Shown: in pieces, positions 1 to 64,000 of the stretch
Layout: each line of letters begins with the position of its first letter
Position numbering within the stretch: position 1 is the first letter of the stretch
Source of the DNA: Verrucomicrobiota bacterium
Lineage (GTDB): Bacteria > Verrucomicrobiota > Verrucomicrobiia > Opitutales > Opitutaceae
Assembly: GCA_016222805.1 (NCBI GenBank)
Contig: JACRQG010000011.1
Location: forward strand, 186,001-250,000
Length of the DNA: 64,000 bases
Reading direction: 5' to 3'
Made by a program: the position numbers and the translations under genes
The notes under the pieces: generated by a model
Databases searched by the model: none
What the model was told of the DNA's origin: nothing
What the model saw: the letters and a program-made list of their open reading frames with translations, nothing else

Positions 1-174
1 TCGGCGGTTACGGGCACGGGGATCGCGCTGCTTGAGGTGGCGGATTTGCGCACCCTCGGAGCAACGGGACTGACGGTGACGGCGCAGACGGGAGGAGAGC
101 CGTCCCGCGCGGCGGCCCTTGCCGCGGAGATGTGCGAGGTCAGCCCGGCGGCGAAGACGGCGGGCTCACCCTGA
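1..174 (+). CDS. C-terminal fragment of an unrecognised protein
   Basis: Frame 1 is open from the window edge to a TGA at 172-174 and gives 57 residues, beginning SAVTGTGIALLEVADL. Third codon positions are strongly G/C, as in the neighbouring genes, so this is probably the tail of a real gene that starts outside the window. The fragment has no motif I can assign. Phrases of the type 'GTG(I/V)ALLEV' remind me of C-terminal beta-sandwich tails in large secreted verrucomicrobial proteins, but that is only an impression. Confidence 0.5.
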   Translation, partial: SAVTGTGIALLEVADLRTLGATGLTVTAQTGGEPSRAAALAAEMCEVSPAAKTAGSP

Positions 175-195
175 TCTTGCCCCGCTGGTTTTCCT

Positions 196-264
196 GTGGG
201 CGGGGCGACCGCGCCCCGCCTCGTGCGGCTCGAAACTCCTCTCACGCAGGGCGAGGTCGCCCTG
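196..264. repeat. Dispersed double-palindrome repeat, copy A
   Basis: Two G/C-rich palindromes lie about 28 bases apart: CGGGGCGACCGCGCCCCG at 201-218 and CAGGGCGAGGTCGCCCTG at 247-264, the second with perfect 8-base arms around GG. A second copy of the same architecture, in the opposite orientation, is at 41816-41893. The arrangement resembles REP/BIME-type intergenic elements. It sits between the end of the edge gene and a terminator. No transposase is nearby. Confidence 0.6.
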
Positions 265-340
265 CCGACATGCCAGCAACGACGAAAGGAATCGAAGGGA
301 CATCTTCGTCACGACCTTGGATTGGATCCGTGTGGTTGAG

Positions 341-371
341 CCCGGCGCCGCAAGGCGCCGGGTTTTTGTTT
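341..371 (+). terminator. Rho-independent terminator
   Basis: The arms CCCGGCGCC (341-349) and GGCGCCGGG (354-362) form a perfect 9-bp stem with a GCAA tetraloop and are followed by TTTTTGTTTT. This is a textbook intrinsic terminator reading rightward. It lies 167 nt after the stop of the edge gene, so it may end that transcript after the repeat element or end a small RNA encoded between about 265 and 371. Confidence 0.85.
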
Positions 372-405
372 TGCGGCGCGCCCGACGGGGCCGGATAAGA
401 CGGAC

Positions 406-2034
406 ATGACGCTCCATCCCCTGGGCGATTCCGCCGTCGTCGTGCACGTGGGGAGGGAAATCAGCCGCGAGACAGCGCGGATGGTGCAAGCGCTGGCGGA
501 GGAACTCCGGGCGGTCCGGCTCCCTGGATTGACCGATGTGGTGCCGGCCTTCGCGAGCGTGGCGCTGTTTTTCGACGAGGTGGGCCGGGTTGACGTCGCA
601 GGTCTTGAGGCGGAGGTTGCCCCCCGGGTCGCGCGGCTCGCCCAGCGCGGGGGACGGCTGGATTCGCGCCAAGTCGAGATTCCCGTGGTCTACGGCGGCG
701 CGGAAGGAGCCGATCTGGAAGAGGTGGCGCGCCGGACGGGATTGGCACCCGCCGAGGTCATCGCGCGACACGCCGGGGCGGAGTATTTTGTCAATGCGAT
801 CGGCTTCACCCCTGGGTTCCCCTATCTGGGCGGACTGCCGGCCGAACTGGCCACGCCGCGGCGGGCGACCCCGCGGCCCCGGGTTCCGGCGGGAGCCGTG
901 GGGATCGGAGGCAGCCAGACGGGAGTCTACCCACTGGAGAGCCCGGGAGGCTGGAACCTGATCGGCCGGACGCCGCTTCGCCTCTTCGACGGGAGGCGGT
1001 CGGAGCCTGCCCTGCTGCGCGCCGGGGATCTCGTGCGTTTCCGGCCGGTGCCGTCTGCGGAGTGGGAGTCGGCTGATGGCACGGGCGCCGCCCCCAACGG
1101 CCATACACCTGGAGGGATCGAGGTGGTACGGCCAGGGATGTACACGACGGTGCAGGATCTGGGGCGTCGGGGTTTTCGCTCTGGGGGCGTCCCCGTGGGA
1201 GGCGCCGCGGATGCATGGGCGCTCCGGGTGGCCAATCTGCTCGTGGGAAACGAAGAGGGTGCCGCGGGCTTGGAGTTCACCTTGGTGGGCCCCGAACTGC
1301 GTTTCCGGGAGGATCTCTGGGTGGCGTTGGCCGGCGCGGAATTCGCTGACGTGCCGTCGGGGAGGCCGTGGCGGGTTCGAGCCGGGGAGACGTTGCGGTT
1401 CGGCGAGGCGCGGTGCGGTTGCCGCGGCTACCTGGCCGTGGCCGGCGGCATCGATGTCCCGGAAATCCTGGGCAGCCGGAGTACGCTCATGCGGGCGGGA
1501 ATGGGAGGAGGGCATGGTCGCGCCCTCGCGGCCGGAGATCGGGTGGCCGTCGCCCGGGGGCGGACCCCCGGTCCGGGGCAGTGGCAGGTTGATCCTCGGG
1601 TGCTTTCCGTCCATCGGGATCCGGCCGTGGTGCGGGTCGTCCGGGGGGCAGAGGCGAGTGAGTTTCCTTCCGATGCGTGGGGGACGGAGTTTACGGTGAG
1701 CCGGCAGTCGGATCGCATGGGAGTCCGGCTCGAAGGCCCGGCGCTGGTGAGACAAAAAGGGGCCGAACTGATCTCCACTCCCGTGGCACCCGGCACGGTG
1801 CAGGTGCCACCCGACGGGCATCCGATTCTCCTGCTGGCCGAGGCCCAGACCATCGGAGGGTATCCGCAGTGGGCCCATGTGATAACCGTCGATCTGCCGC
1901 GCGTCGCGCAGTTGCGACCCGGAGAGTCCGTGCGTTTTCAGGAGGTCAGCCTGGCTGAGGCGCGGGAGCTGTGGACCGCGCGGCAACGTTCGCTCGCCTT
2001 GTTGCGGGAGGGACTCAAGGGAAAGTGGTCATGA
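406..2034 (+). CDS. pxpBC: 5-oxoprolinase PxpB-PxpC fusion (KipI-KipA)
   Basis: This 542-residue protein joins two subunits that are usually separate. Residues 1 to about 220 are the KipI/PxpB (allophanate hydrolase subunit 1) domain, with the hallmark [12 protein letters not shown] near residue 133 and a downstream [12 protein letters not shown]. From about residue 240 comes KipA/PxpC (subunit 2), with [15 protein letters not shown]. In the known enzyme, PxpA, PxpB and PxpC together hydrolyse 5-oxoproline to glutamate using ATP in the cytoplasm. The start follows a terminator, so this is the first gene of the operon; its TGA overlaps the next ATG (ATGA). The partner pxpA downstream is damaged. 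Family assignment is secure. Confidence 0.93.
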
Positions 2035-2725
2035 AGGTGGATCTCAACTGCGACCTGGGCGAAGGGGCGGGTCACGACGCGACGCTGATGCCGCTGATCA
2101 CGTCCGCGAACATCGCCTGCGGAGGCCATGCCGGGGACGTGGCGACCATGCGCGCCACCGTCGCGCTGGCCCGGGCGCATGGCGTCGCGATCGGGGCGCA
2201 TCCCGGGTTTGTCGATCGCGAGCACTTCGGGCGGAGGGAGCTGATCATCTAATTGCCTCATTGGCGGGGGCCGTGGTCGGTCACGTGAAACTGCACGGGG
2301 CACTTTACAACCAGGCCGCGCGGGACCCGGCGCTGGCAGCGGCGATCCTCGACTCCCTGTGGACCGGGGCGTGGCGGCCGTACCTGGTGGTGCTGGCGGG
2401 CAGTGTCTTCGAGCGGCTGGCGCGGGCGCGCGACGAGCGGCGCGTGGTGGCGGAGGTGTTCGCCGATCGAACGTATCAGCCGGATGGGTCGCTGACTCCG
2501 CGCGGGCGTCCGGGAGCGGTGATCACGGATGAGGAAGCCGCGGTGACCCAGGTGTTGCGGATGGTGCGGGAGGGAGTCGTGCAGGCGACCGACGGCACGC
2601 TGGTGCCGATCCGGGCCGAGACCATCTGCTTGCATGGCGACGGGCCCCAGGCAGTGGGGTTCGCCCGCCGGGTGCGCCACGAACTTGAACGGGCGGGCAT
2701 CGCCCTGCGGGCGGTGGCGCCATGA
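2031..2725 (+). pseudogene. pxpA: 5-oxoprolinase subunit A (LamB/YcsF), frameshifted with internal loss
   Basis: The N-terminal part starts at ATG 2031 (overlapping the previous stop) and shows [23 protein letters not shown] and [17 protein letters not shown], then stops at TAA 2250-2252. The remainder, in another frame, resumes at about 2252 with [17 protein letters not shown] and continues through FADRTYQPDGSL and LHGDGPQAVGFARR to a TGA at 2723-2725. Between FGR and HVK only 47 nt remain, whereas E. coli PxpA, recalled from memory, has about 32 codons there. Roughly 50 nt therefore seem to be missing and the frame is shifted. The loss removes the start of a helix next to the substrate pocket. 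It could be a genuine mutation or an assembly error. The 3' end overlaps the next gene by ATGA. Confidence 0.85.
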
Positions 2726-3393
2726 TCAAACTGATCGGGGTGCTGGTGGTGGGGATCGGCTTCGCACTGCGGATCAACACCCTGCTCGTCGTCGTCGCGG
2801 CCGGAGTTGCCACCGGCCTGGCGGCGGGGCTTTCCCCGCACGAGATCGCCACCCTCATCGGGCGCTTTTTCGTCGAGAACCGTTTTATGATCCTGCCGGT
2901 GGTCCTGATGCTGCCGGTGATCGGCCTGCTGGAACGACACGGCCTGCAGGAACGAGTGGCGTCGATCCTCCGCCGCGGACGTGCGGCCACCAGTGGCCGG
3001 GTTCTGCTTTGGTATCATGCCCTGCGGGCGGGCACCAGTACCGTGGGTCTGAACATCGGCAACCACGCCTCGATGGTGCGGCCGATTGTCGCGCCGATGG
3101 CGGAAGGCGCCGCGCGCGTCCCTTCCGGACAGCCGACGCCGAGCGAGGTCGCGGCCATCCGCGCTCATGCCGCGGCGGCGGAGAACCTCGGGAACTTCTT
3201 CGCCGATGACATCATCGTGGCGGTCGGACCCGTGCTGTTGATCAAGGGGCTGTATGATTCCGTAGGGGTCCCCGTGAGCGTCTGGGCGATCTCGCTCTGG
3301 GGCGCGCCGACGGCGGTTTTTGTCCTGGGTGTGGGTTGGTGGCGGTATCATCGCCTGGACGTCGGGCTTCGCCGAGGTGAAGGGCGGTCATGA
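2722..3393 (+). CDS. DUF969 membrane protein, likely 5-oxoproline transporter subunit
   Basis: This 223-residue multi-pass membrane protein has hydrophobic segments near residues 2-20, 21-38, 52-70, 150-185 and 190-207. It belongs to the DUF969 family, which almost always occurs beside DUF979 and near pyroglutamyl peptidase or 5-oxoprolinase genes; annotation databases name the pair as 5-oxoproline transporter subunits. The ATG overlaps the pxpA stop and the gene's own TGA overlaps the next ATG, so translation is probably coupled. The transport role comes from genomic context and family naming, not from any catalytic motif visible here. Confidence 0.85.
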   Translation: MIKLIGVLVVGIGFALRINTLLVVVAAGVATGLAAGLSPHEIATLIGRFFVENRFMILPVVLMLPVIGLLERHGLQERVASILRRGRAATSGRVLLWYHALRAGTSTVGLNIGNHASMVRPIVAPMAEGAARVPSGQPTPSEVAAIRAHAAAAENLGNFFADDIIVAVGPVLLIKGLYDSVGVPVSVWAISLWGAPTAVFVLGVGWWRYHRLDVGLRRGEGRS

Positions 3394-4355
3394 CCACGGT
3401 GCTCGATCTTCGCCTCTTTCTGGTGGTGGCCGGCCTATACGTCGCGTGCGTGGCGTGGGACGTGGCGCGGGATGCGACGCACCCGCACCGGGTCGGTTCG
3501 GCGATCTTCTGGGGGCTGCTGGCGGCGATTTTTCTGGCCGGGGATCGCGTGCCGGCGGCGGTGGTGGGGTATGCCGTACTTTTCATGGCGGTGCTGGCGG
3601 GTCTGAAGCAGGTGGGAATGCCACGGCGAGGCACCGGCGGCGAGAGCGAGCGGGCCAGGGAAGCGACGCGGCTGGGCAATCGCCTGATCTGGCCGGTCGC
3701 GGTCATTCCGATGGTCGTAATCGCCGGGGCCGCCGTGATCGAGCGGGTCGAGTGGCGCGGATTCCGATTGGTCGAACCGCGCCATGCGACTCAGGTGGCG
3801 CTGGGCGCGGCCTGTTTGCTCGCGTTGGGATTGGCCTGGCGGGTCACGCGACCGCATCCCGCGGTCGCGGTGACCGAGGGCAGCCGGTTGTTGCAGGCGA
3901 TCGGCTGGGCCCTGTTGTTGCCTCCCTTGCTGGCCTCGCTCGGCGGCATCTTTGCCCGGGCTGGGGTGGGCGATGTGGTGGCGGACCTCGTCCGGCAGTC
4001 CCTGCCGACGCACGATCCGCTGGTGGCGGTCGTGGCCTACTGTGGCGGCATGGCCCTTTTCACCATCGTGATGGGCAATGCCTTCGCCGCCTTCCCGGTG
4101 ATGACCCTGGGGGTCGGCCTGCCGTTCATCGTCCGTGAGCATGGCGGCAACCCTGCCATCATGGGAGCGCTCGGCATGCTCTCCGGTTACTGCGGCACCC
4201 TGGTCACGCCGATGGCGGCGAATTTCAACCTGGTGCCCGCCATGCTGCTGGAACTCGAGGACCGCAACGCCGTGATCAAGGCCCAGGTGCCCATGGCGGC
4301 GGTGATCTGGGTGTTCAACGTCGCCTTGATGTACGCGTGTGTCTATCGCTTCTGA
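3390..4355 (+). CDS. DUF979 membrane protein, likely 5-oxoproline transporter subunit
   Basis: This 321-residue protein has about eight to ten hydrophobic helices and is the usual partner of DUF969. Two loops stand out for their conserved look: MGNAFAAFPVMTLGVGLP near residue 229 and GYCGTLVTPMAANFN near residue 267, which resemble the substrate-binding re-entrant loops of secondary carriers. The start codon overlaps the DUF969 stop (ATGA). Together the two proteins probably form one carrier feeding 5-oxoproline to the Pxp enzyme encoded upstream. Confidence 0.85.
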   Translation: MTTVLDLRLFLVVAGLYVACVAWDVARDATHPHRVGSAIFWGLLAAIFLAGDRVPAAVVGYAVLFMAVLAGLKQVGMPRRGTGGESERAREATRLGNRLIWPVAVIPMVVIAGAAVIERVEWRGFRLVEPRHATQVALGAACLLALGLAWRVTRPHPAVAVTEGSRLLQAIGWALLLPPLLASLGGIFARAGVGDVVADLVRQSLPTHDPLVAVVAYCGGMALFTIVMGNAFAAFPVMTLGVGLPFIVREHGGNPAIMGALGMLSGYCGTLVTPMAANFNLVPAMLLELEDRNAVIKAQVPMAAVIWVFNVALMYACVYRF

Positions 4356-4356
4356 G

Positions 4357-5058
4357 ATGAGCCGGGTTGCATTGAAGCAGAACGGTCGCGGTGGCCGCCG
4401 CGCACGGGAAACGAAGGTACCCGCTGGCACCGTGCTGGTCACGGGTTTCGAGCCGTTCGGCGGAGGAGCGCGCAATCCCTCCGGGGAAATCGCGCACGCG
4501 CTGGACGGCCGCGTGATCGCTGGGCGCCGGGTCGCGGGCGTGGTGCTTCCGTGCGTTTTCGGCAAGGCGACCCGGGAACTCGGGCGACAGATCTCCCGGC
4601 ACCGCCCGGCAATCGTGGTGTGTCTGGGGTTGGCCTCGGGACGGGCGGAGGTCACTCCGGAACGAGTGGCGATCAACATCGAGGACGCGCGCATGCCGGA
4701 CAATGCCGGACGGCAGCCGGTGGACCGTCCCGTGGTGCGGACGGGCCCGGCCGCCTACTGGTCGACGCTGCCGATCAAGGCGATCGTTGCCGGGCTGCGG
4801 TCGGCGGGCGTGCCCGCGGCGGTTTCCCAGACTGCGGGCACCTTCGTCTGCAACAGTGTCTTCTACGGCCTCATGCACCGGTTGCAGCGTCTCCCGGGGG
4901 TGCGGGGAGGGTTTGTCCACGTTCCCGCCATGGAAGAGTCAGGTGGTGGCGCTCCCGCGCTGCCGCTGGCGACCTTGATTGACGCCGTGGCGCGCGTCGT
5001 GGAAATCGCGGTGAAGGTTCGCCGCGATCGCCGGGTGGCCGCCGGGGCCGAACAGTAA
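4357..5058 (+). CDS. pcp: Pyroglutamyl peptidase I (pyrrolidone-carboxylate peptidase)
   Basis: This C15-family cysteine peptidase removes N-terminal pyroglutamate from peptides in the cytoplasm. Counting from ATG 4357, the triad is visible: Glu102 in PERVAIN, Cys165 in AGTFVCNS and His188 in GFVHVPA, with spacing close to the well-studied Bacillus enzyme (63 and 24 residues there). The N-terminus has VLVTGFEPFGG. An in-frame GTG at 4339 could add six residues, but the ATG one base after the preceding stop is the natural start. The first 25 residues (basic, low complexity) are an extension compared with typical members. Its product is the substrate of the Pxp enzyme in the same operon. Confidence 0.93.
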   Translation: MSRVALKQNGRGGRRARETKVPAGTVLVTGFEPFGGGARNPSGEIAHALDGRVIAGRRVAGVVLPCVFGKATRELGRQISRHRPAIVVCLGLASGRAEVTPERVAINIEDARMPDNAGRQPVDRPVVRTGPAAYWSTLPIKAIVAGLRSAGVPAAVSQTAGTFVCNSVFYGLMHRLQRLPGVRGGFVHVPAMEESGGGAPALPLATLIDAVARVVEIAVKVRRDRRVAAGAEQ

Positions 5059-5066
5059 CCGTGGCT

Positions 5067-6674
5067 TCAGGCCCGGGCCGCGTGAATCGCGACCAGGCAG
5101 ACGTCGTCGTCGTAATCGGCGCGTCCGCAGTGGGCCTGGACTGCCTGCAAGAGGTGGTCGATCAGCGCCTCACCCCCGGTACTGGCGGAGTCGGTGAGGG
5201 CTTGGTGCAGGCGCTCCTCGCCAAAAAACTGCCCGCCGGGATCCGCGGCTTCGAGGACACCATCGGTGTAGCCGAGGAAGAGGTCCCCCGGGCCAAACGG
5301 AACGCGATGGGTCGAATAGGAGAAGGCATGGATCAGGCCCGCCGCCGGCTCCGGGTCCGGCGGGGCCAGGCGAACGACCCCCGCGCCCCCCGCGGTGCGG
5401 ATGAGCGGCGCGGGATGCCCGGCATTCGCAAACGTAAGCGTGCGCGCGGTCAGGTCGATAACCCCGAAAAAGGCGGTGGCGAAGACCGGCTGGCCGGTTT
5501 GTTCGACAATTGGCATCAGGCTCTGGTTGACCTCGTGGAGGACGTGGGCAGGCCCTGGCGCGCGCGCACCCGATTCCTCGACTATCCCGCGGATCAGCGC
5601 GGTGAGGAGACCGGCCCGCACGCCGTGTCCCATGACATCACAGATCAACACGCCGCACTGGGTGTCGGAGAATTGCAGGATGTCGAAGAAGTCGCCTCCG
5701 AGGGTGGCGGCAGGCAGGTACCGGTGGGCGAAGCGCAGGGCGCTGTCGGAAGCCGCCGCGGTCGCGGGAAAAATCGGGTAGGGTCGGTTGAGAAACGCCT
5801 CCTGCACCTGTCGCGCCATGCGCAGGTCGGCCTCCATCTCCGCGCTGCGGCGTCGGAGTTCCTCCTCCGCGCGCCGGCGGCGGGTGATGTCGTGACTGAT
5901 GCCGACGAGGCCGACCAGCTGGCCGCTGCCGTCGCGAAGCGGCACCTTGGTGACGAGCGACCATTGCACATCGCCCTCCGGGCCGAAGTCCGACTTCTCC
6001 TGGTTGATGATCGGGGTGCCGCCAAAGACCTGCCGGTCGTCGGCCAGCGCCTGCTGGCCGCGCTCGCCAGGGAAGAAGTCAATCGTCGTGCGTCCGCGGC
6101 TCTGCTCCTGCGACGCCAGGCCCAGGACGGCGAGGTGCGCGCGGTTGTTGAGGACATAGCGCGAGAGGGTGTCCTTGACGTACAGCCGGCTGGGCAGGTG
6201 GTCGATGATCGTGCGCAGCAGAATCCGCTCCTCGTTCAGCTTGTCCTCGGCGTCCTTGGCCGCGGTGATGTCGCGCGTGAGCCCGAACGTGCCGATGATG
6301 CGCCCGGCGGCGTCGCGCCAGGGCATCTTGGTGCTCGAGGCCCAACCCTTGGTGCCGTCGAGCTTCGTCAGCCGCTCGATCTTTGCGATGATCGGCCGGC
6401 CCGTGCGGATGATTTCCTGTTCGTCGGCGTACGCACGCTCCGCGTGCTCGCGGGAAAAGAAGTCGAAGTCCGTCTTGCCGACGCATTCTTCGGGAGAAGC
6501 GGCGCCCAGGGCGCGGGCATGGGTGGCGTTGTTGCGGACAAACCGGCTCTGCAGATCCTTGAAGTAGATCCGGTCCGCACTCGAGTCCATCAGCACCCGG
6601 AGGAGCGAGGAATCGAGGGATTCCGTGGTGTTCGGGGACGCGGCGGGCGGCGGTGTGGGCGGCACGTCACTCAT
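5067..6674 (-). CDS. PAS-PAS-PP2C (SpoIIE/RsbU-type) serine phosphatase
   Basis: The 535 residues read as two PAS/PAC sensory domains (about 22-150 and 150-275), a short coiled coil (about 275-305), then a SpoIIE-type PP2C phosphatase domain. Metal-binding motifs are present: LGGDFFD, CDVMGHGVRAG, ANAGHPAPL, GYTDGVLEA and YDDDVCLV. Each PAS ends in a typical GI.RDIT or GI.HDIT segment. There are no membrane helices, so it is a cytoplasmic sensor. Such proteins usually dephosphorylate an anti-sigma-factor antagonist, but no antagonist or anti-sigma kinase gene lies in this window. It converges on pcp across an 8-base gap. Confidence 0.93.
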   Translation of the reverse strand: MSDVPPTPPPAASPNTTESLDSSLLRVLMDSSADRIYFKDLQSRFVRNNATHARALGAASPEECVGKTDFDFFSREHAERAYADEQEIIRTGRPIIAKIERLTKLDGTKGWASSTKMPWRDAAGRIIGTFGLTRDITAAKDAEDKLNEERILLRTIIDHLPSRLYVKDTLSRYVLNNRAHLAVLGLASQEQSRGRTTIDFFPGERGQQALADDRQVFGGTPIINQEKSDFGPEGDVQWSLVTKVPLRDGSGQLVGLVGISHDITRRRRAEEELRRRSAEMEADLRMARQVQEAFLNRPYPIFPATAAASDSALRFAHRYLPAATLGGDFFDILQFSDTQCGVLICDVMGHGVRAGLLTALIRGIVEESGARAPGPAHVLHEVNQSLMPIVEQTGQPVFATAFFGVIDLTARTLTFANAGHPAPLIRTAGGAGVVRLAPPDPEPAAGLIHAFSYSTHRVPFGPGDLFLGYTDGVLEAADPGGQFFGEERLHQALTDSASTGGEALIDHLLQAVQAHCGRADYDDDVCLVAIHAARA

Positions 6675-6739
6675 GAGCCGGACAGCGTGTGCCGGCGGGG
6701 AAGGGCACGCAACGCTGGTCTTTGCGGCGTGCGCGGCGC

Positions 6740-8080
6740 CTATTCCTTCACGATGGTGAACCAGTCGCGCTTCTCGCCCTTGTCGTTCAGGAACACGAGG
6801 TCGAGACGCAGCCCGTCGACATCGATCACCGATGAGCCCGGTTCATTGAGGCCGATGAAGAAGACCGGGTGGTTCAGCGGCACCGGCTTGCTGCTCGCGT
6901 GGCCCGCGCTGCCGGTGACCACCGAGACTTCACCCCCATGGGGAGTGCGGGCCCGCGGCTTGCGATAGGCGCCCTCGCCGTCGACCCGGCCATTGCCGGG
7001 CTGCTTCACATGCTGCGCCGCGTTGAAGGTGTTGCTCTTCCCGTAGTGGCCATCGATCCACCACGAACGCTCATAGACGTGCGAGTGCCCGGTGAGCACC
7101 AGATCCACGCCTCCCGCCTCCAGCACCGGGAGAAAAATGCCACGCATGTCGTTCATGCGTCCGCTGCTGTCGGTGTCCTTGTCGGAGTCGTGCGTGCCCT
7201 TGGAGTAGGTGGGATGATGAAAATAGGCGATGATCCAGTCGCGCCGGGTCGCGGCGAGGTCGGCTTTGAGCCACTGCATCATCGCGCCGCCGGCCGAACG
7301 ATCGGAGTCGTGCGAATCCAGGCAGATAAAGTGGATGTTCGCATAGTCGAAGGAATAGTAGGCCTCCGTACCGGACATCACGCCGCCGGCCTGGCCCCGC
7401 GTGGGCAAGGTGAACACGTCATAATAGACCCCGGACTGCGTGATCGAATTGGCGCTCTTGCCGTCGTGATTGCCCAGGGCGGGCCATAGTGGGGAAGTCC
7501 GCAGGGTCTCCGGGTACATTTCGAAGACCGCCTTCTGGTAGTCGGCATCCGTGCCATCCGGATAGGCGTTGTCCCCGAGCATCAGCCAGAGGTCGGTGCC
7601 GCGTTTGCCGGTGTATTTGTAGTAGACGTCGCGCACGGCGCGCTGCACGTCGTTCTTGGTCCCCGGATCGCCCAGGACCCAGATGCGGGTGGGCTTGGCG
7701 GGGCCGACGGGAGGCGGGGTGGTGAAACTGTGGATCGACGCCCGGCCGGGGGCGTCTTCTGCGGTCGATTTCTTCTCCGTGGAAGGGGGAGGGAGCGCAG
7801 CGGGACCGACGGCATAGTAGTACTTGGTCGCCGGCTGGAGCCCGGTGAGTTGCACGATGTGCTCGGCCGCCACGCCTTCGGCCTTGGCGCTCTTGGTCAG
7901 GGCGGTGCGCTCCGTGCCGTAAGAGACGACGGAGCCTTCGGTCGTGTCGGTGCGCCAGCGGATCACGATGCTGTCGGGCGTGGCTGACTGGAGATAGGGG
8001 CCGCGAAGGATGGTGGGGGCGGCGGACAGGCCGGCGGGCAACAACAGGGCGAGCAGGAGCGCGGAGCGGGGCGGAATCAT
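6740..8080 (-). CDS. Exported purple acid phosphatase-like metallophosphoesterase
   Basis: This 446-residue protein has a signal peptide (about 1-20), an N-terminal fibronectin-III-like PAP domain beginning ILRGPYLQSATPDSIVIRW, and a calcineurin-like metallophosphoesterase domain. Metal-site motifs occur in the expected order: LGDPG, LGDNAYPDG, GNHDG, a histidine pair in FHHP and TGHSHVYERS. The expected role is release of phosphate from organic phosphates outside the cytoplasm. The start overlaps the stop of the TPR gene upstream by 4 bases, so the two are co-translated. Confidence 0.9.
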   Translation of the reverse strand: MIPPRSALLLALLLPAGLSAAPTILRGPYLQSATPDSIVIRWRTDTTEGSVVSYGTERTALTKSAKAEGVAAEHIVQLTGLQPATKYYYAVGPAALPPPSTEKKSTAEDAPGRASIHSFTTPPPVGPAKPTRIWVLGDPGTKNDVQRAVRDVYYKYTGKRGTDLWLMLGDNAYPDGTDADYQKAVFEMYPETLRTSPLWPALGNHDGKSANSITQSGVYYDVFTLPTRGQAGGVMSGTEAYYSFDYANIHFICLDSHDSDRSAGGAMMQWLKADLAATRRDWIIAYFHHPTYSKGTHDSDKDTDSSGRMNDMRGIFLPVLEAGGVDLVLTGHSHVYERSWWIDGHYGKSNTFNAAQHVKQPGNGRVDGEGAYRKPRARTPHGGEVSVVTGSAGHASSKPVPLNHPVFFIGLNEPGSSVIDVDGLRLDLVFLNDKGEKRDWFTIVKE

Positions 8081-8892
8081 GGAGGGGAGGCGGGGAGTCG
8101 GGTGAGCAGAGCCTGGAGACGAGAGATCAGGGAGACGGTTTCGGGTGATTCGCGAAGCCAGTCGGGGAGGGCCGCGACCGCCTGCAGGGCCTCACGGTAG
8201 GCGACAGCCGCCTCGACAGGACGGTAGGCGCGCACCAGCAGATCCCCCCGTCGGATGAGCCACAGTTCGGGGCGCTCACTCTGCCGGGCGAGGCGGGTAT
8301 AGCGGGCTGCAGCCGCTTCCACGCAACCGAGTTTCTCCTCCAATGCGGCCGCCTGCTCCTGCAACGAAGGGGTGTCTCCCAGGCGCGCCGCGGCGTCGTC
8401 GAGGCTACGCAGGGCTTCCGGGGGATCCAACACAGCCGCCCGCTCGAGAAAGAACTCGGGCGACGGCCGATCCAGGCCGGCCAAGGCCGCCGCATAGTCT
8501 CGCGCGGCGGCGGGGCGGTCACCAAGCCGTGCGTGGGCGCGGGCGCGGAGGAGCCGGGCCGCGGGATCGTCCGGAACGAGAGCCAGCGCGGCGTTCAGGT
8601 GCCGGACCGCCTCGCCAGGCTGGCCGGTCGCGAGGGCCAGGGCTCCGCGCGCGCGGGCTACGGCCGGATGGCGCGGATTGAGTTCAGCGGCCATGCTCAG
8701 GTTGGCCTCGGCGTTGATCCAGTCCTCGTGCCGGGCGTACAGGGCCGCGCGCTCCAGGAACAGTTCGGGATCCCCGGGCGTCGCCGCGATGCGGGCATTG
8801 AGACGACGGAGGGCGTCCTCGATCTCCGGATGGGCCACCAGTCCTCCGGCCAGGGTCAGCCAGAGCAGGAGGGGCGGGAAACGTCGCCGCAT
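8077..8892 (-). CDS. Exported tetratricopeptide-repeat protein
   Basis: From ATG 8892 the protein begins MRRRFPPLLLWLTLAGGLVA, a clear signal peptide; a 12-codon longer reading with no obvious function is possible but less likely. The mature part consists of TPR-like helical pairs with repeated A/L-rich patterns such as DPELFLERAALYARHEDW. Its stop codon overlaps the start of the phosphatase gene, which suggests a periplasmic scaffold or partner for that enzyme. No enzymatic motif is present. Confidence 0.8.
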   Translation of the reverse strand: MRRRFPPLLLWLTLAGGLVAHPEIEDALRRLNARIAATPGDPELFLERAALYARHEDWINAEANLSMAAELNPRHPAVARARGALALATGQPGEAVRHLNAALALVPDDPAARLLRARAHARLGDRPAAARDYAAALAGLDRPSPEFFLERAAVLDPPEALRSLDDAAARLGDTPSLQEQAAALEEKLGCVEAAAARYTRLARQSERPELWLIRRGDLLVRAYRPVEAAVAYREALQAVAALPDWLRESPETVSLISRLQALLTRLPASPP

Positions 8893-9003
8893 GTCGCAGA
8901 GGCAAATCCGGGGGCGCTTGCGAGGCAATGCCGCATCTCGATCCCAAGCCGGCGCCGATTCGGGCTGGGCGGAGAATCGGCTGGGTGATCGGCGGGGCTT
9001 CAG

Positions 9004-12000
9004 TCAGGCGCGGCGGCGGCGGCGCCAGAGGACCAGGCCCGCACTCAGGCCGGCGAAGGCGGCCCCGTAAGTCGCCGGTTCGGGTGCCGGGGTGATCTGG
9101 CGGTCGTGGGAGGCCCAGGTCGTGTAATTGTTCGAGAAGCCGGTAAACGCGACCTGGTTCTGCGGCGCCACGCCCCGGACATCGAACGTGGCCGACGGGC
9201 CGCCGAATTGCGTGAAGGTCGAGGTGGCGTAGAAATAGTCCTGCAGGTGCACCCAGTTGGTCACGGTAAGGGTGGCGCCGGCATCGATGATGACGTTGGC
9301 CGCCGTGAGAATGGAGGCGGTGCTGAGTCCGAAATCGAGGATCGTGTTGCCCGTGATCCGCAGCGTGTTGACCGTGAGCGAGGTGCCGTTGAGCGCGAGG
9401 GTGCCGCCGGACAGCGTCAGGGTGCCGCCGAAGTTAATGTTGCTGTTGAAGGTCAGGGAACCGGCGCCCTCCTTGATGAGCGTGCCGGTGCCGGACACCG
9501 AACCGGAGAAACTCGAGGAACCGCCGCTGGTGCCGACGGTGAGGAACCCGCTGGTCGAGAGATCGATCAGGCCCAGCCCGCTGATGGTGTCGACCTTCTC
9601 GCTGAAATTGTTCAGGGCCAGGACGCCGTCGGAGTTGATCGTGACGGCCGCGGTGTCGGGGATCTGCTGATACGCGAGCAGCGTGACCCCGGCGGAACTC
9701 GCGGCGCCGACGCCGTCGCCGATCGTGAGGGTGTTGCCGCCGATGGCATTGACGCCGCCGGTCTTGCCGAGTTCGAGGGTGCCGTTGGCCACGCTGACCG
9801 CTCCGGTGAAGGTGTTGGCGCTCGTGCCGGACAGGGTCAGGGTGCCGGTGCCGGTCTTGGTGAGGCCGAGGGCGCCGCCGGTGTTCTGGATGACTCCGGA
9901 AAACGTGGTGGAGGCGTTGCTTCCTCCGGTGGTGAGCGTGATGGCCGAGCCGCTGGTGTTGTCGACCGTTCCGCCGCCGGCGAGGGATCCGATGGTCTCG
10001 CTCGAGCCGCCGCTGAACCTGAGGTTGGCGCCGGAAGCGACCGTGACGGCGGCGGAGTCGCCGATGGCGCTGGCGCCGCCGGTCTTGGCGATCTGGAGCG
10101 TGCCGGCGTTGACGTCGACGCTGCCCGAGTGGGTATTGGCGGCGGAGCCTCCGAGGATGAGCGTGCCGCTGTCCGTCTTGGTCAGGGTGCCGGTGCCGGC
10201 GAGAATCCCGTTGTAGGTGAGGGTCGTGCCGGAATTCACGTCAAAGGTGCCGCCGCCGGCGTTGATGGTCGTGCCGCGGTTGGCGTTGAGCGTGAAATTG
10301 GCGGTGGTCTCGAGGGTGCCGCCGTCAAACGTGAGTTTGTTGGCGGTGGCGCTACCCGGGGCCGTTCCGAGGCGATTGTCGGCGTCGATTCGGAGCGTGC
10401 CACCATTGATGGCGGTGGTGCCGGTGTAGGTGTTGGCGCCGGAAAGTACCCAGGTGCCGGAGCCGCTCTTCACGACCGAGGTGAGATTGGTGCCCGAGTT
10501 GTTGACGATGGCGCCGCTCAGCGTATTCGCGGCCGTGCTGGAGCCCGTGAGAGTGAGGGTCTTGCTCCCGCCGCCCGTGGCGGTGAGGGCCGAAGTGAAC
10601 ACCAGGGCACCCGAGCCGGAGGCGTCGATGGTACCGCCGCCGGTGGTGCCGGCGAGATTGATGACGCGGTTGGTGGTGTTGCCCGGGCCGGTGTAGGCGA
10701 GGGTGCCCGTGTTGGCGCCGGAGCCGAGGGCGATGGTGCCGTTGGCCACGGTGGTGGGAGCACCCAGGGCGGACGCGCCGCCGGAGACGTTGCCAATTGA
10801 GTTGAAGCTGAGGGTGCCGGCCTGGACCGCCGTGGCACCGGTGTAGCTGTTGCTGCCGGTGAGGGTGAGCGTGCCGGTGCCGGCCTTGGTCAGCGTACTG
10901 ACGTTGGCGCCGATCGAATTGGAGACGGTGGTGTTGCCGGAACCGTCGAAGCGTAGGCCGCGGGAGGCGGCGTTGCCGTTGATGGTGCCGGTGAGACTGA
11001 GGGTGCCGGCGTCGCTTTGAATCTCGCTCGTGGCGGCCAGCACGATGTTGCCGGCGAACGAATTGTTGCCCGAGATATTGCGAAGGGCGCCGGTGTTGCT
11101 GATGCCGGTGCCGGAAAGTGTCAGGGCCTCCGCCCCCACGGCGATTCCTCCCTGGACTTGCAGGGCGGCGCCGCTGGCCACGGTTGTGCCGCCGGTGGTG
11201 GAGCCGAGGGCGGTGGCATTTTGGATATTGATCGCACCTGCATTGATGGTGGTCGTGCCATCGTACGTGTTGGCGCCCGACAAGGTGAGCGTGCCCGTGC
11301 CGGTGTTCTTCTCCAGATTGAGATTCTGGGCTCCGTCGGAGATCACGCCGGAGAACGTCGTGGAGGCGGCGCCGTCGATCTTGAAGGTGAAATTCGCGAG
11401 GCCGGTGTGTTGCACGGAACCCGCGCCCGACAGTGAACCGATGGTCTCGATGTTGTAGAGGGCGTTGCCGTTGAAACGCAGGGTTGCCCCGGAGGCGACG
11501 GTCACCGCCGCCGCGTTGTGGATCGCGCCGACCGCGTCAGTCTTCGCGCTTTCGAGTACCCCGGCATTGATCGTGACCGCGCCGGAGTGCGAATTGAAGG
11601 TGTTGGAACCGAGGATCAAGGTGCCGGTGCCGGTCTTGATCAGCGCCGCGGAGCCGGCGAGCAGGCTGTCGATCTGCGCGGTACGGCCCGAGGCGACGTC
11701 GATCGTGGAGCCGCCGGCGCCGGAGAGGGTGAGCGTGTTTGCGGTGACGAGTGCCGTGCCCTCCTCGAAGTTCATGTTGGCGACCGACATTCCTCCCCCC
11801 AGGGTCACCGTGTAGGACCCGGTCGCGTCGGTCCCGGCACTGAAAACGGAGTGGCTGCCAGCGGTCCAGTTGGCGGTCGCCACATTGCCGGCGGACGAGG
11901 TGCTCCAGTTGGCGGCTCCGGCGGTGTTCCACGTGCCGCTCGGGGTGGCGCCGCCGGCGCCGGCGGTGGCTCCGTTGATATCCCAATACAGCGTGGTTTG

Positions 12001-12117
12001 AGCTGAACCCGCGGGGACGAGGCAAAACAACAGGCAAAGGGCGACACCGAGTTCCCGCACCAGCGCAAGGGCGCGGAGCGCGCTCCTGTCCTGTGGTTGG
12101 GATAAGCGTGTCGTCAC
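9004..12117 (-). CDS. Autotransporter-associated beta-strand repeat protein with PEP-CTERM anchor
   Basis: The 1037-residue exported protein has an N-terminal signal segment ending near PAGSAQ (residue 40), then the motif LYWDINGATAG common to this class. A long array of autotransporter-associated repeats follows, each carrying variants of 'GTGTLTLSG.NTYTG.T.I..GTL'. The C-terminus has the PEP-CTERM signature: APEPATYG, a hydrophobic helix, then WRRRRRA, which directs exosortase processing. It is probably a surface beta-helix adhesin or matrix protein. There is no outer-membrane barrel domain. The start is GTG 12117 with GAGG about 9 bases upstream. No exosortase gene is in the window. Confidence 0.9.
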   Translation of the reverse strand: MTTRLSQPQDRSALRALALVRELGVALCLLFCLVPAGSAQTTLYWDINGATAGAGGATPSGTWNTAGAANWSTSSAGNVATANWTAGSHSVFSAGTDATGSYTVTLGGGMSVANMNFEEGTALVTANTLTLSGAGGSTIDVASGRTAQIDSLLAGSAALIKTGTGTLILGSNTFNSHSGAVTINAGVLESAKTDAVGAIHNAAAVTVASGATLRFNGNALYNIETIGSLSGAGSVQHTGLANFTFKIDGAASTTFSGVISDGAQNLNLEKNTGTGTLTLSGANTYDGTTTINAGAINIQNATALGSTTGGTTVASGAALQVQGGIAVGAEALTLSGTGISNTGALRNISGNNSFAGNIVLAATSEIQSDAGTLSLTGTINGNAASRGLRFDGSGNTTVSNSIGANVSTLTKAGTGTLTLTGSNSYTGATAVQAGTLSFNSIGNVSGGASALGAPTTVANGTIALGSGANTGTLAYTGPGNTTNRVINLAGTTGGGTIDASGSGALVFTSALTATGGGSKTLTLTGSSTAANTLSGAIVNNSGTNLTSVVKSGSGTWVLSGANTYTGTTAINGGTLRIDADNRLGTAPGSATANKLTFDGGTLETTANFTLNANRGTTINAGGGTFDVNSGTTLTYNGILAGTGTLTKTDSGTLILGGSAANTHSGSVDVNAGTLQIAKTGGASAIGDSAAVTVASGANLRFSGGSSETIGSLAGGGTVDNTSGSAITLTTGGSNASTTFSGVIQNTGGALGLTKTGTGTLTLSGTSANTFTGAVSVANGTLELGKTGGVNAIGGNTLTIGDGVGAASSAGVTLLAYQQIPDTAAVTINSDGVLALNNFSEKVDTISGLGLIDLSTSGFLTVGTSGGSSSFSGSVSGTGTLIKEGAGSLTFNSNINFGGTLTLSGGTLALNGTSLTVNTLRITGNTILDFGLSTASILTAANVIIDAGATLTVTNWVHLQDYFYATSTFTQFGGPSATFDVRGVAPQNQVAFTGFSNNYTTWASHDRQITPAPEPATYGAAFAGLSAGLVLWRRRRRA

Positions 12118-12138
12118 TGTGGGGACCTCGCAGCGAAA

Positions 12139-12193
12139 CCTAGGGTTATGACCCTAGGAGTCAAACTCGCTAATACGTGGGAGACTACGTAGT
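12139..12193. promoter_or_regulatory. Palindrome pair upstream of the PEP-CTERM gene, candidate operator/promoter
   Basis: Twenty-two bases upstream of the GTG start is a perfect inverted repeat, CCTAGGGT (12139-12146) and ACCCTAGG (12151-12158), with a 4-base spacer. A second perfect palindrome, ACTACGTAGT, is at 12184-12193. The core TACGT also recurs nearby at about 12174 and 12208. On the minus strand a TTGACT box (12160-12165) abuts the first palindrome, so a repressor or activator could act at this promoter. The regulator is unknown. Confidence 0.5.
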
Positions 12194-12252
12194 TCCCTCG
12201 GCCACGCTACGTGATCTTCCGTCGGGTGTCCGCGCGACGGGCGGCAGGCCAA

Positions 12253-13356
12253 CTAGACGTTGAAACGGAAGAGAATCACATCGCCGTCGGCGACGACGTA
12301 GTCCTTGCCTTCCAAGCGATACTTCCCGGCTTCGCGGGCGGCGGCGATGCTGCCAAGCCGTGCGAGTTCATCGTAGGCCACGACTTCGGCCTTGATGAAG
12401 CCCTTCTGAAAGTCCGTGTGGATCACGCCCGCGGCCTCGGGAGCTTTCCATCCCTTCTTGATGGTCCAGGCACGGACCTCCTTTTCACCGGCGGTGAAAT
12501 AGGTCTGGAGGCCGAGCAGGGCATAAGTCGCGCGAATCAACGCGGAAACGCCCGAGTCATCCACGCCGAGGTCCTTGAGAAACGCCCGCGCTTCCTCCGG
12601 TGGCAGATCGATCAGCTCGGCCTCGATCTTGGCGCTGATGGGCACGTAGGCGGCGTCGTGGTGGGTGCGCACGTAGCCAGCGACCTGCTGGACGAAGGGA
12701 TTCTGTTCCGCGGTCGCCAAATCGTTCTCGGCCACGTTGCAGGCGAAGATTACCGGCTTGGCGGTGAGGAGTTGGAAGAGCTTCATCAGGGCCTGCTCCT
12801 CCGCGGTCGCCGGGAGCACGTTGGCGGTGCGACCGGCGTTGAGGTGTGGTTCGAGCCGCTGCAGCAACGCGAGCTCGGCCTGCGCTTCCTTGTCTCCCGA
12901 CTTGGCCTTCTTTTGGTTCTTCTCGATTCGCTTGGTGACAGCCTCCAGGTCGGCGAGAACGAGCTCCGTGGTGATGACCTCGATGTCGCGCACCGGGTCG
13001 ATCCGCCCCATGGTGTGGACGATATCGGAGTCCTCGAAACAGCGGACCACCTGGATGATGGCGTCGACTTCCCGGATGTTGGCGAGGAATTGGTTGCCCA
13101 GACCTTCGCCCTTGCTGGCCCCGGCGACGAGGCCGGCGATGTCGACAAACTCGATCGCCGCCGGGACGATCACCCCGGTCCGCGCGATCTTCTGGAGGAC
13201 CGGGAGGCGGTCGTCGGGCACGACCACGACGCCGACATTCGGGTCGATGGTGCAGAACGGATAGTTGGCCGCCTCGGCCTTGCGCGAGCGGGTGAGAGCG
13301 TTGAAGAGGGTGGACTTGCCGACGTTGGGAAGTCCGACGATGCCAGCGGTGAGCAT
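12253..13356 (-). CDS. ychF: Redox/ribosome-associated ATPase YchF (OLA1-type)
   Basis: The 367-residue P-loop NTPase has Walker A GLPNVGKS (residues 8-15), the G3 motif DIAGLVAGASKGEGLG, and NVAEND in place of the GTPase NKxD motif, the change that makes YchF prefer ATP. A coiled-coil insertion (KRIEKNQKKAKSGDKEAQ) and a C-terminal TGS domain complete it. Length matches the family (about 363). ATG 13356 was chosen because the conserved N-terminus MLTAGIVGLPN starts there; a 27-codon upstream extension lacks conservation signals. It is divergent from rpsP. Confidence 0.96.
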   Translation of the reverse strand: MLTAGIVGLPNVGKSTLFNALTRSRKAEAANYPFCTIDPNVGVVVVPDDRLPVLQKIARTGVIVPAAIEFVDIAGLVAGASKGEGLGNQFLANIREVDAIIQVVRCFEDSDIVHTMGRIDPVRDIEVITTELVLADLEAVTKRIEKNQKKAKSGDKEAQAELALLQRLEPHLNAGRTANVLPATAEEQALMKLFQLLTAKPVIFACNVAENDLATAEQNPFVQQVAGYVRTHHDAAYVPISAKIEAELIDLPPEEARAFLKDLGVDDSGVSALIRATYALLGLQTYFTAGEKEVRAWTIKKGWKAPEAAGVIHTDFQKGFIKAEVVAYDELARLGSIAAAREAGKYRLEGKDYVVADGDVILFRFNV

Positions 13357-13389
13357 AAAGGGGCCGAAAGGAGAGATCCGAACGGGGGC

Positions 13390-13418
13390 TTGACAAGCCG
13401 ATAGTGGACCGGTGATGT
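13390..13418 (+). promoter_or_regulatory. Candidate promoter for rpsP-trmD-rplS
   Basis: A perfect -35 box TTGACA is at 13390-13395, in the 106-base gap between the divergent ychF and rpsP starts. A 17-base spacer leads to TGATGT (13413-13418), a poor match to TATAAT, so the -35 carries most of the weight. The start of rpsP lies 45 bases downstream. Confidence 0.4.
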
Positions 13419-13462
13419 CCCTCGCTTTTCCAAGCAAGAACCGCTTCGCAAGAAAATCCTAC

Positions 13463-13729
13463 ATGGCTCTCAAAATCCGTCTTACCAAGGTTGGTTCCGT
13501 GCACCAGCCGCTGTATCGTGTGGTGGTCGCCGAGGCGCGTTCGCGTCGCGATGGCGCCGCGGTGGAGAACATCGGCACCTATACGCCGAGAACCAAGGGC
13601 AGCCCGATCAACCTCAACCTGGAGCGCGTGGATTACTGGCTGAGCAAGGGCGCGACCCCGACCGACACCATGCACGCGATGATCAAGAAGGCGCGCCGCG
13701 CCGCAGCCGCCAAGGTGGCGGCCAGCTAA
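13463..13729 (+). CDS. rpsP: 30S ribosomal protein bS16
   Basis: The 88-residue protein starts MALKIRLTKVGSVHQPLYRVVV and continues with RSRRDGAAVENIGTYTP, diagnostic of bS16, with an Ala/Lys tail. It binds 16S rRNA during 30S assembly. ATG 13463 is the conserved start. It leads a short ribosomal/tRNA-modification cluster; a terminator follows immediately, so trmD expression may be set by read-through. Confidence 0.98.
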   Translation: MALKIRLTKVGSVHQPLYRVVVAEARSRRDGAAVENIGTYTPRTKGSPINLNLERVDYWLSKGATPTDTMHAMIKKARRAAAAKVAAS

Positions 13730-13753
13730 GCGACCTGCACTGCCTCCCATGTG

Positions 13754-13786
13754 AATCGCCCCGCCTCGAGCCGGGCGATTTTTTTT
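13754..13786 (+). terminator. Intrinsic terminator/attenuator between rpsP and trmD
   Basis: The arms AATCGCCC (13754-13761) and GGGCGATT (13773-13780) are followed by a run of eight T residues. It lies 24 bases after the rpsP stop and 22 bases before trmD, so it probably lowers expression of trmD and rplS relative to rpsP. Confidence 0.85.
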
Positions 13787-13808
13787 ACCCGGACCACGGA
13801 CCCCTGGT

Positions 13809-14483
13809 ATGGCTCTGACCATCGACGTGCTGACGCTCTTCCCGCGGATGCTCGACGGGTTCCTGGGCGAGAGCATCCTGGGCAAGGGGATCAGCAGCGG
13901 GGCGCTCGCGGTCAAGGTGCATGATTTGCGCGAGTGGACGACGGATCGGCATCGCACGGCGGATGACCGGCCGTTTGGGGGGGGGGCGGGCATGGTGATG
14001 AAGCCGGAACCCGTGTTTGCGGCCATCGAACAGCTTCAGACGCCGGGCTGCCGGCGGATCTACCTGACTCCGGACGGGGTGCCGTTTTCGGCCCGGCTCG
14101 CGGCCGAACTGTCGCGGGAAACCCACCTGATCCTGCTCAGCGGCCACTACGAGGGCATCGACCAGCGCATCCGGGATGGGGTCATCGATCAGGAGATATC
14201 GATTGGCGACTACGTGCTCACCAACGGGACGCTGGCGGCGGCGGTGGTGATCGATGCGCTGGCCCGTTTCATCCCGGGCGTGCTCGGGGAGGAAAAGTCA
14301 TTGACGCACGAATCCTTCGCCAGCAAGTTGCTCGACTTTCCTCAATACACGCGTCCCGCCGAGTTTCGGGGCATGTCCGTTCCCGAGGTGCTGCTTTCGG
14401 GAAATCATGCCGAGATCGAGAAGTGGCGACACGCGCGACAGGTGGAAAAGACGCAAAAAGTCCGACCCGATTTACTACAATAA
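13809..14483 (+). CDS. trmD: tRNA (guanine-37-N1)-methyltransferase
   Basis: This 224-residue SPOUT methyltransferase makes m1G37 in tRNAs read by CNN/GNN anticodons and so prevents frameshifting. Visible family motifs are IDVLTLFPRMLDGF at the N-terminus, RPFGGGAGMVMKPEP, LLSGHYEGIDQRIRD (the trefoil-knot S-adenosylmethionine site) and ISIGDYVLTNGTLAAAVVID. The C-terminal domain is slightly short (E. coli about 255 residues) but complete in style. It lies between rpsP and rplS as in most bacteria, without rimM. Confidence 0.97.
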   Translation: MALTIDVLTLFPRMLDGFLGESILGKGISSGALAVKVHDLREWTTDRHRTADDRPFGGGAGMVMKPEPVFAAIEQLQTPGCRRIYLTPDGVPFSARLAAELSRETHLILLSGHYEGIDQRIRDGVIDQEISIGDYVLTNGTLAAAVVIDALARFIPGVLGEEKSLTHESFASKLLDFPQYTRPAEFRGMSVPEVLLSGNHAEIEKWRHARQVEKTQKVRPDLLQ

Positions 14484-14492
14484 CACACTGCC

Positions 14493-14924
14493 ATGAACCC
14501 GATCATCCAAGAGATCACCGCCCATCAGGTGAAGAAAGACATCACGCCGTTCAAGGTCGGCGACGGTGTGCGCGTCCACACGAAGGTGCGTGAAGGCGAC
14601 AAGGAGCGGGTGCAGGTGTACTCGGGAATCGTGATTGCGCGCAAGGGACACGGGATCCACGAGACGTTCACGGTGCGCCGGCTGAGCTACGGCGAGGGCG
14701 TCGAGCGCGTGTTTCCGGTCCATTCCCCCAATATCGAGAAGATCGAGGTCGAGCGGGAGTCGGAGCCGATGAAGGCCCGCCTGTACTACCTCCGCAACCG
14801 CACCGGCAAGGCGGCGGTGGCGATCAAGGAGAAGGACCGGGCGGCTGAGATTCACGCCCAGAACGAGGCGGAGAAGGCGGCACGCGCGACGACCGCCGCC
14901 GCCGAGCCGGCGAAAAGCAACTGA
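14493..14924 (+). CDS. rplS: 50S ribosomal protein bL19
   Basis: The 143-residue protein carries [35 protein letters not shown] and [20 protein letters not shown], all bL19 signatures. The last 25 residues are an Ala/Lys/Glu-rich extension beyond the usual 115-residue length. It starts 9 bases after trmD, so the two are co-transcribed, and a strong terminator follows. Confidence 0.98.
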
Positions 14925-14958
14925 CGACTTTTCCGCGAACCAGCGCGGCAAGTAGGCC

Positions 14959-14988
14959 GAGCCCCGGAGATCCGGGGCTCTTTTTTTT
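14959..14988 (+). terminator. Intrinsic terminator after rplS
   Basis: GAGCCCCGGA (14959-14968) and TCCGGGGCTC (14971-14980) form a strong stem followed by eight T residues (14981-14988). It closes the rpsP-trmD-rplS unit. Confidence 0.92.
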
Positions 14989-15087
14989 GCTCCCGCGCAC
15001 CCGATGAGAAAAGTGCGCGATCGGATCGGTTTCAGGGCTGGACAACGCCGCAGCGATGCTTCTTAGTGCGCCTCCCTTCGACCAAAT

Positions 15088-15172
15088 GCTCAGGTGGTGG
15101 AATTGGTAGACACACACGTTTGAGGGGCGTGTGCCGTAAGGCGTGCGGGTTCGAGTCCCGCCCTGAGCACCA
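15088..15172 (+). tRNA. tRNA-Leu(GAG)
   Basis: The acceptor stem GCTCAGG/CCTGAGC pairs fully, discriminator A is followed by an encoded CCA (15170-15172), and a long variable arm (class II) is present. The anticodon stem CACGT/GCGTG encloses the loop TTGAGGG with anticodon GAG at 15122-15124. The T-loop reads GGTTCGAGTCC. The tRNA ends four bases before the converging DUF1080 gene stop. Confidence 0.97.
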
Positions 15173-15176
15173 GTCG

Positions 15177-15902
15177 TCAGTTCAACTCCTTGATGGAGAT
15201 ATTGCGGAACTGCACGAGGCTGGAAGCCGGGCTGTACTTGCCGTCCTTGAATCCGCCGTGGTGCTGGAGTGCGAGAGCGCCTTTTTCAGGCACGCCCGGA
15301 AGCTGGGCATTCTCGATCACTGTGACGCCGTTGAGCACGACCGTGAGACGGTCGCCTTTCATCGTAATCTCAAAGGTGTTCCACTCGCCGACCGGCTTGT
15401 CGGCCTTGCGCTTGGGAGTGACGCCGGCGCGGACCGCCGGGGGCATCTTCTGATCCATGCGGTAGCCGTAGACCTCGCCGGAGCCAATCGGCCAGCACCA
15501 GATGTTGATCTGTGACTTGCTGGACCCGCGCAGGTAAATCCCGGAGTCGGCGTTGGGCGTCGGCGTGATGAGGTCCTTTCCATCGGGGCCTTTCTTGTGG
15601 CTGCCATCCGGCAGAACCGTGGGCACCGGATAGAGGCCGGTCGTCTCCTTGATCCGCCAGTCCATCTTCAGGACGAAGTCCTTGTATTCCTTCTCCGACC
15701 AGAGGTTCTTGTCGCCCGTCGCCTCACTCCGTGCGTCGTAGTCGATCACCCCGTTCAGGACCTTCCAGTGTCCGTTGTCGCCGACGGGAACCTTCCAGCC
15801 GGACAAGTCGCGGCCATTGAAGAGGGAAACAAAGCCGCGATCAGCAGCGGCGGCGAGGGAGGCGAACGCGAGGGTGACAGCGAGGAGGGCAGGGGTTTTC
15901 AT
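15177..15902 (-). CDS. Exported DUF1080 (3-keto-disaccharide hydrolase/LamG-like) protein
   Basis: From ATG 15902 the protein starts MKTPALLAVTLAFASLAAA (signal peptide), then GFVSLFNGRDLSGWKVP, the hallmark entry of DUF1080. Other family features are NADSGIYLRGSSKSQINIWCW in the middle and GALALQHHGG near the end. The family has a concanavalin-like fold, and some members hydrolyse 3-keto-glycosides. About 241 residues, the usual length. The frame stays open far upstream, but that extension runs into the damaged cupin gene and has no start with a signal peptide. Confidence 0.9.
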   Translation of the reverse strand: MKTPALLAVTLAFASLAAAADRGFVSLFNGRDLSGWKVPVGDNGHWKVLNGVIDYDARSEATGDKNLWSEKEYKDFVLKMDWRIKETTGLYPVPTVLPDGSHKKGPDGKDLITPTPNADSGIYLRGSSKSQINIWCWPIGSGEVYGYRMDQKMPPAVRAGVTPKRKADKPVGEWNTFEITMKGDRLTVVLNGVTVIENAQLPGVPEKGALALQHHGGFKDGKYSPASSLVQFRNISIKELN

Positions 15903-15961
15903 GAGGTCGGTCACGACGATGTCACGACGCCCTGCGCTCCTGCAAGCCCGCCGGGAAGGGA

Positions 15962-16583
15962 CTACGGCGGGGTGGGTTTCGGAGTCGCCGACGTAACCAT
16001 GCGAATGACGTAGTACGAGGCGGTCGCCTCGCCCGCGTTGCGCATGCCGTGCAAATCGTTCGACGCAAAGAAGAACACCGAGCCTGCGCCGCCGCGTTGC
16101 ACCACGCCTTCGATGGTCACCTCCATCGTGCCTTCGCGCACGATGACAATCTCCTCGTCGGGATGACGATGCGCGGCGTGCGCGGCGACCCCGCCGTGCA
16201 AAGTCGTGCAGTGGCAGGTCAGACTGTCCATCGTGACCGTGGAGCCCTTCAGGATTTCGCGGCGCGGCCTGGCCGTTGAGGTTCACCTCCACGGTGCCCT
16301 CTTTGACGAGGATAAGTTCCTCCTGCGGGTGCCGGTGCGGGAGGTGCGAAGTCTGGCCCGGGTTCAAGGTCGTGATGTGGCACTCGAAGACCTCGAGCGT
16401 GCGCGTGGGGTGGTTGGCGACCTCCCGGCGCTCGCCTTGCGCGGTGGTTCGCACCGGGAGTTTCTCCCACGCGAAGACGGAGGAACCGAGTGAAGAGGCA
16501 GAAGGCGTGGCGGCGGAAATCGGAAGCATAAGCGCGGTGCCGAACGCCAGGACGGACAGCGGGGGAAGGGGGCGGCGGGACAT
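15962..16583 (-). pseudogene. Bicupin protein gene with internal loss and frameshift
   Basis: The 5' part (ATG 16583) encodes a signal peptide and the first half of a cupin: LEVFECHITTLNPGQ, then HLPHRHPQEELILVKEGTVE, ending at VNLNGQ near 16275. From about 16270 a different frame continues with RREILKGSTVTM, HAAHRHPDEEIVIVREGTME and FFASNDLHGMRNAG to TAG at 15962. Each part carries a metal-binding HxH...E cupin motif, so the intact gene probably had two cupins. The second half of cupin 1 and the start of cupin 2 are absent and the frame changes at the junction. The cause could be a natural deletion or an assembly error between similar halves. Confidence 0.75.
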
Positions 16584-16688
16584 GGCGGCGGGCCTAGGTG
16601 TGGAGGAAGACGTCGGAAAATCCAGAGCGAAGCGCACGCGATTTCGAAGTGACATCGGCGGGGGGAGCCCGCACGTTGCCGGCCCGTC

Positions 16689-17294
16689 GTGACGCTTTTT
16701 GCCTTCTACCTCGTCGTCATCATCCTCGGCATCCTGAGCATGGGGTTCCAGCTCCTCGCGTCGCGCCTGCTGAATCCGCATTTCGGCTCATCGATCATTG
16801 TCTGGGCGTGGCTGATTTCGACTTTCCTCGCGGCGTTCAGCCTCGGGTCGATGCTCGGGGGCTGGATCAGCAACCTGGCGCCGGCCGCCCGGCGGCGGGG
16901 CCAGCTGATCGGGGCGGCGGTGGCGGTGCTGACGCTCGGGCTGGCGGCTGTCGGAGGGCGCGCGGCGCTGGCGTGGATTGAGGTTCGCTTCGAGGAGATG
17001 AGCGTGGCGCTGTTGGTCGCATGCGTGGGGATTTTCTTCCTGCCGGTGACGGCCCTCTCCACCTTCGGTCCGCAGTGTGTGCAGTACCTCGCCGGCCGCG
17101 GCACGCCGCCGGGCAAGGCTTCGGGAGTGGTCTATGGCGTCAGCACCCTGGGCAATATCGCCGGGGTCATGCTGACGGCCTTCGTCCTGATTCCTCACTT
17201 TCGCGTCTCGACCCTTCTGTATCTCTGGCTGGTGGTCGCCCTCGTCTCCCTGACGGGGCTGGTGCGGCTCCTGAGAACTTCCTCCTCCCTGTGA
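16689..17294 (+). CDS. Membrane domain of a split spermidine-synthase-like protein
   Basis: The 201 residues form about five to six membrane helices, beginning MTLFAFYLVVIILGILSMGF, with SRLLNPHFGSS, GSMLGGWIS and VYGVSTLGNIAGVMLTAFVL. This is the N-terminal transmembrane part seen in 'fused MFS/spermidine synthase' proteins. The start is GTG 16689. It ends two bases before the catalytic-domain gene, so the two are surely co-translated. Its substrate is unknown. Confidence 0.75.
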   Translation: MTLFAFYLVVIILGILSMGFQLLASRLLNPHFGSSIIVWAWLISTFLAAFSLGSMLGGWISNLAPAARRRGQLIGAAVAVLTLGLAAVGGRAALAWIEVRFEEMSVALLVACVGIFFLPVTALSTFGPQCVQYLAGRGTPPGKASGVVYGVSTLGNIAGVMLTAFVLIPHFRVSTLLYLWLVVALVSLTGLVRLLRTSSSL

Positions 17295-17296
17295 AC

Positions 17297-18208
17297 ATGC
17301 GCCGGTTTCCCTTTGCCCTCCTGGCGGCCTTGTCTTGTCTGTCGACCGCCGCGTGCGGCCAGGACGCCGTCGAGCACTTTGACACGACCTACAACAGCCT
17401 GACCGTCGAACGGCGCGGCGACATCGTGGAACTGCGGGCGCGGTTTCGCGGGAGCGAGGCCCTGGAGTCGGCCGTGGACCTGAGTGATCCCTTGCGCCTG
17501 GTCGTGGCGTACACGCGTTCGCTCTACGGAGCGCTGTTCCTCCAGCCGCAGCCGAAGCGGGTGCTGATGGTGGGCCTGGGAGGGGCGGGTTTCCACCGGC
17601 TGTTCGCGGAGGCTTACCCGCAGGCGCTGCTCCAGACGGTGGAACTCGATCCGATGGTGTTCGAGCTGTGTCGCAATCGCATGCAGTTCAAACCGACGGC
17701 GAACACGCCGGTGTCGATCATGGACGGGCGCATGTTCATCAAGCGCAACCGCGAGCAGTGGGACTGGCTGATTCTCGATGCGTTTCGCGGGGACTTCGTG
17801 CCGCCGCACCTCAAGACCGAGGAGTTCTACCGGGAGTGCGCCGCGCGGTTGAGCGACCGGGGCGTGTTTGTCAGCAACCTGCACGCGACGAGTGATCTCT
17901 ATTTCTCGGACCTGAAGACGATCCAGGCCGTCTTTCCGCAGGTGGTGCTGTTCGGCGTCGACGGGCGCGGCAATGTCATTGCCTGTGCGGTGAAGTACCG
18001 GGATCCCGTCATCACGGATCCGACAAAGTGGCCCGCCCCGGCGAGCCTGTCGCTGCCGGCCTTTGCCGGGCGCCTGGACCTGGAAAAAGTACGGGCGGAG
18101 GTGATTCCGATTCCGGTGAACGACGTGGCGCGGGGGCGGGTGCTCAGCGACGATTTTGCCCCGGTGGAGTTCCTGAATGCCGCGAAAACGAACAACGTCG
18201 GACGGTAA
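17297..18208 (+). CDS. Exported spermidine-synthase-like (SAM-fold) protein
   Basis: The 303-residue protein starts MRRFPFALLAALSCLSTAAC, a signal peptide with a plausible lipobox (TAAC). The catalytic fold follows: VLMVGLGGAGF (nucleotide-binding loop), TVELDPMVFELCRNRM (acidic ribose-binding residue) and DGRMFIKRN. The polyamine-synthase motif around DSTDP is replaced by LILDAFRGDFVPPHL, so polyamine synthesis is doubtful. An exported protein would lack cytoplasmic decarboxylated SAM. Its partner is the membrane protein just upstream. Function is unknown; it might act as a methyltransferase or binding protein. Confidence 0.75.
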   Translation: MRRFPFALLAALSCLSTAACGQDAVEHFDTTYNSLTVERRGDIVELRARFRGSEALESAVDLSDPLRLVVAYTRSLYGALFLQPQPKRVLMVGLGGAGFHRLFAEAYPQALLQTVELDPMVFELCRNRMQFKPTANTPVSIMDGRMFIKRNREQWDWLILDAFRGDFVPPHLKTEEFYRECAARLSDRGVFVSNLHATSDLYFSDLKTIQAVFPQVVLFGVDGRGNVIACAVKYRDPVITDPTKWPAPASLSLPAFAGRLDLEKVRAEVIPIPVNDVARGRVLSDDFAPVEFLNAAKTNNVGR

Positions 18209-18238
18209 GCGCCCCGGGCCGCGCGCCCGGGATTCTTG

Positions 18239-19600
18239 ATGACGCCCTCCCCGGAGTCCGCGAACCCCGCGCTGGACCGCGCCCGGCGGAAGGCCTACTG
18301 GCGGCTTCTGCCGCTGTTGTTCGTCTGCTACGTGATTGCGTACGTCGATCGCGCCAATGTCTCCCTGGCCAAGCTCACGATGTCGAAGGACCTGCCGGCC
18401 TTCGATGACAACGTCATTGGCATCGGGGCGGGGGTGTTCTTCCTCGGGTACTTTCTGCTCGAAATCCCCGGCTCGCTGATCGTGGAGCGGTGGGGCGCGC
18501 GGCGGTGGATCTGCCGCATCATGCTCACGTGGGGCGTGATGGCGGCCCTGACCGCGTTTGTGCGCACGCCGGGCGAGTTTTACCTCGTGCGGTTCCTGCT
18601 CGGCCTGGCGGAGGCGGGTTTCTTTCCGGGGGTCATCGTTTATCTCACCCACTGGTTCAGCGCCCAGGACCGGGCGCGCGCCGTGGCCTTCTTCATCGTC
18701 GCCACGCCGACCGCGCAGATCATCAGCCCGAAGATCACCAACCTCATCCTGCCCATCGGTACCGAGGAAATGGTGAACGGCGTGCTGGTGCGACATCCGG
18801 AGCTGCTCGGACTCGAAGGCTGGCAGTGGGTGTACATTCTCTGGGGCATCCCCGCCGTGGTCCTGGGGGCGGTCGTGTGGTTTTCGCTGACCGACCGGCC
18901 GTCCGACGCCAAGTGGCTCTCGGAAGAGGAGCGGAAGGCGCTGGAGGAGGAATTGGCGCGGGACCGGGCGCGGCGGGCCGGCGGGAAACGCATGACCGTG
19001 CTCGAGGCCCTGCGGCACCCCAAGGTGCTCCTGCTGGCAGCAGCCTATTTCGGATGCACCACCGCCAACTACGGCATCGAGTTCTTCCTGCCGAGCATCC
19101 TGCAGAACTGGTACAACCTGAAGTTGAACGCGATCACCTGGCTCGTCCTGCTGCCCCCCTTGCTGGCGCTCAGCGGACAACTCTTCGTGGGCTGGAACTC
19201 CGATCGCACCAAGGAGCGGCGGTATCATGCGGTCGTGCCCATCGTGCTCGGGGCGGTGGCCCTGGGCCTTGCGCCCCTGACGCAGGGCAATCTCTTCCTG
19301 ACCATCGCCTGCTTCATGGTCGCGGCCGCGGGCATCAAGGCCTACCAACCGGCGTTCTGGGCGCTGCCGCCGCTCTTTCTGACGTCGACCGCCGCAGCGG
19401 GCAGCATCGGCCTCATCAACTCGATCGGAAACCTGGGCGGTTTTCTCGGCCCCCGCGTCCTAGGTTATGTCAAGACGCACACCGGTTCGTTTGCCGGCGG
19501 CGTCTACTGCCTGGCCGCGGGGATGTTGGTGACGGCGACGATTCTCTTCTTCCTCGGGCTCGGGCACCGGGAAGAGGCGTCGCCACCGGACCGCCGATAA
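18239..19600 (+). CDS. MFS transporter, anion:cation symporter (ACS) family
   Basis: The 453-residue, 12-helix transporter has the ACS-type entry AYVDRANVSLAKLTM, EIPGSLIVERWGARRW and the helix-4/5 region RFLLGLAEAGFFPGVIVYLTHWF. The family carries organic acids, sugar acids and related anions with protons; the specific substrate is not visible. It precedes a xylulokinase gene by 91 bases on the same strand, suggesting a sugar or sugar-acid role. A 7-bp hairpin (18213-18231) lies just before the start. The ATG at 18239 is preferred over TTG 18236. Confidence 0.9.
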   Translation: MTPSPESANPALDRARRKAYWRLLPLLFVCYVIAYVDRANVSLAKLTMSKDLPAFDDNVIGIGAGVFFLGYFLLEIPGSLIVERWGARRWICRIMLTWGVMAALTAFVRTPGEFYLVRFLLGLAEAGFFPGVIVYLTHWFSAQDRARAVAFFIVATPTAQIISPKITNLILPIGTEEMVNGVLVRHPELLGLEGWQWVYILWGIPAVVLGAVVWFSLTDRPSDAKWLSEEERKALEEELARDRARRAGGKRMTVLEALRHPKVLLLAAAYFGCTTANYGIEFFLPSILQNWYNLKLNAITWLVLLPPLLALSGQLFVGWNSDRTKERRYHAVVPIVLGAVALGLAPLTQGNLFLTIACFMVAAAGIKAYQPAFWALPPLFLTSTAAAGSIGLINSIGNLGGFLGPRVLGYVKTHTGSFAGGVYCLAAGMLVTATILFFLGLGHREEASPPDRR

Positions 19601-19691
19601 CCGGCAAGAGCCGCTTGATAGAGGCGGGCGCGAAGTCCGTCTTGCCCCGGTGGCGGCAATTTGCGGCGATTCGCCCAGCACCCTTCCTGCC

Positions 19692-21212
19692 ATGTCCCTT
19701 TATCTCGGCATCGACTCCGGTACCCAAAGCGTCAAAGCCGTCGCCCTCGACCTCGAAACCCGAAAGGTCATCGCGGAGGCGCGGGCGCCCCACCGCCTGA
19801 TCGCCGGGCTCCCGGTCGGGCACATGGAGCAGCACCCGGAGGAGTGGGTGGCGGCCATGGATGCAGTGATCGCGGAGGTGGTGGCCAAGGTCGATCGTTC
19901 CCGGGTGCGCGGCATCGGCGTCTCCGGACAGCAGCACGGCCTGGTGGTGCTCGACGCCGCGGGTCAGATCATCCGGCCCGCCAAACTCTGGTGCGATACG
20001 AGCACCACCGCCGAGTGCGCGCTGATCACGAAGAAGCTGGGAGGACCCAAGGCGGCGATTCGGCAGACGGGGAACCTGGTGCTGCCCGGCTTCACCGCAC
20101 CGAAGATCCTCTGGCTGAAACGACACGAGCCGGCGAACTACCGGCGGGTCCGCCAGGTGCTCCTGCCGCACGATTACCTGAACTTTCACCTCACCGGGAA
20201 CTACTTCATGGAGCACGGTGACGCTTCCGGCACCGCGCTGATGGACGTGCGCCGGCGAGAGTGGTCAGCGGCGGCGGTCGGGGCGATTGATCGCAACCTG
20301 GCCGATTGGCTGCCGGAGTTGCGGCCCTCGCACGAGGCGGCGGGCACGTTGCGGCCGGTCCTGGCGGAGAAGTTCGGACTTTCTCCCGAAGTCGTGATCA
20401 GCGCCGGCGGTGGGGACAACATGATGGGGGCGATTGGCACCGGCAATGTCGTGCCCGGAGTGATTTCGGCCAGCTTCGGGACCAGCGGCACGATCTACGC
20501 CCACGCGACCAAACCGGTGGTGGATCCGGCTGGCGAGATCGCGGCGTTTTGTTCCTCGACGGGCGGCTGGCTGCCGCTGCTGTGCACGATGAACGTCACG
20601 ACGGTCACCGAGCAGGTGCGGGCGCTTTTCGGCTACGACCATGCGGCGCTGGAGGAGGCGGTGGCGGGGGTGCCCGCCGGGGCGCACGGATTGGTTCTGC
20701 TGCCTTATTTCGCCGGGGAGCGCACTCCCAACGTGCCGGATGGCACTGGGGTGCTCCTGGGGATGAACCAAACGTCGTTGCAGCGCGGTCCGCTGGCGCG
20801 GGCGGCGATGGAAGGTGTCACGATGGGCATGAACTACGGGCTGCGGCGCCTGGCGACGCTCGGGGTGAAAGCGAAGGAGATCCGCCTGACGGGTGGCGGG
20901 GCCAAGTCCGCGGTGTGGCGGCAGATCATGGCCGACGTGTTCGGAGTGCCGGTGGTCGGCATGCAGGAGGACGAGGGGGCGGCCCTCGGAGGCGCCTTGC
21001 AGGCCGCCTGGTGCGTCGCGCGCCGGGAGGGGCGCGGCGGTGCCAAGATCGCCGATTTCACCTCCGGTGTTGTCGCGCTCAACGAGGCGACGCGGTGCGT
21101 GCCGGACAAGGGACGCCATGCCCGTTACCGCGAGTTGCAGGGGCTGCAGGATGACTTGAGTGGCGCGCTCCGCGGCGTGTTCGCGCGGCATCGCGCGTGG
21201 TCGAGAGGATAG
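19692..21212 (+). CDS. xylB: Xylulokinase (FGGY carbohydrate kinase)
   Basis: The 506-residue kinase begins MSLYLGIDSGTQSVKAVALD (phosphate-binding loop), with SGQQHGLVVLD, GDASGTALMDVRRREW, the catalytic-Asp region ISAGGGDNMMGAIGTG and ITLTGGGAKSAVWRQI-like segments near the end. These match xylulokinase better than glycerol or ribulo-kinase, although close FGGY specificities are hard to separate. It phosphorylates D-xylulose for the pentose phosphate pathway. No xylose isomerase is nearby. The start is ATG 19692, where the conserved N-terminus begins. Confidence 0.9.
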   Translation: MSLYLGIDSGTQSVKAVALDLETRKVIAEARAPHRLIAGLPVGHMEQHPEEWVAAMDAVIAEVVAKVDRSRVRGIGVSGQQHGLVVLDAAGQIIRPAKLWCDTSTTAECALITKKLGGPKAAIRQTGNLVLPGFTAPKILWLKRHEPANYRRVRQVLLPHDYLNFHLTGNYFMEHGDASGTALMDVRRREWSAAAVGAIDRNLADWLPELRPSHEAAGTLRPVLAEKFGLSPEVVISAGGGDNMMGAIGTGNVVPGVISASFGTSGTIYAHATKPVVDPAGEIAAFCSSTGGWLPLLCTMNVTTVTEQVRALFGYDHAALEEAVAGVPAGAHGLVLLPYFAGERTPNVPDGTGVLLGMNQTSLQRGPLARAAMEGVTMGMNYGLRRLATLGVKAKEIRLTGGGAKSAVWRQIMADVFGVPVVGMQEDEGAALGGALQAAWCVARREGRGGAKIADFTSGVVALNEATRCVPDKGRHARYRELQGLQDDLSGALRGVFARHRAWSRG

Positions 21213-21306
21213 GGGCAGCCGGCCACCGCGGACGACGACTGGCGGACCGCAAACTCCGCGGCCGCCGGCAAGGCGAGCCAGCGGAGTGCGGCTACGCGGC
21301 AGGCGC

Positions 21307-24300
21307 TCAGCGCGCGAAGGCGCCGATGCCGGCCTCGAGCAGGAGTTTCCAGAGGGCGCTGTTGTCCGGCTTTCCCGGGGTCCCGCCGATGTTGAACGTG
21401 CGCGACATCAGGTAGTATCCCTTTTCGTCCTGCTTGTTGACCAGCTGGCCGACGCGATTCAGGACCTGGGCGAGTTCACCCTTGGCTCCGAGTTGCAGGA
21501 CGATGTTCATCGGTGCGTTCTGCAGATCCTCCGTCGATTTGGAGGCGACACCGCCGGTGCCGGTCAGCCGGAGGACCGGGGACATGACTTCCACCGAGCT
21601 GAGCTTGAAGGCGAGATCCGCGCCGCGTTCGATCTGGAGCTTCAGGTTGTCGAACTCGACCCGGTCGAGCATGCGGGTCAATTCGGCGATGGCGACGGTT
21701 GTGTCGGAACCGCGCGAAGCGCCGAGCACTGCCAGGCCAATCGAGGCGAGGTTTGCGACCGCCGACGCCTGGCCCTTGCGCGCGAGCAGGTTCATCACCC
21801 CCTTGGTCCCCGTGACCTCGAACTTACCGAAGGCGTTCTTCGCGAGGTCGGCGGCGGTCCCGCCGTTGCCGTTGAGTCGGGCCGAAAGGGTGGCCTTGGT
21901 CTCGAGCGCGGGCTTTTCGTTGGGATTCGTGGCGCGGAGGAACTCCCCGACGTCGAAGTTCTGCACGTCCGCCGAGGCGGCCAGGGCGTAGGGCTGTGGC
22001 AACTGAGCGGCATAGGTGACGCCGCCGGCGAGCTTGAAGGGGTTGTCCTTGAAACGCCCTTCAAGTCCGTCGAGGGAGAGTTTCTGATCCGTAATGACGG
22101 CGGTGCCGCGGACATTGCTGATCGTGTAATCCTTGCCGTAGATGATGCGCTTGAGGTCGACCTCGACCTTGCCGTTGGCTCCCTTCCAGAACGGCTGGGT
22201 ATCACGCTTGGCGCCGGCGACAGCGTTCGGACCGCCTGCCGGGGCGGTGGCGGGCCGGGGGGCGCGGACCACGGTCGTTGAGGAGGGGCTTGTGGGAGCC
22301 GGCTTGGCCGGCTGGCTGGCGGGAGCCAGCGCGGCGAGGGCCTGGAGGTCGTCGACGATCAGGTTGGCACTCGCCAGCTTTCCGGTGAAAAGCACCGTGG
22401 TCTTGTCGGACGCCTTCCCCACCGTGCCTTCGAACAGAGCATCGGACTTCCGTCCGGAGTTGGTCACGACCAGCGAGGCTTTGCCACTGCCGGAGCCGTC
22501 CGCCTTCAGGCTGGCCGTGATCGAGGCCTCGATCTCGCCCAAGGGACGGTTGTCCTGTTTGGCGACCAGATCCTTGGCCGCGAGGGTGGCCTTCGCCTGG
22601 GTCGTGTCGCCGATGGCGGCCTCGAAGGCCGTCGTGAGCTTCCCGCGGTTGAGGGTGGCATACGGAGTCAGCGCGGGCTGGGCCATCAGCCCGGCGACGT
22701 CGGCCTCCAGGGAGCCCTTGGCCGAGACCTGGGTCGTGCCGCCAAGCCGCGCTTCGCCGGTGGCGGAGGTCGAGAGAAGCGTCGAGGTCCCCTGCTTCAC
22801 TTCGAGGCGCCGGAGTTCGTAGGCGACCACGTCCTTGCGCTTGGTCGCGGAAAATGCGGCCGAGAGATCGACTGCCTGGAGCAACGGCTGGCCCGCGATG
22901 GAGGCCGAGATGTTCCGCACCTGGAGAGGATCCACGGTCGTCGCCGTCAGATCCTCGAGTGAACGGAGGCTGACCTCGAGATTCAGTCCCGCCAGGGACC
23001 CGCCGAGTTTGGATTGGGCCACGTACGGCTGCGCCCAGGCGAGAGGGATCTCTCCGAGGCGAACGCGGGCCGCCGGCGTGGTCGGGGAGGCGGGGGTGAT
23101 CGTGCCCGCCTTCAGTTCCACGCGCAGGGCTTGCAGCAACTCCACCGCGGCGAGCAGGGCGCGGTCCGGGCCCTGCACGGTGGCGGCGGCCTTCGCCAGC
23201 TGGAGGGTGTTGCCCTCGTGCCGGCCCTCGGCCTCGACCGTCGCGGCGAGGGCGCCGGGATCGAAGGCGAGGAAGGGCTTGTGCAGGGTGGCGAGGTTGG
23301 CCTGCAGCCGGGCTGTGAAGGCGGTGGCGGGTTTCGTGCCGAGATTGCTGACGTCGGCATTCACGGTGCCCGAGATCGAATCGCCGGTGGCCATGGCCAA
23401 CTGCAGGTCGGAGAGCTGCGCACGCAACGTCGTGGCGGTGTAGTCGACGCTCGGACGCAACGACAGCGTGACGTGTTCGACCAGGGCCTTCTTTTGTGCA
23501 TCGCGAACCGTGACGTCGCGCAGGGAAAGGGGTTCGACCGCGCGGGCGCGCACGCGGCTGCCGTCCGTTTCCCCTTCGACGGCGAGAACCAGGGAAAGAT
23601 CTCCGCTCTCAATTTCCAGCGGTTTGGCCGACGGTTGCGCCCACGCGAGCGGAATGGCTCGCAGGGTCAACCGGGCGGCTTCCGCCTTGAGATCGGCCAG
23701 GGTGATACGTCGATCGGAAAGTCGGTAGGTGACCTTTTGGAGCAGCCCCAGCTGCGCGAAAGTGCGACCCTTGCCATCGGCGACCTCGACCGAGAAGGCG
23801 TTGAGCTGCGCGGCGCTGTCGCCCACCGAACCGTCGAAGGATGACTTGATCTCGACAGCTCCAATGGCGGCGAGGGCAGGGGAGACCTTCTGCAGTTGGG
23901 AGGCGGCGGCCCGGAGGGTGCCGTTGGCGGAGGCCGCCTGCGTCTCGGGCTTGAGGCTGAACTTGCCGGAACCAGTGGCGGCAATCTCGGGCAGGCCAAA
24001 ACCGGAGAGGAGCGCGGCCAGTTGTTCGCTGCGGAGCGCGATTTCCCATGAACCGGAAATTTCCTTGGCGGCCGCGGCGAACCGGGCGACCAGCGAAACC
24101 ACCTGCTCCGCCTTGCCGCCGCGGACCAGGCTGAGCGCGAGGGAATAGTCCTCGTCGGCGCCGCCCGCGGTCTGGGCGGCCTTGGCGGCCAGCTTGATCT
24201 GGTCGGAAGGTATGTCGGGGCCCATCGCCGCCCCGGTGGTTTCGAGTTCGACCAAATCAATCCGGCGGTCGGCGGCGAGGTGCAGGGCGAGACTGCCCGT

Positions 24301-24942
24301 GGAGCGGGCACCCCGGACCGGCGCGCCGGTCTTGGGGTCGGAGAAATCAACCGTCCATTCCACGCGGCCCTTCTGGCCCGTCTCGATTCCGGAGCCCTTC
24401 AACTCAAAGACGACTTCCTGTTTTTCCGGGAGGCGGGCACGGCCGTTGATGGCGAGTTTGGCGACGCGGAGATCGACCGGCAGGCGGGCTTGTTTCAGCA
24501 GGCCCTCGAACGCGGGTTTGGCGGCCTCCGCCGTGGTCGTGGCCGGTTTGGCCGGGCGGGAAGCGACTTCCTTGGCACCGCTGGCGGCACTTGCCGCAGG
24601 GGTGGAGGGAGCGGGCTGCCGGAGTTCGACGAGGGCGTCCTTGATGGTCAGTTCCTCGACATCGACGCGCTTGCCGGCGAGATACGCCCAGGCGGAGTGG
24701 CGCGTGGTCAAGGAAGCCACCGAGAGGGTGAGTCCGTCTTGCAAGACCTTGAGGCCGCTGATCTCGGCGGCGGAGAACCCGAGGTTCACCTTCGACACCT
24801 CGATGGTCAGGCCTGGCTGGTTGGCGACGGCCCGGCGGACGGCCCACGTTTGCACCCCGGAGGTGAACGCCAGGGAGACGGCGAGGATGGCGAGGACCGC
24901 CAGGGCACCTGCGATGTATCCGACAAGCTTGAGACTCTTCAT
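21307..24942 (-). CDS. Giant AsmA-like periplasmic protein
   Basis: The 1211-residue protein has one N-terminal membrane anchor (about 6-28, VGYIAGALAVLAILAVSLAF) and a very long, probably beta-groove periplasmic body with many T/K/A-rich strands. The C-terminal third resembles AsmA (LARKGQASAVANLASIGLAV, RVEFDNLKLQIERG, FNIGGTPGKPDNSALWKLLL). AsmA-like proteins are thought to bridge the envelope and move lipids to the outer membrane. Low-complexity Pro/Ala linkers occur near residues 110-150 and 860-895. It is monocistronic; the neighbours on both sides are unrelated. Confidence 0.85.
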   Translation of the reverse strand: MKSLKLVGYIAGALAVLAILAVSLAFTSGVQTWAVRRAVANQPGLTIEVSKVNLGFSAAEISGLKVLQDGLTLSVASLTTRHSAWAYLAGKRVDVEELTIKDALVELRQPAPSTPAASAASGAKEVASRPAKPATTTAEAAKPAFEGLLKQARLPVDLRVAKLAINGRARLPEKQEVVFELKGSGIETGQKGRVEWTVDFSDPKTGAPVRGARSTGSLALHLAADRRIDLVELETTGAAMGPDIPSDQIKLAAKAAQTAGGADEDYSLALSLVRGGKAEQVVSLVARFAAAAKEISGSWEIALRSEQLAALLSGFGLPEIAATGSGKFSLKPETQAASANGTLRAAASQLQKVSPALAAIGAVEIKSSFDGSVGDSAAQLNAFSVEVADGKGRTFAQLGLLQKVTYRLSDRRITLADLKAEAARLTLRAIPLAWAQPSAKPLEIESGDLSLVLAVEGETDGSRVRARAVEPLSLRDVTVRDAQKKALVEHVTLSLRPSVDYTATTLRAQLSDLQLAMATGDSISGTVNADVSNLGTKPATAFTARLQANLATLHKPFLAFDPGALAATVEAEGRHEGNTLQLAKAAATVQGPDRALLAAVELLQALRVELKAGTITPASPTTPAARVRLGEIPLAWAQPYVAQSKLGGSLAGLNLEVSLRSLEDLTATTVDPLQVRNISASIAGQPLLQAVDLSAAFSATKRKDVVAYELRRLEVKQGTSTLLSTSATGEARLGGTTQVSAKGSLEADVAGLMAQPALTPYATLNRGKLTTAFEAAIGDTTQAKATLAAKDLVAKQDNRPLGEIEASITASLKADGSGSGKASLVVTNSGRKSDALFEGTVGKASDKTTVLFTGKLASANLIVDDLQALAALAPASQPAKPAPTSPSSTTVVRAPRPATAPAGGPNAVAGAKRDTQPFWKGANGKVEVDLKRIIYGKDYTISNVRGTAVITDQKLSLDGLEGRFKDNPFKLAGGVTYAAQLPQPYALAASADVQNFDVGEFLRATNPNEKPALETKATLSARLNGNGGTAADLAKNAFGKFEVTGTKGVMNLLARKGQASAVANLASIGLAVLGASRGSDTTVAIAELTRMLDRVEFDNLKLQIERGADLAFKLSSVEVMSPVLRLTGTGGVASKSTEDLQNAPMNIVLQLGAKGELAQVLNRVGQLVNKQDEKGYYLMSRTFNIGGTPGKPDNSALWKLLLEAGIGAFAR

Positions 24943-25254
24943 GACGAACCTAACACCGGTTCACCAAAGAGGGCGCTCCGACAAGTGAAAACGCACGCGC
25001 CAACCGTAGTTTCTCGCTGCCATTAGAGACGGTCATCTCGTCGCTGCCTGCAATTGCCGCCGGGGCTGGTCTGACTTCGGCGTTCTACCTGGGACGTTGC
25101 CGGCGAGCCGCCGGAAAGACCTCGGTCACTGCCCGAAGCCGAAGACGTTCCGGCATTCCCTTCGTAGCAACGCGGCGTTCGGGAAGAAGTTGCTGGGAGA
25201 TCTCGGGAGTCCGGCTCCCCCTGTGGAGCTGGAGGCCAGCCACGATTGAGCGCA
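24943..25254. other. Intergenic stretch without a supported gene
   Basis: Between the AsmA-like gene start and the downstream end of the lipoprotein gene I see no reading frame with coding character, no RNA gene and no strong hairpin. G+C falls slightly below the neighbouring genes. It presumably contains the promoter of the AsmA-like gene. Confidence 0.5.
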
Positions 25255-26202
25255 TCAGGGCAGTTCGTCGACGATGACGTCCTGCACTCCCATAATCGTT
25301 CTCGTGGCGGTGACGCGCTTCGTGAACGGCGGAGGTAAACTGCCACGGAGCCAGTCGACGATCTGGGCCGCCAACCTCGTCGAAGCCATTTGGAGTTCCT
25401 CCTGTAATGCCCTGCCGCCTTCCTTGGCCCAATCCATGTACTTTCTGGGCTGACCTTGGTACCGTGCGTAGAGTACCCCAGCTTGGGTGCGTTCGCCGGA
25501 CCGGTACACGTTGCACTCGATGTCGATCAGAAGCAGGAGTTGAGGATTAACTGCGCGATTGCCGGCGAGCTTGTACTTGAGGACGCGAAGTTGGAGTTGT
25601 GGTTCTGCTGCGGCCTGCGCTTCCGTGGATCGATCGGGACTGGTTGCGAAGGCGAACTCCACCGGAGCAGAAGCCGGGTTGGACCTGGATTCGCCTTCTG
25701 GTTTCGGGTTCGGAGGACAGATGAATTCAATGGTCCGGCCGTGAGGTGCTTCCGGGACGGCGGCGGCGGAAGCTGTGAGGCGATCAATAAGGCTCTGGTG
25801 AAGATCAAATCGCCCACCTGTCGCCGCAATGGCGGCTGCTGCGGCCGACGCGTCGCTGGTCGAGTGAGCAGCAATGGCTCCATAAGCACCTCCAACAACC
25901 GCCCCGACAGGAGCCGTCAGCACGACTCCCAACGCAGCCAATCCTCCGGCGGAGGCCCCTCGCAGTCCCAAATCTGCTCCCATTCCCGCGCCCGTGCCGG
26001 CGCTCGCCAGGGTGGCTTGGCCCCTGGAATAGGGTGCGGCGGCGACGGTCAGAACCGGCGGAGCGGCGCCGTCAAACCCGAGCGAAATGCGACCCACCTC
26101 GACGGCCGCTGCCGTGGAGACATACCTCGGTTCGGGTTGATGGGCGCAACCTGGTCCAACCAGGCAGCCTCCGACACAGAGCCCCAACAAGCGCGCGGAC
26201 AT
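25255..26202 (-). CDS. Putative lipoprotein with glycine-zipper segment, function unknown
   Basis: From ATG 26202 the protein starts MSARLLGLCVGGCLVGPGCAH, a signal peptide ending in a cysteine that could be lipidated, although the lipobox is imperfect. A glycine-zipper-like stretch, GGLAALGVVLTAPVGAVVGG, lies near residues 85-105, and the rest is soluble with IDIECNVYRSGERTQAG near the end. About 315 residues. A longer reading from 26316 adds 38 basic residues without signal character. Codon use is less G/C-extreme than its neighbours, hinting at later acquisition. I do not recognise the family. Confidence 0.65.
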   Translation of the reverse strand: MSARLLGLCVGGCLVGPGCAHQPEPRYVSTAAAVEVGRISLGFDGAAPPVLTVAAAPYSRGQATLASAGTGAGMGADLGLRGASAGGLAALGVVLTAPVGAVVGGAYGAIAAHSTSDASAAAAAIAATGGRFDLHQSLIDRLTASAAAVPEAPHGRTIEFICPPNPKPEGESRSNPASAPVEFAFATSPDRSTEAQAAAEPQLQLRVLKYKLAGNRAVNPQLLLLIDIECNVYRSGERTQAGVLYARYQGQPRKYMDWAKEGGRALQEELQMASTRLAAQIVDWLRGSLPPPFTKRVTATRTIMGVQDVIVDELP

Positions 26203-26421
26203 CCCAAGGCCCCGCCGTTCTCTGCGCCGGAATCCGACCGCAAACCGGGGCTTGGCCCTCTCTCGCGAGTTGCGACCCACCAAGCGCACGCCGGAGAGCT
26301 GTTGAATGAACCGCATGTTCTTACCTGCGGTGTTCGCACTGCAAACGGATCATTCACTGCGGTCCGACACCCGTTGCGCAATCCTGCGACGGAGACCGTT
26401 TGTAGGGGCCAAGGCGGCCGC

Positions 26422-27213
26422 TCAATCCACGATTGGCTCGCGAAATGGGCGGGCGCAACCGGCTATCGCCGTGATGGCCTGGGTCACGGCCGCGGCGAGG
26501 GCTTCAACTCGCTGTTCGAGGGGGAATGACGAAGGGGTCTCGATCGTGTAGCCAAGCCGGCAGCCACTGGCCTGGAGGTAAATCGACTCTGGCCAGCGAT
26601 CGCGCAGGGCGGGGTCCGCCACCGGGCGAATGATGCCGGTCTCGGCGATCGGGCGGCCGTCGATGACCGCGGCGGTCTCAATCGGACAGAAGGAAGCGGC
26701 AGCCTCGAGCATGGGATGGGCCAAGCTGGGCGCATGGGCACGGTTCAGTTCATAGACGTAGAAGCCGTGCGCCTCCCAGTCTTCGTGCAGGCAGATGGCG
26801 AGGTCGAAGGGCAGTTGGTGTTCGAGCCAGTGGGTGTGGGCGCAAACCTCCGCGGAGGACGGCGATCGGTAGTCGCGATTCAGATCAATCCCGTCCGGGC
26901 TTTCCCGGCTTCCGGTAAGATAGCCGCGGGGATTGAGCATCGGGCACAGAAACCAGACGGCCCGGTGATCGAACACGCCGCGGTCCAGCAGGAGCCGCAG
27001 CGCCTGGGGTGGGGCGGGCTCGTCGCCGTGAATGCCGGCGGAGACATACACCCGCGGGCGCGGCCCTGGCGCGCGCTTGGTCAATGCGACGAGAGGCAAA
27101 CCTCCGACTTCTCCGAAAGTCTCGTCCTGAAACCCGTGCTGCTGGGCCGCGGCCAGAAATTGCGAAAGAAATTCGTGCGGGAGTCGCAGCGAACGGGTCA
27201 GATCGGGGTCCAT
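26422..27213 (-). CDS. M14-family zinc carboxypeptidase / succinylglutamate desuccinylase-like
   Basis: This 263-residue cytoplasmic hydrolase has zinc ligands HGDE (in [12 protein letters not shown], about residue 60) and a third His in [12 protein letters not shown], with substrate-site NPRGY and DLNRDYR between them and the catalytic Glu in GYTIETPS near the C-terminus. This is the layout of M14 carboxypeptidases and aspartoacylase-like enzymes that cleave short peptides or amide bonds. ATG 27213 is preferred; an alternative ATG at 27294 is close to the divergent gltX start. Confidence 0.88.
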
Positions 27214-27306
27214 GGCGTGCAAGACGGAGGAAGAGTCACGAAAGGCGGGGAAGGTGGCGCGCGGAGTTCTTGCCAGCGCGGGTGTGAAGTCCATCAAAGT
27301 TCTGGC

Positions 27307-28704
27307 ATGTCTCAAGTACGCGTCCGCTTTGCGCCGAGCCCGACCGGGTTCTTCCACATCGGCAGTGCCCGCACCGCGCTGTTCAACTGGCTCTACGCCC
27401 GGCACACCGGCGGCACCTTTATCCTCCGTATCGAGGACACGGACAAGGAGCGCAACAGCGAGGCCTTCCTCAACCTGATCTATGACAGCCTGACCTGGCT
27501 CGGCCTGAATTGGGACGAGGGTCCCAGGGTCGGAAAGCACGGTGGCGGGGACTTCGGGCCCTACCGCCAGAGTGAGCGCAGCGACGTTTATCGCGACTAT
27601 GTGCAGCGGCTGCGCGATGCCGGGCGGGCCTACGAGAAGGACGGAGCGATCTGGTTCAAACTCGAGGGCGAGCGTTACGAGGTCTTCGACGAGCACCGGA
27701 AGAAGACCGTGACGAAGGTCAAAGGCCCGCCGGTGGTGATCGAGGACCGGATTCGCGGGCGGGTGGAGCGCGTCGAGGACGAGGACTTCGTGATCGTCCG
27801 TTCCGACGGGAATCCGGTGTTCCACCTCGTCAACGTGGTGGACGACATCGCGATGCGGGTGACCCACATCATCCGGGGCGAAGACCATCTCTCGAATACC
27901 AGCAAGCACGTGCGCCTCTATGAGGGTTTCGGGGTGACGCCACCGGCCTTTGCGCACATTCCGCTGATCCTGAAGCAGAACGGCCCGGGCAAGATGTCGA
28001 AGCGCGATCAGGGAGCCCTGATCGAGGAGTATCAACGGCGCGGCTACCTGCCGGAAGCGCTGGTGAACTTCCTCTGCCTGCTGGGGTGGAACCCGGGGGA
28101 TGATCGGGAGAAGATGCCAATCGATGATATCATCCGCCTGTTCGATTTGCCGGGGGTAAACCAGAGCAATGCGAGGTTCGATGACAAGAAACTCGCGCAC
28201 ATGAACATGGCCTACCTTCTGGAACTGCCGGCGGATCGCTGGGTGGCGCAGGCGCGCGAGCTGTTTGGGCGCCAGACGGGCAGCGCCGTGGCGCAGGCGG
28301 CGCTGGCGGCGGACGCGGGCTATTTTCGGGAGGTGATGCTGCTCAGCCAACCCAAGGTGAAGGGCCTGGAAGAGCTTTCGGCCTATACGGCCTACTTCTT
28401 CACCGAGGCCTATGCGGTGGATCCGAAGGTGCGGGAGAAGGTGATGGCCAAGGGAGATCCCAAGGCGCGGCTGCAGGAAGTACTGGACGCCCTGCCGACG
28501 ATGGATCTCACGAGTGACGGCGCGATCGAAGAGGCCCTCAAGGCGCTGGCGGCGCAGCGGGGGCTCGGGTTTGGCGACTATCAGGCGGTGGTTCGGCTGG
28601 CGTTGTCCGGCACGAATGTCGGTCCGAGCATCACCGGGATGATCCGCGTGTTGGGCCGGGAGCGGGTGCTGGCGCGGCTGCAGCGCTTTCTCGCCGACGG
28701 GTAG
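27307..28704 (+). CDS. gltX: Glutamyl-tRNA synthetase
   Basis: The 465-residue class I synthetase has [20 protein letters not shown] at the N-terminus (HIGS at 17-20), [24 protein letters not shown] and KMSKR at 229-233. It attaches glutamate to tRNA-Glu. Because a true glnS also lies in this window (41934-43748), this enzyme is probably the discriminating type. ATG 27307 begins the conserved N-terminus. It is divergent from the M14 peptidase and ends in TAG. Confidence 0.97.
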
Positions 28705-28825
28705 AAACGGCGCTGGATGGCGGGTGCGGGTCGCGGCGCCCGCGCGCGATCGCGGCGCTGCCGCGGAGCGGCTCCCACGCGAGGTTTGCGCTCGCGCGGC
28801 GGGCCCGGCACGCTGGTTTCCACGC

Positions 28826-30775
28826 ATGAAGACCTCGCTCGGCTTGGGAAGCGTCGTGGCCCTCGGTCTCCTGTCGCCGATGACGGCGGCGGACTATCCG
28901 ATCCAGCCCGTGCCGTTCACCGCCGTGCGGCTGACCGGGGGATTCTGGCACGCGCGCCAGGAGGTCAACCGGAAGGTGACGGTGCCTTTCGCGCTCCAGC
29001 AATGCGAGGACACGGGGCGAATCCGGAACTTCGATCTTGCGGCGGAGGTGATGCGCCGGCGGGCCGGCGGGGAGCCGACCTTTCAAATCAAGCCGCCCAC
29101 GCAGTTCCCGTTCGACGACTCCGACGTCTTCAAGGCGATCGAAGGCGCGGCGTATGTCCTGAACCAGCAGCGCGACGAAGCGCTGGAGGGGCGGTTGGAC
29201 CGGATCATCGCCCGCATCGGCGCGGCGCAGGAACCCGACGGCTACCTCTACACCTGGCGCACGATGCACCCGGACTCTCCGGCGCACAAGTGGATCGACG
29301 GACAACGCTGGCTCAAGGATCCCGATCTCAGCCACGAACTCTACAACATCGGGCACATGTACGAGGCGGGGGTGGCCTACTACCAGGCCACCGGCAAGCG
29401 CAACCTGCTCGAGATCTGTCTCAAGAGTGCTGACCTGGTCTGGCGCGTGTTCGGGGATGGCAAGTTCCGGATCGCGCCGGGGCACCAGGTGATCGAGATG
29501 GGGCTGGCCAAGCTGTACCGCGTCACGGGGGATCGTCGCTACCTGGATCTGGCGCGGGTCTTTCTTGATGCGCGCGGGCCGGGCGGCCCGCCCTATAACC
29601 AGCGCCACCAGTTGGTCGTGGATCAGGCAACCGCGGTGGGGCATGCCGTGCGAGCCAACTACATGTACGCCGGCATGGCCGACGTGGCGGCCCTCACGGG
29701 CGACGAACGGTACAAGGCGGCAATCACGAAGATCTGGGAGGACGCGGCGAGTCGGAAGATGTATGTGACCGGCAGCGTGGGGGCGCTGGCGAAGGGGGAA
29801 GCCTATGGGGCCGACTACGAACTCCCGCTCGACGGGTACAACGAGACCTGCGCGGCCATCGCCTACATGATGTGGAGCCATCGCATGTTCCTGCTCACGG
29901 GAGATGCCCGCTATGTGGACGTGCTCGAGCGCACCGCCTACAACGGCGCCCTGAGCGGAGTGTCCCTTTCGGGTGACCGTTTCTTTTATCCGAATCCGGT
30001 GGTCTATGACGGGGAGAAGAAGTTCAACCACGGCTTCGCGGGACGCGCCCCGTGGTTTGGTTGCGCCTGCTGTCCGCCGAACGTGGTCCGAACGCTGGCG
30101 TCACTGACCGGGTACTTCTACGCCGTCCGGGAGGAGACGTTATTCGTCAACCTCTACGGCCAGGGTGAAGGCGCGGCGTCGGTCCGCGGACAGTCGGTGC
30201 GGCTCGTGCAGGCGACCGACTATCCCTGGGACGGGAAGGTCCGGATCTCCGTGACGCCGGAAAGGGCGGCGCAGTTCACGGTGGGATTGCGCATCCCGGG
30301 CTGGGCCCGCAACCAACCGGTGCACTCGGATCTTTACCGCTATGGCGGAGGCCCGGATGGGGCGTGGAAGGTGCGCGTCGGGGGCCAGGCGTGGACCGGG
30401 CCGTGGGATCGCGGGTACCTCATGATCCGTCGAGAGTGGCGCTCCGGGGACACCGTGGAACTGGAGTTCGAGTTGCCGGTGCGGCAGATCGAAGGACATC
30501 CGGCGATCACGGCGGTGGCAGGCCGGGTGGCGCTCGAGCGTGGGCCCGTCGTCTATTGCGTGGAGGAGGTGGAGCGGCGGTTTGTGCCCGCCGAACTGAC
30601 CCTCGCACCCACCGTGCGGCCGGTTTCGCAATGGCAGCCGGATCTGCTCGGCGGCGTGGTCACGCTCGGCTGGCAGGACGACGGGCGCCGCCACACAGCC
30701 ATTCCGTACTTTGCCTGGAACAATCGGGGACTGGCACCGATGGCGGTTTGGCTGCGCCGCGTGCCCGGCTCCTGA
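28826..30775 (+). CDS. Exported GH127 beta-L-arabinofuranosidase-like hydrolase (DUF1680)
   Basis: The 649-residue protein has a short signal peptide (about 1-21) and the (alpha/alpha)6 core of GH127. Catalytic features visible are the general acid/base Glu in YNETCAAI (near residue 341) and the cysteine nucleophile cluster in GCACCPPN (near 413), the unusual zinc-bound thiol site of this family. GH127 removes terminal beta-L-arabinofuranose; related families act on other deoxy-sugars, so the exact sugar is open. It begins a rightward glycan-use gene group with the TonB receptor. Confidence 0.9.
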   Translation: MKTSLGLGSVVALGLLSPMTAADYPIQPVPFTAVRLTGGFWHARQEVNRKVTVPFALQQCEDTGRIRNFDLAAEVMRRRAGGEPTFQIKPPTQFPFDDSDVFKAIEGAAYVLNQQRDEALEGRLDRIIARIGAAQEPDGYLYTWRTMHPDSPAHKWIDGQRWLKDPDLSHELYNIGHMYEAGVAYYQATGKRNLLEICLKSADLVWRVFGDGKFRIAPGHQVIEMGLAKLYRVTGDRRYLDLARVFLDARGPGGPPYNQRHQLVVDQATAVGHAVRANYMYAGMADVAALTGDERYKAAITKIWEDAASRKMYVTGSVGALAKGEAYGADYELPLDGYNETCAAIAYMMWSHRMFLLTGDARYVDVLERTAYNGALSGVSLSGDRFFYPNPVVYDGEKKFNHGFAGRAPWFGCACCPPNVVRTLASLTGYFYAVREETLFVNLYGQGEGAASVRGQSVRLVQATDYPWDGKVRISVTPERAAQFTVGLRIPGWARNQPVHSDLYRYGGGPDGAWKVRVGGQAWTGPWDRGYLMIRREWRSGDTVELEFELPVRQIEGHPAITAVAGRVALERGPVVYCVEEVERRFVPAELTLAPTVRPVSQWQPDLLGGVVTLGWQDDGRRHTAIPYFAWNNRGLAPMAVWLRRVPGS

Positions 30776-30925
30776 GCCGGGCGAGGGCCGCCCCAGGGGG
30801 CAGTCCGGAAATTGCGCAGGGCGGCGAATCGAATCGCACCGCGCCCCGTCTGGCTGCAGGATCGGCGGGCCGCGCGGCTTTCGCCGGCAGGTGCTGAGCC
30901 CCCTCTGAAACCGGAGACCCTGAAG

Positions 30926-33900
30926 ATGAACCCCATCCTGCGCTTCGTGCGTCCAAACCTCCTGATCCTGTTGGCCGTTTGCCTGGGCTTGGGCGCCCCG
31001 GGGATGTCAGGGCAGGGCGCGGCGCCGGAGGCGGTGGGGATAAGCCGGTATGACCGCAACGGCGATGGAAAGCTCGATGCGGCGGAGCTGGCGGCGAAGG
31101 AGGCGGCCGAGGCCAAAGCGGCGCGCGCCCCGGTCGCGGCCTCCCCGGCCAGCCCCGCCGGCGAGGAAGTGCTCCAGCTTTCGCCGTTCGAGGTGAACGC
31201 AACCCGGCGCGGCTATCAGGCGGTGCACACGATGTCAGGGACGCGGCTGAACGCGAAGCTCGAGGATCTGGCCTCGGCGATCTCCGTGGTGACAAAGGAG
31301 CAGATGGCGGACTTCGCGATGATCGACATCAACGACGTCTTCGCCTATGAGGCGAGCGCGGAGGGTTCGGGCAGCTACACGGATTTCTCGTTCAACCAGA
31401 GCTTCCAGCCCAACGACAACCTCTCCAGCAACCCAAACACCGCCAACCGCGTGCGCGGCCTCATGAGCGCCAACGTGGCCTATGCCGGCTTCGAAACCAG
31501 CCGGCGCGTGCCGCTCGACCCGATCAACGCCGACGCGATCGAGATCAGCCGCGGTCCCAACTCGAGTCTCTTCGGGCTCGGCAACGCCTCGGGCACCGCC
31601 AACACCGTGGCGGCGTCGGCCAACCTCTCCCGCAACCGGGCGCAGTGGCAGGCGCGGGTGGAGCGCTACGGGGTCGCCAATGGCGAGGGGGGCTACCGGA
31701 CGAGCCTGGACGTCAATCGCGTCCTGCGCCGCGACCAGTTGGCGGTGCGCTTCAGCCAGGTGCTGCAGAACACGGAATACAATCTCCAGCCCTCGGGGGT
31801 GAAACAGGAGCGGTACATCGGGATGGTGAAGTACCGCCCGCTTCGGAACACGACCCTCAGCGCCAGCTACCAGTTCTTCCACCAGTACGGTCGGCGGCCC
31901 AACTCCGTCACGCCCCGGGATGCGGTGACACAGTGGATCGCCGCGGGTTCGCCGAGCTGGGATCCCCGGACCAACACGGCCTACGTTGCCGGGAGCCCGG
32001 TCAACAACCAGGGCCGGCCGGTGACCACCCTCGGCGGCGGCATTCCCCGCATCAACGGGTTTCAGGTTTTCAACAGTGCCTTCCAAACGACGGGCCGCGG
32101 AACCTCGCTGATGTTCATTGATCGAGGTGGGGTCGGATTCTGGACCGCACCCCGCGGCACGACCACCCAGGATGCCCTGCTGACGACGGCGGCCAGCAAC
32201 AACCAGACGGGTTTCAACTACGTCTTCCTCAATCCGCAGACCCTCCGGGCCACCCAGCCGTTGTGGACCTCCGACGGTGCCGTCAGCAGCAAGGAACTCT
32301 ACGATTGGAGCCGGGTGAATGCGGCGGCGATGAACAACTTTGACGAGCGCAGCGGCACGACACTGGTGAACCTCGAGCAGATCTTCCTCGAGACCCCACG
32401 GCAGATGCTGGCGGCGCAGGTGGGGTGGTTTCGCGAGGATGCGCCCGTGCACCGGCGCGATTTCCCGACGGGAAGCGCCGGCTCCACCTACCTCTACGTC
32501 GATGTGAACCGCCAGCGGCTCGACGGCACCCCCAATCCGTTCTTTCTCCGCCCGTACCTGGGAATGACCGAGGTGGCGGTGACCGAGACTCCCTTGCTGA
32601 ATGATACCTTCCGGGCACAACTGGCCTACAAGCTCGACCTCACGCAGGAAAAGAACTGGGTGCGCTGGTTCGGACGCCACCACGTGAGCGGCTTCGGCGA
32701 ATACAAGCACAACCGCCAGCGCTCATTCTATTACCAGCTGGCGATGCTGGACAACCACGCGTGGCTCGCAGCCGGCACCCCGCGCGCCAACAGCGCCCTG
32801 CTGGCCGGAGACACCCTGCCGCAGGATGCTCCGTCGCCCACGGGTTCGCGCAGTTATCGGCTCTACTACGTCGGCGACGACCGCGGCTCGAACTTCGACT
32901 ATGCGCCGTATGACGGGCCACTGGAAGGGACGTTTAACTACACATGGGGGAACTTCGCCAGCGGGCAGGCCAACCACGAGCCCACCCAGTCCGGCTACGC
33001 CGCCACCATCAACGGTACCGCCGGGGCGCAGAACTCGCTGAAGATCCAGAAGACCCAGGGAGTGGTCCTGCAGAGCCTGTTTCTCGAGGACCGGCTGGTC
33101 GGCACCTTTGGCCTCCGCAAGGATCGGGTTTATACCAAGGCCGGGGTGAACGCCCGGCTGCTACCGGATGGAAAGTCGCATGACTTCGAGTGGGATCGGC
33201 AGTGGGCGGCCGGGGACTACAAGACGAACCAAGGACTCACCCGGACCGTGGGCGGAGTCGTCAAGCTGACCTCCTGGCTGAGTGCCCACGCCAACAAGTC
33301 CGACAGTTTCATCCCGGCGGATCCGGCGATCAACCTGCACGGTCAGTTCGTGCCGAACCCCCAGGGCAAGGGACAGGATTGGGGGATCTCGTTGAACCTG
33401 TTTGGGGGGAAGTTCTACCTGCGCGCCAACCAGTTCACCACGCGCACCGTCAACGACCGGAACAGCAGTTCCTCGACCTACGCGACCCGCGCGGTGAAGA
33501 TGGACATCTTCGACGGTCAGAACGCGCGCAACTTCTCCCTCGATGTGCGCGCCCGGCAGTGGATCCAGGCCACCCAGGGGCTGAATGGCGCCGCCCTTGA
33601 TGCCGCCGTGGCGCAGACGATGCGGTTGGATCCCGCGCTGGTGCAACTGCTGCAGACCAGCGTCAACTTCGGCGGACTGCCCATCGTCGAACCGGAGGAC
33701 GCGCTGAGCAAGGGGCGCGAGTTCGAGCTGCACTACAACCCGACGAACTACTGGACGATCAAGGCCAACCTGACGGAGAACGAATCCATCCAGGCGGCCA
33801 TCGCGCAAGACCTGCTCGACTATCTGGCCGAGCGCATGCCGGTGTGGACGAGTGTCGTGGATCGCGAGACGGGGCTCCCGTGGTACACGAGCAGCTATGG

Positions 33901-34387
33901 TGGCCAGCAGACCGCGGAGCGCTACCTACCGGGGAATGTCACTACCGGCCTCGGCATCGTCCAGCAGACGGTGGGGAAGAGCAAACCGCAGATTCGCAAG
34001 TACCGGGCCAACCTCGCCTCGAGTCTGCAGCTCCGCGGCCTCACGGATCACCGTCGTCTGCGGAATATCTCGGTGGGAGGAGCACTGCGCTGGGAGGACC
34101 GCGGGGCGATCGACTACTATGGCGTCCAGCGGCTGCCCGACATCATCACGCAGTTGGATCGCAACCGCCCGATTTACGACAAGGCACACTTGTACGTGGA
34201 CGCCTTTGCCTCCTACCGGACCAAGATCCTGTCGGACAAGATCGGGCTGACGGTTCAGCTCAACGTGCGCAACGTGCAGGAAGGGGGACGGCTCCAGCCG
34301 ATCCGCGCGTTTCCGGACGGAACTCCCAATGCCTACCGCATCGTCGACCCGCGGCTCTTCATCCTGACGACGACTTTCGAGCTGTAG
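30926..34387 (+). CDS. TonB-dependent outer-membrane receptor with N-terminal EF-hand
   Basis: The 1153-residue receptor has a signal peptide (about 1-30), a perfect EF-hand calcium loop DRNGDGKLDAAE at 43-54, an Ala-rich linker, the lineage motif LQLSPFEV (83-90), then a plug domain (SAISVVTKEQM, RGPNSSLFGLGNASG) and a 22-strand-type barrel ending TTTFEL with a terminal aromatic/hydrophobic strand. GGAG-like sequence lies upstream of ATG 30926. It sits between GH127 and DUF4838 genes, so it probably imports an oligosaccharide. The EF-hand on the periplasmic side is unusual. Confidence 0.92.
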   Translation: MNPILRFVRPNLLILLAVCLGLGAPGMSGQGAAPEAVGISRYDRNGDGKLDAAELAAKEAAEAKAARAPVAASPASPAGEEVLQLSPFEVNATRRGYQAVHTMSGTRLNAKLEDLASAISVVTKEQMADFAMIDINDVFAYEASAEGSGSYTDFSFNQSFQPNDNLSSNPNTANRVRGLMSANVAYAGFETSRRVPLDPINADAIEISRGPNSSLFGLGNASGTANTVAASANLSRNRAQWQARVERYGVANGEGGYRTSLDVNRVLRRDQLAVRFSQVLQNTEYNLQPSGVKQERYIGMVKYRPLRNTTLSASYQFFHQYGRRPNSVTPRDAVTQWIAAGSPSWDPRTNTAYVAGSPVNNQGRPVTTLGGGIPRINGFQVFNSAFQTTGRGTSLMFIDRGGVGFWTAPRGTTTQDALLTTAASNNQTGFNYVFLNPQTLRATQPLWTSDGAVSSKELYDWSRVNAAAMNNFDERSGTTLVNLEQIFLETPRQMLAAQVGWFREDAPVHRRDFPTGSAGSTYLYVDVNRQRLDGTPNPFFLRPYLGMTEVAVTETPLLNDTFRAQLAYKLDLTQEKNWVRWFGRHHVSGFGEYKHNRQRSFYYQLAMLDNHAWLAAGTPRANSALLAGDTLPQDAPSPTGSRSYRLYYVGDDRGSNFDYAPYDGPLEGTFNYTWGNFASGQANHEPTQSGYAATINGTAGAQNSLKIQKTQGVVLQSLFLEDRLVGTFGLRKDRVYTKAGVNARLLPDGKSHDFEWDRQWAAGDYKTNQGLTRTVGGVVKLTSWLSAHANKSDSFIPADPAINLHGQFVPNPQGKGQDWGISLNLFGGKFYLRANQFTTRTVNDRNSSSSTYATRAVKMDIFDGQNARNFSLDVRARQWIQATQGLNGAALDAAVAQTMRLDPALVQLLQTSVNFGGLPIVEPEDALSKGREFELHYNPTNYWTIKANLTENESIQAAIAQDLLDYLAERMPVWTSVVDRETGLPWYTSSYGGQQTAERYLPGNVTTGLGIVQQTVGKSKPQIRKYRANLASSLQLRGLTDHRRLRNISVGGALRWEDRGAIDYYGVQRLPDIITQLDRNRPIYDKAHLYVDAFASYRTKILSDKIGLTVQLNVRNVQEGGRLQPIRAFPDGTPNAYRIVDPRLFILTTTFEL

Positions 34388-34420
34388 GAAACCCGAACCA
34401 ACATCCGCACTCTCTCCGCC

Positions 34421-36502
34421 ATGCCCTTCACTCAGTTCAACGATTCAGGCCCCGGTGGGGCCGCCGAAAGGAAGGTCCATTGCTGTGTCGGAACGCCCCG
34501 ACTGCGGCGCCTCGATCCCGGCCTCGCTTTTGGGCTGCTCCGCCCAACCCTGGCGGCGGTCGTGGGCGTGGGAAGACTGAGCACGACGCTGGCGCTGGTT
34601 TGCATCGGGGCGCGTGCCGACATCACCTTGGTCGCGCCGGGGCAGCCGCCGGCGGTCGTGGTTGTGCCCGATCGGCCAACCGCAGTCGTGAAGTATGCCG
34701 CCGAAGAACTGGTGGAGCACGTGCGGCGAGCGTCCGGTGTCTCGTTGCGGATCACGCCGGAAAGTTCGGTCCCGACCGACCCGCGTTGTGCCATTGAACT
34801 CGGGCCGACCCGGGCGGCCCTGGCAGCCGGCATCGAGATCGAGCGACTGCCGGCGGAGGGGAGTGTGATTCGGACCCGGGGGAACAGGCTCTTCCTCGCC
34901 GGGCGGGATGGCGGCGGAGATCCCCTGGAGCGTGACACCGCCGCCGGAACGATGTTTGCCGTCTACGAATGGCTGGAGCAGGACCTGGGCGTCCGCTGGC
35001 TCTGGCCGGGCGAGTTGGGCACGCACGTTCCGCGGGCCAGCGTCATCCGGGCGCGGGAAGGGGACCGGAAGGTCCAGCCGCGGTTTTTCCAACGCCACGT
35101 CCGGTCCGGCCTCGGTTTCAAGCTCGAGCATCCGGCCCTGGGTTTCACGCCGAAGGCGGCGGAGGCCTATGCCCGGGAGCAGAATGTGTTCGTGCGGCGG
35201 CATCGCCTCGGACGCAGCGAGCGCTTCAGCTATGGACATGCCTTCACGGACTGGTGGGCGCGCTACGGCCAGGCGCATCCGGAGTGGTTTCAATTGGTGA
35301 AGGGCCAACGCGGGCCCGCCAAGCCGGGCGCACGCTTTTCCATGTGCGTTTCCAATCCCAGCCTGCAGGCGGAGATTGTCCGGCTATGGAAGGAAAAAGG
35401 CGGGCCGGCCCAGCGGTTTCCCACGATCAATCTCGTCGAGAACGACATCGTCGGCCTGTGCGAATGCGAGGCGTGCCGGGCCTGGGATGGGCCGCCGCCC
35501 CCCGACGTGATGAAGTTCTATTCTCCGAGTTCCAAGGTCTACGGCACCGCTTTTGTGTCGGACCGCTATGCGCGCTTCGCGCTGGCGGTGCAGCAACTGG
35601 CGGCGCGGGAGAATCCCGACGTCAAGGTGATCGGCTATGTCTATTTCAACTACTTCCAGGCGCCGACCTCGGGCGTGCGATTGAACGAGAACGTGCTGCT
35701 CGGCTACTGTCCGTCGGGCGGATGGTATCCGCGCGCCGAAGATGAGCACGCCTGGTATCAGCGACAGTGGCGGGGCTGGCGGGAAGCCGGGGCGCGGCTG
35801 TTCTTCCGCGTGAACTACTTTCTCGACGGTTACGCGATGCCGTACGTGTTCGCGCACCAGTTTGCCGACGACTTCCGGCACGCGGCGTCCCATGGCATGG
35901 CGGCGACCGACTTCGACTCGCTGACCGGGCAGTGGGCGGTGCAGGGGCCCAACCTCTACCTGCTGATGCGGCTGCACACCCGACCGGAAGCGACCACCGA
36001 CTCCCTGCTGCAGGAGTATTACGACGCCTTTGGGGCCGCCGGTCCGGCGGTGCGGGCGTACTTTGCCCATTGGGAAAACTACCTGACGTCCGAACGTCCG
36101 CGGCTGATGGCGGCGTTTGAGGACCGGGTCGCGAGTCGCTGGCGAAGTTTCGCCAAGGTGGCGCACCGGGTCTTTCCGGCGGACTGCTTTCCCCCGGCGG
36201 AGGCACTGCTGGCGAGGGCGGCGGTCGCCGCGGGCTCGGATCCGGTCGCTTCCGCGCGGGTGGAGTTCCTGCGCCTGGGGCTCGCGCATGCGAAGCTTTG
36301 CGCGAGGGTATCCGAGGTGCTGACGCTGGCGGATCCGGCGGCCACTCCTGAACGTGGACAGAAGGTCCTGGAGGAGTTGCTCCGCTTCCGCCGCGCGCAT
36401 GAACGCAGCGGAATCTCCAACTTCAACCACAGCGCCTGGGTCGAGGAAGCGAGCTGGAAGCTATCGACGCAGACCCGGCAGGAAGCCGACGTCTATCCGT
36501 GA
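34421..36502 (+). CDS. DUF4838-family protein, probable exported glycoside-active enzyme
   Basis: The 693-residue protein contains an N-terminal alpha-glucuronidase-like sandwich (YAAEELVEHVRRASG, AVYEWLEQDLGVRWLWPGE) and a TIM-barrel-like DUF4838 domain (NLVENDIVGLCECEACRAWD, VKVIGYVYFNYFQAP). DUF4838 is common in polysaccharide loci, but its activity is poorly known. The start at ATG 34421 gives a long non-signal N-terminus; GTG 34562 would give a protein beginning VGVGRLSTTLALVCIGARA, which looks like a signal peptide and may be the true start. The next gene overlaps or follows closely. Confidence 0.82.
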   Translation: MPFTQFNDSGPGGAAERKVHCCVGTPRLRRLDPGLAFGLLRPTLAAVVGVGRLSTTLALVCIGARADITLVAPGQPPAVVVVPDRPTAVVKYAAEELVEHVRRASGVSLRITPESSVPTDPRCAIELGPTRAALAAGIEIERLPAEGSVIRTRGNRLFLAGRDGGGDPLERDTAAGTMFAVYEWLEQDLGVRWLWPGELGTHVPRASVIRAREGDRKVQPRFFQRHVRSGLGFKLEHPALGFTPKAAEAYAREQNVFVRRHRLGRSERFSYGHAFTDWWARYGQAHPEWFQLVKGQRGPAKPGARFSMCVSNPSLQAEIVRLWKEKGGPAQRFPTINLVENDIVGLCECEACRAWDGPPPPDVMKFYSPSSKVYGTAFVSDRYARFALAVQQLAARENPDVKVIGYVYFNYFQAPTSGVRLNENVLLGYCPSGGWYPRAEDEHAWYQRQWRGWREAGARLFFRVNYFLDGYAMPYVFAHQFADDFRHAASHGMAATDFDSLTGQWAVQGPNLYLLMRLHTRPEATTDSLLQEYYDAFGAAGPAVRAYFAHWENYLTSERPRLMAAFEDRVASRWRSFAKVAHRVFPADCFPPAEALLARAAVAAGSDPVASARVEFLRLGLAHAKLCARVSEVLTLADPAATPERGQKVLEELLRFRRAHERSGISNFNHSAWVEEASWKLSTQTRQEADVYP

Positions 36503-36597
36503 GTCGGTCCTTTCCTTTTCCGAGGATTGCAGCCGACCGCGGGAGGGTAACCGTGGCGGCAGGAAGCGGGCGGGAGGCTAACGGGCTGCGAAACGGG

Positions 36598-37923
36598 ATG
36601 AAAGCGCCCTGCCCACCGCGCCGGTATTCCAGCTGGCGAGGCTGGTTTGCCGCGATGTTTGTCGCGGTGCACCTGGGCGCGGCGCCCGAAATGCTTCCGG
36701 AGGGGCGCGCCTTGCGGGAAGCGTTGCGGCAGGAAGCAGCACGGGTGTCCAAACCCGAGTGGCGTCCGATGTTGGAGTTTCTGGCGGAACTGCATGGCCG
36801 CAGCGTCCTGCCGGCGGTGGCGCACCTGCCGGAACCCTACGAGTCGATTGGCCCGGGGTATCAGGACGGAAGGGTGTTTGGACACATCGATCTGGCCCAC
36901 CTCCGGCTGGACACCTTGCGGGCCAGCCCGGCGCATGTCCGCGCGCAGACCCGCAACGAGCTCGCTGGGCAACAGCACGACGGCCTGATCCCTGGCATCA
37001 TTATCTTCGGGGCGGATGGCAAGCCGTGGTGGAAGACTTTTAAGGGCTTTCCTCCCTTGTGGGTAGTGGTGGTGGATGACTACGTGCAACACACCGGAGA
37101 GGAAGGCTTCCTGCGCCAGTGCCTGCCGGCGTTGGAACGACAAATCCAGTGGTTCGAGGCGAAGCGACGTGCTCCCGACGGTGGTTTCTACTACCTCGAC
37201 TTGGTCGAGAAGACCTGGGAGAGCGGCATGGACGAGGGAATTCGCTACGATGTGCGACCGGCACAGCCGGCGGCGGCGGTCGACGCGTGTGCACACCTTT
37301 ACTTGCTCTACGAGTGCGCCGCACGCTGGAGCGGGCGCCTGGGGATTCCGGCCGGACGGTGGCGGACGAAGGCCGAGGACCTACGAGCGTTCATCCGGAC
37401 CCGCCTGTGGCACGATGGGGACGGCTTCTTTCACGATGCCTGGCGGCTCGAGCGACCGCAGCGCGAACTGGCGTTTGAAGGCATGTGGCCCGTGGTGGTC
37501 GGCGCCGCGACTCCGGAGCAGGCCCGTCGCGTGATTCGCGAGCACCTGCTGAACCCGCAGGAGTTTCTTTCTCCGCATCCGATTGCGACCGTGGCGTTGA
37601 AGGATCCGAAGCATGAGCTGCGGATGTGGCGGGGGCCGGCCTGGAACTGCATGACCTACTGGGCTGCGCGGGGGTGCGCACGGTACGGCGAAACCGCCGG
37701 GGCCCGTCGAATCCTCGAAGCCGCCCTCGATGACACGGCGCGGCAGTTCCAGCGCACCGGCACGCTCTGGGAGTTCTATCATCCGTCCGCGGGTGAGCCT
37801 GAATCCCTGCGGCGCAAAGCCTCCGGGCGAAACCAGCCCTACCGCGACTACGTCGGACACAATCCGCTCTTCGCCATGGTGGATCTCTGGCGGCTGTGCC
37901 AGGAGGCCGGGGCGGTGCGATAG
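36598..37923 (+). CDS. Exported GH63-like/MGH1-type alpha-glycosidase
   Basis: From ATG 36598 the 441 residues begin with a signal peptide (MKAPCPPRRYSSWRGWFAAM, then FVAVHLGAAPE). The body is an (alpha/alpha)6 barrel with LPALERQIQWFEAKR, WESGMDEGIRYD (a candidate acidic residue), MWRGPAWNCMTYW and TLWEFYHPSAGEP near the C-terminus, a pattern of trehalase/GH63/mannosylglycerate-hydrolase-like enzymes. A GTG at 36499 overlapping the previous stop would add 33 residues without signal character. It probably acts on the same glycan as its neighbours. Confidence 0.82.
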   Translation: MKAPCPPRRYSSWRGWFAAMFVAVHLGAAPEMLPEGRALREALRQEAARVSKPEWRPMLEFLAELHGRSVLPAVAHLPEPYESIGPGYQDGRVFGHIDLAHLRLDTLRASPAHVRAQTRNELAGQQHDGLIPGIIIFGADGKPWWKTFKGFPPLWVVVVDDYVQHTGEEGFLRQCLPALERQIQWFEAKRRAPDGGFYYLDLVEKTWESGMDEGIRYDVRPAQPAAAVDACAHLYLLYECAARWSGRLGIPAGRWRTKAEDLRAFIRTRLWHDGDGFFHDAWRLERPQRELAFEGMWPVVVGAATPEQARRVIREHLLNPQEFLSPHPIATVALKDPKHELRMWRGPAWNCMTYWAARGCARYGETAGARRILEAALDDTARQFQRTGTLWEFYHPSAGEPESLRRKASGRNQPYRDYVGHNPLFAMVDLWRLCQEAGAVR

Positions 37924-37983
37924 GATTCCTGGGCACGCCCCGGCGAGGCCTCGCCTTTGCCGGCTGCGCGGGACGAAGCCACT

Positions 37984-39564
37984 TCAGGGCGGCGTGCTGC
38001 GTTTCGAGGCGCGAATCTCGCGATAAAGGGACTCCAGGCGCTGGACCCGCGCGGCCTGCGCCGGATCGGCGATGAGGTTCTTCAGTTCCTTGAGATCCGA
38101 CGCCAGATCGTAGAGCGCCGCCGGCTTGTCGTTGGCGATGTCGAAGACGAGCTTCCACGACCCCTCGCGCAGGGCGTGCGCCATGCCGTCGCTGCCGGAC
38201 GTGGCCCCTTTCTTCGCCACCTGGTTCCAGGCCTTGTTCCGAGCAGCCTCCTTCTCGTACGTCTTCATCTTCTTCTTGGCCGCCTTGGGTGCGGCGGCGA
38301 CGTCCGGAGCGCGTTCGGTGAAGGCATCGCGCCCCGGGCTGCTTTGGATCAGCAGCGTCTGCCGCACCGGTTGGTCGTCGCCACGCTGGCCCAGGAGCAA
38401 GGGAACAAGGCTCACGCTGTCGAGCATCTGGTCGGCCTCCCGCCGGCCGCCGGCCAATTCGACAAAGGTCGGCACAAAATCCAGGGTGCCGATGAGCTGA
38501 TGGCGGACGGTCCCGGCTGGAATCCGCCCCTTCCAGGAGGCGACGAACGGCACCCGGTGTCCGCCCTCCCAGATGTAGGACTTTGCTCCCCGCAGTCCGC
38601 CCACCGCGTCGTGGCCGGCGGCGCGGTCCTGATCCGTGGGGATTCCTCCGTTGTCGCTCGTGACCACGATGAGGGTTTGTTCGCGCAATCCGCGTTGTTC
38701 GAGGGCCTCCACAATCTTTCCGACCACGACATCCACTTCCATGACCATGTCGGCCTTGGCGGAAACCCGGGTGACGTCCTTCACGGGCGTACCGAGGAGT
38801 TTCTCGGGCGGGGTGTAGGGGCTGTGGGCGCCGTCCGTGGAGAGATGGACGTAGAAGGGTTTCGAGCGATCCTGATCGATGAAAGCGATCGCCTTTCTCA
38901 CCAGGGTTTCGCCCACGGTACGGGAATCCCAGTCGGGAAGGCCGGGTCCGGGAGTGGGCACATGTCCGCCGTTGAGGGGCCCGGCCGGGAGCTCGACGAC
39001 CTTCGTCGCGTCGCCGAGCACGCGGTTGTTCTCCATGAACATATAGGGCGGCGCCTGGTGCCCGCCAAGGAGCACGCAGGAATAGGTGAATCCCCACTGC
39101 ACGGGGCCGGTCTTCATCGGTCGCGTGAAGTCCACCGAGCCATCCGGCTTCTTTTCCCATTCGCCGCCGTAGTGCAGCTTGCCGAAGAGTCCTGTCCGGT
39201 AACCGGTGGCTTGCAGCAGGTGGCCGATGGTCTTTTGACCGGAAAGAAACTGGGGAGTTTGGTTCCATCCCCAAGTGCCGCCGGGCGCGCGGCCGCGCCA
39301 GGTGTAGTTCCCGGTCGCCACCGTGTACCGGGTCGGAGCACAGAGCGCTGCCGCCGTATGCGCATCGGTGAACCGCATGCCTTCGCGCGCCAGGCGATCG
39401 ATGTTGGGGGAAGGGATCTTTCCTTGCGGGTTATAGCACTGGAAATCGCCCCAGCCGACATCGTCGGCCATGATGAAGATCAAGTTGGGGCGGGAAGGCG
39501 CAGTGGCTGCGGGCAGCAACCCGGCGGAGCACAGGAGCAGGAAGAAGCAGGGGAGTCGGTTCAT
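37984..39564 (-). CDS. Exported type I sulfatase
   Basis: The 526-residue protein has a signal peptide (MNRLPCFFLLLCSAGLLPAA), PNLIFIMADDVGWGD with the first metal Asp pair, and the formylglycine motif CAPTR with Cys75 followed by TVATGNY. The cysteine must be converted by a formylglycine-generating enzyme, which is not in this window. DNGG (metal site) and GLRGAKSYIWEGGHRVP are also present. Near residues 420-470 lies a Lys/Ala-rich insertion (AAPKAAKKKMKTYEKEAARNK), unusual for the family. Likely substrate: sulfated glycan or sugar. Confidence 0.92.
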   Translation of the reverse strand: MNRLPCFFLLLCSAGLLPAATAPSRPNLIFIMADDVGWGDFQCYNPQGKIPSPNIDRLAREGMRFTDAHTAAALCAPTRYTVATGNYTWRGRAPGGTWGWNQTPQFLSGQKTIGHLLQATGYRTGLFGKLHYGGEWEKKPDGSVDFTRPMKTGPVQWGFTYSCVLLGGHQAPPYMFMENNRVLGDATKVVELPAGPLNGGHVPTPGPGLPDWDSRTVGETLVRKAIAFIDQDRSKPFYVHLSTDGAHSPYTPPEKLLGTPVKDVTRVSAKADMVMEVDVVVGKIVEALEQRGLREQTLIVVTSDNGGIPTDQDRAAGHDAVGGLRGAKSYIWEGGHRVPFVASWKGRIPAGTVRHQLIGTLDFVPTFVELAGGRREADQMLDSVSLVPLLLGQRGDDQPVRQTLLIQSSPGRDAFTERAPDVAAAPKAAKKKMKTYEKEAARNKAWNQVAKKGATSGSDGMAHALREGSWKLVFDIANDKPAALYDLASDLKELKNLIADPAQAARVQRLESLYREIRASKRSTPP

Positions 39565-39686
39565 GGCGCGTCGGCAGCGACCGCCGGCAGGCGGTTCGCG
39601 GGCGCGCCATCCTCGCCGCGGGCACATCCCGGGGCAAGCCCGGCGACCGCGCGTTCCCCGTCGATCGGATGCGAAGGGAAGACCAG

Positions 39687-40289
39687 CTACAGCCGGGCGG
39701 TGATCCGCGCGAGCAGGTCCGCGTAGTCGTTCACCGCCGGGAACTGCGGAAACTGCTTCACGACATTCTCGGGTGCGTGAAAGAGAAAACCGTGATCCGC
39801 CTGACCCAGCATCGAGGTGTCGTTGTAGGAATCGCCCGCGGCAATCACCCGGTAGTTGAGCGCCTGGAGCGCGGCCACCGATTGGCGTTTCTGATCCGGC
39901 ATGCGCAGCTGGTAACCGGTGATGCGATCGTCGACGACCACGAGCCGGTGGCAGAAGAGCGTCGGCCACCCCATCTGGCGCAGGAAGGGCTGGGCGAACT
40001 GCTCGAAGGTGTCGGAGAGGATGATGACCTGGGTGCGCTCCCGCAGTTTCCCGAAAAACTCGGCCGCCCCGGGCAACAAGGGCAGGCCGGCGATGACCTC
40101 CTGGATTTTCGACAAGGTGATGCCGTGCCGGTCCATGATGCCGATCCGGTAGTGCATCAGCTTGTCGTAGTCCGGCTCGTCGCGCGTGGTGCGGCGCAGC
40201 TCCGGGATGCGGGTATGCTCCGCAACGGCGATCCAGACTTCGGGCGTGAGGACGCCTTCCATGTCGAGGGTGACGAGGCTTTGTTTCAC
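39687..40289 (-). CDS. thrH: ThrH-type phosphoserine phosphatase / homoserine phosphotransferase
   Basis: The 200-residue HAD-family enzyme has motif I LDMEGVLTPE, with Glu where most HADs have the second Asp (typical of ThrH), motif II IILSDTFEQF, the lysine of motif III in PDQKRQ and motif IV AAGDSYNDTSML. ThrH removes phosphate from phosphoserine (serine synthesis) and can transfer it to homoserine. There are no membrane segments. It is in a minus-strand series with yceH, not an obvious pathway operon. Confidence 0.93.
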   Translation of the reverse strand: MKQSLVTLDMEGVLTPEVWIAVAEHTRIPELRRTTRDEPDYDKLMHYRIGIMDRHGITLSKIQEVIAGLPLLPGAAEFFGKLRERTQVIILSDTFEQFAQPFLRQMGWPTLFCHRLVVVDDRITGYQLRMPDQKRQSVAALQALNYRVIAAGDSYNDTSMLGQADHGFLFHAPENVVKQFPQFPAVNDYADLLARITARL

Positions 40290-40353
40290 GAGGGCGCGGA
40301 GTGAACCAGAGGGCCTCGCCGCGTGGCAAGTGCCGAGACGGGGACGCGGCCGG

Positions 40354-41028
40354 TTACTCGAATTGCCGGCGGAACTCGGCGAACTCGTGCCGCAGCCGGG
40401 CCAGCTCTTCGCGCAGGGCGGCGACCTCTGACTCGAGACGGACGACCCGGTCCGGCGCTTCCGGAGGCAGCGGGGTTTCAGGCAGTGGAGGCGAGACCGG
40501 AGAGACGGCCGCGGCCTCGGGTGGCCCGGAGAAGTGATGAGCGAAGCGGGCCTCCTTTGTTCCGGGCGCCCGGGGCAAGCGGGAGACGAGCGGGGTAGGC
40601 TGGCGGGAGGCCAGGGCCTGGAGCGTCTCCTCCACCTCGGCCAGGGAATCGAAGCGGAAGAGGCGCTCGCTGCGCGTGCGGAGCTCCCCGATGGTCTGTG
40701 GCCCTCGTAGCATCAACACGCACAGGAGTGCGACCTCGGCCGGGGTCAGGAGAATCGCGTCGGTCAGCGTGTGCTTGTACTTGGCGACCCGGCTTTCTGC
40801 GCCCGCGTAGTGCGTGGCGAGCCGCTTCTCCCGCAGCCGATCGATCGCCCGGATGACGGTGTTCTCGTCAAAGCTTACCACCGGCTCCCGGTTCGTGAGC
40901 TGGTTGCAGGCGGTGGTGAGGGCGTGGAGCGAGAGCGGGTAGTAATCCGGCGTGGTAATCTGCTTCTCAATCAGCGCGCCCAGGACGCGGACCTCGGCCG
41001 GATCGAGGGGTGGTAACGCGTCGTCCAT
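40354..41028 (-). CDS. YceH (DUF480) family protein
   Basis: The 224-residue protein matches DUF480: LDPAEVRVLGALIEKQITTPDYYPLSL at the start (winged helix), TNREPVVSFDE, LTPAEVALLCVLMLRGPQT (second winged helix). A C-terminal coiled coil (ESEVAALREELARLRHEFAEF) replaces the usual ending. The fold suggests DNA or protein binding; the role is unknown. It follows the PfpI-family gene by six bases and is thus co-transcribed. Confidence 0.9.
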   Translation of the reverse strand: MDDALPPLDPAEVRVLGALIEKQITTPDYYPLSLHALTTACNQLTNREPVVSFDENTVIRAIDRLREKRLATHYAGAESRVAKYKHTLTDAILLTPAEVALLCVLMLRGPQTIGELRTRSERLFRFDSLAEVEETLQALASRQPTPLVSRLPRAPGTKEARFAHHFSGPPEAAAVSPVSPPLPETPLPPEAPDRVVRLESEVAALREELARLRHEFAEFRRQFE

Positions 41029-41034
41029 GGCACA

Positions 41035-41757
41035 TCAGTCCAGCCACGGCTCGGCGGGCGCCGACGGCTCTGCCTTGGGCTCGTCCTTGAGGCGGGCGGC
41101 GGCGCGTTCGCTGGCCGCGAGGCGCTTGGCCATGAACACCGCCATCTTCTGCCGGGCTTCCTCCAGGATCTCGGCAGACGCGTGCTGGGGTGTGCCGCTC
41201 CAGAACGGGGGCGTGGGCTCGTACTCGAGGGCGAGCTGGATCGCGTGGGCGGTGTGCTCGTCAAATGCGTTGGCGACCAATTGCAGGGCGAAGTCGATCC
41301 CCGCGGTCACTCCGGCGCCGGTAACGCGATTGCGGTCCGTGACCACGCGCATTTCGACGGCTTCGGCGCCGAACAGCGCCAGCTGATCCCGCGAGGCCCA
41401 GTGGCAGGTGGCCTGGTATCCCTTCAGCAGGCCGGCGGCGCCCAGAAGAAGGGAGCCGGTGCAGACCGATGTGACCCACTTGGCTTGCGCGGCCTGGCGA
41501 CGCAGGAAATCGAGGGTCTCGTCATCCTCCATCAGGTCCACCTGTCCGGGCCCTCCCGGGACGCACAGGATATCGAGCTGGGGACACTCGGCCATGGTCG
41601 TCGTGGGAACGAGCTTGAGGCCGCGGTCACTCGGGACCGGATCCAGGGACTTCCAGATCGTGTGGATTCGGGCGCCTGGCGCGCGTGCCAGCACCTCGCA
41701 CGGTCCGGTCAGATCGAGCTGCGTGAGGCGAGGGAACAGCAGGAAACCGATATTCAT
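41035..41757 (-). CDS. DJ-1/PfpI-family protein (isonitrile hydratase-like)
   Basis: From ATG 41757 the 240-residue protein begins MNIGFLLFPRLTQLDLTGP, with the nucleophile-elbow cysteine in WVTSVCTGSLLLGA and CVPGGPGQ before it, as in the isonitrile-hydratase/ThiJ branch. The last 40 residues (Ala/Glu/Lys-rich) are an extension. The function may be detoxification or amide/isonitrile chemistry; family membership is certain, activity is not. An upstream frame of 45 residues falls inside the repeat element and is not coding. Confidence 0.88.
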   Translation of the reverse strand: MNIGFLLFPRLTQLDLTGPCEVLARAPGARIHTIWKSLDPVPSDRGLKLVPTTTMAECPQLDILCVPGGPGQVDLMEDDETLDFLRRQAAQAKWVTSVCTGSLLLGAAGLLKGYQATCHWASRDQLALFGAEAVEMRVVTDRNRVTGAGVTAGIDFALQLVANAFDEHTAHAIQLALEYEPTPPFWSGTPQHASAEILEEARQKMAVFMAKRLAASERAAARLKDEPKAEPSAPAEPWLD

Positions 41758-41815
41758 GGCAGGAGGATGGTCCGCAGAATCGCGCCGGAGATACCCGGCA
41801 CTACTTGGTTGCGTT

Positions 41816-41893
41816 CCTGTAGGCGGGGCGACCTCGCCCCGCACGATTCGTTGGGGAGCCCGCTTGGCGCGGGGCGGGGTCGCCCCGCCCACC
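41816..41893. repeat. Dispersed double-palindrome repeat, copy B
   Basis: Palindrome CGGGGCGACCTCGCCCCG (41824-41841) with perfect 8-base arms, a 28-base spacer, then CGGGGCGGGGTCGCCCCG (41870-41887). Read on the minus strand it matches copy A at 196-264, starting with GTGGGCGGGGCGACC and ending in GTCGCCC(C/T)GCC. It lies between glnS and the PfpI-family gene and may act as their transcription boundary. Confidence 0.6.
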
Positions 41894-41933
41894 GGAAATC
41901 CGAGTCGAAGAAACGCCAGGTCGCATGGTGCTG

Positions 41934-43748
41934 CTAGGCCTTGCCGCCGGCCGGCTTGGCCCAGGTGTCCTTGAGGGTGAGGGTGCGGTTGAAGACGAGG
42001 CGGGACGGGGAGCTGTCCTTGGCGTCGGCGACAAAGTAGCCGAGGCGCTCAAACTGGAAATAGTCGCGCGAGGTGGCGGCGGCGAGCGAGGACTCGAGCT
42101 TGGCGTTGACGACCTCGAGGGACTGCGGATTGACGTGCTGGCGGAAGTCGTCGGTGGCCGCGGGTTCCGCGACCTTGAAGAGGCGATCGTAGAGGCGTAC
42201 CTCGGCGTCGATGCAGTTCGACGCGCTCACCCAGTGGATGGTGCCCTTGACCTTGCGATCGGCGTTGGGAGCGCCGGAGCGGGTGCTGAGGTCCGCGGTG
42301 CAGCGCAGTTCGGTGATGCGCCCGGAGGCATCCTTGACCACCTCGTCGCATTTGATGATGCAGGCGTATTTCAGCCGCACCTCTCCGCCCGGTTTCAGCC
42401 GGAAGTACTTGGGCGGGGGAACCTCGGCGAAGTCATCGGACTCGATGAAGACCTCGCGGGTCAGCGCGACCGGTCGGGTCGAGGGAGTTTCGTCCTGGGG
42501 GTTGTTGGTCGCTTCGCAGGGGATCACCTCGCCAGCAGAGAGATTGGTCAGGATCACCTTGATTGGCCGGAGCACCGCGAGCCGTCGCGCGGCGAGGGAG
42601 TTGAGTTCCTCCCGGATGGCGTGTTCGAAGAGGGCGATGTCGGTGACGCTCTCGTACTTGGTCACCCCGACGAGGGCGGCGAGGCGGCGGATGGCGCTGG
42701 CGGGAATCCCGCGGCGGCGGGCGCCGGACAGCGTGGGCAGGCGCGGGTCGTCCCATCCCTGCACGTACCCCTCGTCGACCAGCTGCAGCAGCCGGCGTTT
42801 GCTGAACACCATGTAGCTGATGTTGAGCTTGGCGAATTCGTACTGGTGGGGGAGCGATCGGGGCAGGTCGAGACTCTCCAGGATCCAGTCGTAGAGCGGC
42901 CGGTGCTCGGTGAACTCGAGCGTGCAGACGCTGTGGGTGATGCCCTCGAGGTAGTCGCTCAGGCAGTGCGCGAAATCGTAGAGCGGGTAGATGCACCACT
43001 TGTCCCCGGCATGGTGGTGGGCAGTGTGGCGGATACGGTAGAGCAGCGGATCGCGGAGCCAGACATTCGGCGAAGCCATGTCGATCTTGGCGCGCAGGCT
43101 GCGGGCCCCGTTGGGAAACTCCCCGGCCCGCATGCGGGCGAACAGATCGAGGTTCTCGGTGATGCTGCGCTCCCGGAAGGGCGAGTTGCGGCCGGGCTTG
43201 TCGGGCGCCCCACGGTAGGCGTCGGTCTCCTCCGGGGTGAGGTCGCAGACATAGGCCTTGCCGCGCTGGATGAGTTGCACGGCGTACGCGTACAGGGCCT
43301 CGAAGTAGTCGCTGGCGAAGAAGGCCTCCGAGCCCGGCGTGGTGGCGGGAACAGACGCGATGGTGAAGTCAGGCTTGCCACCCGTGGTGACCGTCGCGGG
43401 GCCGGTTCCCTTCATCTTGTAGCCCAGGCACTGGTCCGCCCAGCCGGCGATCAGCCAGTTCACATCCTGCGTGATGGACTCGACGTACTCGATGTCTTCC
43501 TTGGCGGGATTGGTGTCGTCGAACCGCAGGTGGCAGATGCCCTGGTTTTCACGGGCGATGCCGAAGTTCAGGCAGATCGACTTGGCGTGGCCGATATGCA
43601 GGTACCCGTTGGGCTCGGGAGGAAACCGGGTGATGATCCGCTGGTAGCGCCCCTCGGCGACGTCTCGGGCGACGATGTCGCGGACGAAGTCGCTGGGCGC
43701 GGGAGTGGCTGCGCCCGGGACATTGGCGGAGGAATTCTCGGCGGACAT
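41934..43748 (-). CDS. glnS: Glutaminyl-tRNA synthetase
   Basis: The 604-residue class I enzyme has RFPPEPNGYLHIGHAKSICLNFG (HIGH at 51-54), RFDDTNPAKEDIEYVESI, WCIYPLYDFAHC, and the KMSKS-equivalent VFSKRR, followed by a complete anticodon-binding beta-barrel. Compared with E. coli GlnS there is an extra segment of about 32 residues (around positions 108-140, Gly/Thr-rich, containing TVTTGGKPDFTIASVP) just before ASDYFEALYAYA. A true GlnRS means the cell need not rely on GatCAB for Gln-tRNA. Three to four residues near the N-terminus are low complexity. Confidence 0.96.
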   Translation of the reverse strand: MSAENSSANVPGAATPAPSDFVRDIVARDVAEGRYQRIITRFPPEPNGYLHIGHAKSICLNFGIARENQGICHLRFDDTNPAKEDIEYVESITQDVNWLIAGWADQCLGYKMKGTGPATVTTGGKPDFTIASVPATTPGSEAFFASDYFEALYAYAVQLIQRGKAYVCDLTPEETDAYRGAPDKPGRNSPFRERSITENLDLFARMRAGEFPNGARSLRAKIDMASPNVWLRDPLLYRIRHTAHHHAGDKWCIYPLYDFAHCLSDYLEGITHSVCTLEFTEHRPLYDWILESLDLPRSLPHQYEFAKLNISYMVFSKRRLLQLVDEGYVQGWDDPRLPTLSGARRRGIPASAIRRLAALVGVTKYESVTDIALFEHAIREELNSLAARRLAVLRPIKVILTNLSAGEVIPCEATNNPQDETPSTRPVALTREVFIESDDFAEVPPPKYFRLKPGGEVRLKYACIIKCDEVVKDASGRITELRCTADLSTRSGAPNADRKVKGTIHWVSASNCIDAEVRLYDRLFKVAEPAATDDFRQHVNPQSLEVVNAKLESSLAAATSRDYFQFERLGYFVADAKDSSPSRLVFNRTLTLKDTWAKPAGGKA

Positions 43749-43876
43749 AAGCGGTCACGTTGCGGAAGCCCGGCGTGCGAGGCAACGATGCAGTTGCCAG
43801 GTGCATGGCCGCGATGCGTGCGGAGGCTTGACGCGCGGGGGCTGCCGCCGCTTGATCGGGTGCTCAGTCGGTCGTT

Positions 43877-43951
43877 GCGAATGTAGCACAATGGATAGTG
43901 TAGCGGCCTCCGAAGCCGTCGATCCGGGTTCGACTCCCGGCATTCGCACCA
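43877..43951 (+). tRNA. tRNA-Arg(CCG)
   Basis: The acceptor stem GCGAATG/CATTCGC pairs fully, discriminator A is followed by an encoded CCA (43949-43951). The anticodon stem GCGGC/GCCGT encloses the loop CTCCGAA with anticodon CCG at 43910-43912. The T arm is CCGGGTTCGACTCCCGG. Confidence 0.97.
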
Positions 43952-44056
43952 CCGACCGCGGGATGGAAATCCGGAGAAGAAGGGCGGGATACCGGTGACC
44001 GATAAAAAGGGGAAAATTCTGGTTTTCTTTTTCGCCGCGAATTGCACGGTTCGGGC

Positions 44057-44632
44057 ATGAACCCACGCGAACAGGAAGTTCTGGAGATCTTCACCCGCAC
44101 CGGCGCCCTCTTGCGGGGGCATTTCGTCCTCCGATCCGGGTTGCACAGCGGGCACTACTTCCAGTGTGCGCAGGTCTGCCAGAACATGGAGGCGGTGGAG
44201 CGCCTCGCGGCGATGCTGGTGGAGAAGGTGCGCGCCGCCGGGCTGCGTTTTGGCACGGTGCTGGCCCCGGCCATGGGCGGCCTGGTGATTGGGCAGGAGG
44301 TGGCGCGCCAGACCCGGTCGAGGTTCATCTTTGCGGAGAAGGAAAACAACGCCCTGGTCCTGCGCCGCGGCTTTGTGCTCGCGCCGGGTGAAGCGGTGCT
44401 GGTGGTGGAGGATGTCGTCACCCGGGGAGGGCGGGTGCAGGAATGTCTCGCCATCCTCCGGCAGGCCGGAGCGGCTCCCGCCGGCGTGGCGATGCTGGTT
44501 GATCGGAGTTCCGGCGCCACGCGCTTCGATGTTCCGGCGGTCTCCCTGCTGGAAATGAGCTTTCCCACCTTTCCCGCGGACGCGGTGCCGCCGGAACTGG
44601 CGGCGCTGCCGGTGCAGAAGCCCGGGAGTTGA
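44057..44632 (+). CDS. pyrE: Orotate phosphoribosyltransferase
   Basis: The 191-residue enzyme converts orotate and PRPP to OMP in pyrimidine synthesis. It shows GALLRGHFVLRSGLHSGHYFQCA, AVAPAMGG-like LAPAMGGLVIGQEVA, RFIFAEKENN and the PRPP-binding loop VLVVEDVVTRGGR near residues 115-127. The start ATG 44057 gives the conserved N-terminus; a start 15 bases earlier is possible. It is convergent with the coiled-coil gene of the TonB operon. Confidence 0.95.
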   Translation: MNPREQEVLEIFTRTGALLRGHFVLRSGLHSGHYFQCAQVCQNMEAVERLAAMLVEKVRAAGLRFGTVLAPAMGGLVIGQEVARQTRSRFIFAEKENNALVLRRGFVLAPGEAVLVVEDVVTRGGRVQECLAILRQAGAAPAGVAMLVDRSSGATRFDVPAVSLLEMSFPTFPADAVPPELAALPVQKPGS

Positions 44633-44682
44633 CGAAGCGGGTCGAGACTGGGGCCGGTTCGGGGCGTGCCCCTGGTTGCCGG

Positions 44683-44719
44683 GAAAAGAAAAAGCCCCGG
44701 ACCTCGAAAGGTCCGGGGC
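44683..44719 (-). terminator. Intrinsic terminator of the TonB operon
   Basis: GCCCCGGACCT (44694-44704) and AGGTCCGGGGC (44709-44719) form a perfect 11-bp stem with loop CGAA. Read on the minus strand, the stem is followed by TTTTTCTTTTC (44683-44693). It therefore ends the leftward exbB-to-coiled-coil transcript; on the plus strand there is no T-run for pyrE. Confidence 0.92.
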
Positions 44720-44732
44720 GGTAAGAGGAGAA

Positions 44733-45278
44733 TCAGCCCTTCTTGGCGGGGGGAGGTGTGGGGACGGCCGGCGGCCGCACGAGCGAACTGTCGGAGGCAC
44801 GGCGGTGCACCATTTCCGTCATGCGCTGGATTTCCAGTTCGGCGTTGCGGCGGGCGATGCGGGCGAGTTCCACCTGCTTGGCGAGATCGAAGGACTCTCG
44901 ACTGGTCTTGTCCTTCTCCTTGCGCAGGCGATCGAGTTCCTGCTCAAGGGCAGTGACCTGCTTCTGGGCGGCGTCGCCCTTGGCGGTGTATTCGGCCGTG
45001 GCGTCGGCGACCTTCTTGTCGTCGGCTGCCTGCTTGGCCGCCTTCTCGTCCTCCTTCTTTTTCTCTTCAGCGTCACGCTCGTCCTGGCGCTTCTTGGCGT
45101 CTTCGCGCGCCTTGGCTTCGGCGGCTTTCTTCTTGGCTTCAAGGTCAGCCCGCTCCTGGGCGACCTTCTTTTTCGCCTCTTCTTCCTTGCGGTGCGTTTC
45201 CTCGACGTGGCCGAGATAGATAAAGACAAAGCCCACCAGCATGATGCCGGGGAAAATCAGGTACATCCACTTTTTCAT
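44733..45278 (-). CDS. TolA-like single-pass coiled-coil protein (B)
   Basis: From ATG 45278 the 181 residues start MKKWMYLIFPGIMLVGFVFIY, one membrane helix, followed by an uninterrupted Lys/Glu/Ala-rich helix (EAKKKVAQERADLEAKKKAA and onward) to about residue 140 and a Pro-rich end (PPAVPTPPPAKKG). The design resembles the periplasm-spanning helix of TolA, with no C-terminal globular domain. It is the last gene of the TonB operon, 19 bases after its paralogue. An upstream Pro-rich reading of 36 codons is unlikely. I do not recognise a named family. Confidence 0.8.
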   Translation of the reverse strand: MKKWMYLIFPGIMLVGFVFIYLGHVEETHRKEEEAKKKVAQERADLEAKKKAAEAKAREDAKKRQDERDAEEKKKEDEKAAKQAADDKKVADATAEYTAKGDAAQKQVTALEQELDRLRKEKDKTSRESFDLAKQVELARIARRNAELEIQRMTEMVHRRASDSSLVRPPAVPTPPPAKKG

Positions 45279-45297
45279 CGGGTAGGTAAGGGCTGGG

Positions 45298-45852
45298 TTA
45301 TTTCTTGGCGGCGGCGGCAGCGGCAGCGGCGGCGCGGGCGGCATCTTCGGCGGCCTTGTCGGCGGCGGCGATGCGTTCCAGGACACCCTTGAGACTGTTG
45401 GCGTTGCTCTCGGCCTTCTTCACATACTCGCGGAGGAATTTCTCCTCGTCGACGAGCCGCTTGCGTTCGCTCTGAACCTCGGCGAGATCCTTCTTTTCAA
45501 CGTCGATTTCCTTCTGGAGCCGGCGAACCTGTGCCTCGAGCTTCTCGGCGTCACGACCCGCCTTGTCGCGGGCCTGGCGGTCGCGTTCGCGCTTCTCCTT
45601 GGCCTGAGCTTCACGGAGGTCACGGGCCTTCTTATCGGCCTTGCGCTTCTCCTGGAGGACGATCGCTTCCTGCACCGCCTTCTCCCGGTCCTTGGCCTCC
45701 TTGATTAGCTTGGCCTGCTTGGCATCCTGGGCGGCCTTGACCTTCTGTTGCTCGCGCGACTCGAAGTCTTTGTGGGCACCCCAATAGAACCCAAAGAAGA
45801 AGACGACCAGCGCTAAGAGCGGGGCGATGAAATAGACGTAGCTTTTCTTCAT
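45298..45852 (-). CDS. TolA-like single-pass coiled-coil protein (A)
   Basis: From ATG 45852 the 184 residues begin MKKSYVYFIAPLLALVVFFF (membrane helix), then a long charged coiled coil (EQQKVKAAQDAKQAKLIKEA and similar), and end in a run of alanines plus KK. Its N-terminus and layout match protein B downstream, so the two are tandem paralogues. It lies 22 bases after the TPR gene. A periplasm-spanning strut or TonB accessory role is inferred from position only. Confidence 0.8.
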   Translation of the reverse strand: MKKSYVYFIAPLLALVVFFFGFYWGAHKDFESREQQKVKAAQDAKQAKLIKEAKDREKAVQEAIVLQEKRKADKKARDLREAQAKEKRERDRQARDKAGRDAEKLEAQVRRLQKEIDVEKKDLAEVQSERKRLVDEEKFLREYVKKAESNANSLKGVLERIAAADKAAEDAARAAAAAAAAAKK

Positions 45853-45874
45853 GGAAGGTGGAAGTGGTGGTGGA

Positions 45875-47302
45875 TTACTTGGAGCCAGGCGCGGCCTTGG
45901 CGTCGGTCTTGGGTTTTTCGGATTTCTTGGCTTCGCGCTCGGCAATGGCCTCAAGAATCACGCCTTTGAGGCGGGGGAATTGCGGGTCCTTCTTGGCCTC
46001 CTCGAACTTTTCGGCAGCCAAGACGGCGGTGTGAGCTTCGTCGATTTCCCCAAGGTCATAGGCCGTGTAGGCGATCAGATAGTGGGCAGCGAACGGCTTG
46101 GTGCCTTCGAAGTTGCCCTTCTTCACCGCTTCCTTGGCGTGCCGGAGTGCGTCGCGGTTCTTCTCCATCTGAATGTAGAGCTGGGCGATCTGCATCTCGA
46201 TTTCCCCGTTCTTCGGGAAGAGCTTGGCGGCCTCCTGCAGGACCTCGACGGCCCGCACGGTCATGTTGGCCTCCATATAATAACGTCCCAGGACGCGCCA
46301 GTTGTTGGGCTCCGACTCGATGCTGCCGGACTTCATCCCATTATACAGAATCTCGGTACCCTTCGAGAATTGGCCCGCCATCAGGTAGAGGGAGACGAGG
46401 TTCATGCTGTCCTTCGGGGTTTTCATGTGCCCATGGGACTGCGCACGTTCGCACGTGACGATGGCCCGGACCAGGTACTCGCGGCCGAGCGTCGGATCCG
46501 ACTTGCCGACCTTGTCGGACAACTGGAGGTAGGACGCCATCAAGAGCTGCCAGAAATCCTTCTTGGAAGGGTTCTGCTTCAGGAGGAGTTCCAGGACCTC
46601 CGAGGAGCCAGCGAGGTCATTCTGCTGTTGCTGCAGGGTGAGAAGCAGTTGGTAGAAACCTTCCTTCGGCTTGATCGCAGTCATCAAGCCACGCTCGACG
46701 ACATCGCGAGCCTCCTTCAGGAGGGCTTGGTCGACGTTGTTCGGATCCGCGATCGCCTTGTAGTAGAGGATGGAGGAGTAGGCCATCATCGTCTCCGGCA
46801 TCGGTGTCTTCGTCTTCTCGAGGAAGCGCTTGAAGTAGGTGATCGACTTGCCGAAATACTGCTGCTGCTGCGCCGGGACCTTGCTGGTTGAACCTTCCTG
46901 GCCGTACAGCTGGGCCAGCAGGGAGATGGTCTCCAGGGTCTGGCGCTCGGGGAAGTAGTTGTGCTGATCGGAGAGCTGGATGGCGCGTTCCCAAGGGGCG
47001 ATGGCCTTGCTGAACTGGTTGGTCATCGCGTAAATCTTGGCCTTCATGTCCAAGATCAACGCTTCGTCGTAGCTGTTGGGGGCAAACTGCACCGCGTCGA
47101 GCACCGCGAGCATCCCGTTGAAGTTTTGCGCCTCCTGCAGGGGGCGCAACTTCTGGAAAGCCTCGCTGGTTTTTTCGCTGACGCTGTGCGGGACCTTGGA
47201 GCCTCCCTGCGATTGGGCAAAGGCAGTGGAGAGCAGAGCCGCCACGATGGCGGATGCCCGCAGGCCGGTACGCAGGAGGGAAGGGGAAGAAAAGGCGGAC
47301 AC
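45875..47302 (-). CDS. TPR protein of the TonB operon
   Basis: The 475-residue exported protein has a signal peptide (about 1-30, LRASAIVAALLSTAFAQ) and TPR-like helical pairs throughout, for example NFNGMLAVLDAVQFAPNSYDEAL and NGEIEMQIAQLYIQMEKNRDAL. TPR genes directly after tonB are a recurring arrangement in several phyla and are thought to help assemble or tune the energising complex. It starts 6 bases after tonB, so it is in the same operon. The Lys-rich C-terminus (EAKKSEKPKTDAKAAPGSK) is unstructured. Confidence 0.85.
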   Translation of the reverse strand: MSAFSSPSLLRTGLRASAIVAALLSTAFAQSQGGSKVPHSVSEKTSEAFQKLRPLQEAQNFNGMLAVLDAVQFAPNSYDEALILDMKAKIYAMTNQFSKAIAPWERAIQLSDQHNYFPERQTLETISLLAQLYGQEGSTSKVPAQQQQYFGKSITYFKRFLEKTKTPMPETMMAYSSILYYKAIADPNNVDQALLKEARDVVERGLMTAIKPKEGFYQLLLTLQQQQNDLAGSSEVLELLLKQNPSKKDFWQLLMASYLQLSDKVGKSDPTLGREYLVRAIVTCERAQSHGHMKTPKDSMNLVSLYLMAGQFSKGTEILYNGMKSGSIESEPNNWRVLGRYYMEANMTVRAVEVLQEAAKLFPKNGEIEMQIAQLYIQMEKNRDALRHAKEAVKKGNFEGTKPFAAHYLIAYTAYDLGEIDEAHTAVLAAEKFEEAKKDPQFPRLKGVILEAIAEREAKKSEKPKTDAKAAPGSK

Positions 47303-47308
47303 GATGAC

Positions 47309-47962
47309 TTATTCCTCGTTGAGGGTGAAGACGATCGGCACCTGCATGTGAGTCGGCACATCACGCCCACCCTTGCGGCCGGGACGGAACTTCCACTTGC
47401 TTACCGCCTGCACCGCGGCGGCTTCGAACTCACGCTGCGAGGAGCGAAGGGCATAGGCGTTCTGGACGTCGCCGTTGGTATCGACGATGAAGTCGACGAC
47501 CACTTCGCCGGAAATACCGGCGCGACGCATTTCGAACGGATACTGCGGGCGCGCCTGGAACTTTGGCACCGGCGTCTGATCCAGCATGCTGATATCGAAC
47601 ACCTTCATGCCGCGGAACATGTTGGGATCGCGCACCTCGGGAACGATATTCATCGAGGCCGAGATGGTCACGCCTTCCGGCGGCGGCGGCTGAATCTTCT
47701 GCACGAACGAGTCGGGCTGCACCAACTGCGGCACGTCCTGCTGCATCGGCGGCGCGAGATCGAGGGGCTTAACGTCCGCATCCTGTGTCTCGATGATCTC
47801 CGGCTCCTCCTCCATCTTGGGCATCGCGATCAACTCGATCTTGGGCGGCGGTTCCTCGATCTTCCTCACCACCTTCTTCTCGGGAATGAGTTTGTCGCCG
47901 AAGAGCAGGAGAAGATGAAGCCCGGCGGAAAGAATGATTCCAATGATGAGATCGCGAGTCAT
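47309..47962 (-). CDS. tonB: Energy transducer TonB
   Basis: The 217-residue protein has one N-terminal membrane helix (about 6-22, IGIILSAGLHLLLLFG), a short Pro/Glu-rich linker (EEPPPKIELIAMPKMEEEPE) and a C-terminal TonB domain with RPQYPFEMRRAGISGEVVVDF, VDTNGDVQNAYALRSS and AVSKWKFRPGRKGG. It transmits the proton-motive force from ExbB/ExbD to outer-membrane receptors such as the two in this window. The linker is shorter than in E. coli TonB, which may be why long coiled-coil partners follow in the operon (inference). Confidence 0.93.
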   Translation of the reverse strand: MTRDLIIGIILSAGLHLLLLFGDKLIPEKKVVRKIEEPPPKIELIAMPKMEEEPEIIETQDADVKPLDLAPPMQQDVPQLVQPDSFVQKIQPPPPEGVTISASMNIVPEVRDPNMFRGMKVFDISMLDQTPVPKFQARPQYPFEMRRAGISGEVVVDFIVDTNGDVQNAYALRSSQREFEAAAVQAVSKWKFRPGRKGGRDVPTHMQVPIVFTLNEE

Positions 47963-47980
47963 GGGAGCAGCGGGTTGGTC

Positions 47981-48430
47981 TTACTTGCCCGTCGGGCTCG
48001 ACACGGTTTCAACGGAAACCTGTTCGATGCCCGCCTTGCGGATTTCGTCCAGGGCATAAACGGCGGCGCCAAAGCGGGCCTTGTTGTCACCGCGAATCAG
48101 CACGCGGGCGTTGTTCTCACTCTGGCGATAGTCGCGCAGGCGGGGGGCGATTTCGCTGGTGGAGATCAACTCCGGGTTGCCGTTGCCCTGCTTCCAGTAG
48201 TAGGTGCCGTCTTCGGACACCTGCAGGTACACCGTCGTGTCGTTCGGATTCGCCTGCTGCGGGACGTTCTGGGCTACGGGCAACGTGATCGGCAGCGACG
48301 AGATGCGGCTAAGGGAGAGGGTGAAGAGGACGAAGGTGGCGAGCAGGAAGAAGATGACGTCGATGAGAGGGATGATCTCGATACGAGCCTTCTTCTTGCC
48401 TTCGTCCGCTTTGGAGGATGTGCCGGCCAT
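47981..48430 (-). CDS. exbD: ExbD/TolR family protein (second copy)
   Basis: The 149-residue single-pass protein has the ExbD membrane segment IEIIPLIDVIFFLLATFVLFTL, with the proton-path Asp in PLIDVIFF, and a periplasmic domain ending VYALDEIRKAGIEQVSVET. It shares the TM with the ExbD encoded just upstream but differs in the periplasmic part. Two ExbDs suggest a mixed dimer inside the ExbB pentamer. Confidence 0.93.
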   Translation of the reverse strand: MAGTSSKADEGKKKARIEIIPLIDVIFFLLATFVLFTLSLSRISSLPITLPVAQNVPQQANPNDTTVYLQVSEDGTYYWKQGNGNPELISTSEIAPRLRDYRQSENNARVLIRGDNKARFGAAVYALDEIRKAGIEQVSVETVSSPTGK

Positions 48431-48459
48431 GAGAGTAGGTGATTGGAGCGGGGCTGAGG

Positions 48460-48894
48460 TCAGCGTGCGCTGGCCGGGCGAACCTTGGTCTCGATGAAGA
48501 TCTTCTGGAATCCTGACTTGCGGGCCTCGTCGAACACGTAGAGCGCGGCATTGAAGAGCGCGCCTTCGTCGCCGTTGATCAGAATGCGGCCATCCGGTTC
48601 GGCGGCCTTGTAGGTCTTCAGCCGGTCGATGAACTCGGCCAAGCTAATGTAGTCCTTGTTCCAGGCGATCGTGCCGGCATCCGTCACCGAGATGGTGACG
48701 GTTCCGGCGGGGTCGCGGTTCTCACCGGTCTCCGACATCGGCAGGTTGATGCCGGCCACGCCGTTCGACTTGTTCAGCGAGAGGGTGAACAAGACGAAAG
48801 TCGCAAGCAGGAAGAAGATGACGTCGATCAGAGGGATGATCTCGATGCGGGCCTTCTTGCGGGTTCCGCCGCCTGCCAGGCTGGGGCCAGCCAT
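48460..48894 (-). CDS. exbD: ExbD/TolR family protein (first copy)
   Basis: The 144-residue protein has the same membrane segment (IEIIPLIDVIFFLLATFVLFTL with the proton-path Asp) and a periplasmic domain containing DGRILINGDEGALFNAALYVFDEARKSGFQ. It follows exbB by 54 bases and precedes the second ExbD by 29 bases. N-terminal Gly/Lys-rich cytosolic tail of about 12 residues. Confidence 0.93.
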   Translation of the reverse strand: MAGPSLAGGGTRKKARIEIIPLIDVIFFLLATFVLFTLSLNKSNGVAGINLPMSETGENRDPAGTVTISVTDAGTIAWNKDYISLAEFIDRLKTYKAAEPDGRILINGDEGALFNAALYVFDEARKSGFQKIFIETKVRPASAR

Positions 48895-48948
48895 GATGAA
48901 GAGAGGGACTGAGGTGAAAACGCGAAACGAACGGGACGACCGGGAGGA

Positions 48949-49620
48949 TTAGCGCGAGAACGGGGCGTTGGTTTCGCCCTTCTTGAGCAGGATCTCGAGG
49001 GCGTGGGAGGCGTCGGAAACCTCACGTTTCGCATCCTCGGCACGCGCGTTCAGGTAGTTATAGGGAAGCAGTCCGATGACGGCCACGGCGAGACCGCAGG
49101 CGGTGGCGATAAGCGCCTCGGCGACACCACCCGTGATGGTGCCGGCGGCGGCCGCGATGTCGCCGCCACCCAGGGCGCCGAAGGTGCGCATCATGCCGGT
49201 GACGGTGCCGAGGAGGCCGAGGAGGGGGGCCGCGGTGATGCAGGTGTCGAGGGTCGCGAGGCCCTGCTGGAAGCGGGCGAGTTCCTGGCCAGCGGCGCGC
49301 ACGAACGCGTTGGAGAGCGAGTATTCCTTGTTGCTCAGGCTGTAGACCAGAATCTTGGCGATATAGTCCTTGCTCTTGTTGCCGATCGCCAGGGCGCCTT
49401 CGATCTCGCGCCGCTCCAACGCCTCGAGCATCTACTCCACGACTTCGGGCTCACGGCTCGCATTCTCGCGGATGATGAAGATGATCCGCTCCACCACGAC
49501 CGTGATCATGACGAACGACACCAGGGTCATGGGCCACATGATTTCTTTGCCCTTGATGAAAAGATCCATCGGGGTGTCGTCGCCGAGGAGGAACGCGAAG
49601 GGGAGGCTTTGGATGATCAT
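48949..49620 (-). pseudogene. exbB: exbB (MotA/TolQ/ExbB) interrupted by an in-frame TAG
   Basis: ATG 49620 begins MIIQSLPFAFLLGD with the first membrane helix (MWPMTLVSFVMITVVVERIIF) and runs to REPEVVE, then TAG at 49432-49434. In the same frame, ATG 49431 immediately follows and carries MLEALERREIEGALAIG through the two-helix ExbB core (ATLDTCITAAPLLGLLGTVTG, ITGGVAEALIATACGL) to TGA. Together 223 codons, the normal ExbB length. TAG would be one change from AAG (Lys), the residue expected there. Either it is a nonsense mutation or sequence error, or the gene makes two pieces through reinitiation, since the ATG abuts the stop and GGAG precedes it. Other genes here end in TAG, so TAG is not recoded. 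Confidence 0.85.
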
Positions 49621-50077
49621 AAGTAGAGTTTAGGTTGCGATGTTGTCGGAAGCTAAGGGTGGGGAGGGTGGGAAAGAGCGTGGGTAACGCGGCCGCGGTC
49701 AGGGATGGCGGGCCAGCCGACGACCCATGAGCCCCTGCAGGTCTGGCCCGGTGCAGGCGGCGATCCAAGTCGGCGAAGGAAGAGTGTTCAGCATCTGTGC
49801 TGAGTGAATTTTTCTAGTCGGGGACTAACGAAGAACGCGAAATAGGGGTCATCGAAACTTGGCTGTCAACCCACTTTGTCGCGCCAGTTGGGAAAAACGT
49901 TTTGGGCCGGGATTCGGTCGAGGATCGCGTGGGGGATTCCGAGATTCGCAGCCGCGTTTTTCGAGGAGAAAGCTTCGGCCGCAGCGGTCGCTTCGCGGCG
50001 TCGGGGAGAGCGGAGGCGAAGGCGGGTTGCGGCATCATGTTTTCAAGAAGGAGACGATCGCGCAGGCCGTTTCTTAG
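49621..50077. other. Leader and upstream region between exbB and the tRNA cluster
   Basis: I see no gene here. Apart from the candidate promoter at 49839-49869, a weak hairpin TCAGCA/TGCTGA occurs near 49788-49803. The rest, up to tRNA-Gln, has no frame with coding character and no recognised RNA. Confidence 0.5.
49839..49869 (-). promoter_or_regulatory. exbB: Candidate promoter of the exbB-tonB operon
   Basis: On the minus strand TTGACA (49869-49864) is followed at 19 bases by TATTTC (49844-49839), or at 17 bases by CCTATT (49846-49841). The best reading leaves a leader of about 210 nt before exbB. Confidence 0.45.
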
Positions 50078-50151
50078 TGGCTGCCCGACTAGGACTCGAA
50101 CCTAGACAAACGGAGTCAGAATCCGTTGTGCTACCATTACACTATCGGGCA
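50078..50151 (-). tRNA. tRNA-Gln(CTG)
   Basis: On the minus strand the acceptor TGCCCGA/TCGGGCA pairs fully, discriminator G is followed by an encoded CCA. The anticodon stem ACGGA/TCCGT encloses the loop TTCTGAC with anticodon CTG. The T arm is CTAGGTTCGAGTCCTAG. It would be charged by the GlnRS encoded at 41934-43748. Confidence 0.96.
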
Positions 50152-50210
50152 ACGAGACTGATTTCGGCGGTGGTCGCAGGGCGGAATATCCGGCCGGGTT
50201 CCAACGAAAA

Positions 50211-50285
50211 TGGAGCCGGCGATGGGATTCGAACCCGCAACCGCCTGTTTACAAAACAGGTGCTCTACCATTGAGCTACGCCGGC
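50211..50285 (-). tRNA. tRNA-Thr(TGT)
   Basis: On the minus strand the acceptor GCCGGCG/CGCCGGC pairs fully, discriminator T and an encoded CCA follow. The anticodon stem CCTGT/ACAGG encloses the loop TTTGTAA with anticodon TGT. Confidence 0.96.
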
Positions 50286-50330
50286 AGCTGGCGAGCGTCT
50301 GCCAAGCAAATACTGGGAAAAAACACTTGG

Positions 50331-50405
50331 TGGTGGCTCCCCGGGGACTCGAACCCCGAACCTACTGATTAAGAGTCAGCTGCTCTACCATTGAGCTAGG
50401 AAGCC
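50331..50405 (-). tRNA. tRNA-Lys(CTT)
   Basis: On the minus strand the acceptor GGCTTCC/GGGAGCC pairs with one G-T, discriminator A is followed by an encoded CCA. The anticodon stem GCTGA/TCAGT encloses the loop CTCTTAA with anticodon CTT. A second CCA follows the first in the genome. It leads the three-tRNA cluster (Lys-Thr-Gln). Confidence 0.96.
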
Positions 50406-50422
50406 ACGAACCAAGAGGCAAA

Positions 50423-50451
50423 AAAACTCACGAACGCTTCGGCCTTGTCAA
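50423..50451 (-). promoter_or_regulatory. Candidate promoter of the Lys-Thr-Gln tRNA cluster
   Basis: TTGACA on the minus strand (50451-50446), a 17-base spacer, then a weak -10 (AGTTTT, 50428-50423), placed 18 bases before the tRNA-Lys start. The perfect -35 box and position make it likely. Confidence 0.45.
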
Positions 50452-50592
50452 CTGCGATCTCGTCGCGAGTGCGGAGTGAAATCACGCACGCTTCCGGTGC
50501 GGGCGGCAACGACGGTTTCGCGCGAGGCGTGGGCGCACGCAGGCCGCAGCCTCATCCGGCACAGACCGGCATCACCGCGGGATGGTGGAGCT

Positions 50593-51603
50593 TTAGCGTC
50601 CAGGCGATTGCCACGCCGGCACGGCGAGCTCGGTCATCAGGCGCACGCCGGGCGCGGCGCCAAGGAGGCGCGGCACGATGTTGATCAGCGCTGCGACGGT
50701 CGCGTCGTCGCCGGCCACGCCGCCGTTCAGCACGAGGTTAAGATCGGGTCGGCCGCGCACGACGATCGCGTCGTGCGGGAGCGGCGCGTCGAGGTACATC
50801 TGCAGGTCCAGTTTGATACGCGTCTCGCCGCCGACGAGACCGTAGCATTTTTGGTGGATGCCGAGGCTCTGGCCCGGTGCCACGTCGAAGAACTTCGTCA
50901 CCACCCGGCTGGTGGCGACGACGGGTTCGCAGGTCTCGCGGATCTCATCGAGCTTCCAACCCATCGCGTGCGCCACGAGCGCCACCGACTGCTGGAAGCC
51001 GGCGTGTCCCGCCTTCCCGGCGGCGAACTTTGCCCGGAAGTCGTCGGGGTTCTGGCCGCTGCCGATCTTGGCCTGCAGCGGCTGGCGGCGCGTCGAGGCA
51101 TTGACCACGCGCTCGACATAGATCGACTTCACCTCCCGGCTCACCCCGGTGAGACAGATCGGAAGGATATCCATGACGAATCCCGGGTTGACGCCGGTGC
51201 CGGCGATGCGCGCGCCCGTGCGACGGCAAAGGGCGTCGTATTCCGCGGCGAGCTGTGGGGTCTTGAGGGCGGGAAAGATGAGTTCCTCGCAGGTCGACGC
51301 GACACTCACGCCGCGATCGAGGGCGGGTTTCATCTGGCCAAAGGAGGCGGCGGCGCTGGAGCCGGCGGTGTGCAGCACCACGTCGGGCTGGCCGACCGCG
51401 GCGAACAGGGCGTCGAGCGAGGGGAAGACCCGGGCGGAGGCGAGCGCGGGCACGCCGGTCAAATCGGCCAGCGTGCGTCCGGCCTTGGCGGGGTCGATGT
51501 CGACTCCTCCGATCACCTCGAGCCACGACTGCTCGACGGCGAGTTTGAGTGACTCGACTCCGATGGGGCCGAGACCGAACTGGATGACCTGGATCTTTTT
51601 CAT
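50593..51603 (-). CDS. DapB-like NAD(P)-dependent dehydrogenase, diaminopentanoate-dehydrogenase type
   Basis: From ATG 51603 the 336 residues begin MKKIQVIQFGLGPIGVESLK (Rossmann nucleotide-binding motif GLGPIG), with DVVLHTAGSS and GTGVNPGFVMDILPI. This is the dihydrodipicolinate-reductase-like superfamily branch that includes 2,4-diaminopentanoate dehydrogenase; the lysine-pathway DapB catalytic motif is absent. The exact substrate is unknown. It lies 60 bases downstream of the Wza-like lipoprotein gene. Confidence 0.82.
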   Translation of the reverse strand: MKKIQVIQFGLGPIGVESLKLAVEQSWLEVIGGVDIDPAKAGRTLADLTGVPALASARVFPSLDALFAAVGQPDVVLHTAGSSAAASFGQMKPALDRGVSVASTCEELIFPALKTPQLAAEYDALCRRTGARIAGTGVNPGFVMDILPICLTGVSREVKSIYVERVVNASTRRQPLQAKIGSGQNPDDFRAKFAAGKAGHAGFQQSVALVAHAMGWKLDEIRETCEPVVATSRVVTKFFDVAPGQSLGIHQKCYGLVGGETRIKLDLQMYLDAPLPHDAIVVRGRPDLNLVLNGGVAGDDATVAALINIVPRLLGAAPGVRLMTELAVPAWQSPGR

Positions 51604-51663
51604 GGCAGAAGGTTGGGGCGCAGCCCGCACCGCCGCCCAAGGCTCCCGGTGCCGGCGGTACCC

Positions 51664-52257
51664 TTAGAAGGGAGATCGCGGCACCTGGAGCGAATCGCCG
51701 GGCACGAGCCGGGGGTCGCGCGAGGGGTCGCGTTGCGCGAGCTTCACGTCGATCGAATAGGCGGCCTGGTCGCGGATCAAGGTGACCGCCGTTTCCTTGG
51801 CGTAGAGGGTGAAGCCGCCGGCCGACTGGATGGCCTTGGCCACGGAGAGATCGGGGGTCCAGACGATGCGGCCCGGGCGCTGCACCTCGCCGCCGACATA
51901 GACAAACCGCTCGGTCACACTCACCGACACGTCGACGGTGGTATAAATCTTCTTTGCCAGGTAGGTCTCGCGGATGCGCTGCGAGAGTTCGGCGGTGGTG
52001 GAACCGGCGGCCTTGACGGACCCGATGTACGGCAGGCTGACGAGACCCTGCTCGTCGATCTGGACATTATGCGTCGAGGGATCGGGGACCCCCTGCAAGG
52101 CGATGTTGAGGCTGTCGCCCGGGCGCAGTTGTGCGGTGGAGCGCGCCTCCGGCAACTGGGGACCCGGGATGCGCGGCGATGGCGTGTTGCACCCGGCGAG
52201 CGTGAAGAGGGCGGAGGCCAGCAGGACGGCAAGCGAGACGCAGCGGAGGAGAGCCAT
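51664..52257 (-). CDS. Polysaccharide-export lipoprotein, Wza-like
   Basis: From ATG 52257 (a GTG two codons earlier is possible) the protein begins MALLRCVSLAVLLASALF, with lipobox LAGC, so it is probably an outer-membrane lipoprotein. The Poly_export domain follows (LRPGDSLNIALQGVPDP, DEQGLVSLPYIGSVKAAG, a SLBB-type segment VYVGGEVQRPGRI). About 197 residues, shorter than Wza (about 379), so it holds the export domain and one SLBB domain only. No other capsule genes are adjacent. Confidence 0.9.
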   Translation of the reverse strand: MALLRCVSLAVLLASALFTLAGCNTPSPRIPGPQLPEARSTAQLRPGDSLNIALQGVPDPSTHNVQIDEQGLVSLPYIGSVKAAGSTTAELSQRIRETYLAKKIYTTVDVSVSVTERFVYVGGEVQRPGRIVWTPDLSVAKAIQSAGGFTLYAKETAVTLIRDQAAYSIDVKLAQRDPSRDPRLVPGDSLQVPRSPF

Positions 52258-52351
52258 GCGCACGTGTCGTGGGCGAAGTTTCGCGAAAAGGCAACGATGG
52301 GGGAGAGGCAGCGGTGGTGGGGCAGTGGCCGCCGCAGGGAGAGGTCGCTTC

Positions 52352-52440
52352 GCCGCTCGCTGAAGAGCGGCTGGCCTCCCGTGCTCGCGTGGCCCCGGGT
52401 CCGCCTGCCAGCACGGTGACGGAAGACCTCCGCTGGCAGG
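52352..52440. repeat. Two G/C-rich inverted repeats in the gap after the second TonB receptor
   Basis: GCCGCTC (52352-52358) pairs with GAGCGGC (52365-52371) around GCTGAA, and CCTGCCAGC (52404-52412) pairs perfectly with GCTGGCAGG (52432-52440) across 19 bases. Neither is followed by a T-run, so they are not classic terminators; they may stabilise the receptor mRNA or end it with factor help. Confidence 0.45.
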
Positions 52441-52477
52441 GCAGGCCGCGGAAGTACCGCTTCCCGCAACCCCAACC

Positions 52478-55129
52478 TCAGAAATCGGTCGTCATCGTCA
52501 GGCGCCACGAACGCGGGGCGCCCCACGACCCACTGTTGGTGCTGGCGGAAAGGTAATACTCCTTGTCGAGGAGATTGCTGATGTTGAGCTGCAGGCTGGT
52601 CGGCCGATTGAAGATCTTCGTTTGGTAGCCGCCGAGGAGCGTCACGACGTAATACGACGGGGACCAGAGGGCCACTGCGGGCGTCCCCTGGATGACCACC
52701 GCGTTGCCGCGGTAGGTGGGTTGCCGCCAATTGGCTCCCCCGCCGATGAAGAAGCCCTTCAGTCGGCCCTCGGAGAAGGTGTAGCGGGTGAAGAGGTTGG
52801 CGCGGGTCTTGGTGTACCCGGCATTCGGCACGCCGTCCGGCAAAGTCAGAAGGAACGCGTCCAGGAGGGGGGTGGGCTGGTTGGAGTTCTTCGCCTCGGC
52901 CTGGAAGGACTTGAGGAACGGCAGCCGATCGGTGGTGGCAACCTTGTTGGTGGCCCCGTTGAGCATCAACCGCCAGTTGCGCGTGAGATTGGCCACGATT
53001 TCCACCTCGACGCCCTTGGTCGTCGTGGTCTGCAGGTCGGTGCCGGTGCGGTTGAAGGTCGTCGGAAAGAGGGCCGACACTTCGTCGAGGACCGCGGCGG
53101 ACGGCCCGGGCGAGATGCGGGCGTTCGGCTGGTAGTTGTCGTACACCGTCGTGTTGAACTCAAGGCGACCGCCAAAGAGGCTGAATCGTGCAGAGATGTC
53201 CTCCCCCTCTCCGGTTTGCATCCCCTGGCGGCGGCCGATGATGTAGGCAAGGCCGCCGTCGCCGGACGAAATGCGGAAGGACTGCGCCCGGTTGTAGGCC
53301 AGGGCGAAGGTGTCATTGAGCCGGAAGACGAAACCGAGATTCGTGCCGTCCACCTTGTACTGGGCGAAGGGAATGGAATTGGGCGCGTAGACGTTGAGCT
53401 CCGGAATCGGATCCACGATCCAGGTGTTCTCGAACGGGCGCGGCGCGCCAAACGTGGTCTTCATGTTGAAGTGGTCCCGCCGGTACCCCAGGAGCGTGAA
53501 GAAGTGATTGTTGAAGTAGCTGCCCGAGGCGCCGACTCCGATGGAGGGGGTGTAGAACCGCCGCATCATCTGTTCACCGGCGGCGCCGACGCCGTTCGAG
53601 AGGTCGGGGAAGTAGCCCGAAACCCCGGCCAGGGGGGCCGTGGTGCCGACGTCGCGCTCGGTCGCGCCGTCCTTCAGGTAGTAGCGCCGAAAAAACCGGT
53701 TGTTGGTCATCGTCGCCCGATTGGCGATGAACGCGGCATAGGTCTGGGCGGGATTGATCGTTCCGACGAAGCTCGAGTGGGTCGGCAGGATGTACTCTCC
53801 CCAACCCTGCTGCCAGTGCTTCGGGTTGTCCTGCTGCTGCTGGACGTTGACGATGAACTGCTGCTTCGTCCACTTGGTGATGAGGTCGTAGACCGCGGAA
53901 ACGCGGAACGCGCGCAGCAGGTTGCCATGGAGGTTATGCAGGCGGAAATACTCGGTGTAGAGTTCGTTGAAGTTGGGGTTGGGCACGCCGCTCGGAAGCG
54001 TGGGCGACAGGTCGCGGTAGATGGTGCGGCCGGCCGCGATGGTCTTGGTGTCGGTGTTGCGGAAGTAGAGCACGCCGCTGAACAGCAGGTGCAGGCGCTT
54101 GCCGATGTTCTGTTCGAGCTCGAAGTTGAACGTGTTGTAGTCGTCGGTGTTGATCGCCTCGGGCCCGGAAACCTGGAAGTTCCTCGGGGTGATCTTGGGA
54201 TCGACCACGGTCAGGCCATTGCCGGCGCTGCGGCGCATGCCGTTGGCGCGGAAAAGCGCCCCGGTCGCGGGAAGATAGATCAGTCCGGCGCTGTTCGTGA
54301 GATTGGTGCCGGTCGTGTAGGAAAACTGGTCGATGAAGAGCCCCTGCGCGACCACCGTGGAACTCCGGGAAACGTCTGCCGTGACGCTCACGCTTGTGCT
54401 GCGAAAGGGCCGGTAGGTGACCGCCCCGTAGAAGCCGTGGAACTGCCGGCCGACGTGATCCACCCATGACTTGTTGTCCGAAACCGCCGCCGCAAAGCGG
54501 AACGCAACCTTGTTGCCCAGGCGCCGGTTGAAATCCAGTTCCCCGCGGCGGAATTCGTGGTCCCCCAGCATCACGCGCGCGCGGTTGATATTGCGGGTGA
54601 AGAGACCCCGCTTCGTCACCTGGTTGTTGGCGCCGCCAAGGTCGGCCTCTCCGTAGAGGAACGCATTGGGTCCGCGGAGCAGCTCCACTCGCTCCGTGGT
54701 GAAGGAGTCCATCGGCGAGTACCAAATCCAGCCGTTGCGGAGGGCGAAACTGTTGCGAATGCCGCGGAAGATCAGCTGGTTGAATTGCGCCGGATCCGGA
54801 CTCTCCTCGCCGGTGACAAACCACTTGGACATCTCCCCGATGTCGACCGCTGCCAAGTCTTCGATCAGTTGCGAGTTCATGATCGAGATCGAACTCGCGA
54901 CGTTCTTCAGCTCCTGGGCCGTGCGCATGCCCGAGGTGGTCTGCATCGACTCGTAGCCGACTTCCTTCTCTTCCGACACGGTGAAGACCGAGAGTTGCAC
55001 GGCTTCCTCCTGAGAAGGGGAGTTGGCACGGTTCGGTGCAGTCTGGGCCGCGCCGCTGCCGGCGAGGCCGGTCAGCACGACGGCGAGCAACGAGAAACGA
55101 ACGACGAGGCGGGACGGGATCGGACTCAT
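52478..55129 (-). CDS. TonB-dependent outer-membrane receptor
   Basis: From ATG 55129 the 883-residue receptor has a signal peptide (about 1-28), the lineage motif VQLSVFTV (44-51), then a plug domain (KNVASSISIMNSQLIEDLA, RGPNAFLYGEADLGG) and a barrel ending in a conserved NISNLLDKEYYL and a terminal TMTTDF. It lacks the EF-hand seen in the other receptor. Upstream and divergent is a PQQ-propeller gene; substrate unknown. Confidence 0.93.
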   Translation of the reverse strand: MSPIPSRLVVRFSLLAVVLTGLAGSGAAQTAPNRANSPSQEEAVQLSVFTVSEEKEVGYESMQTTSGMRTAQELKNVASSISIMNSQLIEDLAAVDIGEMSKWFVTGEESPDPAQFNQLIFRGIRNSFALRNGWIWYSPMDSFTTERVELLRGPNAFLYGEADLGGANNQVTKRGLFTRNINRARVMLGDHEFRRGELDFNRRLGNKVAFRFAAAVSDNKSWVDHVGRQFHGFYGAVTYRPFRSTSVSVTADVSRSSTVVAQGLFIDQFSYTTGTNLTNSAGLIYLPATGALFRANGMRRSAGNGLTVVDPKITPRNFQVSGPEAINTDDYNTFNFELEQNIGKRLHLLFSGVLYFRNTDTKTIAAGRTIYRDLSPTLPSGVPNPNFNELYTEYFRLHNLHGNLLRAFRVSAVYDLITKWTKQQFIVNVQQQQDNPKHWQQGWGEYILPTHSSFVGTINPAQTYAAFIANRATMTNNRFFRRYYLKDGATERDVGTTAPLAGVSGYFPDLSNGVGAAGEQMMRRFYTPSIGVGASGSYFNNHFFTLLGYRRDHFNMKTTFGAPRPFENTWIVDPIPELNVYAPNSIPFAQYKVDGTNLGFVFRLNDTFALAYNRAQSFRISSGDGGLAYIIGRRQGMQTGEGEDISARFSLFGGRLEFNTTVYDNYQPNARISPGPSAAVLDEVSALFPTTFNRTGTDLQTTTTKGVEVEIVANLTRNWRLMLNGATNKVATTDRLPFLKSFQAEAKNSNQPTPLLDAFLLTLPDGVPNAGYTKTRANLFTRYTFSEGRLKGFFIGGGANWRQPTYRGNAVVIQGTPAVALWSPSYYVVTLLGGYQTKIFNRPTSLQLNISNLLDKEYYLSASTNSGSWGAPRSWRLTMTTDF

Positions 55130-55349
55130 GGTTGTCGAGGTGATGGTGTGACTGCTCCGGCCGTCAGTCGCGTCGATCGGTTGCAGCCAACGCGGCTGTG
55201 GGGTGTCCGGAAGGTGGGCGGAGCTTTGCGGGGACAGGGGTGGGTTCAAGGTCGAATTCAAGGGCGGTTGAACGTGCCGGGGCGGGGGGAGGACGCAGTT
55301 TCCGGTATCAAGTTGCATTTCGGCGAGGTGCCCTCGAAAACTCGCGTCC

Positions 55350-56870
55350 ATGGTCTGGCGCAGCATTTCCGGCTTGGGGGCGATTGGAGTGGGCGTGGGG
55401 ATTGGCTTGGGCCTGCTCGACGGTCGGGCCGCCGATCAGCCGCAGTGGGGGGAGCGGTATTCGCGCAACATGGTGTCGGCGGAGCGGGGACTGCCGGCGA
55501 CCTTCGATCCAAAGTCGGGGCAAAACGTCCGGTGGGTGGCCCGCCTGGGCAGCGACACCCACTCGACGCCGGTGATCGCGGGCGGCCGGGTGTACCTCGG
55601 GACCAACAACCGCGTGCCGCGCGATCCACGGCACCAGGGGGATCGCGGCGTGCTGTTGTGCCTCGACGAGCGCACCGGGGAGTTGCTCTGGCAATTGCTG
55701 GTGCCGAAGATCACCACCAGCAAGTACTGGGACTGGCCCTACATGGGGATCTGCTCGCCGGTCACGGTGGTGGAGGATCGGGTCTACGTCGTGAGCAACC
55801 GCGGCGAGGTTTTGTGCCTCGATCCGGCGGGACTCGCCAACGGCAACCAGGGTCCCTTCGTGGACGAGGCCCGGCACCAGACGCCGGCGGGTGAGGAGCC
55901 GGTGCCGGTTGGCGAGCGCGACGCCGACATTCTCTGGTGCTTCGACGTCGTGGCCCGCCTCGGGGTGCGCCAGCACGACTCGGCCCACGCCTCGATCCTG
56001 GCGGTCGGGGATTTCCTCTACGTCAACACGTCCAACGGCGTGGACGACACGCACCGCCACATCGCCTCTCCGGAGGCGCCCAGCCTGATCGTGCTGGAAC
56101 GGGCCACGGGCCGCCTGGTGGCGACAGATGGGGAGCGAATCGGTCCCCGCATCTTCCACTGCACCTGGTCCTCGCCGGCGCTGGGTGATTTCGGTGCGGG
56201 CCCGACGATCGTCTTCGCCGGGGGCGACGGCATTGTCTACGGCTTCGAGCCGCTGCGCCAGGCGCCACCGGCCGGGGAAGTGGTGCGCCTGCGCAAGCTC
56301 TGGTCCTACGATGGCGACCCCACGAGCCCGAAGGAGAATGTCCACCAATACGTGACCAACCGCGTCACCAGCCCGAGCAACATCAAGAGCCTGCCCGTCC
56401 TCCACGACGGCCGGGTGCATGTCACCCTGGGCGGGGACCTCTGGTGGGGCAAGAACCAGGTCTGGGTGAAGTGCTTTGCGCCGCCGAACGGCGCAGACCG
56501 CTCCCAACCGGCGGAGGTGTGGTCCTATCCGCTGGAAAAGCACTCGATGTGCAGCCCGGCGCTGGCGGAGGGACTGCTCTTCGTCGGCGACTCCGGGCGG
56601 AAGCTGCATTGTGTCGAGGCGAAGAGCGGCCGCCCGATTTGGACACACGACGTCAAGGGAGAGGTCTGGGCCACCCCGCTGATCGCGGATGGAAAGGTCT
56701 ATTTCGCGACGCGGCGCGGGGAGTTTCTCACCTTCGCTGTGAGCCGCGAGAAACGCCTGCTCGGGGAAGTCGAACTCGGCGCTCCGATCAGTGCGACGCC
56801 CGTGGCCGCCAACGGGGTGCTCTACGTCGCCAGCATGACACAGCTGTTCGCGGTGCGGGCGAAGCCATAG
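55350..56870 (+). CDS. Exported PQQ-like beta-propeller protein
   Basis: The 506-residue protein has an N-terminal membrane/signal segment (MVWRSISGLGAIGVGVGIGL, then GLLDGRAAD) and repeated blades of the outer-membrane-assembly-/PQQ-type propeller, with the strand-turn pattern 'G.VY.GT' (for example GGRVYLGTNN, GDFLYVNTSNG) and 'G.LLW'. No PQQ-dehydrogenase active-site motif is evident, so it may only bind sugar or protein. It is divergent from the receptor gene and 144 bases before an oxidoreductase gene. Confidence 0.85.
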   Translation: MVWRSISGLGAIGVGVGIGLGLLDGRAADQPQWGERYSRNMVSAERGLPATFDPKSGQNVRWVARLGSDTHSTPVIAGGRVYLGTNNRVPRDPRHQGDRGVLLCLDERTGELLWQLLVPKITTSKYWDWPYMGICSPVTVVEDRVYVVSNRGEVLCLDPAGLANGNQGPFVDEARHQTPAGEEPVPVGERDADILWCFDVVARLGVRQHDSAHASILAVGDFLYVNTSNGVDDTHRHIASPEAPSLIVLERATGRLVATDGERIGPRIFHCTWSSPALGDFGAGPTIVFAGGDGIVYGFEPLRQAPPAGEVVRLRKLWSYDGDPTSPKENVHQYVTNRVTSPSNIKSLPVLHDGRVHVTLGGDLWWGKNQVWVKCFAPPNGADRSQPAEVWSYPLEKHSMCSPALAEGLLFVGDSGRKLHCVEAKSGRPIWTHDVKGEVWATPLIADGKVYFATRRGEFLTFAVSREKRLLGEVELGAPISATPVAANGVLYVASMTQLFAVRAKP

Positions 56871-57014
56871 GGCGGCACGGCGGGCAAGGTGCAGGTCGCA
56901 GTGGCGGCCGTCCTTGCGCACACGGGAGGGGCCGAACCCTCAGTTCGCGGTGCGGGACTGCCGGCGGTGACTTGTGCATCGCCTTTCGGGCGCGGGCTCG
57001 CCAAGGAAAAAGGC

Positions 57015-58181
57015 ATGAACCGCCGTCATTTCCTTGGACACACCGCCGGGGCGCTCGCCGCCGGGGCCGCTTTCCCTGCCGTCGTTTCCGGAGCCGCGCG
57101 TCCCGCGGGCCAGGAGTCCGTCGCCAGCCCCTACCAGCCGGGACCTAAGCCCAAGCCGGTCGTGAAGCCCGGGGAGTTCGTGTTTGCGGCGGCGCATTTT
57201 GATCACGGTCATCTCACCGGCCAGTGCAGCGCGTTGCTCGACGCCGGGGCGACGTTGAAGTGGGTCTACGACCCGGACGAAAAGAAACGCGCCTCCCTGC
57301 AGGCGCGCTACAAGCAGGCCAAGGCGGCGCGTTCGCTGGACGAGATTCTGGCGGATCCCGAGGTGAAGCTGGTCACCGCGGCGGCGGTGACATCGGAGCG
57401 CGGCCCGATCGGCTGCCGCGTGATGGAGGCCGGCAAGGACTACTTCACCGACAAGGCGCCGTTCACGACCCTCGACCAGCTCGCGCAGGCGCGCGCGGTT
57501 GTCGCGAAGACGAAACGCAAGTACATGGTCTATTACGGCGAGCGGCTGACCTCGGAGGCGGGGATGTTCGCCACGGACCTCGTGAACCAGGGCGTGGTCG
57601 GGCGGGTGGTGCAGGTGGCCGGGTTTGGGCCGCACCGGTTGGGCAAGGCGGGCCGGCCGGCGTGGTTCTTCGAGCGTGCGAAGTATGGCGGGATCCTCTG
57701 CGACATCGGCAGCCACCAGTGCGAGCAGTTCCTCACCTATTCCGGTGCGACGGACGCGACGGTGGTGCACGCGGCGGTCGGCAATTTCGCGAATCCGGAC
57801 AAGCCGGAGCTGGAGGATTTCGGCGAGGCGTCCTTCGTGGGAAACAACGGGGCGACGAACCAGATTCGCGTGGATTGGTTCACGCCGGACGGGCTCAGCA
57901 CCTGGGGAGACGGGCGCACCTTCATCCTCGGCACCAAGGGCTACATCGAACTGCGAAAGTACGTGGATGTCGCGCGCGAACGCCAGGGCGGACAGGTCTA
58001 CATCGTCGACGGGAAAGGGGAGTATCACGTCAACGTCTCCGGCAAGGTGGGCTACCGGTTCTTTGGCGACTTCATCCTCGACTGTCTCAATCGCACGGAG
58101 AACGCGATGACGCAGGCGCATGCCTTCAAGGCGGCCGAACTGTGTCTGAAGGCGCAGGCGGCGGCGCGTTGGCTGACGTAG
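57015..58181 (+). CDS. Tat-exported Gfo/Idh/MocA-family oxidoreductase
   Basis: The 388-residue protein starts MNRRHFLGHTAGALAAGAAF, a twin-arginine signal (RRHFLG). The mature part has a Rossmann domain with the nucleotide-sensing DPDEKKR and the Gfo/Idh Lys-region (DKAPF), and the C-terminal sheet domain (WFFERAKYGGILCDIGSHQCEQF). Export by Tat implies the nicotinamide cofactor is loaded in the cytoplasm, as in glucose-fructose oxidoreductase. The strong AAGGAAAAAGG ribosome-binding site supports ATG 57015. It probably acts on a sugar. Confidence 0.9.
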   Translation: MNRRHFLGHTAGALAAGAAFPAVVSGAARPAGQESVASPYQPGPKPKPVVKPGEFVFAAAHFDHGHLTGQCSALLDAGATLKWVYDPDEKKRASLQARYKQAKAARSLDEILADPEVKLVTAAAVTSERGPIGCRVMEAGKDYFTDKAPFTTLDQLAQARAVVAKTKRKYMVYYGERLTSEAGMFATDLVNQGVVGRVVQVAGFGPHRLGKAGRPAWFFERAKYGGILCDIGSHQCEQFLTYSGATDATVVHAAVGNFANPDKPELEDFGEASFVGNNGATNQIRVDWFTPDGLSTWGDGRTFILGTKGYIELRKYVDVARERQGGQVYIVDGKGEYHVNVSGKVGYRFFGDFILDCLNRTENAMTQAHAFKAAELCLKAQAAARWLT

Positions 58182-58249
58182 CGCGGAGTCAAACGAAAGG
58201 TAGCCGGCGGTGGCGAGTGGTCTGCCGTCGGCTCGGCGAAGGCGGGCGC

Positions 58250-58272
58250 GCGGCCGCCGTGTCTTCGGCCGC
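58250..58272. terminator. G/C hairpin between convergent genes, possible terminator
   Basis: GCGGCCG (58250-58256) and CGGCCGC (58266-58272) pair perfectly around a 9-base loop, between the convergent oxidoreductase and GspB-like genes. There is no T-run, so an intrinsic terminator is unproven. Confidence 0.3.
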
Positions 58273-58282
58273 TTGCGCCGGC

Positions 58283-59110
58283 TCAGAGATTCTTCACGTA
58301 GGTCACGCCGTTCTGGTCGGCAAAGGTGAGGCTCGACGGTGTCACCTTGGTCAGGCGGACGCCGAGGGTGCGTTCGACGATGTCGTTCACCCGGTAGACG
58401 CGTTCATTGATCAGGACGCGGCTTTCGTTGCCGGATGCGCGGACCCCGGCGATTCGGAGCGTCTCGACAAAGGCGGCGATTCGCTCATCCGCGCGCGGCG
58501 GAGCGGGAGAAACTGGCGCTGCGGCAGGTGCGGGCGAGGGGACCGTTGGCGAGGGAGCGGTGGTGGTTGGTCCCGACTTGGAGGCCGTGGCAACCGGACC
58601 GGTCTGCGTCGGAGAGGGCGAACTCGGAGGCGAGGTGGGCGCCGGTCGGGTGGAGGTCGGCGTGGTGGCAGGCGCGGTTCCGGCAGTCGAGGCTGGCGCC
58701 GGGGTTGCCGCCGCGGGTGCGGCCGGGGCGGCGGTTGGCGAGGCCACGGTCTCCGCTCCCTTGCCCGCGGCGGGCGGAGGCGTTTCCATGGGCACGGTGG
58801 GGGAGATTGTCGGCGGCGGCAGGGAGGGTGTGACGGTGGCGACCGGGCCGGCGGGCGGCGTGGGCGGTGCCTTTGCGACCGGGGCCGGCGGCGTCGGCGG
58901 GGCGGGCCGGTTGACGAAGTAAATGGTCGCAACCACGGAAAGGACGACCAGGACCACCGCGGCGCTCGCCAGGAGCACCATGGTGTTGGCGCTGCGGGAC
59001 TGGCCGCGCTTGGCGACATGGCCGCCACCGGGCATGGGCGGCAGATCTTCCGCGGACCCCGGGGCGCGCGCGCGCTGCGCTTTCTTCAGGGCTTCGTTGA
59101 TCAGGCTCAT
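58283..59110 (-). CDS. GspB-like secretion assembly protein
   Basis: From ATG 59110 the 275-residue protein begins MSLINEALKKAQRARA, then a membrane helix (VLLASAAVVLVVLSVVATIYF, about 47-67), a long Pro/Ala/Thr-rich linker (about 70-205) and a small C-terminal domain with VLINERVYRVNDIVER, close to the GspB 'periplasmic' domain. Paired with the ExeA-like ATPase upstream, it resembles the GspA/GspB complex that helps place the type II secretin through peptidoglycan, although no secretin gene is present. Confidence 0.8.
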   Translation of the reverse strand: MSLINEALKKAQRARAPGSAEDLPPMPGGGHVAKRGQSRSANTMVLLASAAVVLVVLSVVATIYFVNRPAPPTPPAPVAKAPPTPPAGPVATVTPSLPPPTISPTVPMETPPPAAGKGAETVASPTAAPAAPAAATPAPASTAGTAPATTPTSTRPAPTSPPSSPSPTQTGPVATASKSGPTTTAPSPTVPSPAPAAAPVSPAPPRADERIAAFVETLRIAGVRASGNESRVLINERVYRVNDIVERTLGVRLTKVTPSSLTFADQNGVTYVKNL

Positions 59111-59153
59111 GTCGGTGGGAGAATTCGGCAGGGCGGGCGGGTTACGGCCGCGT

Positions 59154-59969
59154 TCACGTGGTGAGGTTGGCCATGTCGCGCACGGCGCGCCGCACGTCCC
59201 AATAGCTGACCTCGTCGGATTCGCGGATGAAGGCGGACAGCATCGCCCGGTCACAGAGATTGTTGACGACCCGGGGAATCCCGCCGCTGCCGCGGTGGAT
59301 GGCCCGCAAGGCCCACTTGGTGAAGGCGGGGCGGCCGTTGCCTCCGGCCAGCGTGAGCCGGTGCTGGATGTAGTGTTCGACGTCGGCGGGCGAGAGCGGG
59401 TTGAGCTCGTAGTGCACGAGGATGCGCTGGCGCAGCTGCCGGAGTTCGTCCTGCGCGAGCACGTCCTTCAGTTCCGGCTGCCCCATCAGGACAATCTGCA
59501 GGAGCTTCTGCTGGTCGGTCTCGAGGTTGGACAGCAGGCGAATCTGCTCGAGGACATCGAACTTCAGGTTCTGCGCCTCGTCGATGATCAGCACGATGTC
59601 GCGGCCCTTTTCGATCCGTTCGAGCAGCACGCGGTTCATCTGGGCCACGAGATCGACCTGGCTGCGGGCCAGCTTCGTCTCCCCGAGCTCCGTCAGGATC
59701 GCCTTGAGCATCTGCGTCTCGGTGACGCGGGGGTTGAGGATCAGCGCGGTGTCGTAGTGAGCGGGATCGAGTTCGTTGAGAAAGCGGCGGCACAGGGTGG
59801 TCTTGCCGCAGCCCACTTCGCCGACGAGGACGATGAATCCCTTCTTTTCGCGCACCCCGTACTTGAGATGCTGCAGAGCCTCCTGGTGGGTGGGGCTGAG
59901 ATAAAGGAAGCGGGGATCGGGGGTGATGTTGAACGGCATTTCCCGAAACCCGTAAAAGCTCTGATACAT
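59154..59969 (-). CDS. ExeA/GspA-like AAA ATPase
   Basis: The 271-residue ATPase starts MYQSFYGFREMPFNITPDPR and has Walker A GEVGCGKTT (50-58), Walker B DIVLIIDEAQN (about 125) and the sensor RIPRVVN-like GIPRVVNNLCDRAML. There is no membrane helix or peptidoglycan-binding domain, so it is shorter than E. coli-type GspA. The same family also includes ATPases of exosortase systems, which would fit the PEP-CTERM protein in this window. It precedes gspB by 43 bases. Confidence 0.9.
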   Translation of the reverse strand: MYQSFYGFREMPFNITPDPRFLYLSPTHQEALQHLKYGVREKKGFIVLVGEVGCGKTTLCRRFLNELDPAHYDTALILNPRVTETQMLKAILTELGETKLARSQVDLVAQMNRVLLERIEKGRDIVLIIDEAQNLKFDVLEQIRLLSNLETDQQKLLQIVLMGQPELKDVLAQDELRQLRQRILVHYELNPLSPADVEHYIQHRLTLAGGNGRPAFTKWALRAIHRGSGGIPRVVNNLCDRAMLSAFIRESDEVSYWDVRRAVRDMANLTT

Positions 59970-60101
59970 GGAGGGTGGGGGAAAAACGTGGCGGCGCGGG
60001 GCGGGCTTGGCACGCCAAAACAGCGGGGCCGGTCGGGCGGGACCGGGATTGAAATCTCCTTTACTCCCGGCGGGACGCTTCCGTTCATCTCGGTTGAAGT
60101 C

Positions 60102-60389
60102 GTGAACGCCCGCCGCGCCATCATCGCCCTGTATCTCGTGCTGCTGACCGCCTTCGGGGTGGGCACGGGGGTGCTTTTCCTCGAGGCACGGGCGGAGTTC
60201 ACGGCGTTGAAGGAGAAGCAGGCGCAGATCCAGCGGGAACTGGCCGCGGCGCAGGCGCGCCTCGCGGAGCAGGATCGTTTCCTGCAGCGCCTGCGGGCCG
60301 ATCCCGTGCTGGTCGAGAAGGTGATTCGCGAGCGGCTGGGCTACGGCCGGCCCGGGGAAGTGGTCTTCCGGTTCGACAAGGGCCCATGA
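60102..60389 (+). CDS. FtsB/DivIC-like septum formation initiator
   Basis: A small 95-residue protein from GTG 60102: MNARRAIIALYLVLLTAFGV contains one membrane helix, followed by a leucine-zipper-like coiled coil (FTALKEKQAQIQRELAAAQA) and the conserved tail ERLGYGRPGEVVFRF. This is the size and layout of DivIC/FtsB, which joins the divisome. Its stop overlaps the next start (ATGA). No ATG lies near, so GTG is the probable start. Confidence 0.8.
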   Translation: MNARRAIIALYLVLLTAFGVGTGVLFLEARAEFTALKEKQAQIQRELAAAQARLAEQDRFLQRLRADPVLVEKVIRERLGYGRPGEVVFRFDKGP

Positions 60390-61873
60390 GCAGCGCGGGA
60401 GGCGGGCGGGGGGAACCGGCGGGCGCGGCACTCGATGGAATTTCCATGGCGACACACGAATCCTTGATCGAATCGTTCCAGCGTGCCGGACAGGCCCAGG
60501 TGTTTGCGTTCCTCGACACGCTGGGCCCCACGGAGCGGGCCCGGCTGCTGGCCGAGGCCGCGGAGGTTGATCTGGCGGAACTCGACCGCCTCAACCGTAC
60601 CTTGCTGAACTCGAAGGCGGCCGCGGGGATCGACCTGACGGACCTCGCGCCGGCGCCGTATGAGAAACGTCCGGAACACGGGGGCGACGGCGGCGCCTGG
60701 GCCCGGGCCAAGGCGGCCGGCGAGACGGCGCTGCGGGAGGGCCGGGTGGCGGCCTTCACGGTGGCGGGCGGGCAGGGCACGCGGCTGGGCTATGACGGTC
60801 CCAAGGGGACCTTCCCGGTCACGCCGCTGCGCGCGAAATCGCTTTTCCAGGTGTTCGCCGAGAAGATCCGCGCCGCGGGAGTGCGTTATGGCCGGCCGCT
60901 GCACTGGTTCATCATGACCAGCCACGCGAACCACGAAGCGACGGTCGCCTTCTTCGCCGAGCACCGGCACTTTGGCCTCGACCCGGCGCGCGTCCATTTC
61001 TTCCGCCAGGGGCGCATGCCGGCGGTGGATTTCTCCGGGAAGATCCTGCTCGAGACCCGCGGCTCGCTCGCGCTGTCTCCGGACGGGCACGGCGGGTCGC
61101 TCCGGGCGCTGTCCCGCAGCGGGGCGCTGGACTTGATGGCCCGCGAAGGCATCGACACGCTGAGTTACTTCCAGGTCGACAATCCCCTGGTGCGCTGCAT
61201 CGACCCCGCCTTTCTCGGCTGGCACCGGTTGGCGGGTTCGGAGATGTCGAGCAAGATGGTGCCGAAGGCCTATGCGGAGGAGAAGGTGGGTCACTTCTGC
61301 CGGCAGCGGGGCCGGCTGGTCGTGGTGGAATACTCGGATCTTCCGATGGCGATGCAGCGGGAGACGGATGGGGCCGGCGGGCTGCGCTACCTGGCCGGTA
61401 GCATCGCGATCCACGTGCTGGACCGCGAATTCGTACGGCGGATGGCGGAGGGCGGGGAAGGAGTGGCGCTGCCGTTTCACCGGGCGGACAAGAAGATTCC
61501 AACCATCGACGCGGCCGGGAACCCGGTGAAGCCCGACCGGCCGAACGGCGTGAAGTTCGAACTCTTCGTCTTCGATGCCCTCCCGTTCGCGCGCCATCCC
61601 GTGGTGATCGAGACGCTCCGGGCCGACGATTTCTCGCCGGTGAAGAACGCGACGGGGCTCGATTCGCCGGTCACCTGCCGGGACGACCAGTTGCGGCAGT
61701 TCGCGCGCTGGCTGCGGGCGCAGGGGGTCGCCCTGCCGGCCGATGCCACCGGGCGGCCGGAGGTCGCCGTGGAAGTGTCGCCGCTCTTTGGTTACGACGA
61801 GGATTCGTTCGCCGAGGCTTGGCGTGCGCGCCGACCGCAGCCCGAAGTGCGCGAGGGACTGTATCTCGAGTGA
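60386..61873 (+). CDS. UTP-sugar-1-phosphate uridylyltransferase, eukaryotic-type (UAP-like)
   Basis: The 495-residue enzyme carries the signature GGQGTRLGYDGPKGTFP near residues 127-143, plus HWFIMTSHANHEAT, VDNPLVRCIDP and PFHRADKKIP, as in UDP-N-acetylglucosamine pyrophosphorylase (UAP/AGX). This is not the bacterial GlmU type. It would make UDP-GlcNAc (or UDP-GalNAc) from UTP for cell-wall or glycan synthesis. The start at ATG 60386 overlaps the DivIC-like stop; ATG 60446 is an alternative. Confidence 0.9.
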   Translation: MSSAGGGRGEPAGAALDGISMATHESLIESFQRAGQAQVFAFLDTLGPTERARLLAEAAEVDLAELDRLNRTLLNSKAAAGIDLTDLAPAPYEKRPEHGGDGGAWARAKAAGETALREGRVAAFTVAGGQGTRLGYDGPKGTFPVTPLRAKSLFQVFAEKIRAAGVRYGRPLHWFIMTSHANHEATVAFFAEHRHFGLDPARVHFFRQGRMPAVDFSGKILLETRGSLALSPDGHGGSLRALSRSGALDLMAREGIDTLSYFQVDNPLVRCIDPAFLGWHRLAGSEMSSKMVPKAYAEEKVGHFCRQRGRLVVVEYSDLPMAMQRETDGAGGLRYLAGSIAIHVLDREFVRRMAEGGEGVALPFHRADKKIPTIDAAGNPVKPDRPNGVKFELFVFDALPFARHPVVIETLRADDFSPVKNATGLDSPVTCRDDQLRQFARWLRAQGVALPADATGRPEVAVEVSPLFGYDEDSFAEAWRARRPQPEVREGLYLE

Positions 61874-61912
61874 AGCTCGCCGGCGGGGCGCGCCGGCCGC
61901 GCCGGGTCAACC

Positions 61913-64000
61913 TTAGTCGAGATAGAGTTCGGAAATCGACCAGGGGGTGTCCTTCCGCTCGGCGGTGTTCTTGATCAGCAGGTAGCGGCCGGCGGTGCCG
62001 TCGGGCAGGGTGATCACCGTGCGGTTGCGCTGCCCGGAGCCGGTCACCACGGCCGGGCCGGGCGCCTTGGGATCGTCGGTCACGTGCACGGCGTAGCGTT
62101 CCGGGTACTCGTTGCCCCGGGTGCCCTGATCGAGCGTAAGCCGCCGCAGCGGGCGGCTGCGCCGGAGATCGACCTCCACCCATTCCTCGCCCAGCGCCGG
62201 AACGGACCAGCGGCTGGTGGCCTTGCCGTCGACGATGTTTCCGGGGTTGGCGCCACCGGAGGCGCGCACTTTTGGCGTACCCTCCAGATTCGCTTGGATG
62301 GCGGCCACGGCGTACCGGGCTTCGGCGGCGAGTTCGGCGTCGCCGGCGAACTTCTCCGCGAGCGGGACGGCGGAGCGGTCGGTGGCGCGGGCCAGGAGAG
62401 TCAGGAACGGTTTGCGGACGGAGGACGACGAGGTGGCGGCCAGGAGGCGGGCCACGAGTGATGTGGTCGCGGCTTTCCAGGGCTCCCGGTTGCGCTCGAG
62501 AAAACGTGCCGCGTGTTCCACGGCGGACTGGCGCACCGAAGCGCGCGCGGCCTTTTCGGCCACGTGAGCCAGGACCGGGGTCACGGTCGCGTCGGACCAC
62601 CGGCCGAGGGCGGCGATGGCGGCATCGGCGACCCGCGGGTCGTCGCGCAGAGCGAGGCGCGCGGCGCAGTCGGCGCTGGCGGTGCCACCAAGGCGGCCAA
62701 GGGCGGGCAGCAGGCGCAGGGCGACGTCCGGCGGGGCGCTTTCGATGGCGGCGTGAATGGCACGACCGCGGGCGGCGACGTCGCGGTTTCGCAGGGTGAG
62801 CGACACGAGGGCGCGCAGGGCGCGCGCCTGCTCGGTTTCATCGGTGGCGTCACTCGCCCAGGCGAGGACGGCGGCCTGTTCGGAGAAAGGAGCGAGTTCG
62901 CCCAGAGCTCCGACGGCGGCGGTGCGGACGGAGGTGTCGGTTTCCTGCCGGCAGCGCAGGAGGAGCGGCAGCGCTTCCGACATGTGGCGCGCGGCGAGTT
63001 GTTCGAGGAAGACGGCGCGGGTTGCGGCTTCGCCCTTTTCCGCCCGGGCGAGGATTGCCGCCGAGACGCCGGGGCCGTTCAGGCGGGCGAGCGACTGGCG
63101 GGCGACCTTGGCTTCCTCCGACGCCTCGGCCGTGGTGGCTTGCGCGAGCCGGTCCGCCACGGCTGGAGTTCCGGGAAGCCGGCCGAGGGCCGCCAGGGCG
63201 GCCAGACGCACCTCGGACGCCGGGTGCGCGAGGGCAGCGAGGGCAGTCGGAACGGCGGCGGCGTCACCGCCTTCGGCCAAGGCCGCGAGAGCGGCGGCCT
63301 GGGTCGGGGCATCCCACCGACTGAGGGGCTGGGCGAAGGCGCGGGCGACCTCGGCGGGCGGGAGACCGGTGAGGGCCTCGAGGGCGACCTGCTTCATTTC
63401 CCAGTCTGAGGCGGCGCAAACGCGCACGATCGCCTCCAGCGCGGTCGAGGGATCGAGATCCACCGAGCGGCGGAACGCGGCGGCCCGCAGGGGCGAGGGG
63501 ACGGTAGCATCCTCCTTCAAGGTGCGTACGACACGCTTTGCGTCCTCGACGGGCAGCCGCTGGGAGGCGGCCAGAAGTTCGGTCGCGCGGACGGCGGGGG
63601 GGAGGGCGGTGGCCTTGAGGAGCGCTTCGGCCGAGGACGGAGTACCGATGGCCCCGAGCGCGTGGGCGGAGGCGGCCGAGGTGGCGGCGTCGGCACCGGT
63701 CAGGAGCGCGGCGAGTGCGGGGACCACTGCGGCCACGCGCCGCCGGCCGAGGGAATCGATGAGGCCGAGCCGAATCCGACCGGAACTCTTGGCGAGCGCG
63801 GAGACAAAGAGGCCATCGACCGCGGCACCGGGAGCCGGTTCGAGGGCAAGCCGCGCCAGGTCAAAGTCGCGCTCGTCGAGCAGCATCGCGGCGAGAGGGC
63901 GATAGTCTTCGGCGCGCGCCTTCGGGGCGGTGCCGGCAAGCAGGCGTCCCAGTCGCTGGCAGGCAGCCTGGCGGGCGGCAAAGGTCGAGTCGCCGGCGCG
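61913..64000 (-). CDS. HEAT-repeat protein with C-terminal discoidin domain (5' end outside)
   Basis: The frame is open to the window edge and gives at least 695 residues, so the start lies beyond 64000. Most is HEAT-like: repeating two-helix units such as LAALAHPASEVRLAALAALGRL and RALRALVSLTLRNRD. The last about 130 residues form a F5/8-type C (discoidin) domain (ASGGANPGNIVDG, TSRWSVPALGEEWVEVDL, GRYLLIKNTAER). Verrucomicrobia use such proteins in secreted enzymes and binding proteins; the N-terminal part that would show an enzyme or signal peptide is missing. Confidence 0.8.
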   Translation of the reverse strand, partial: RAGDSTFAARQAACQRLGRLLAGTAPKARAEDYRPLAAMLLDERDFDLARLALEPAPGAAVDGLFVSALAKSSGRIRLGLIDSLGRRRVAAVVPALAALLTGADAATSAASAHALGAIGTPSSAEALLKATALPPAVRATELLAASQRLPVEDAKRVVRTLKEDATVPSPLRAAAFRRSVDLDPSTALEAIVRVCAASDWEMKQVALEALTGLPPAEVARAFAQPLSRWDAPTQAAALAALAEGGDAAAVPTALAALAHPASEVRLAALAALGRLPGTPAVADRLAQATTAEASEEAKVARQSLARLNGPGVSAAILARAEKGEAATRAVFLEQLAARHMSEALPLLLRCRQETDTSVRTAAVGALGELAPFSEQAAVLAWASDATDETEQARALRALVSLTLRNRDVAARGRAIHAAIESAPPDVALRLLPALGRLGGTASADCAARLALRDDPRVADAAIAALGRWSDATVTPVLAHVAEKAARASVRQSAVEHAARFLERNREPWKAATTSLVARLLAATSSSSVRKPFLTLLARATDRSAVPLAEKFAGDAELAAEARYAVAAIQANLEGTPKVRASGGANPGNIVDGKATSRWSVPALGEEWVEVDLRRSRPLRRLTLDQGTRGNEYPERYAVHVTDDPKAPGPAVVTGSGQRNRTVITLPDGTAGRYLLIKNTAERKDTPWSISELYLD

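Follow-up and report, generated by a model that had tools for sequence, protein, structure and literature searches.

The window, as we call the whole stretch of 64,000 nucleotides analyzed here (G000:C49:186001-250000, within a 7.9-Mb genome of the family Opitutaceae), carries on its minus strand an operon of seven genes. It begins with exbB (48949..49620), whose product matches PF01618 (MotA_ExbB, 2.2e-27) on the C-terminal part that follows an in-frame TAG, and continues with two copies of exbD (48460..48894 and 47981..48430; Pfam ExbD, PF02472, 5e-24 and 4e-23) and with tonB (47309..47962), which specifies a protein of 217 amino acids matching TonB_C (PF03544, 9.8e-21). ExbB, two ExbD proteins, and a TonB C-terminal domain are encoded together. 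The three remaining genes encode a 475-amino-acid protein with a GTG start and a Pfam TPR match (45875..47302) and two membrane-anchored helical rods, here called CC1 (184 amino acids; 45298..45852) and CC2 (181 amino acids; 44733..45278, with a conserved C-terminal helix motif), neither of which matches anything above the Pfam cut-off. A preliminary description of this DNA had placed the TPR, CC1, and CC2 genes at these same positions, and our analysis confirms them on the minus strand.

The genes are tightly spaced, with intergenic gaps of 54, 29, 18, 6, 22, and 19 bases in order from exbB to CC2. An intrinsic terminator on the same strand (44694..44719), consisting of an 11-pair stem and a T-rich tail, starts 13 bases past the end of CC2. 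A scan of the region found 8 such sites when shuffled sequences lead one to expect 6.9, so that the scan alone carries little weight; the site after CC2 is the strongest of the 8. Furthermore, a hairpin followed by a T-run lies within 120 bases downstream of CC2 in 74 of 105 loci, and the corresponding counts after other genes are 13/101 for CC1, 1/98 for the TPR gene, 1/99 for tonB, and 3/97 for the second exbD. The earlier reading of a single transcript closed by one clear terminator is therefore upheld by the gaps of 6 to 54 bases, the strength of the site, and its conserved position. A search of positions 43000-51000 for Rfam RNA elements returned four tRNAs only, and a search for tandem repeats behind the rods found none.

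To evaluate conservation of the gene order, we used profiles made from relatives to scan a first set of 53 loci, each containing the TPR gene and the window among them. Four rows were removed from this set (L088, L090, L091, and L092, of which three are operons of the DUF3450 type and one is a TPR fragment), and weak or partial TPR matches were left out of it (G050:C3, G017, G035:C41, and G063). At least 1.3 kb of sequence past the TPR gene was available for 50 of the 53 loci, the other three lying at contig ends. CC1 and then CC2 follow the TPR gene in all 50, and exbB, exbD, exbD, and tonB are also present upstream in 46; the remaining four begin inside the operon. A third rod is present at one locus (L077). 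Where a genome has more than one operon locus, both rods are retained in each (four loci in G031 and two each in G030 and G059).

A second set was gathered with a single CC2 peptide pattern, taking one genome per species, and its coverage is for that reason not exhaustive; it comprised 81 relatives, from which 80 loci were kept, and it overlaps the first set through shared genomes. Profiles recovered the whole order in 64 of the 80 loci, locus L242 adds a diverged tonB, and 15 loci are cut by contig ends. L242 had been a candidate for a locus lacking tonB and was rejected as such, the gene being there (PF03544, 1.6e-17). A broken gene order was not seen in either set, and TonB was found wherever the contig extends far enough to include its position. 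Pairwise dN/dS values for CC1 and CC2 range from 0.03 to 0.34 among comparisons with finite dS, figures that are rough because dS is often near saturation. The gene-neighborhood survey that the preliminary description had proposed thus finds the rod genes kept beside tonB (50/50 in the first set; 64/80 plus L242 in the second), and synteny, the terminator, and purifying selection support the assignment of CC1 and CC2 to the operon.

The taxa of the second set are recorded as Opitutaceae, Opitutae, Opitutia, genera of Opitutaceae, or Verrucomicrobia, with the exception of one Acidobacteriaceae bin, which probably reflects a binning error, as its match values are the same as those of an Opitutia contig with a similar sample name. 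In a phylum-wide sample of 387 genomes, 333 of which lacked a match and were not itemized, the CC2 profile matched 34. Of the 34, 33 belong to Opitutaceae, the family of the window, for which 37 genomes were listed, a denominator that covers listed family genomes only; the 34th match (G079) belongs to another family of the order, and a genome of the same genus as G079 (G243) has no match. Twenty-four genomes, several of them incomplete, were looked at further: 18 had no CC2 match, five had the operon, and one (G463) had a weak CC2 match, which was rejected as a rod locus since no TPR or CC1 gene lies beside it, and that genome was counted as rod-negative. Carriers of the operon among strain records are Cephaloticoccus primus CAG34, C. 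capnophilus CV41, and Opitutaceae bacterium EW11.

The rods themselves are related to each other, as the preliminary description recognized in calling them paralogs of about 182 residues (BLASTP, 3e-5; hhalign, 99%, 3.4e-18). Their N termini mostly consist of methionine and two basic or polar residues, after which comes a membrane helix in which CC1 and CC2 have a signature in common, formed by Tyr, Pro, Phe, and Tyr. Beyond this they are divergent in sequence, with median pairwise identities in the first set of 0.37 for CC1 and 0.39 for CC2. We rejected membership in a known Pfam family, there being no consistent match above the cut-off: at E 0.001, matches to any one family are limited to at most 2 of 37 CC2 and 1 of 44 CC1 members. 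Kinship with a solved structure was likewise rejected, the best match (E 0.022) covering short stretches of generic coiled coils. The alignments used (A1-A3) contain sequences of plausible length only.

In an AlphaFold2 model of CC2 built from 37 sequences, residues 3 to 163 form one continuous helix (161 residues; mean pLDDT 89.5, pTM 0.44), with pLDDT means of ten-residue blocks above 90 across residues 21-150. A disordered, proline-rich tail follows the helix. No globular C-terminal domain is present in the CC2 model, and none was found in CC1, which was judged from its sequence. About 139 residues of the CC2 model lie beyond the membrane; a helix rises 0.15 nm per residue, which gives a rod of roughly 20 nm. 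The most conserved part of CC2 spans residues 141-160, around RRNAELEIQR. These data support the view that CC1 and CC2 are helices anchored in the membrane whose length suffices to span much of the periplasm, and the reach across the periplasm proposed earlier is, as a likely reach, right.

The two halves of the rods differ in character. Within residues 26-95 of the window's proteins, 54% of CC1 and 63% of CC2 residues are charged, there are only 9 (CC1) and 3 (CC2) aliphatic or Phe residues, and opposite charges four residues apart outnumber like charges (15 versus 5 in CC1 and 25 versus 5 in CC2). No heptad signal was detected in this stretch (permutation p 0.17 and 0.12), and the membrane-proximal half of each rod is charged and single-helix-like. 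Within residues 96-163, CC1 has a strong heptad signal (0/4000 permutations), that of CC2 being weak (p 0.083). Of the long coiled coil that had been described for both proteins, the distal part stands, weakly so in CC2, and the membrane-proximal part does not.

Despite the divergence in sequence, the rods are nearly constant in length. We counted length from the membrane proline to a conserved glutamate, anchors that are conserved without being invariant (the CC2 proline is present in 62/68). Among 113 intact, distinct CC2 sequences, the span is 138 residues in 108 and 139 in the other 5; outside the 113 are a broken second copy of 84 residues (L078) and a sequence cut to 132 residues by a contig end (L188). 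The CC1 span is 125 residues in 93 of 111 sequences and 126 in 18. In the first set, the extra residue lies inside the membrane helix in 13 of the 14 longer CC1 proteins, and the part past the membrane helix (Tyr23 to Glu136) measures 114 residues in 68 of 69 sequences and 115 in one. In 50 TonB proteins of these operons, the span that separates the membrane histidine from the C-terminal domain ranges from 119 to 138 residues. Coiled coils by nature resist insertions and deletions. In Opitutaceae, OmpH proteins that match their Pfam model over its full extent depart from the usual length in 9 of 32 cases, by hand count from a table, and this one protein family constitutes the control for coil length.

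The preliminary description suggested that TonB has a short linker here and that the rods share or replace its reach. The first suggestion is not borne out, because the linker in the window's TonB has 114 residues, 19 of them proline, and falls inside the 100 to 300 residues reported as typical of domain II (PMC10666116). The second is not supported in the sense of the rods acting as transducers. TonB and TolA dock on the motor through an S...H motif (PMC12204202, PMC10666116), and this motif occurs in the membrane helix of 45 of 50 TonB proteins, 0 of 69 CC1 proteins, and 0 of 68 CC2 proteins. On the motor side, the ExbD membrane-helix Asp (P-[LM]-[IVL]-D) is present in 49/49 of each ExbD. 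Given the missing docking motif, the missing globular end of CC2, and an ordinary TonB linker, the rods do not resemble replacements of TonB.

The TPR protein has an N terminus that looks by eye like a signal peptide, and it is probably secreted. In a fold search with the TPR model, the best 50 matches were all helical-repeat or TPR proteins, with TM-scores on the query of 0.20 to 0.39. In Vibrio, the TonB2/TonB3 (Ttp) systems consist of TtpB (DUF3450), TtpC, ExbB2, ExbD2, TonB2, and TtpD (TPR) (PMC6957404); both TtpB2 and TtpD2 are required for TonB2 uptake in Vibrio vulnificus (PMC6957404). The rod loci share with these systems the core of exbB, exbD, and tonB and a TPR gene after tonB (the TPR gene being the last one in Ttp clusters; PMC6957404), and differ from them in having two membrane-anchored rods after the TPR gene. 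The operon had been presented as a design unfamiliar among TonB systems; this does not hold for the TPR gene, whose place after tonB is already known from TonB2 systems (PMC6957404). For the rods, we found no description in the open-licence literature.

Operons of the DUF3450 type also occur close to the window's own lineage, in two Opitutaceae genomes (G038 and G044) and one genome of another family (G087), in which rod loci were not found. They comprise DUF3450, a longer ExbB-like protein, exbB, exbD, tonB, and a TPR gene; by profile, exbD is doubled in G044 and G087. From its architecture and place, the longer ExbB-like protein can be called TtpC-like. When the window's TPR protein was used as a whole-genome query, exactly one match was obtained in each of G087, G038, and G044, and in all three it is the gene after tonB of the DUF3450-type operon. 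A profile alignment of the TPR protein with those three has a probability of 100 and E 1.1e-45 over 363 columns with 23% identity. Designed TPR proteins from the PDB match the same profile too (E 8.2e-56, 8 stretches), and repeat similarity alone is therefore weak evidence of common ancestry; the argument for homology relies on the end-to-end alignment, the single match per genome, and the shared place after tonB. We thus consider the window's TPR protein a remote homolog of the TPR protein of DUF3450-type operons, the comparison being with these relatives rather than with Vibrio TtpD itself.

Neither DUF3450 nor a TtpC-like second ExbB was detected in the rod loci, 44 of 53 of which have at least 2.5 kb of sequence before exbB, using search profiles of two sequences each. 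Across family genomes, DUF3450 scored above the cut-off in 9 of 10 rod-negative versus 7 of 38 rod-positive genomes (Fisher p 6e-5, uncorrected for ancestry). Without the genome that has the weak CC2 match (G463), the counts are 8/9 versus 7/38 (p 1.5e-4), and by genus, again leaving it out, they are 6/7 versus 6/30 (p 0.002). This table covers 48 of 52 genomes; three (G466, G467, and G468) were left out for want of a rod search and one (G087) as a member of another family. The two modules tend to replace each other, and the exclusion is not strict, because 7 of the 38 rod-positive genomes also carry DUF3450. Neither module is indispensable, given that one genome (G034) encodes 12 receptor barrels and has neither rods nor DUF3450.

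At least 110 TonB-dependent receptor barrels are encoded in the window genome (116 of 193 candidates were scored), together with 15 TonB_C matches, so that other TonB proteins may serve receptors. The reduced genomes G287 and G201 (2.1 and 2.4 Mb) have 30 and 25 barrels, and the best of three TonB_C matches in each falls in the rod operon. These counts fit a role of the rod operon as the main TonB system, without amounting to proof. For the window genome, the activity of this copy is made uncertain by the in-frame TAG in exbB (49434-49432), which is directly followed by an ATG. Relatives have lysine at this position in 41 of 48 loci and a stop in 0 of 48, and the window's exbB may be impaired unless translation restarts.

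Taken together, we somewhat favor the interpretation that this is a TonB2-like energy-transduction operon of Opitutaceae in which a pair of fixed-length rods braces TonB as a substitute for the DUF3450/TtpC module. The motor would consist of ExbB and the two ExbD proteins, which differ from each other, and TonB would act as the transducer, pulling on receptors in the outer membrane. Each anchored in the inner membrane by its N-terminal helix, CC1 and CC2 would stand in the periplasm as rods of near-fixed length, with a charged, single-helix-like stalk followed by a distal half that enters a coiled coil, most probably between CC1 and CC2. The TPR protein would correspond to TtpD and link the rod tips to TonB or to the receptor. 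The rods would keep TonB upright or at a set height, would not transduce force, and would take the place of the DUF3450/TtpC module of TonB2-type systems. More tentatively, and with less confidence than we place in bracing as such, the paired rods could be a molecular ruler that defines at what height TonB and the TPR adaptor reach the receptors; equally tentatively, they would then be an unrelated replacement of DUF3450/TtpC and a rigid guide beside a flexible TonB.

We weighed three other explanations. Fixed length and rod form would also suit an envelope spacer or cell wall organizer made of the rods and the TPR protein and merely coexpressed with the TonB genes, and the absence of rods from some family members fits such a role; however, the gene order is unbroken in both overlapping locus sets, genomes with several loci retain both rods at each, and TtpD2, a TPR protein, is required for TonB2 uptake in V. 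vulnificus (PMC6957404), so we regard a spacer as unlikely. Slightly less likely still is that the rods form another helical arm for force transduction, which would itself dock on ExbB-ExbD and pull or push on an outer-membrane or cell wall target, similar to TolA without its end domain. They share an operon with the motor, have their own conserved membrane-helix signature and a K/E/A-rich helical body, and carry a conserved helix motif at the C terminus to which a target could bind; the presence of two different ExbD proteins could serve two arms. Yet the S...H motif is absent from all 69 CC1 and 68 CC2 proteins, CC2 lacks a globular C-terminal domain, and TonB is present at every locus whose contig extends that far. 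A minor or dispensable stabilizing role for the rods, seen as helical proteins of low complexity, would accord with composition-driven K/E/A sequences, median identities below 0.4, and the lack of a known domain, but is improbable in view of their conserved C-terminal motifs, constant length, purifying selection, and a CC2 profile so specific that 33 of its 34 matches among 387 genomes fall in one family.

Like the rods, TolA of Escherichia coli has a membrane helix at its N terminus and, after it, a long helix that is charged and rich in alanine (PMC10666116, PMC12204202); unlike TolA, the rods have no S...H motif, CC2 has no globular domain III, there are two paralogs, and TonB is also present. 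The clusters that encode the vWA force transducers of PVC bacteria (PMC12204202) share with the rod operon a TPR gene, a protein of the ExbB/TolQ type, and two different proteins of the ExbD/TolR type, whereas no vWA domain was matched by Pfam among the seven operon proteins and a regular TonB is present. The main text of PMC12204202 does not contain the word "coiled." TonB and 1 to 25 predicted receptors have been reported for the Verrucomicrobia searched in PMC3422733, Opitutaceae included, and the words ExbB, TPR, and TolA do not occur in that paper. Genes for TonB, ExbB, and ExbD are listed for one isolate in PMC13274419.

It is an open question how TonB spans the periplasm and exerts force. 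Anchored rods of near-fixed length in a conserved TonB operon provide a natural case in which dedicated proteins may set that reach. The rod operon occurs in strain records and not just in metagenome bins and should therefore be testable, and comparison with the rods may help to explain DUF3450, TtpC, and TtpD, the poorly understood accessories of TonB2 systems.

In the window, exbB is interrupted by an in-frame TAG codon (window 49434-49432, minus strand), directly followed by an ATG, which leaves two parts of 62 and 160 residues, the shorter of which contains the first membrane helix. The corresponding position encodes lysine in 41 of 48 relatives' loci and is a stop codon in none of the 48; the TAG may be a genuine lesion, an error in the sequence, or a site where translation restarts. 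Immediately upstream of exbB lie three tRNA genes (Lys, Thr, and Gln; window 50078-50405, minus strand).

At the other end of the operon, where CC1 and CC2 encode the paralogous helical rods, relatives' loci were scored for a hairpin and T-run within 120 bases after each gene. Terminator-like hairpins are commoner after CC1 (13/101 loci) than after tonB (1/99) or the gene for the TPR protein (1/98), possibly leading to partial termination ahead of CC2. One relative (G028) carries a three-rod operon with two CC1-like genes and one CC2 (locus L077, 6568-8229). Another genome, G031, has four operon loci (L074, L078, L079, and L082), all with CC1 and CC2, and at L078 an additional, broken CC2 copy lies ∼1.2 kb beyond.

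Elsewhere in the window's own genome, contig C29 encodes a sigma-70-like protein with Pfam regions 2 and 4 (locus L088, 4272-5696, minus strand), the final stretch of which shares ∼49% identity with residues 40 to 146 of the operon TPR protein. This stretch is perhaps a fragment copied from the TPR gene and fused to a sigma factor.
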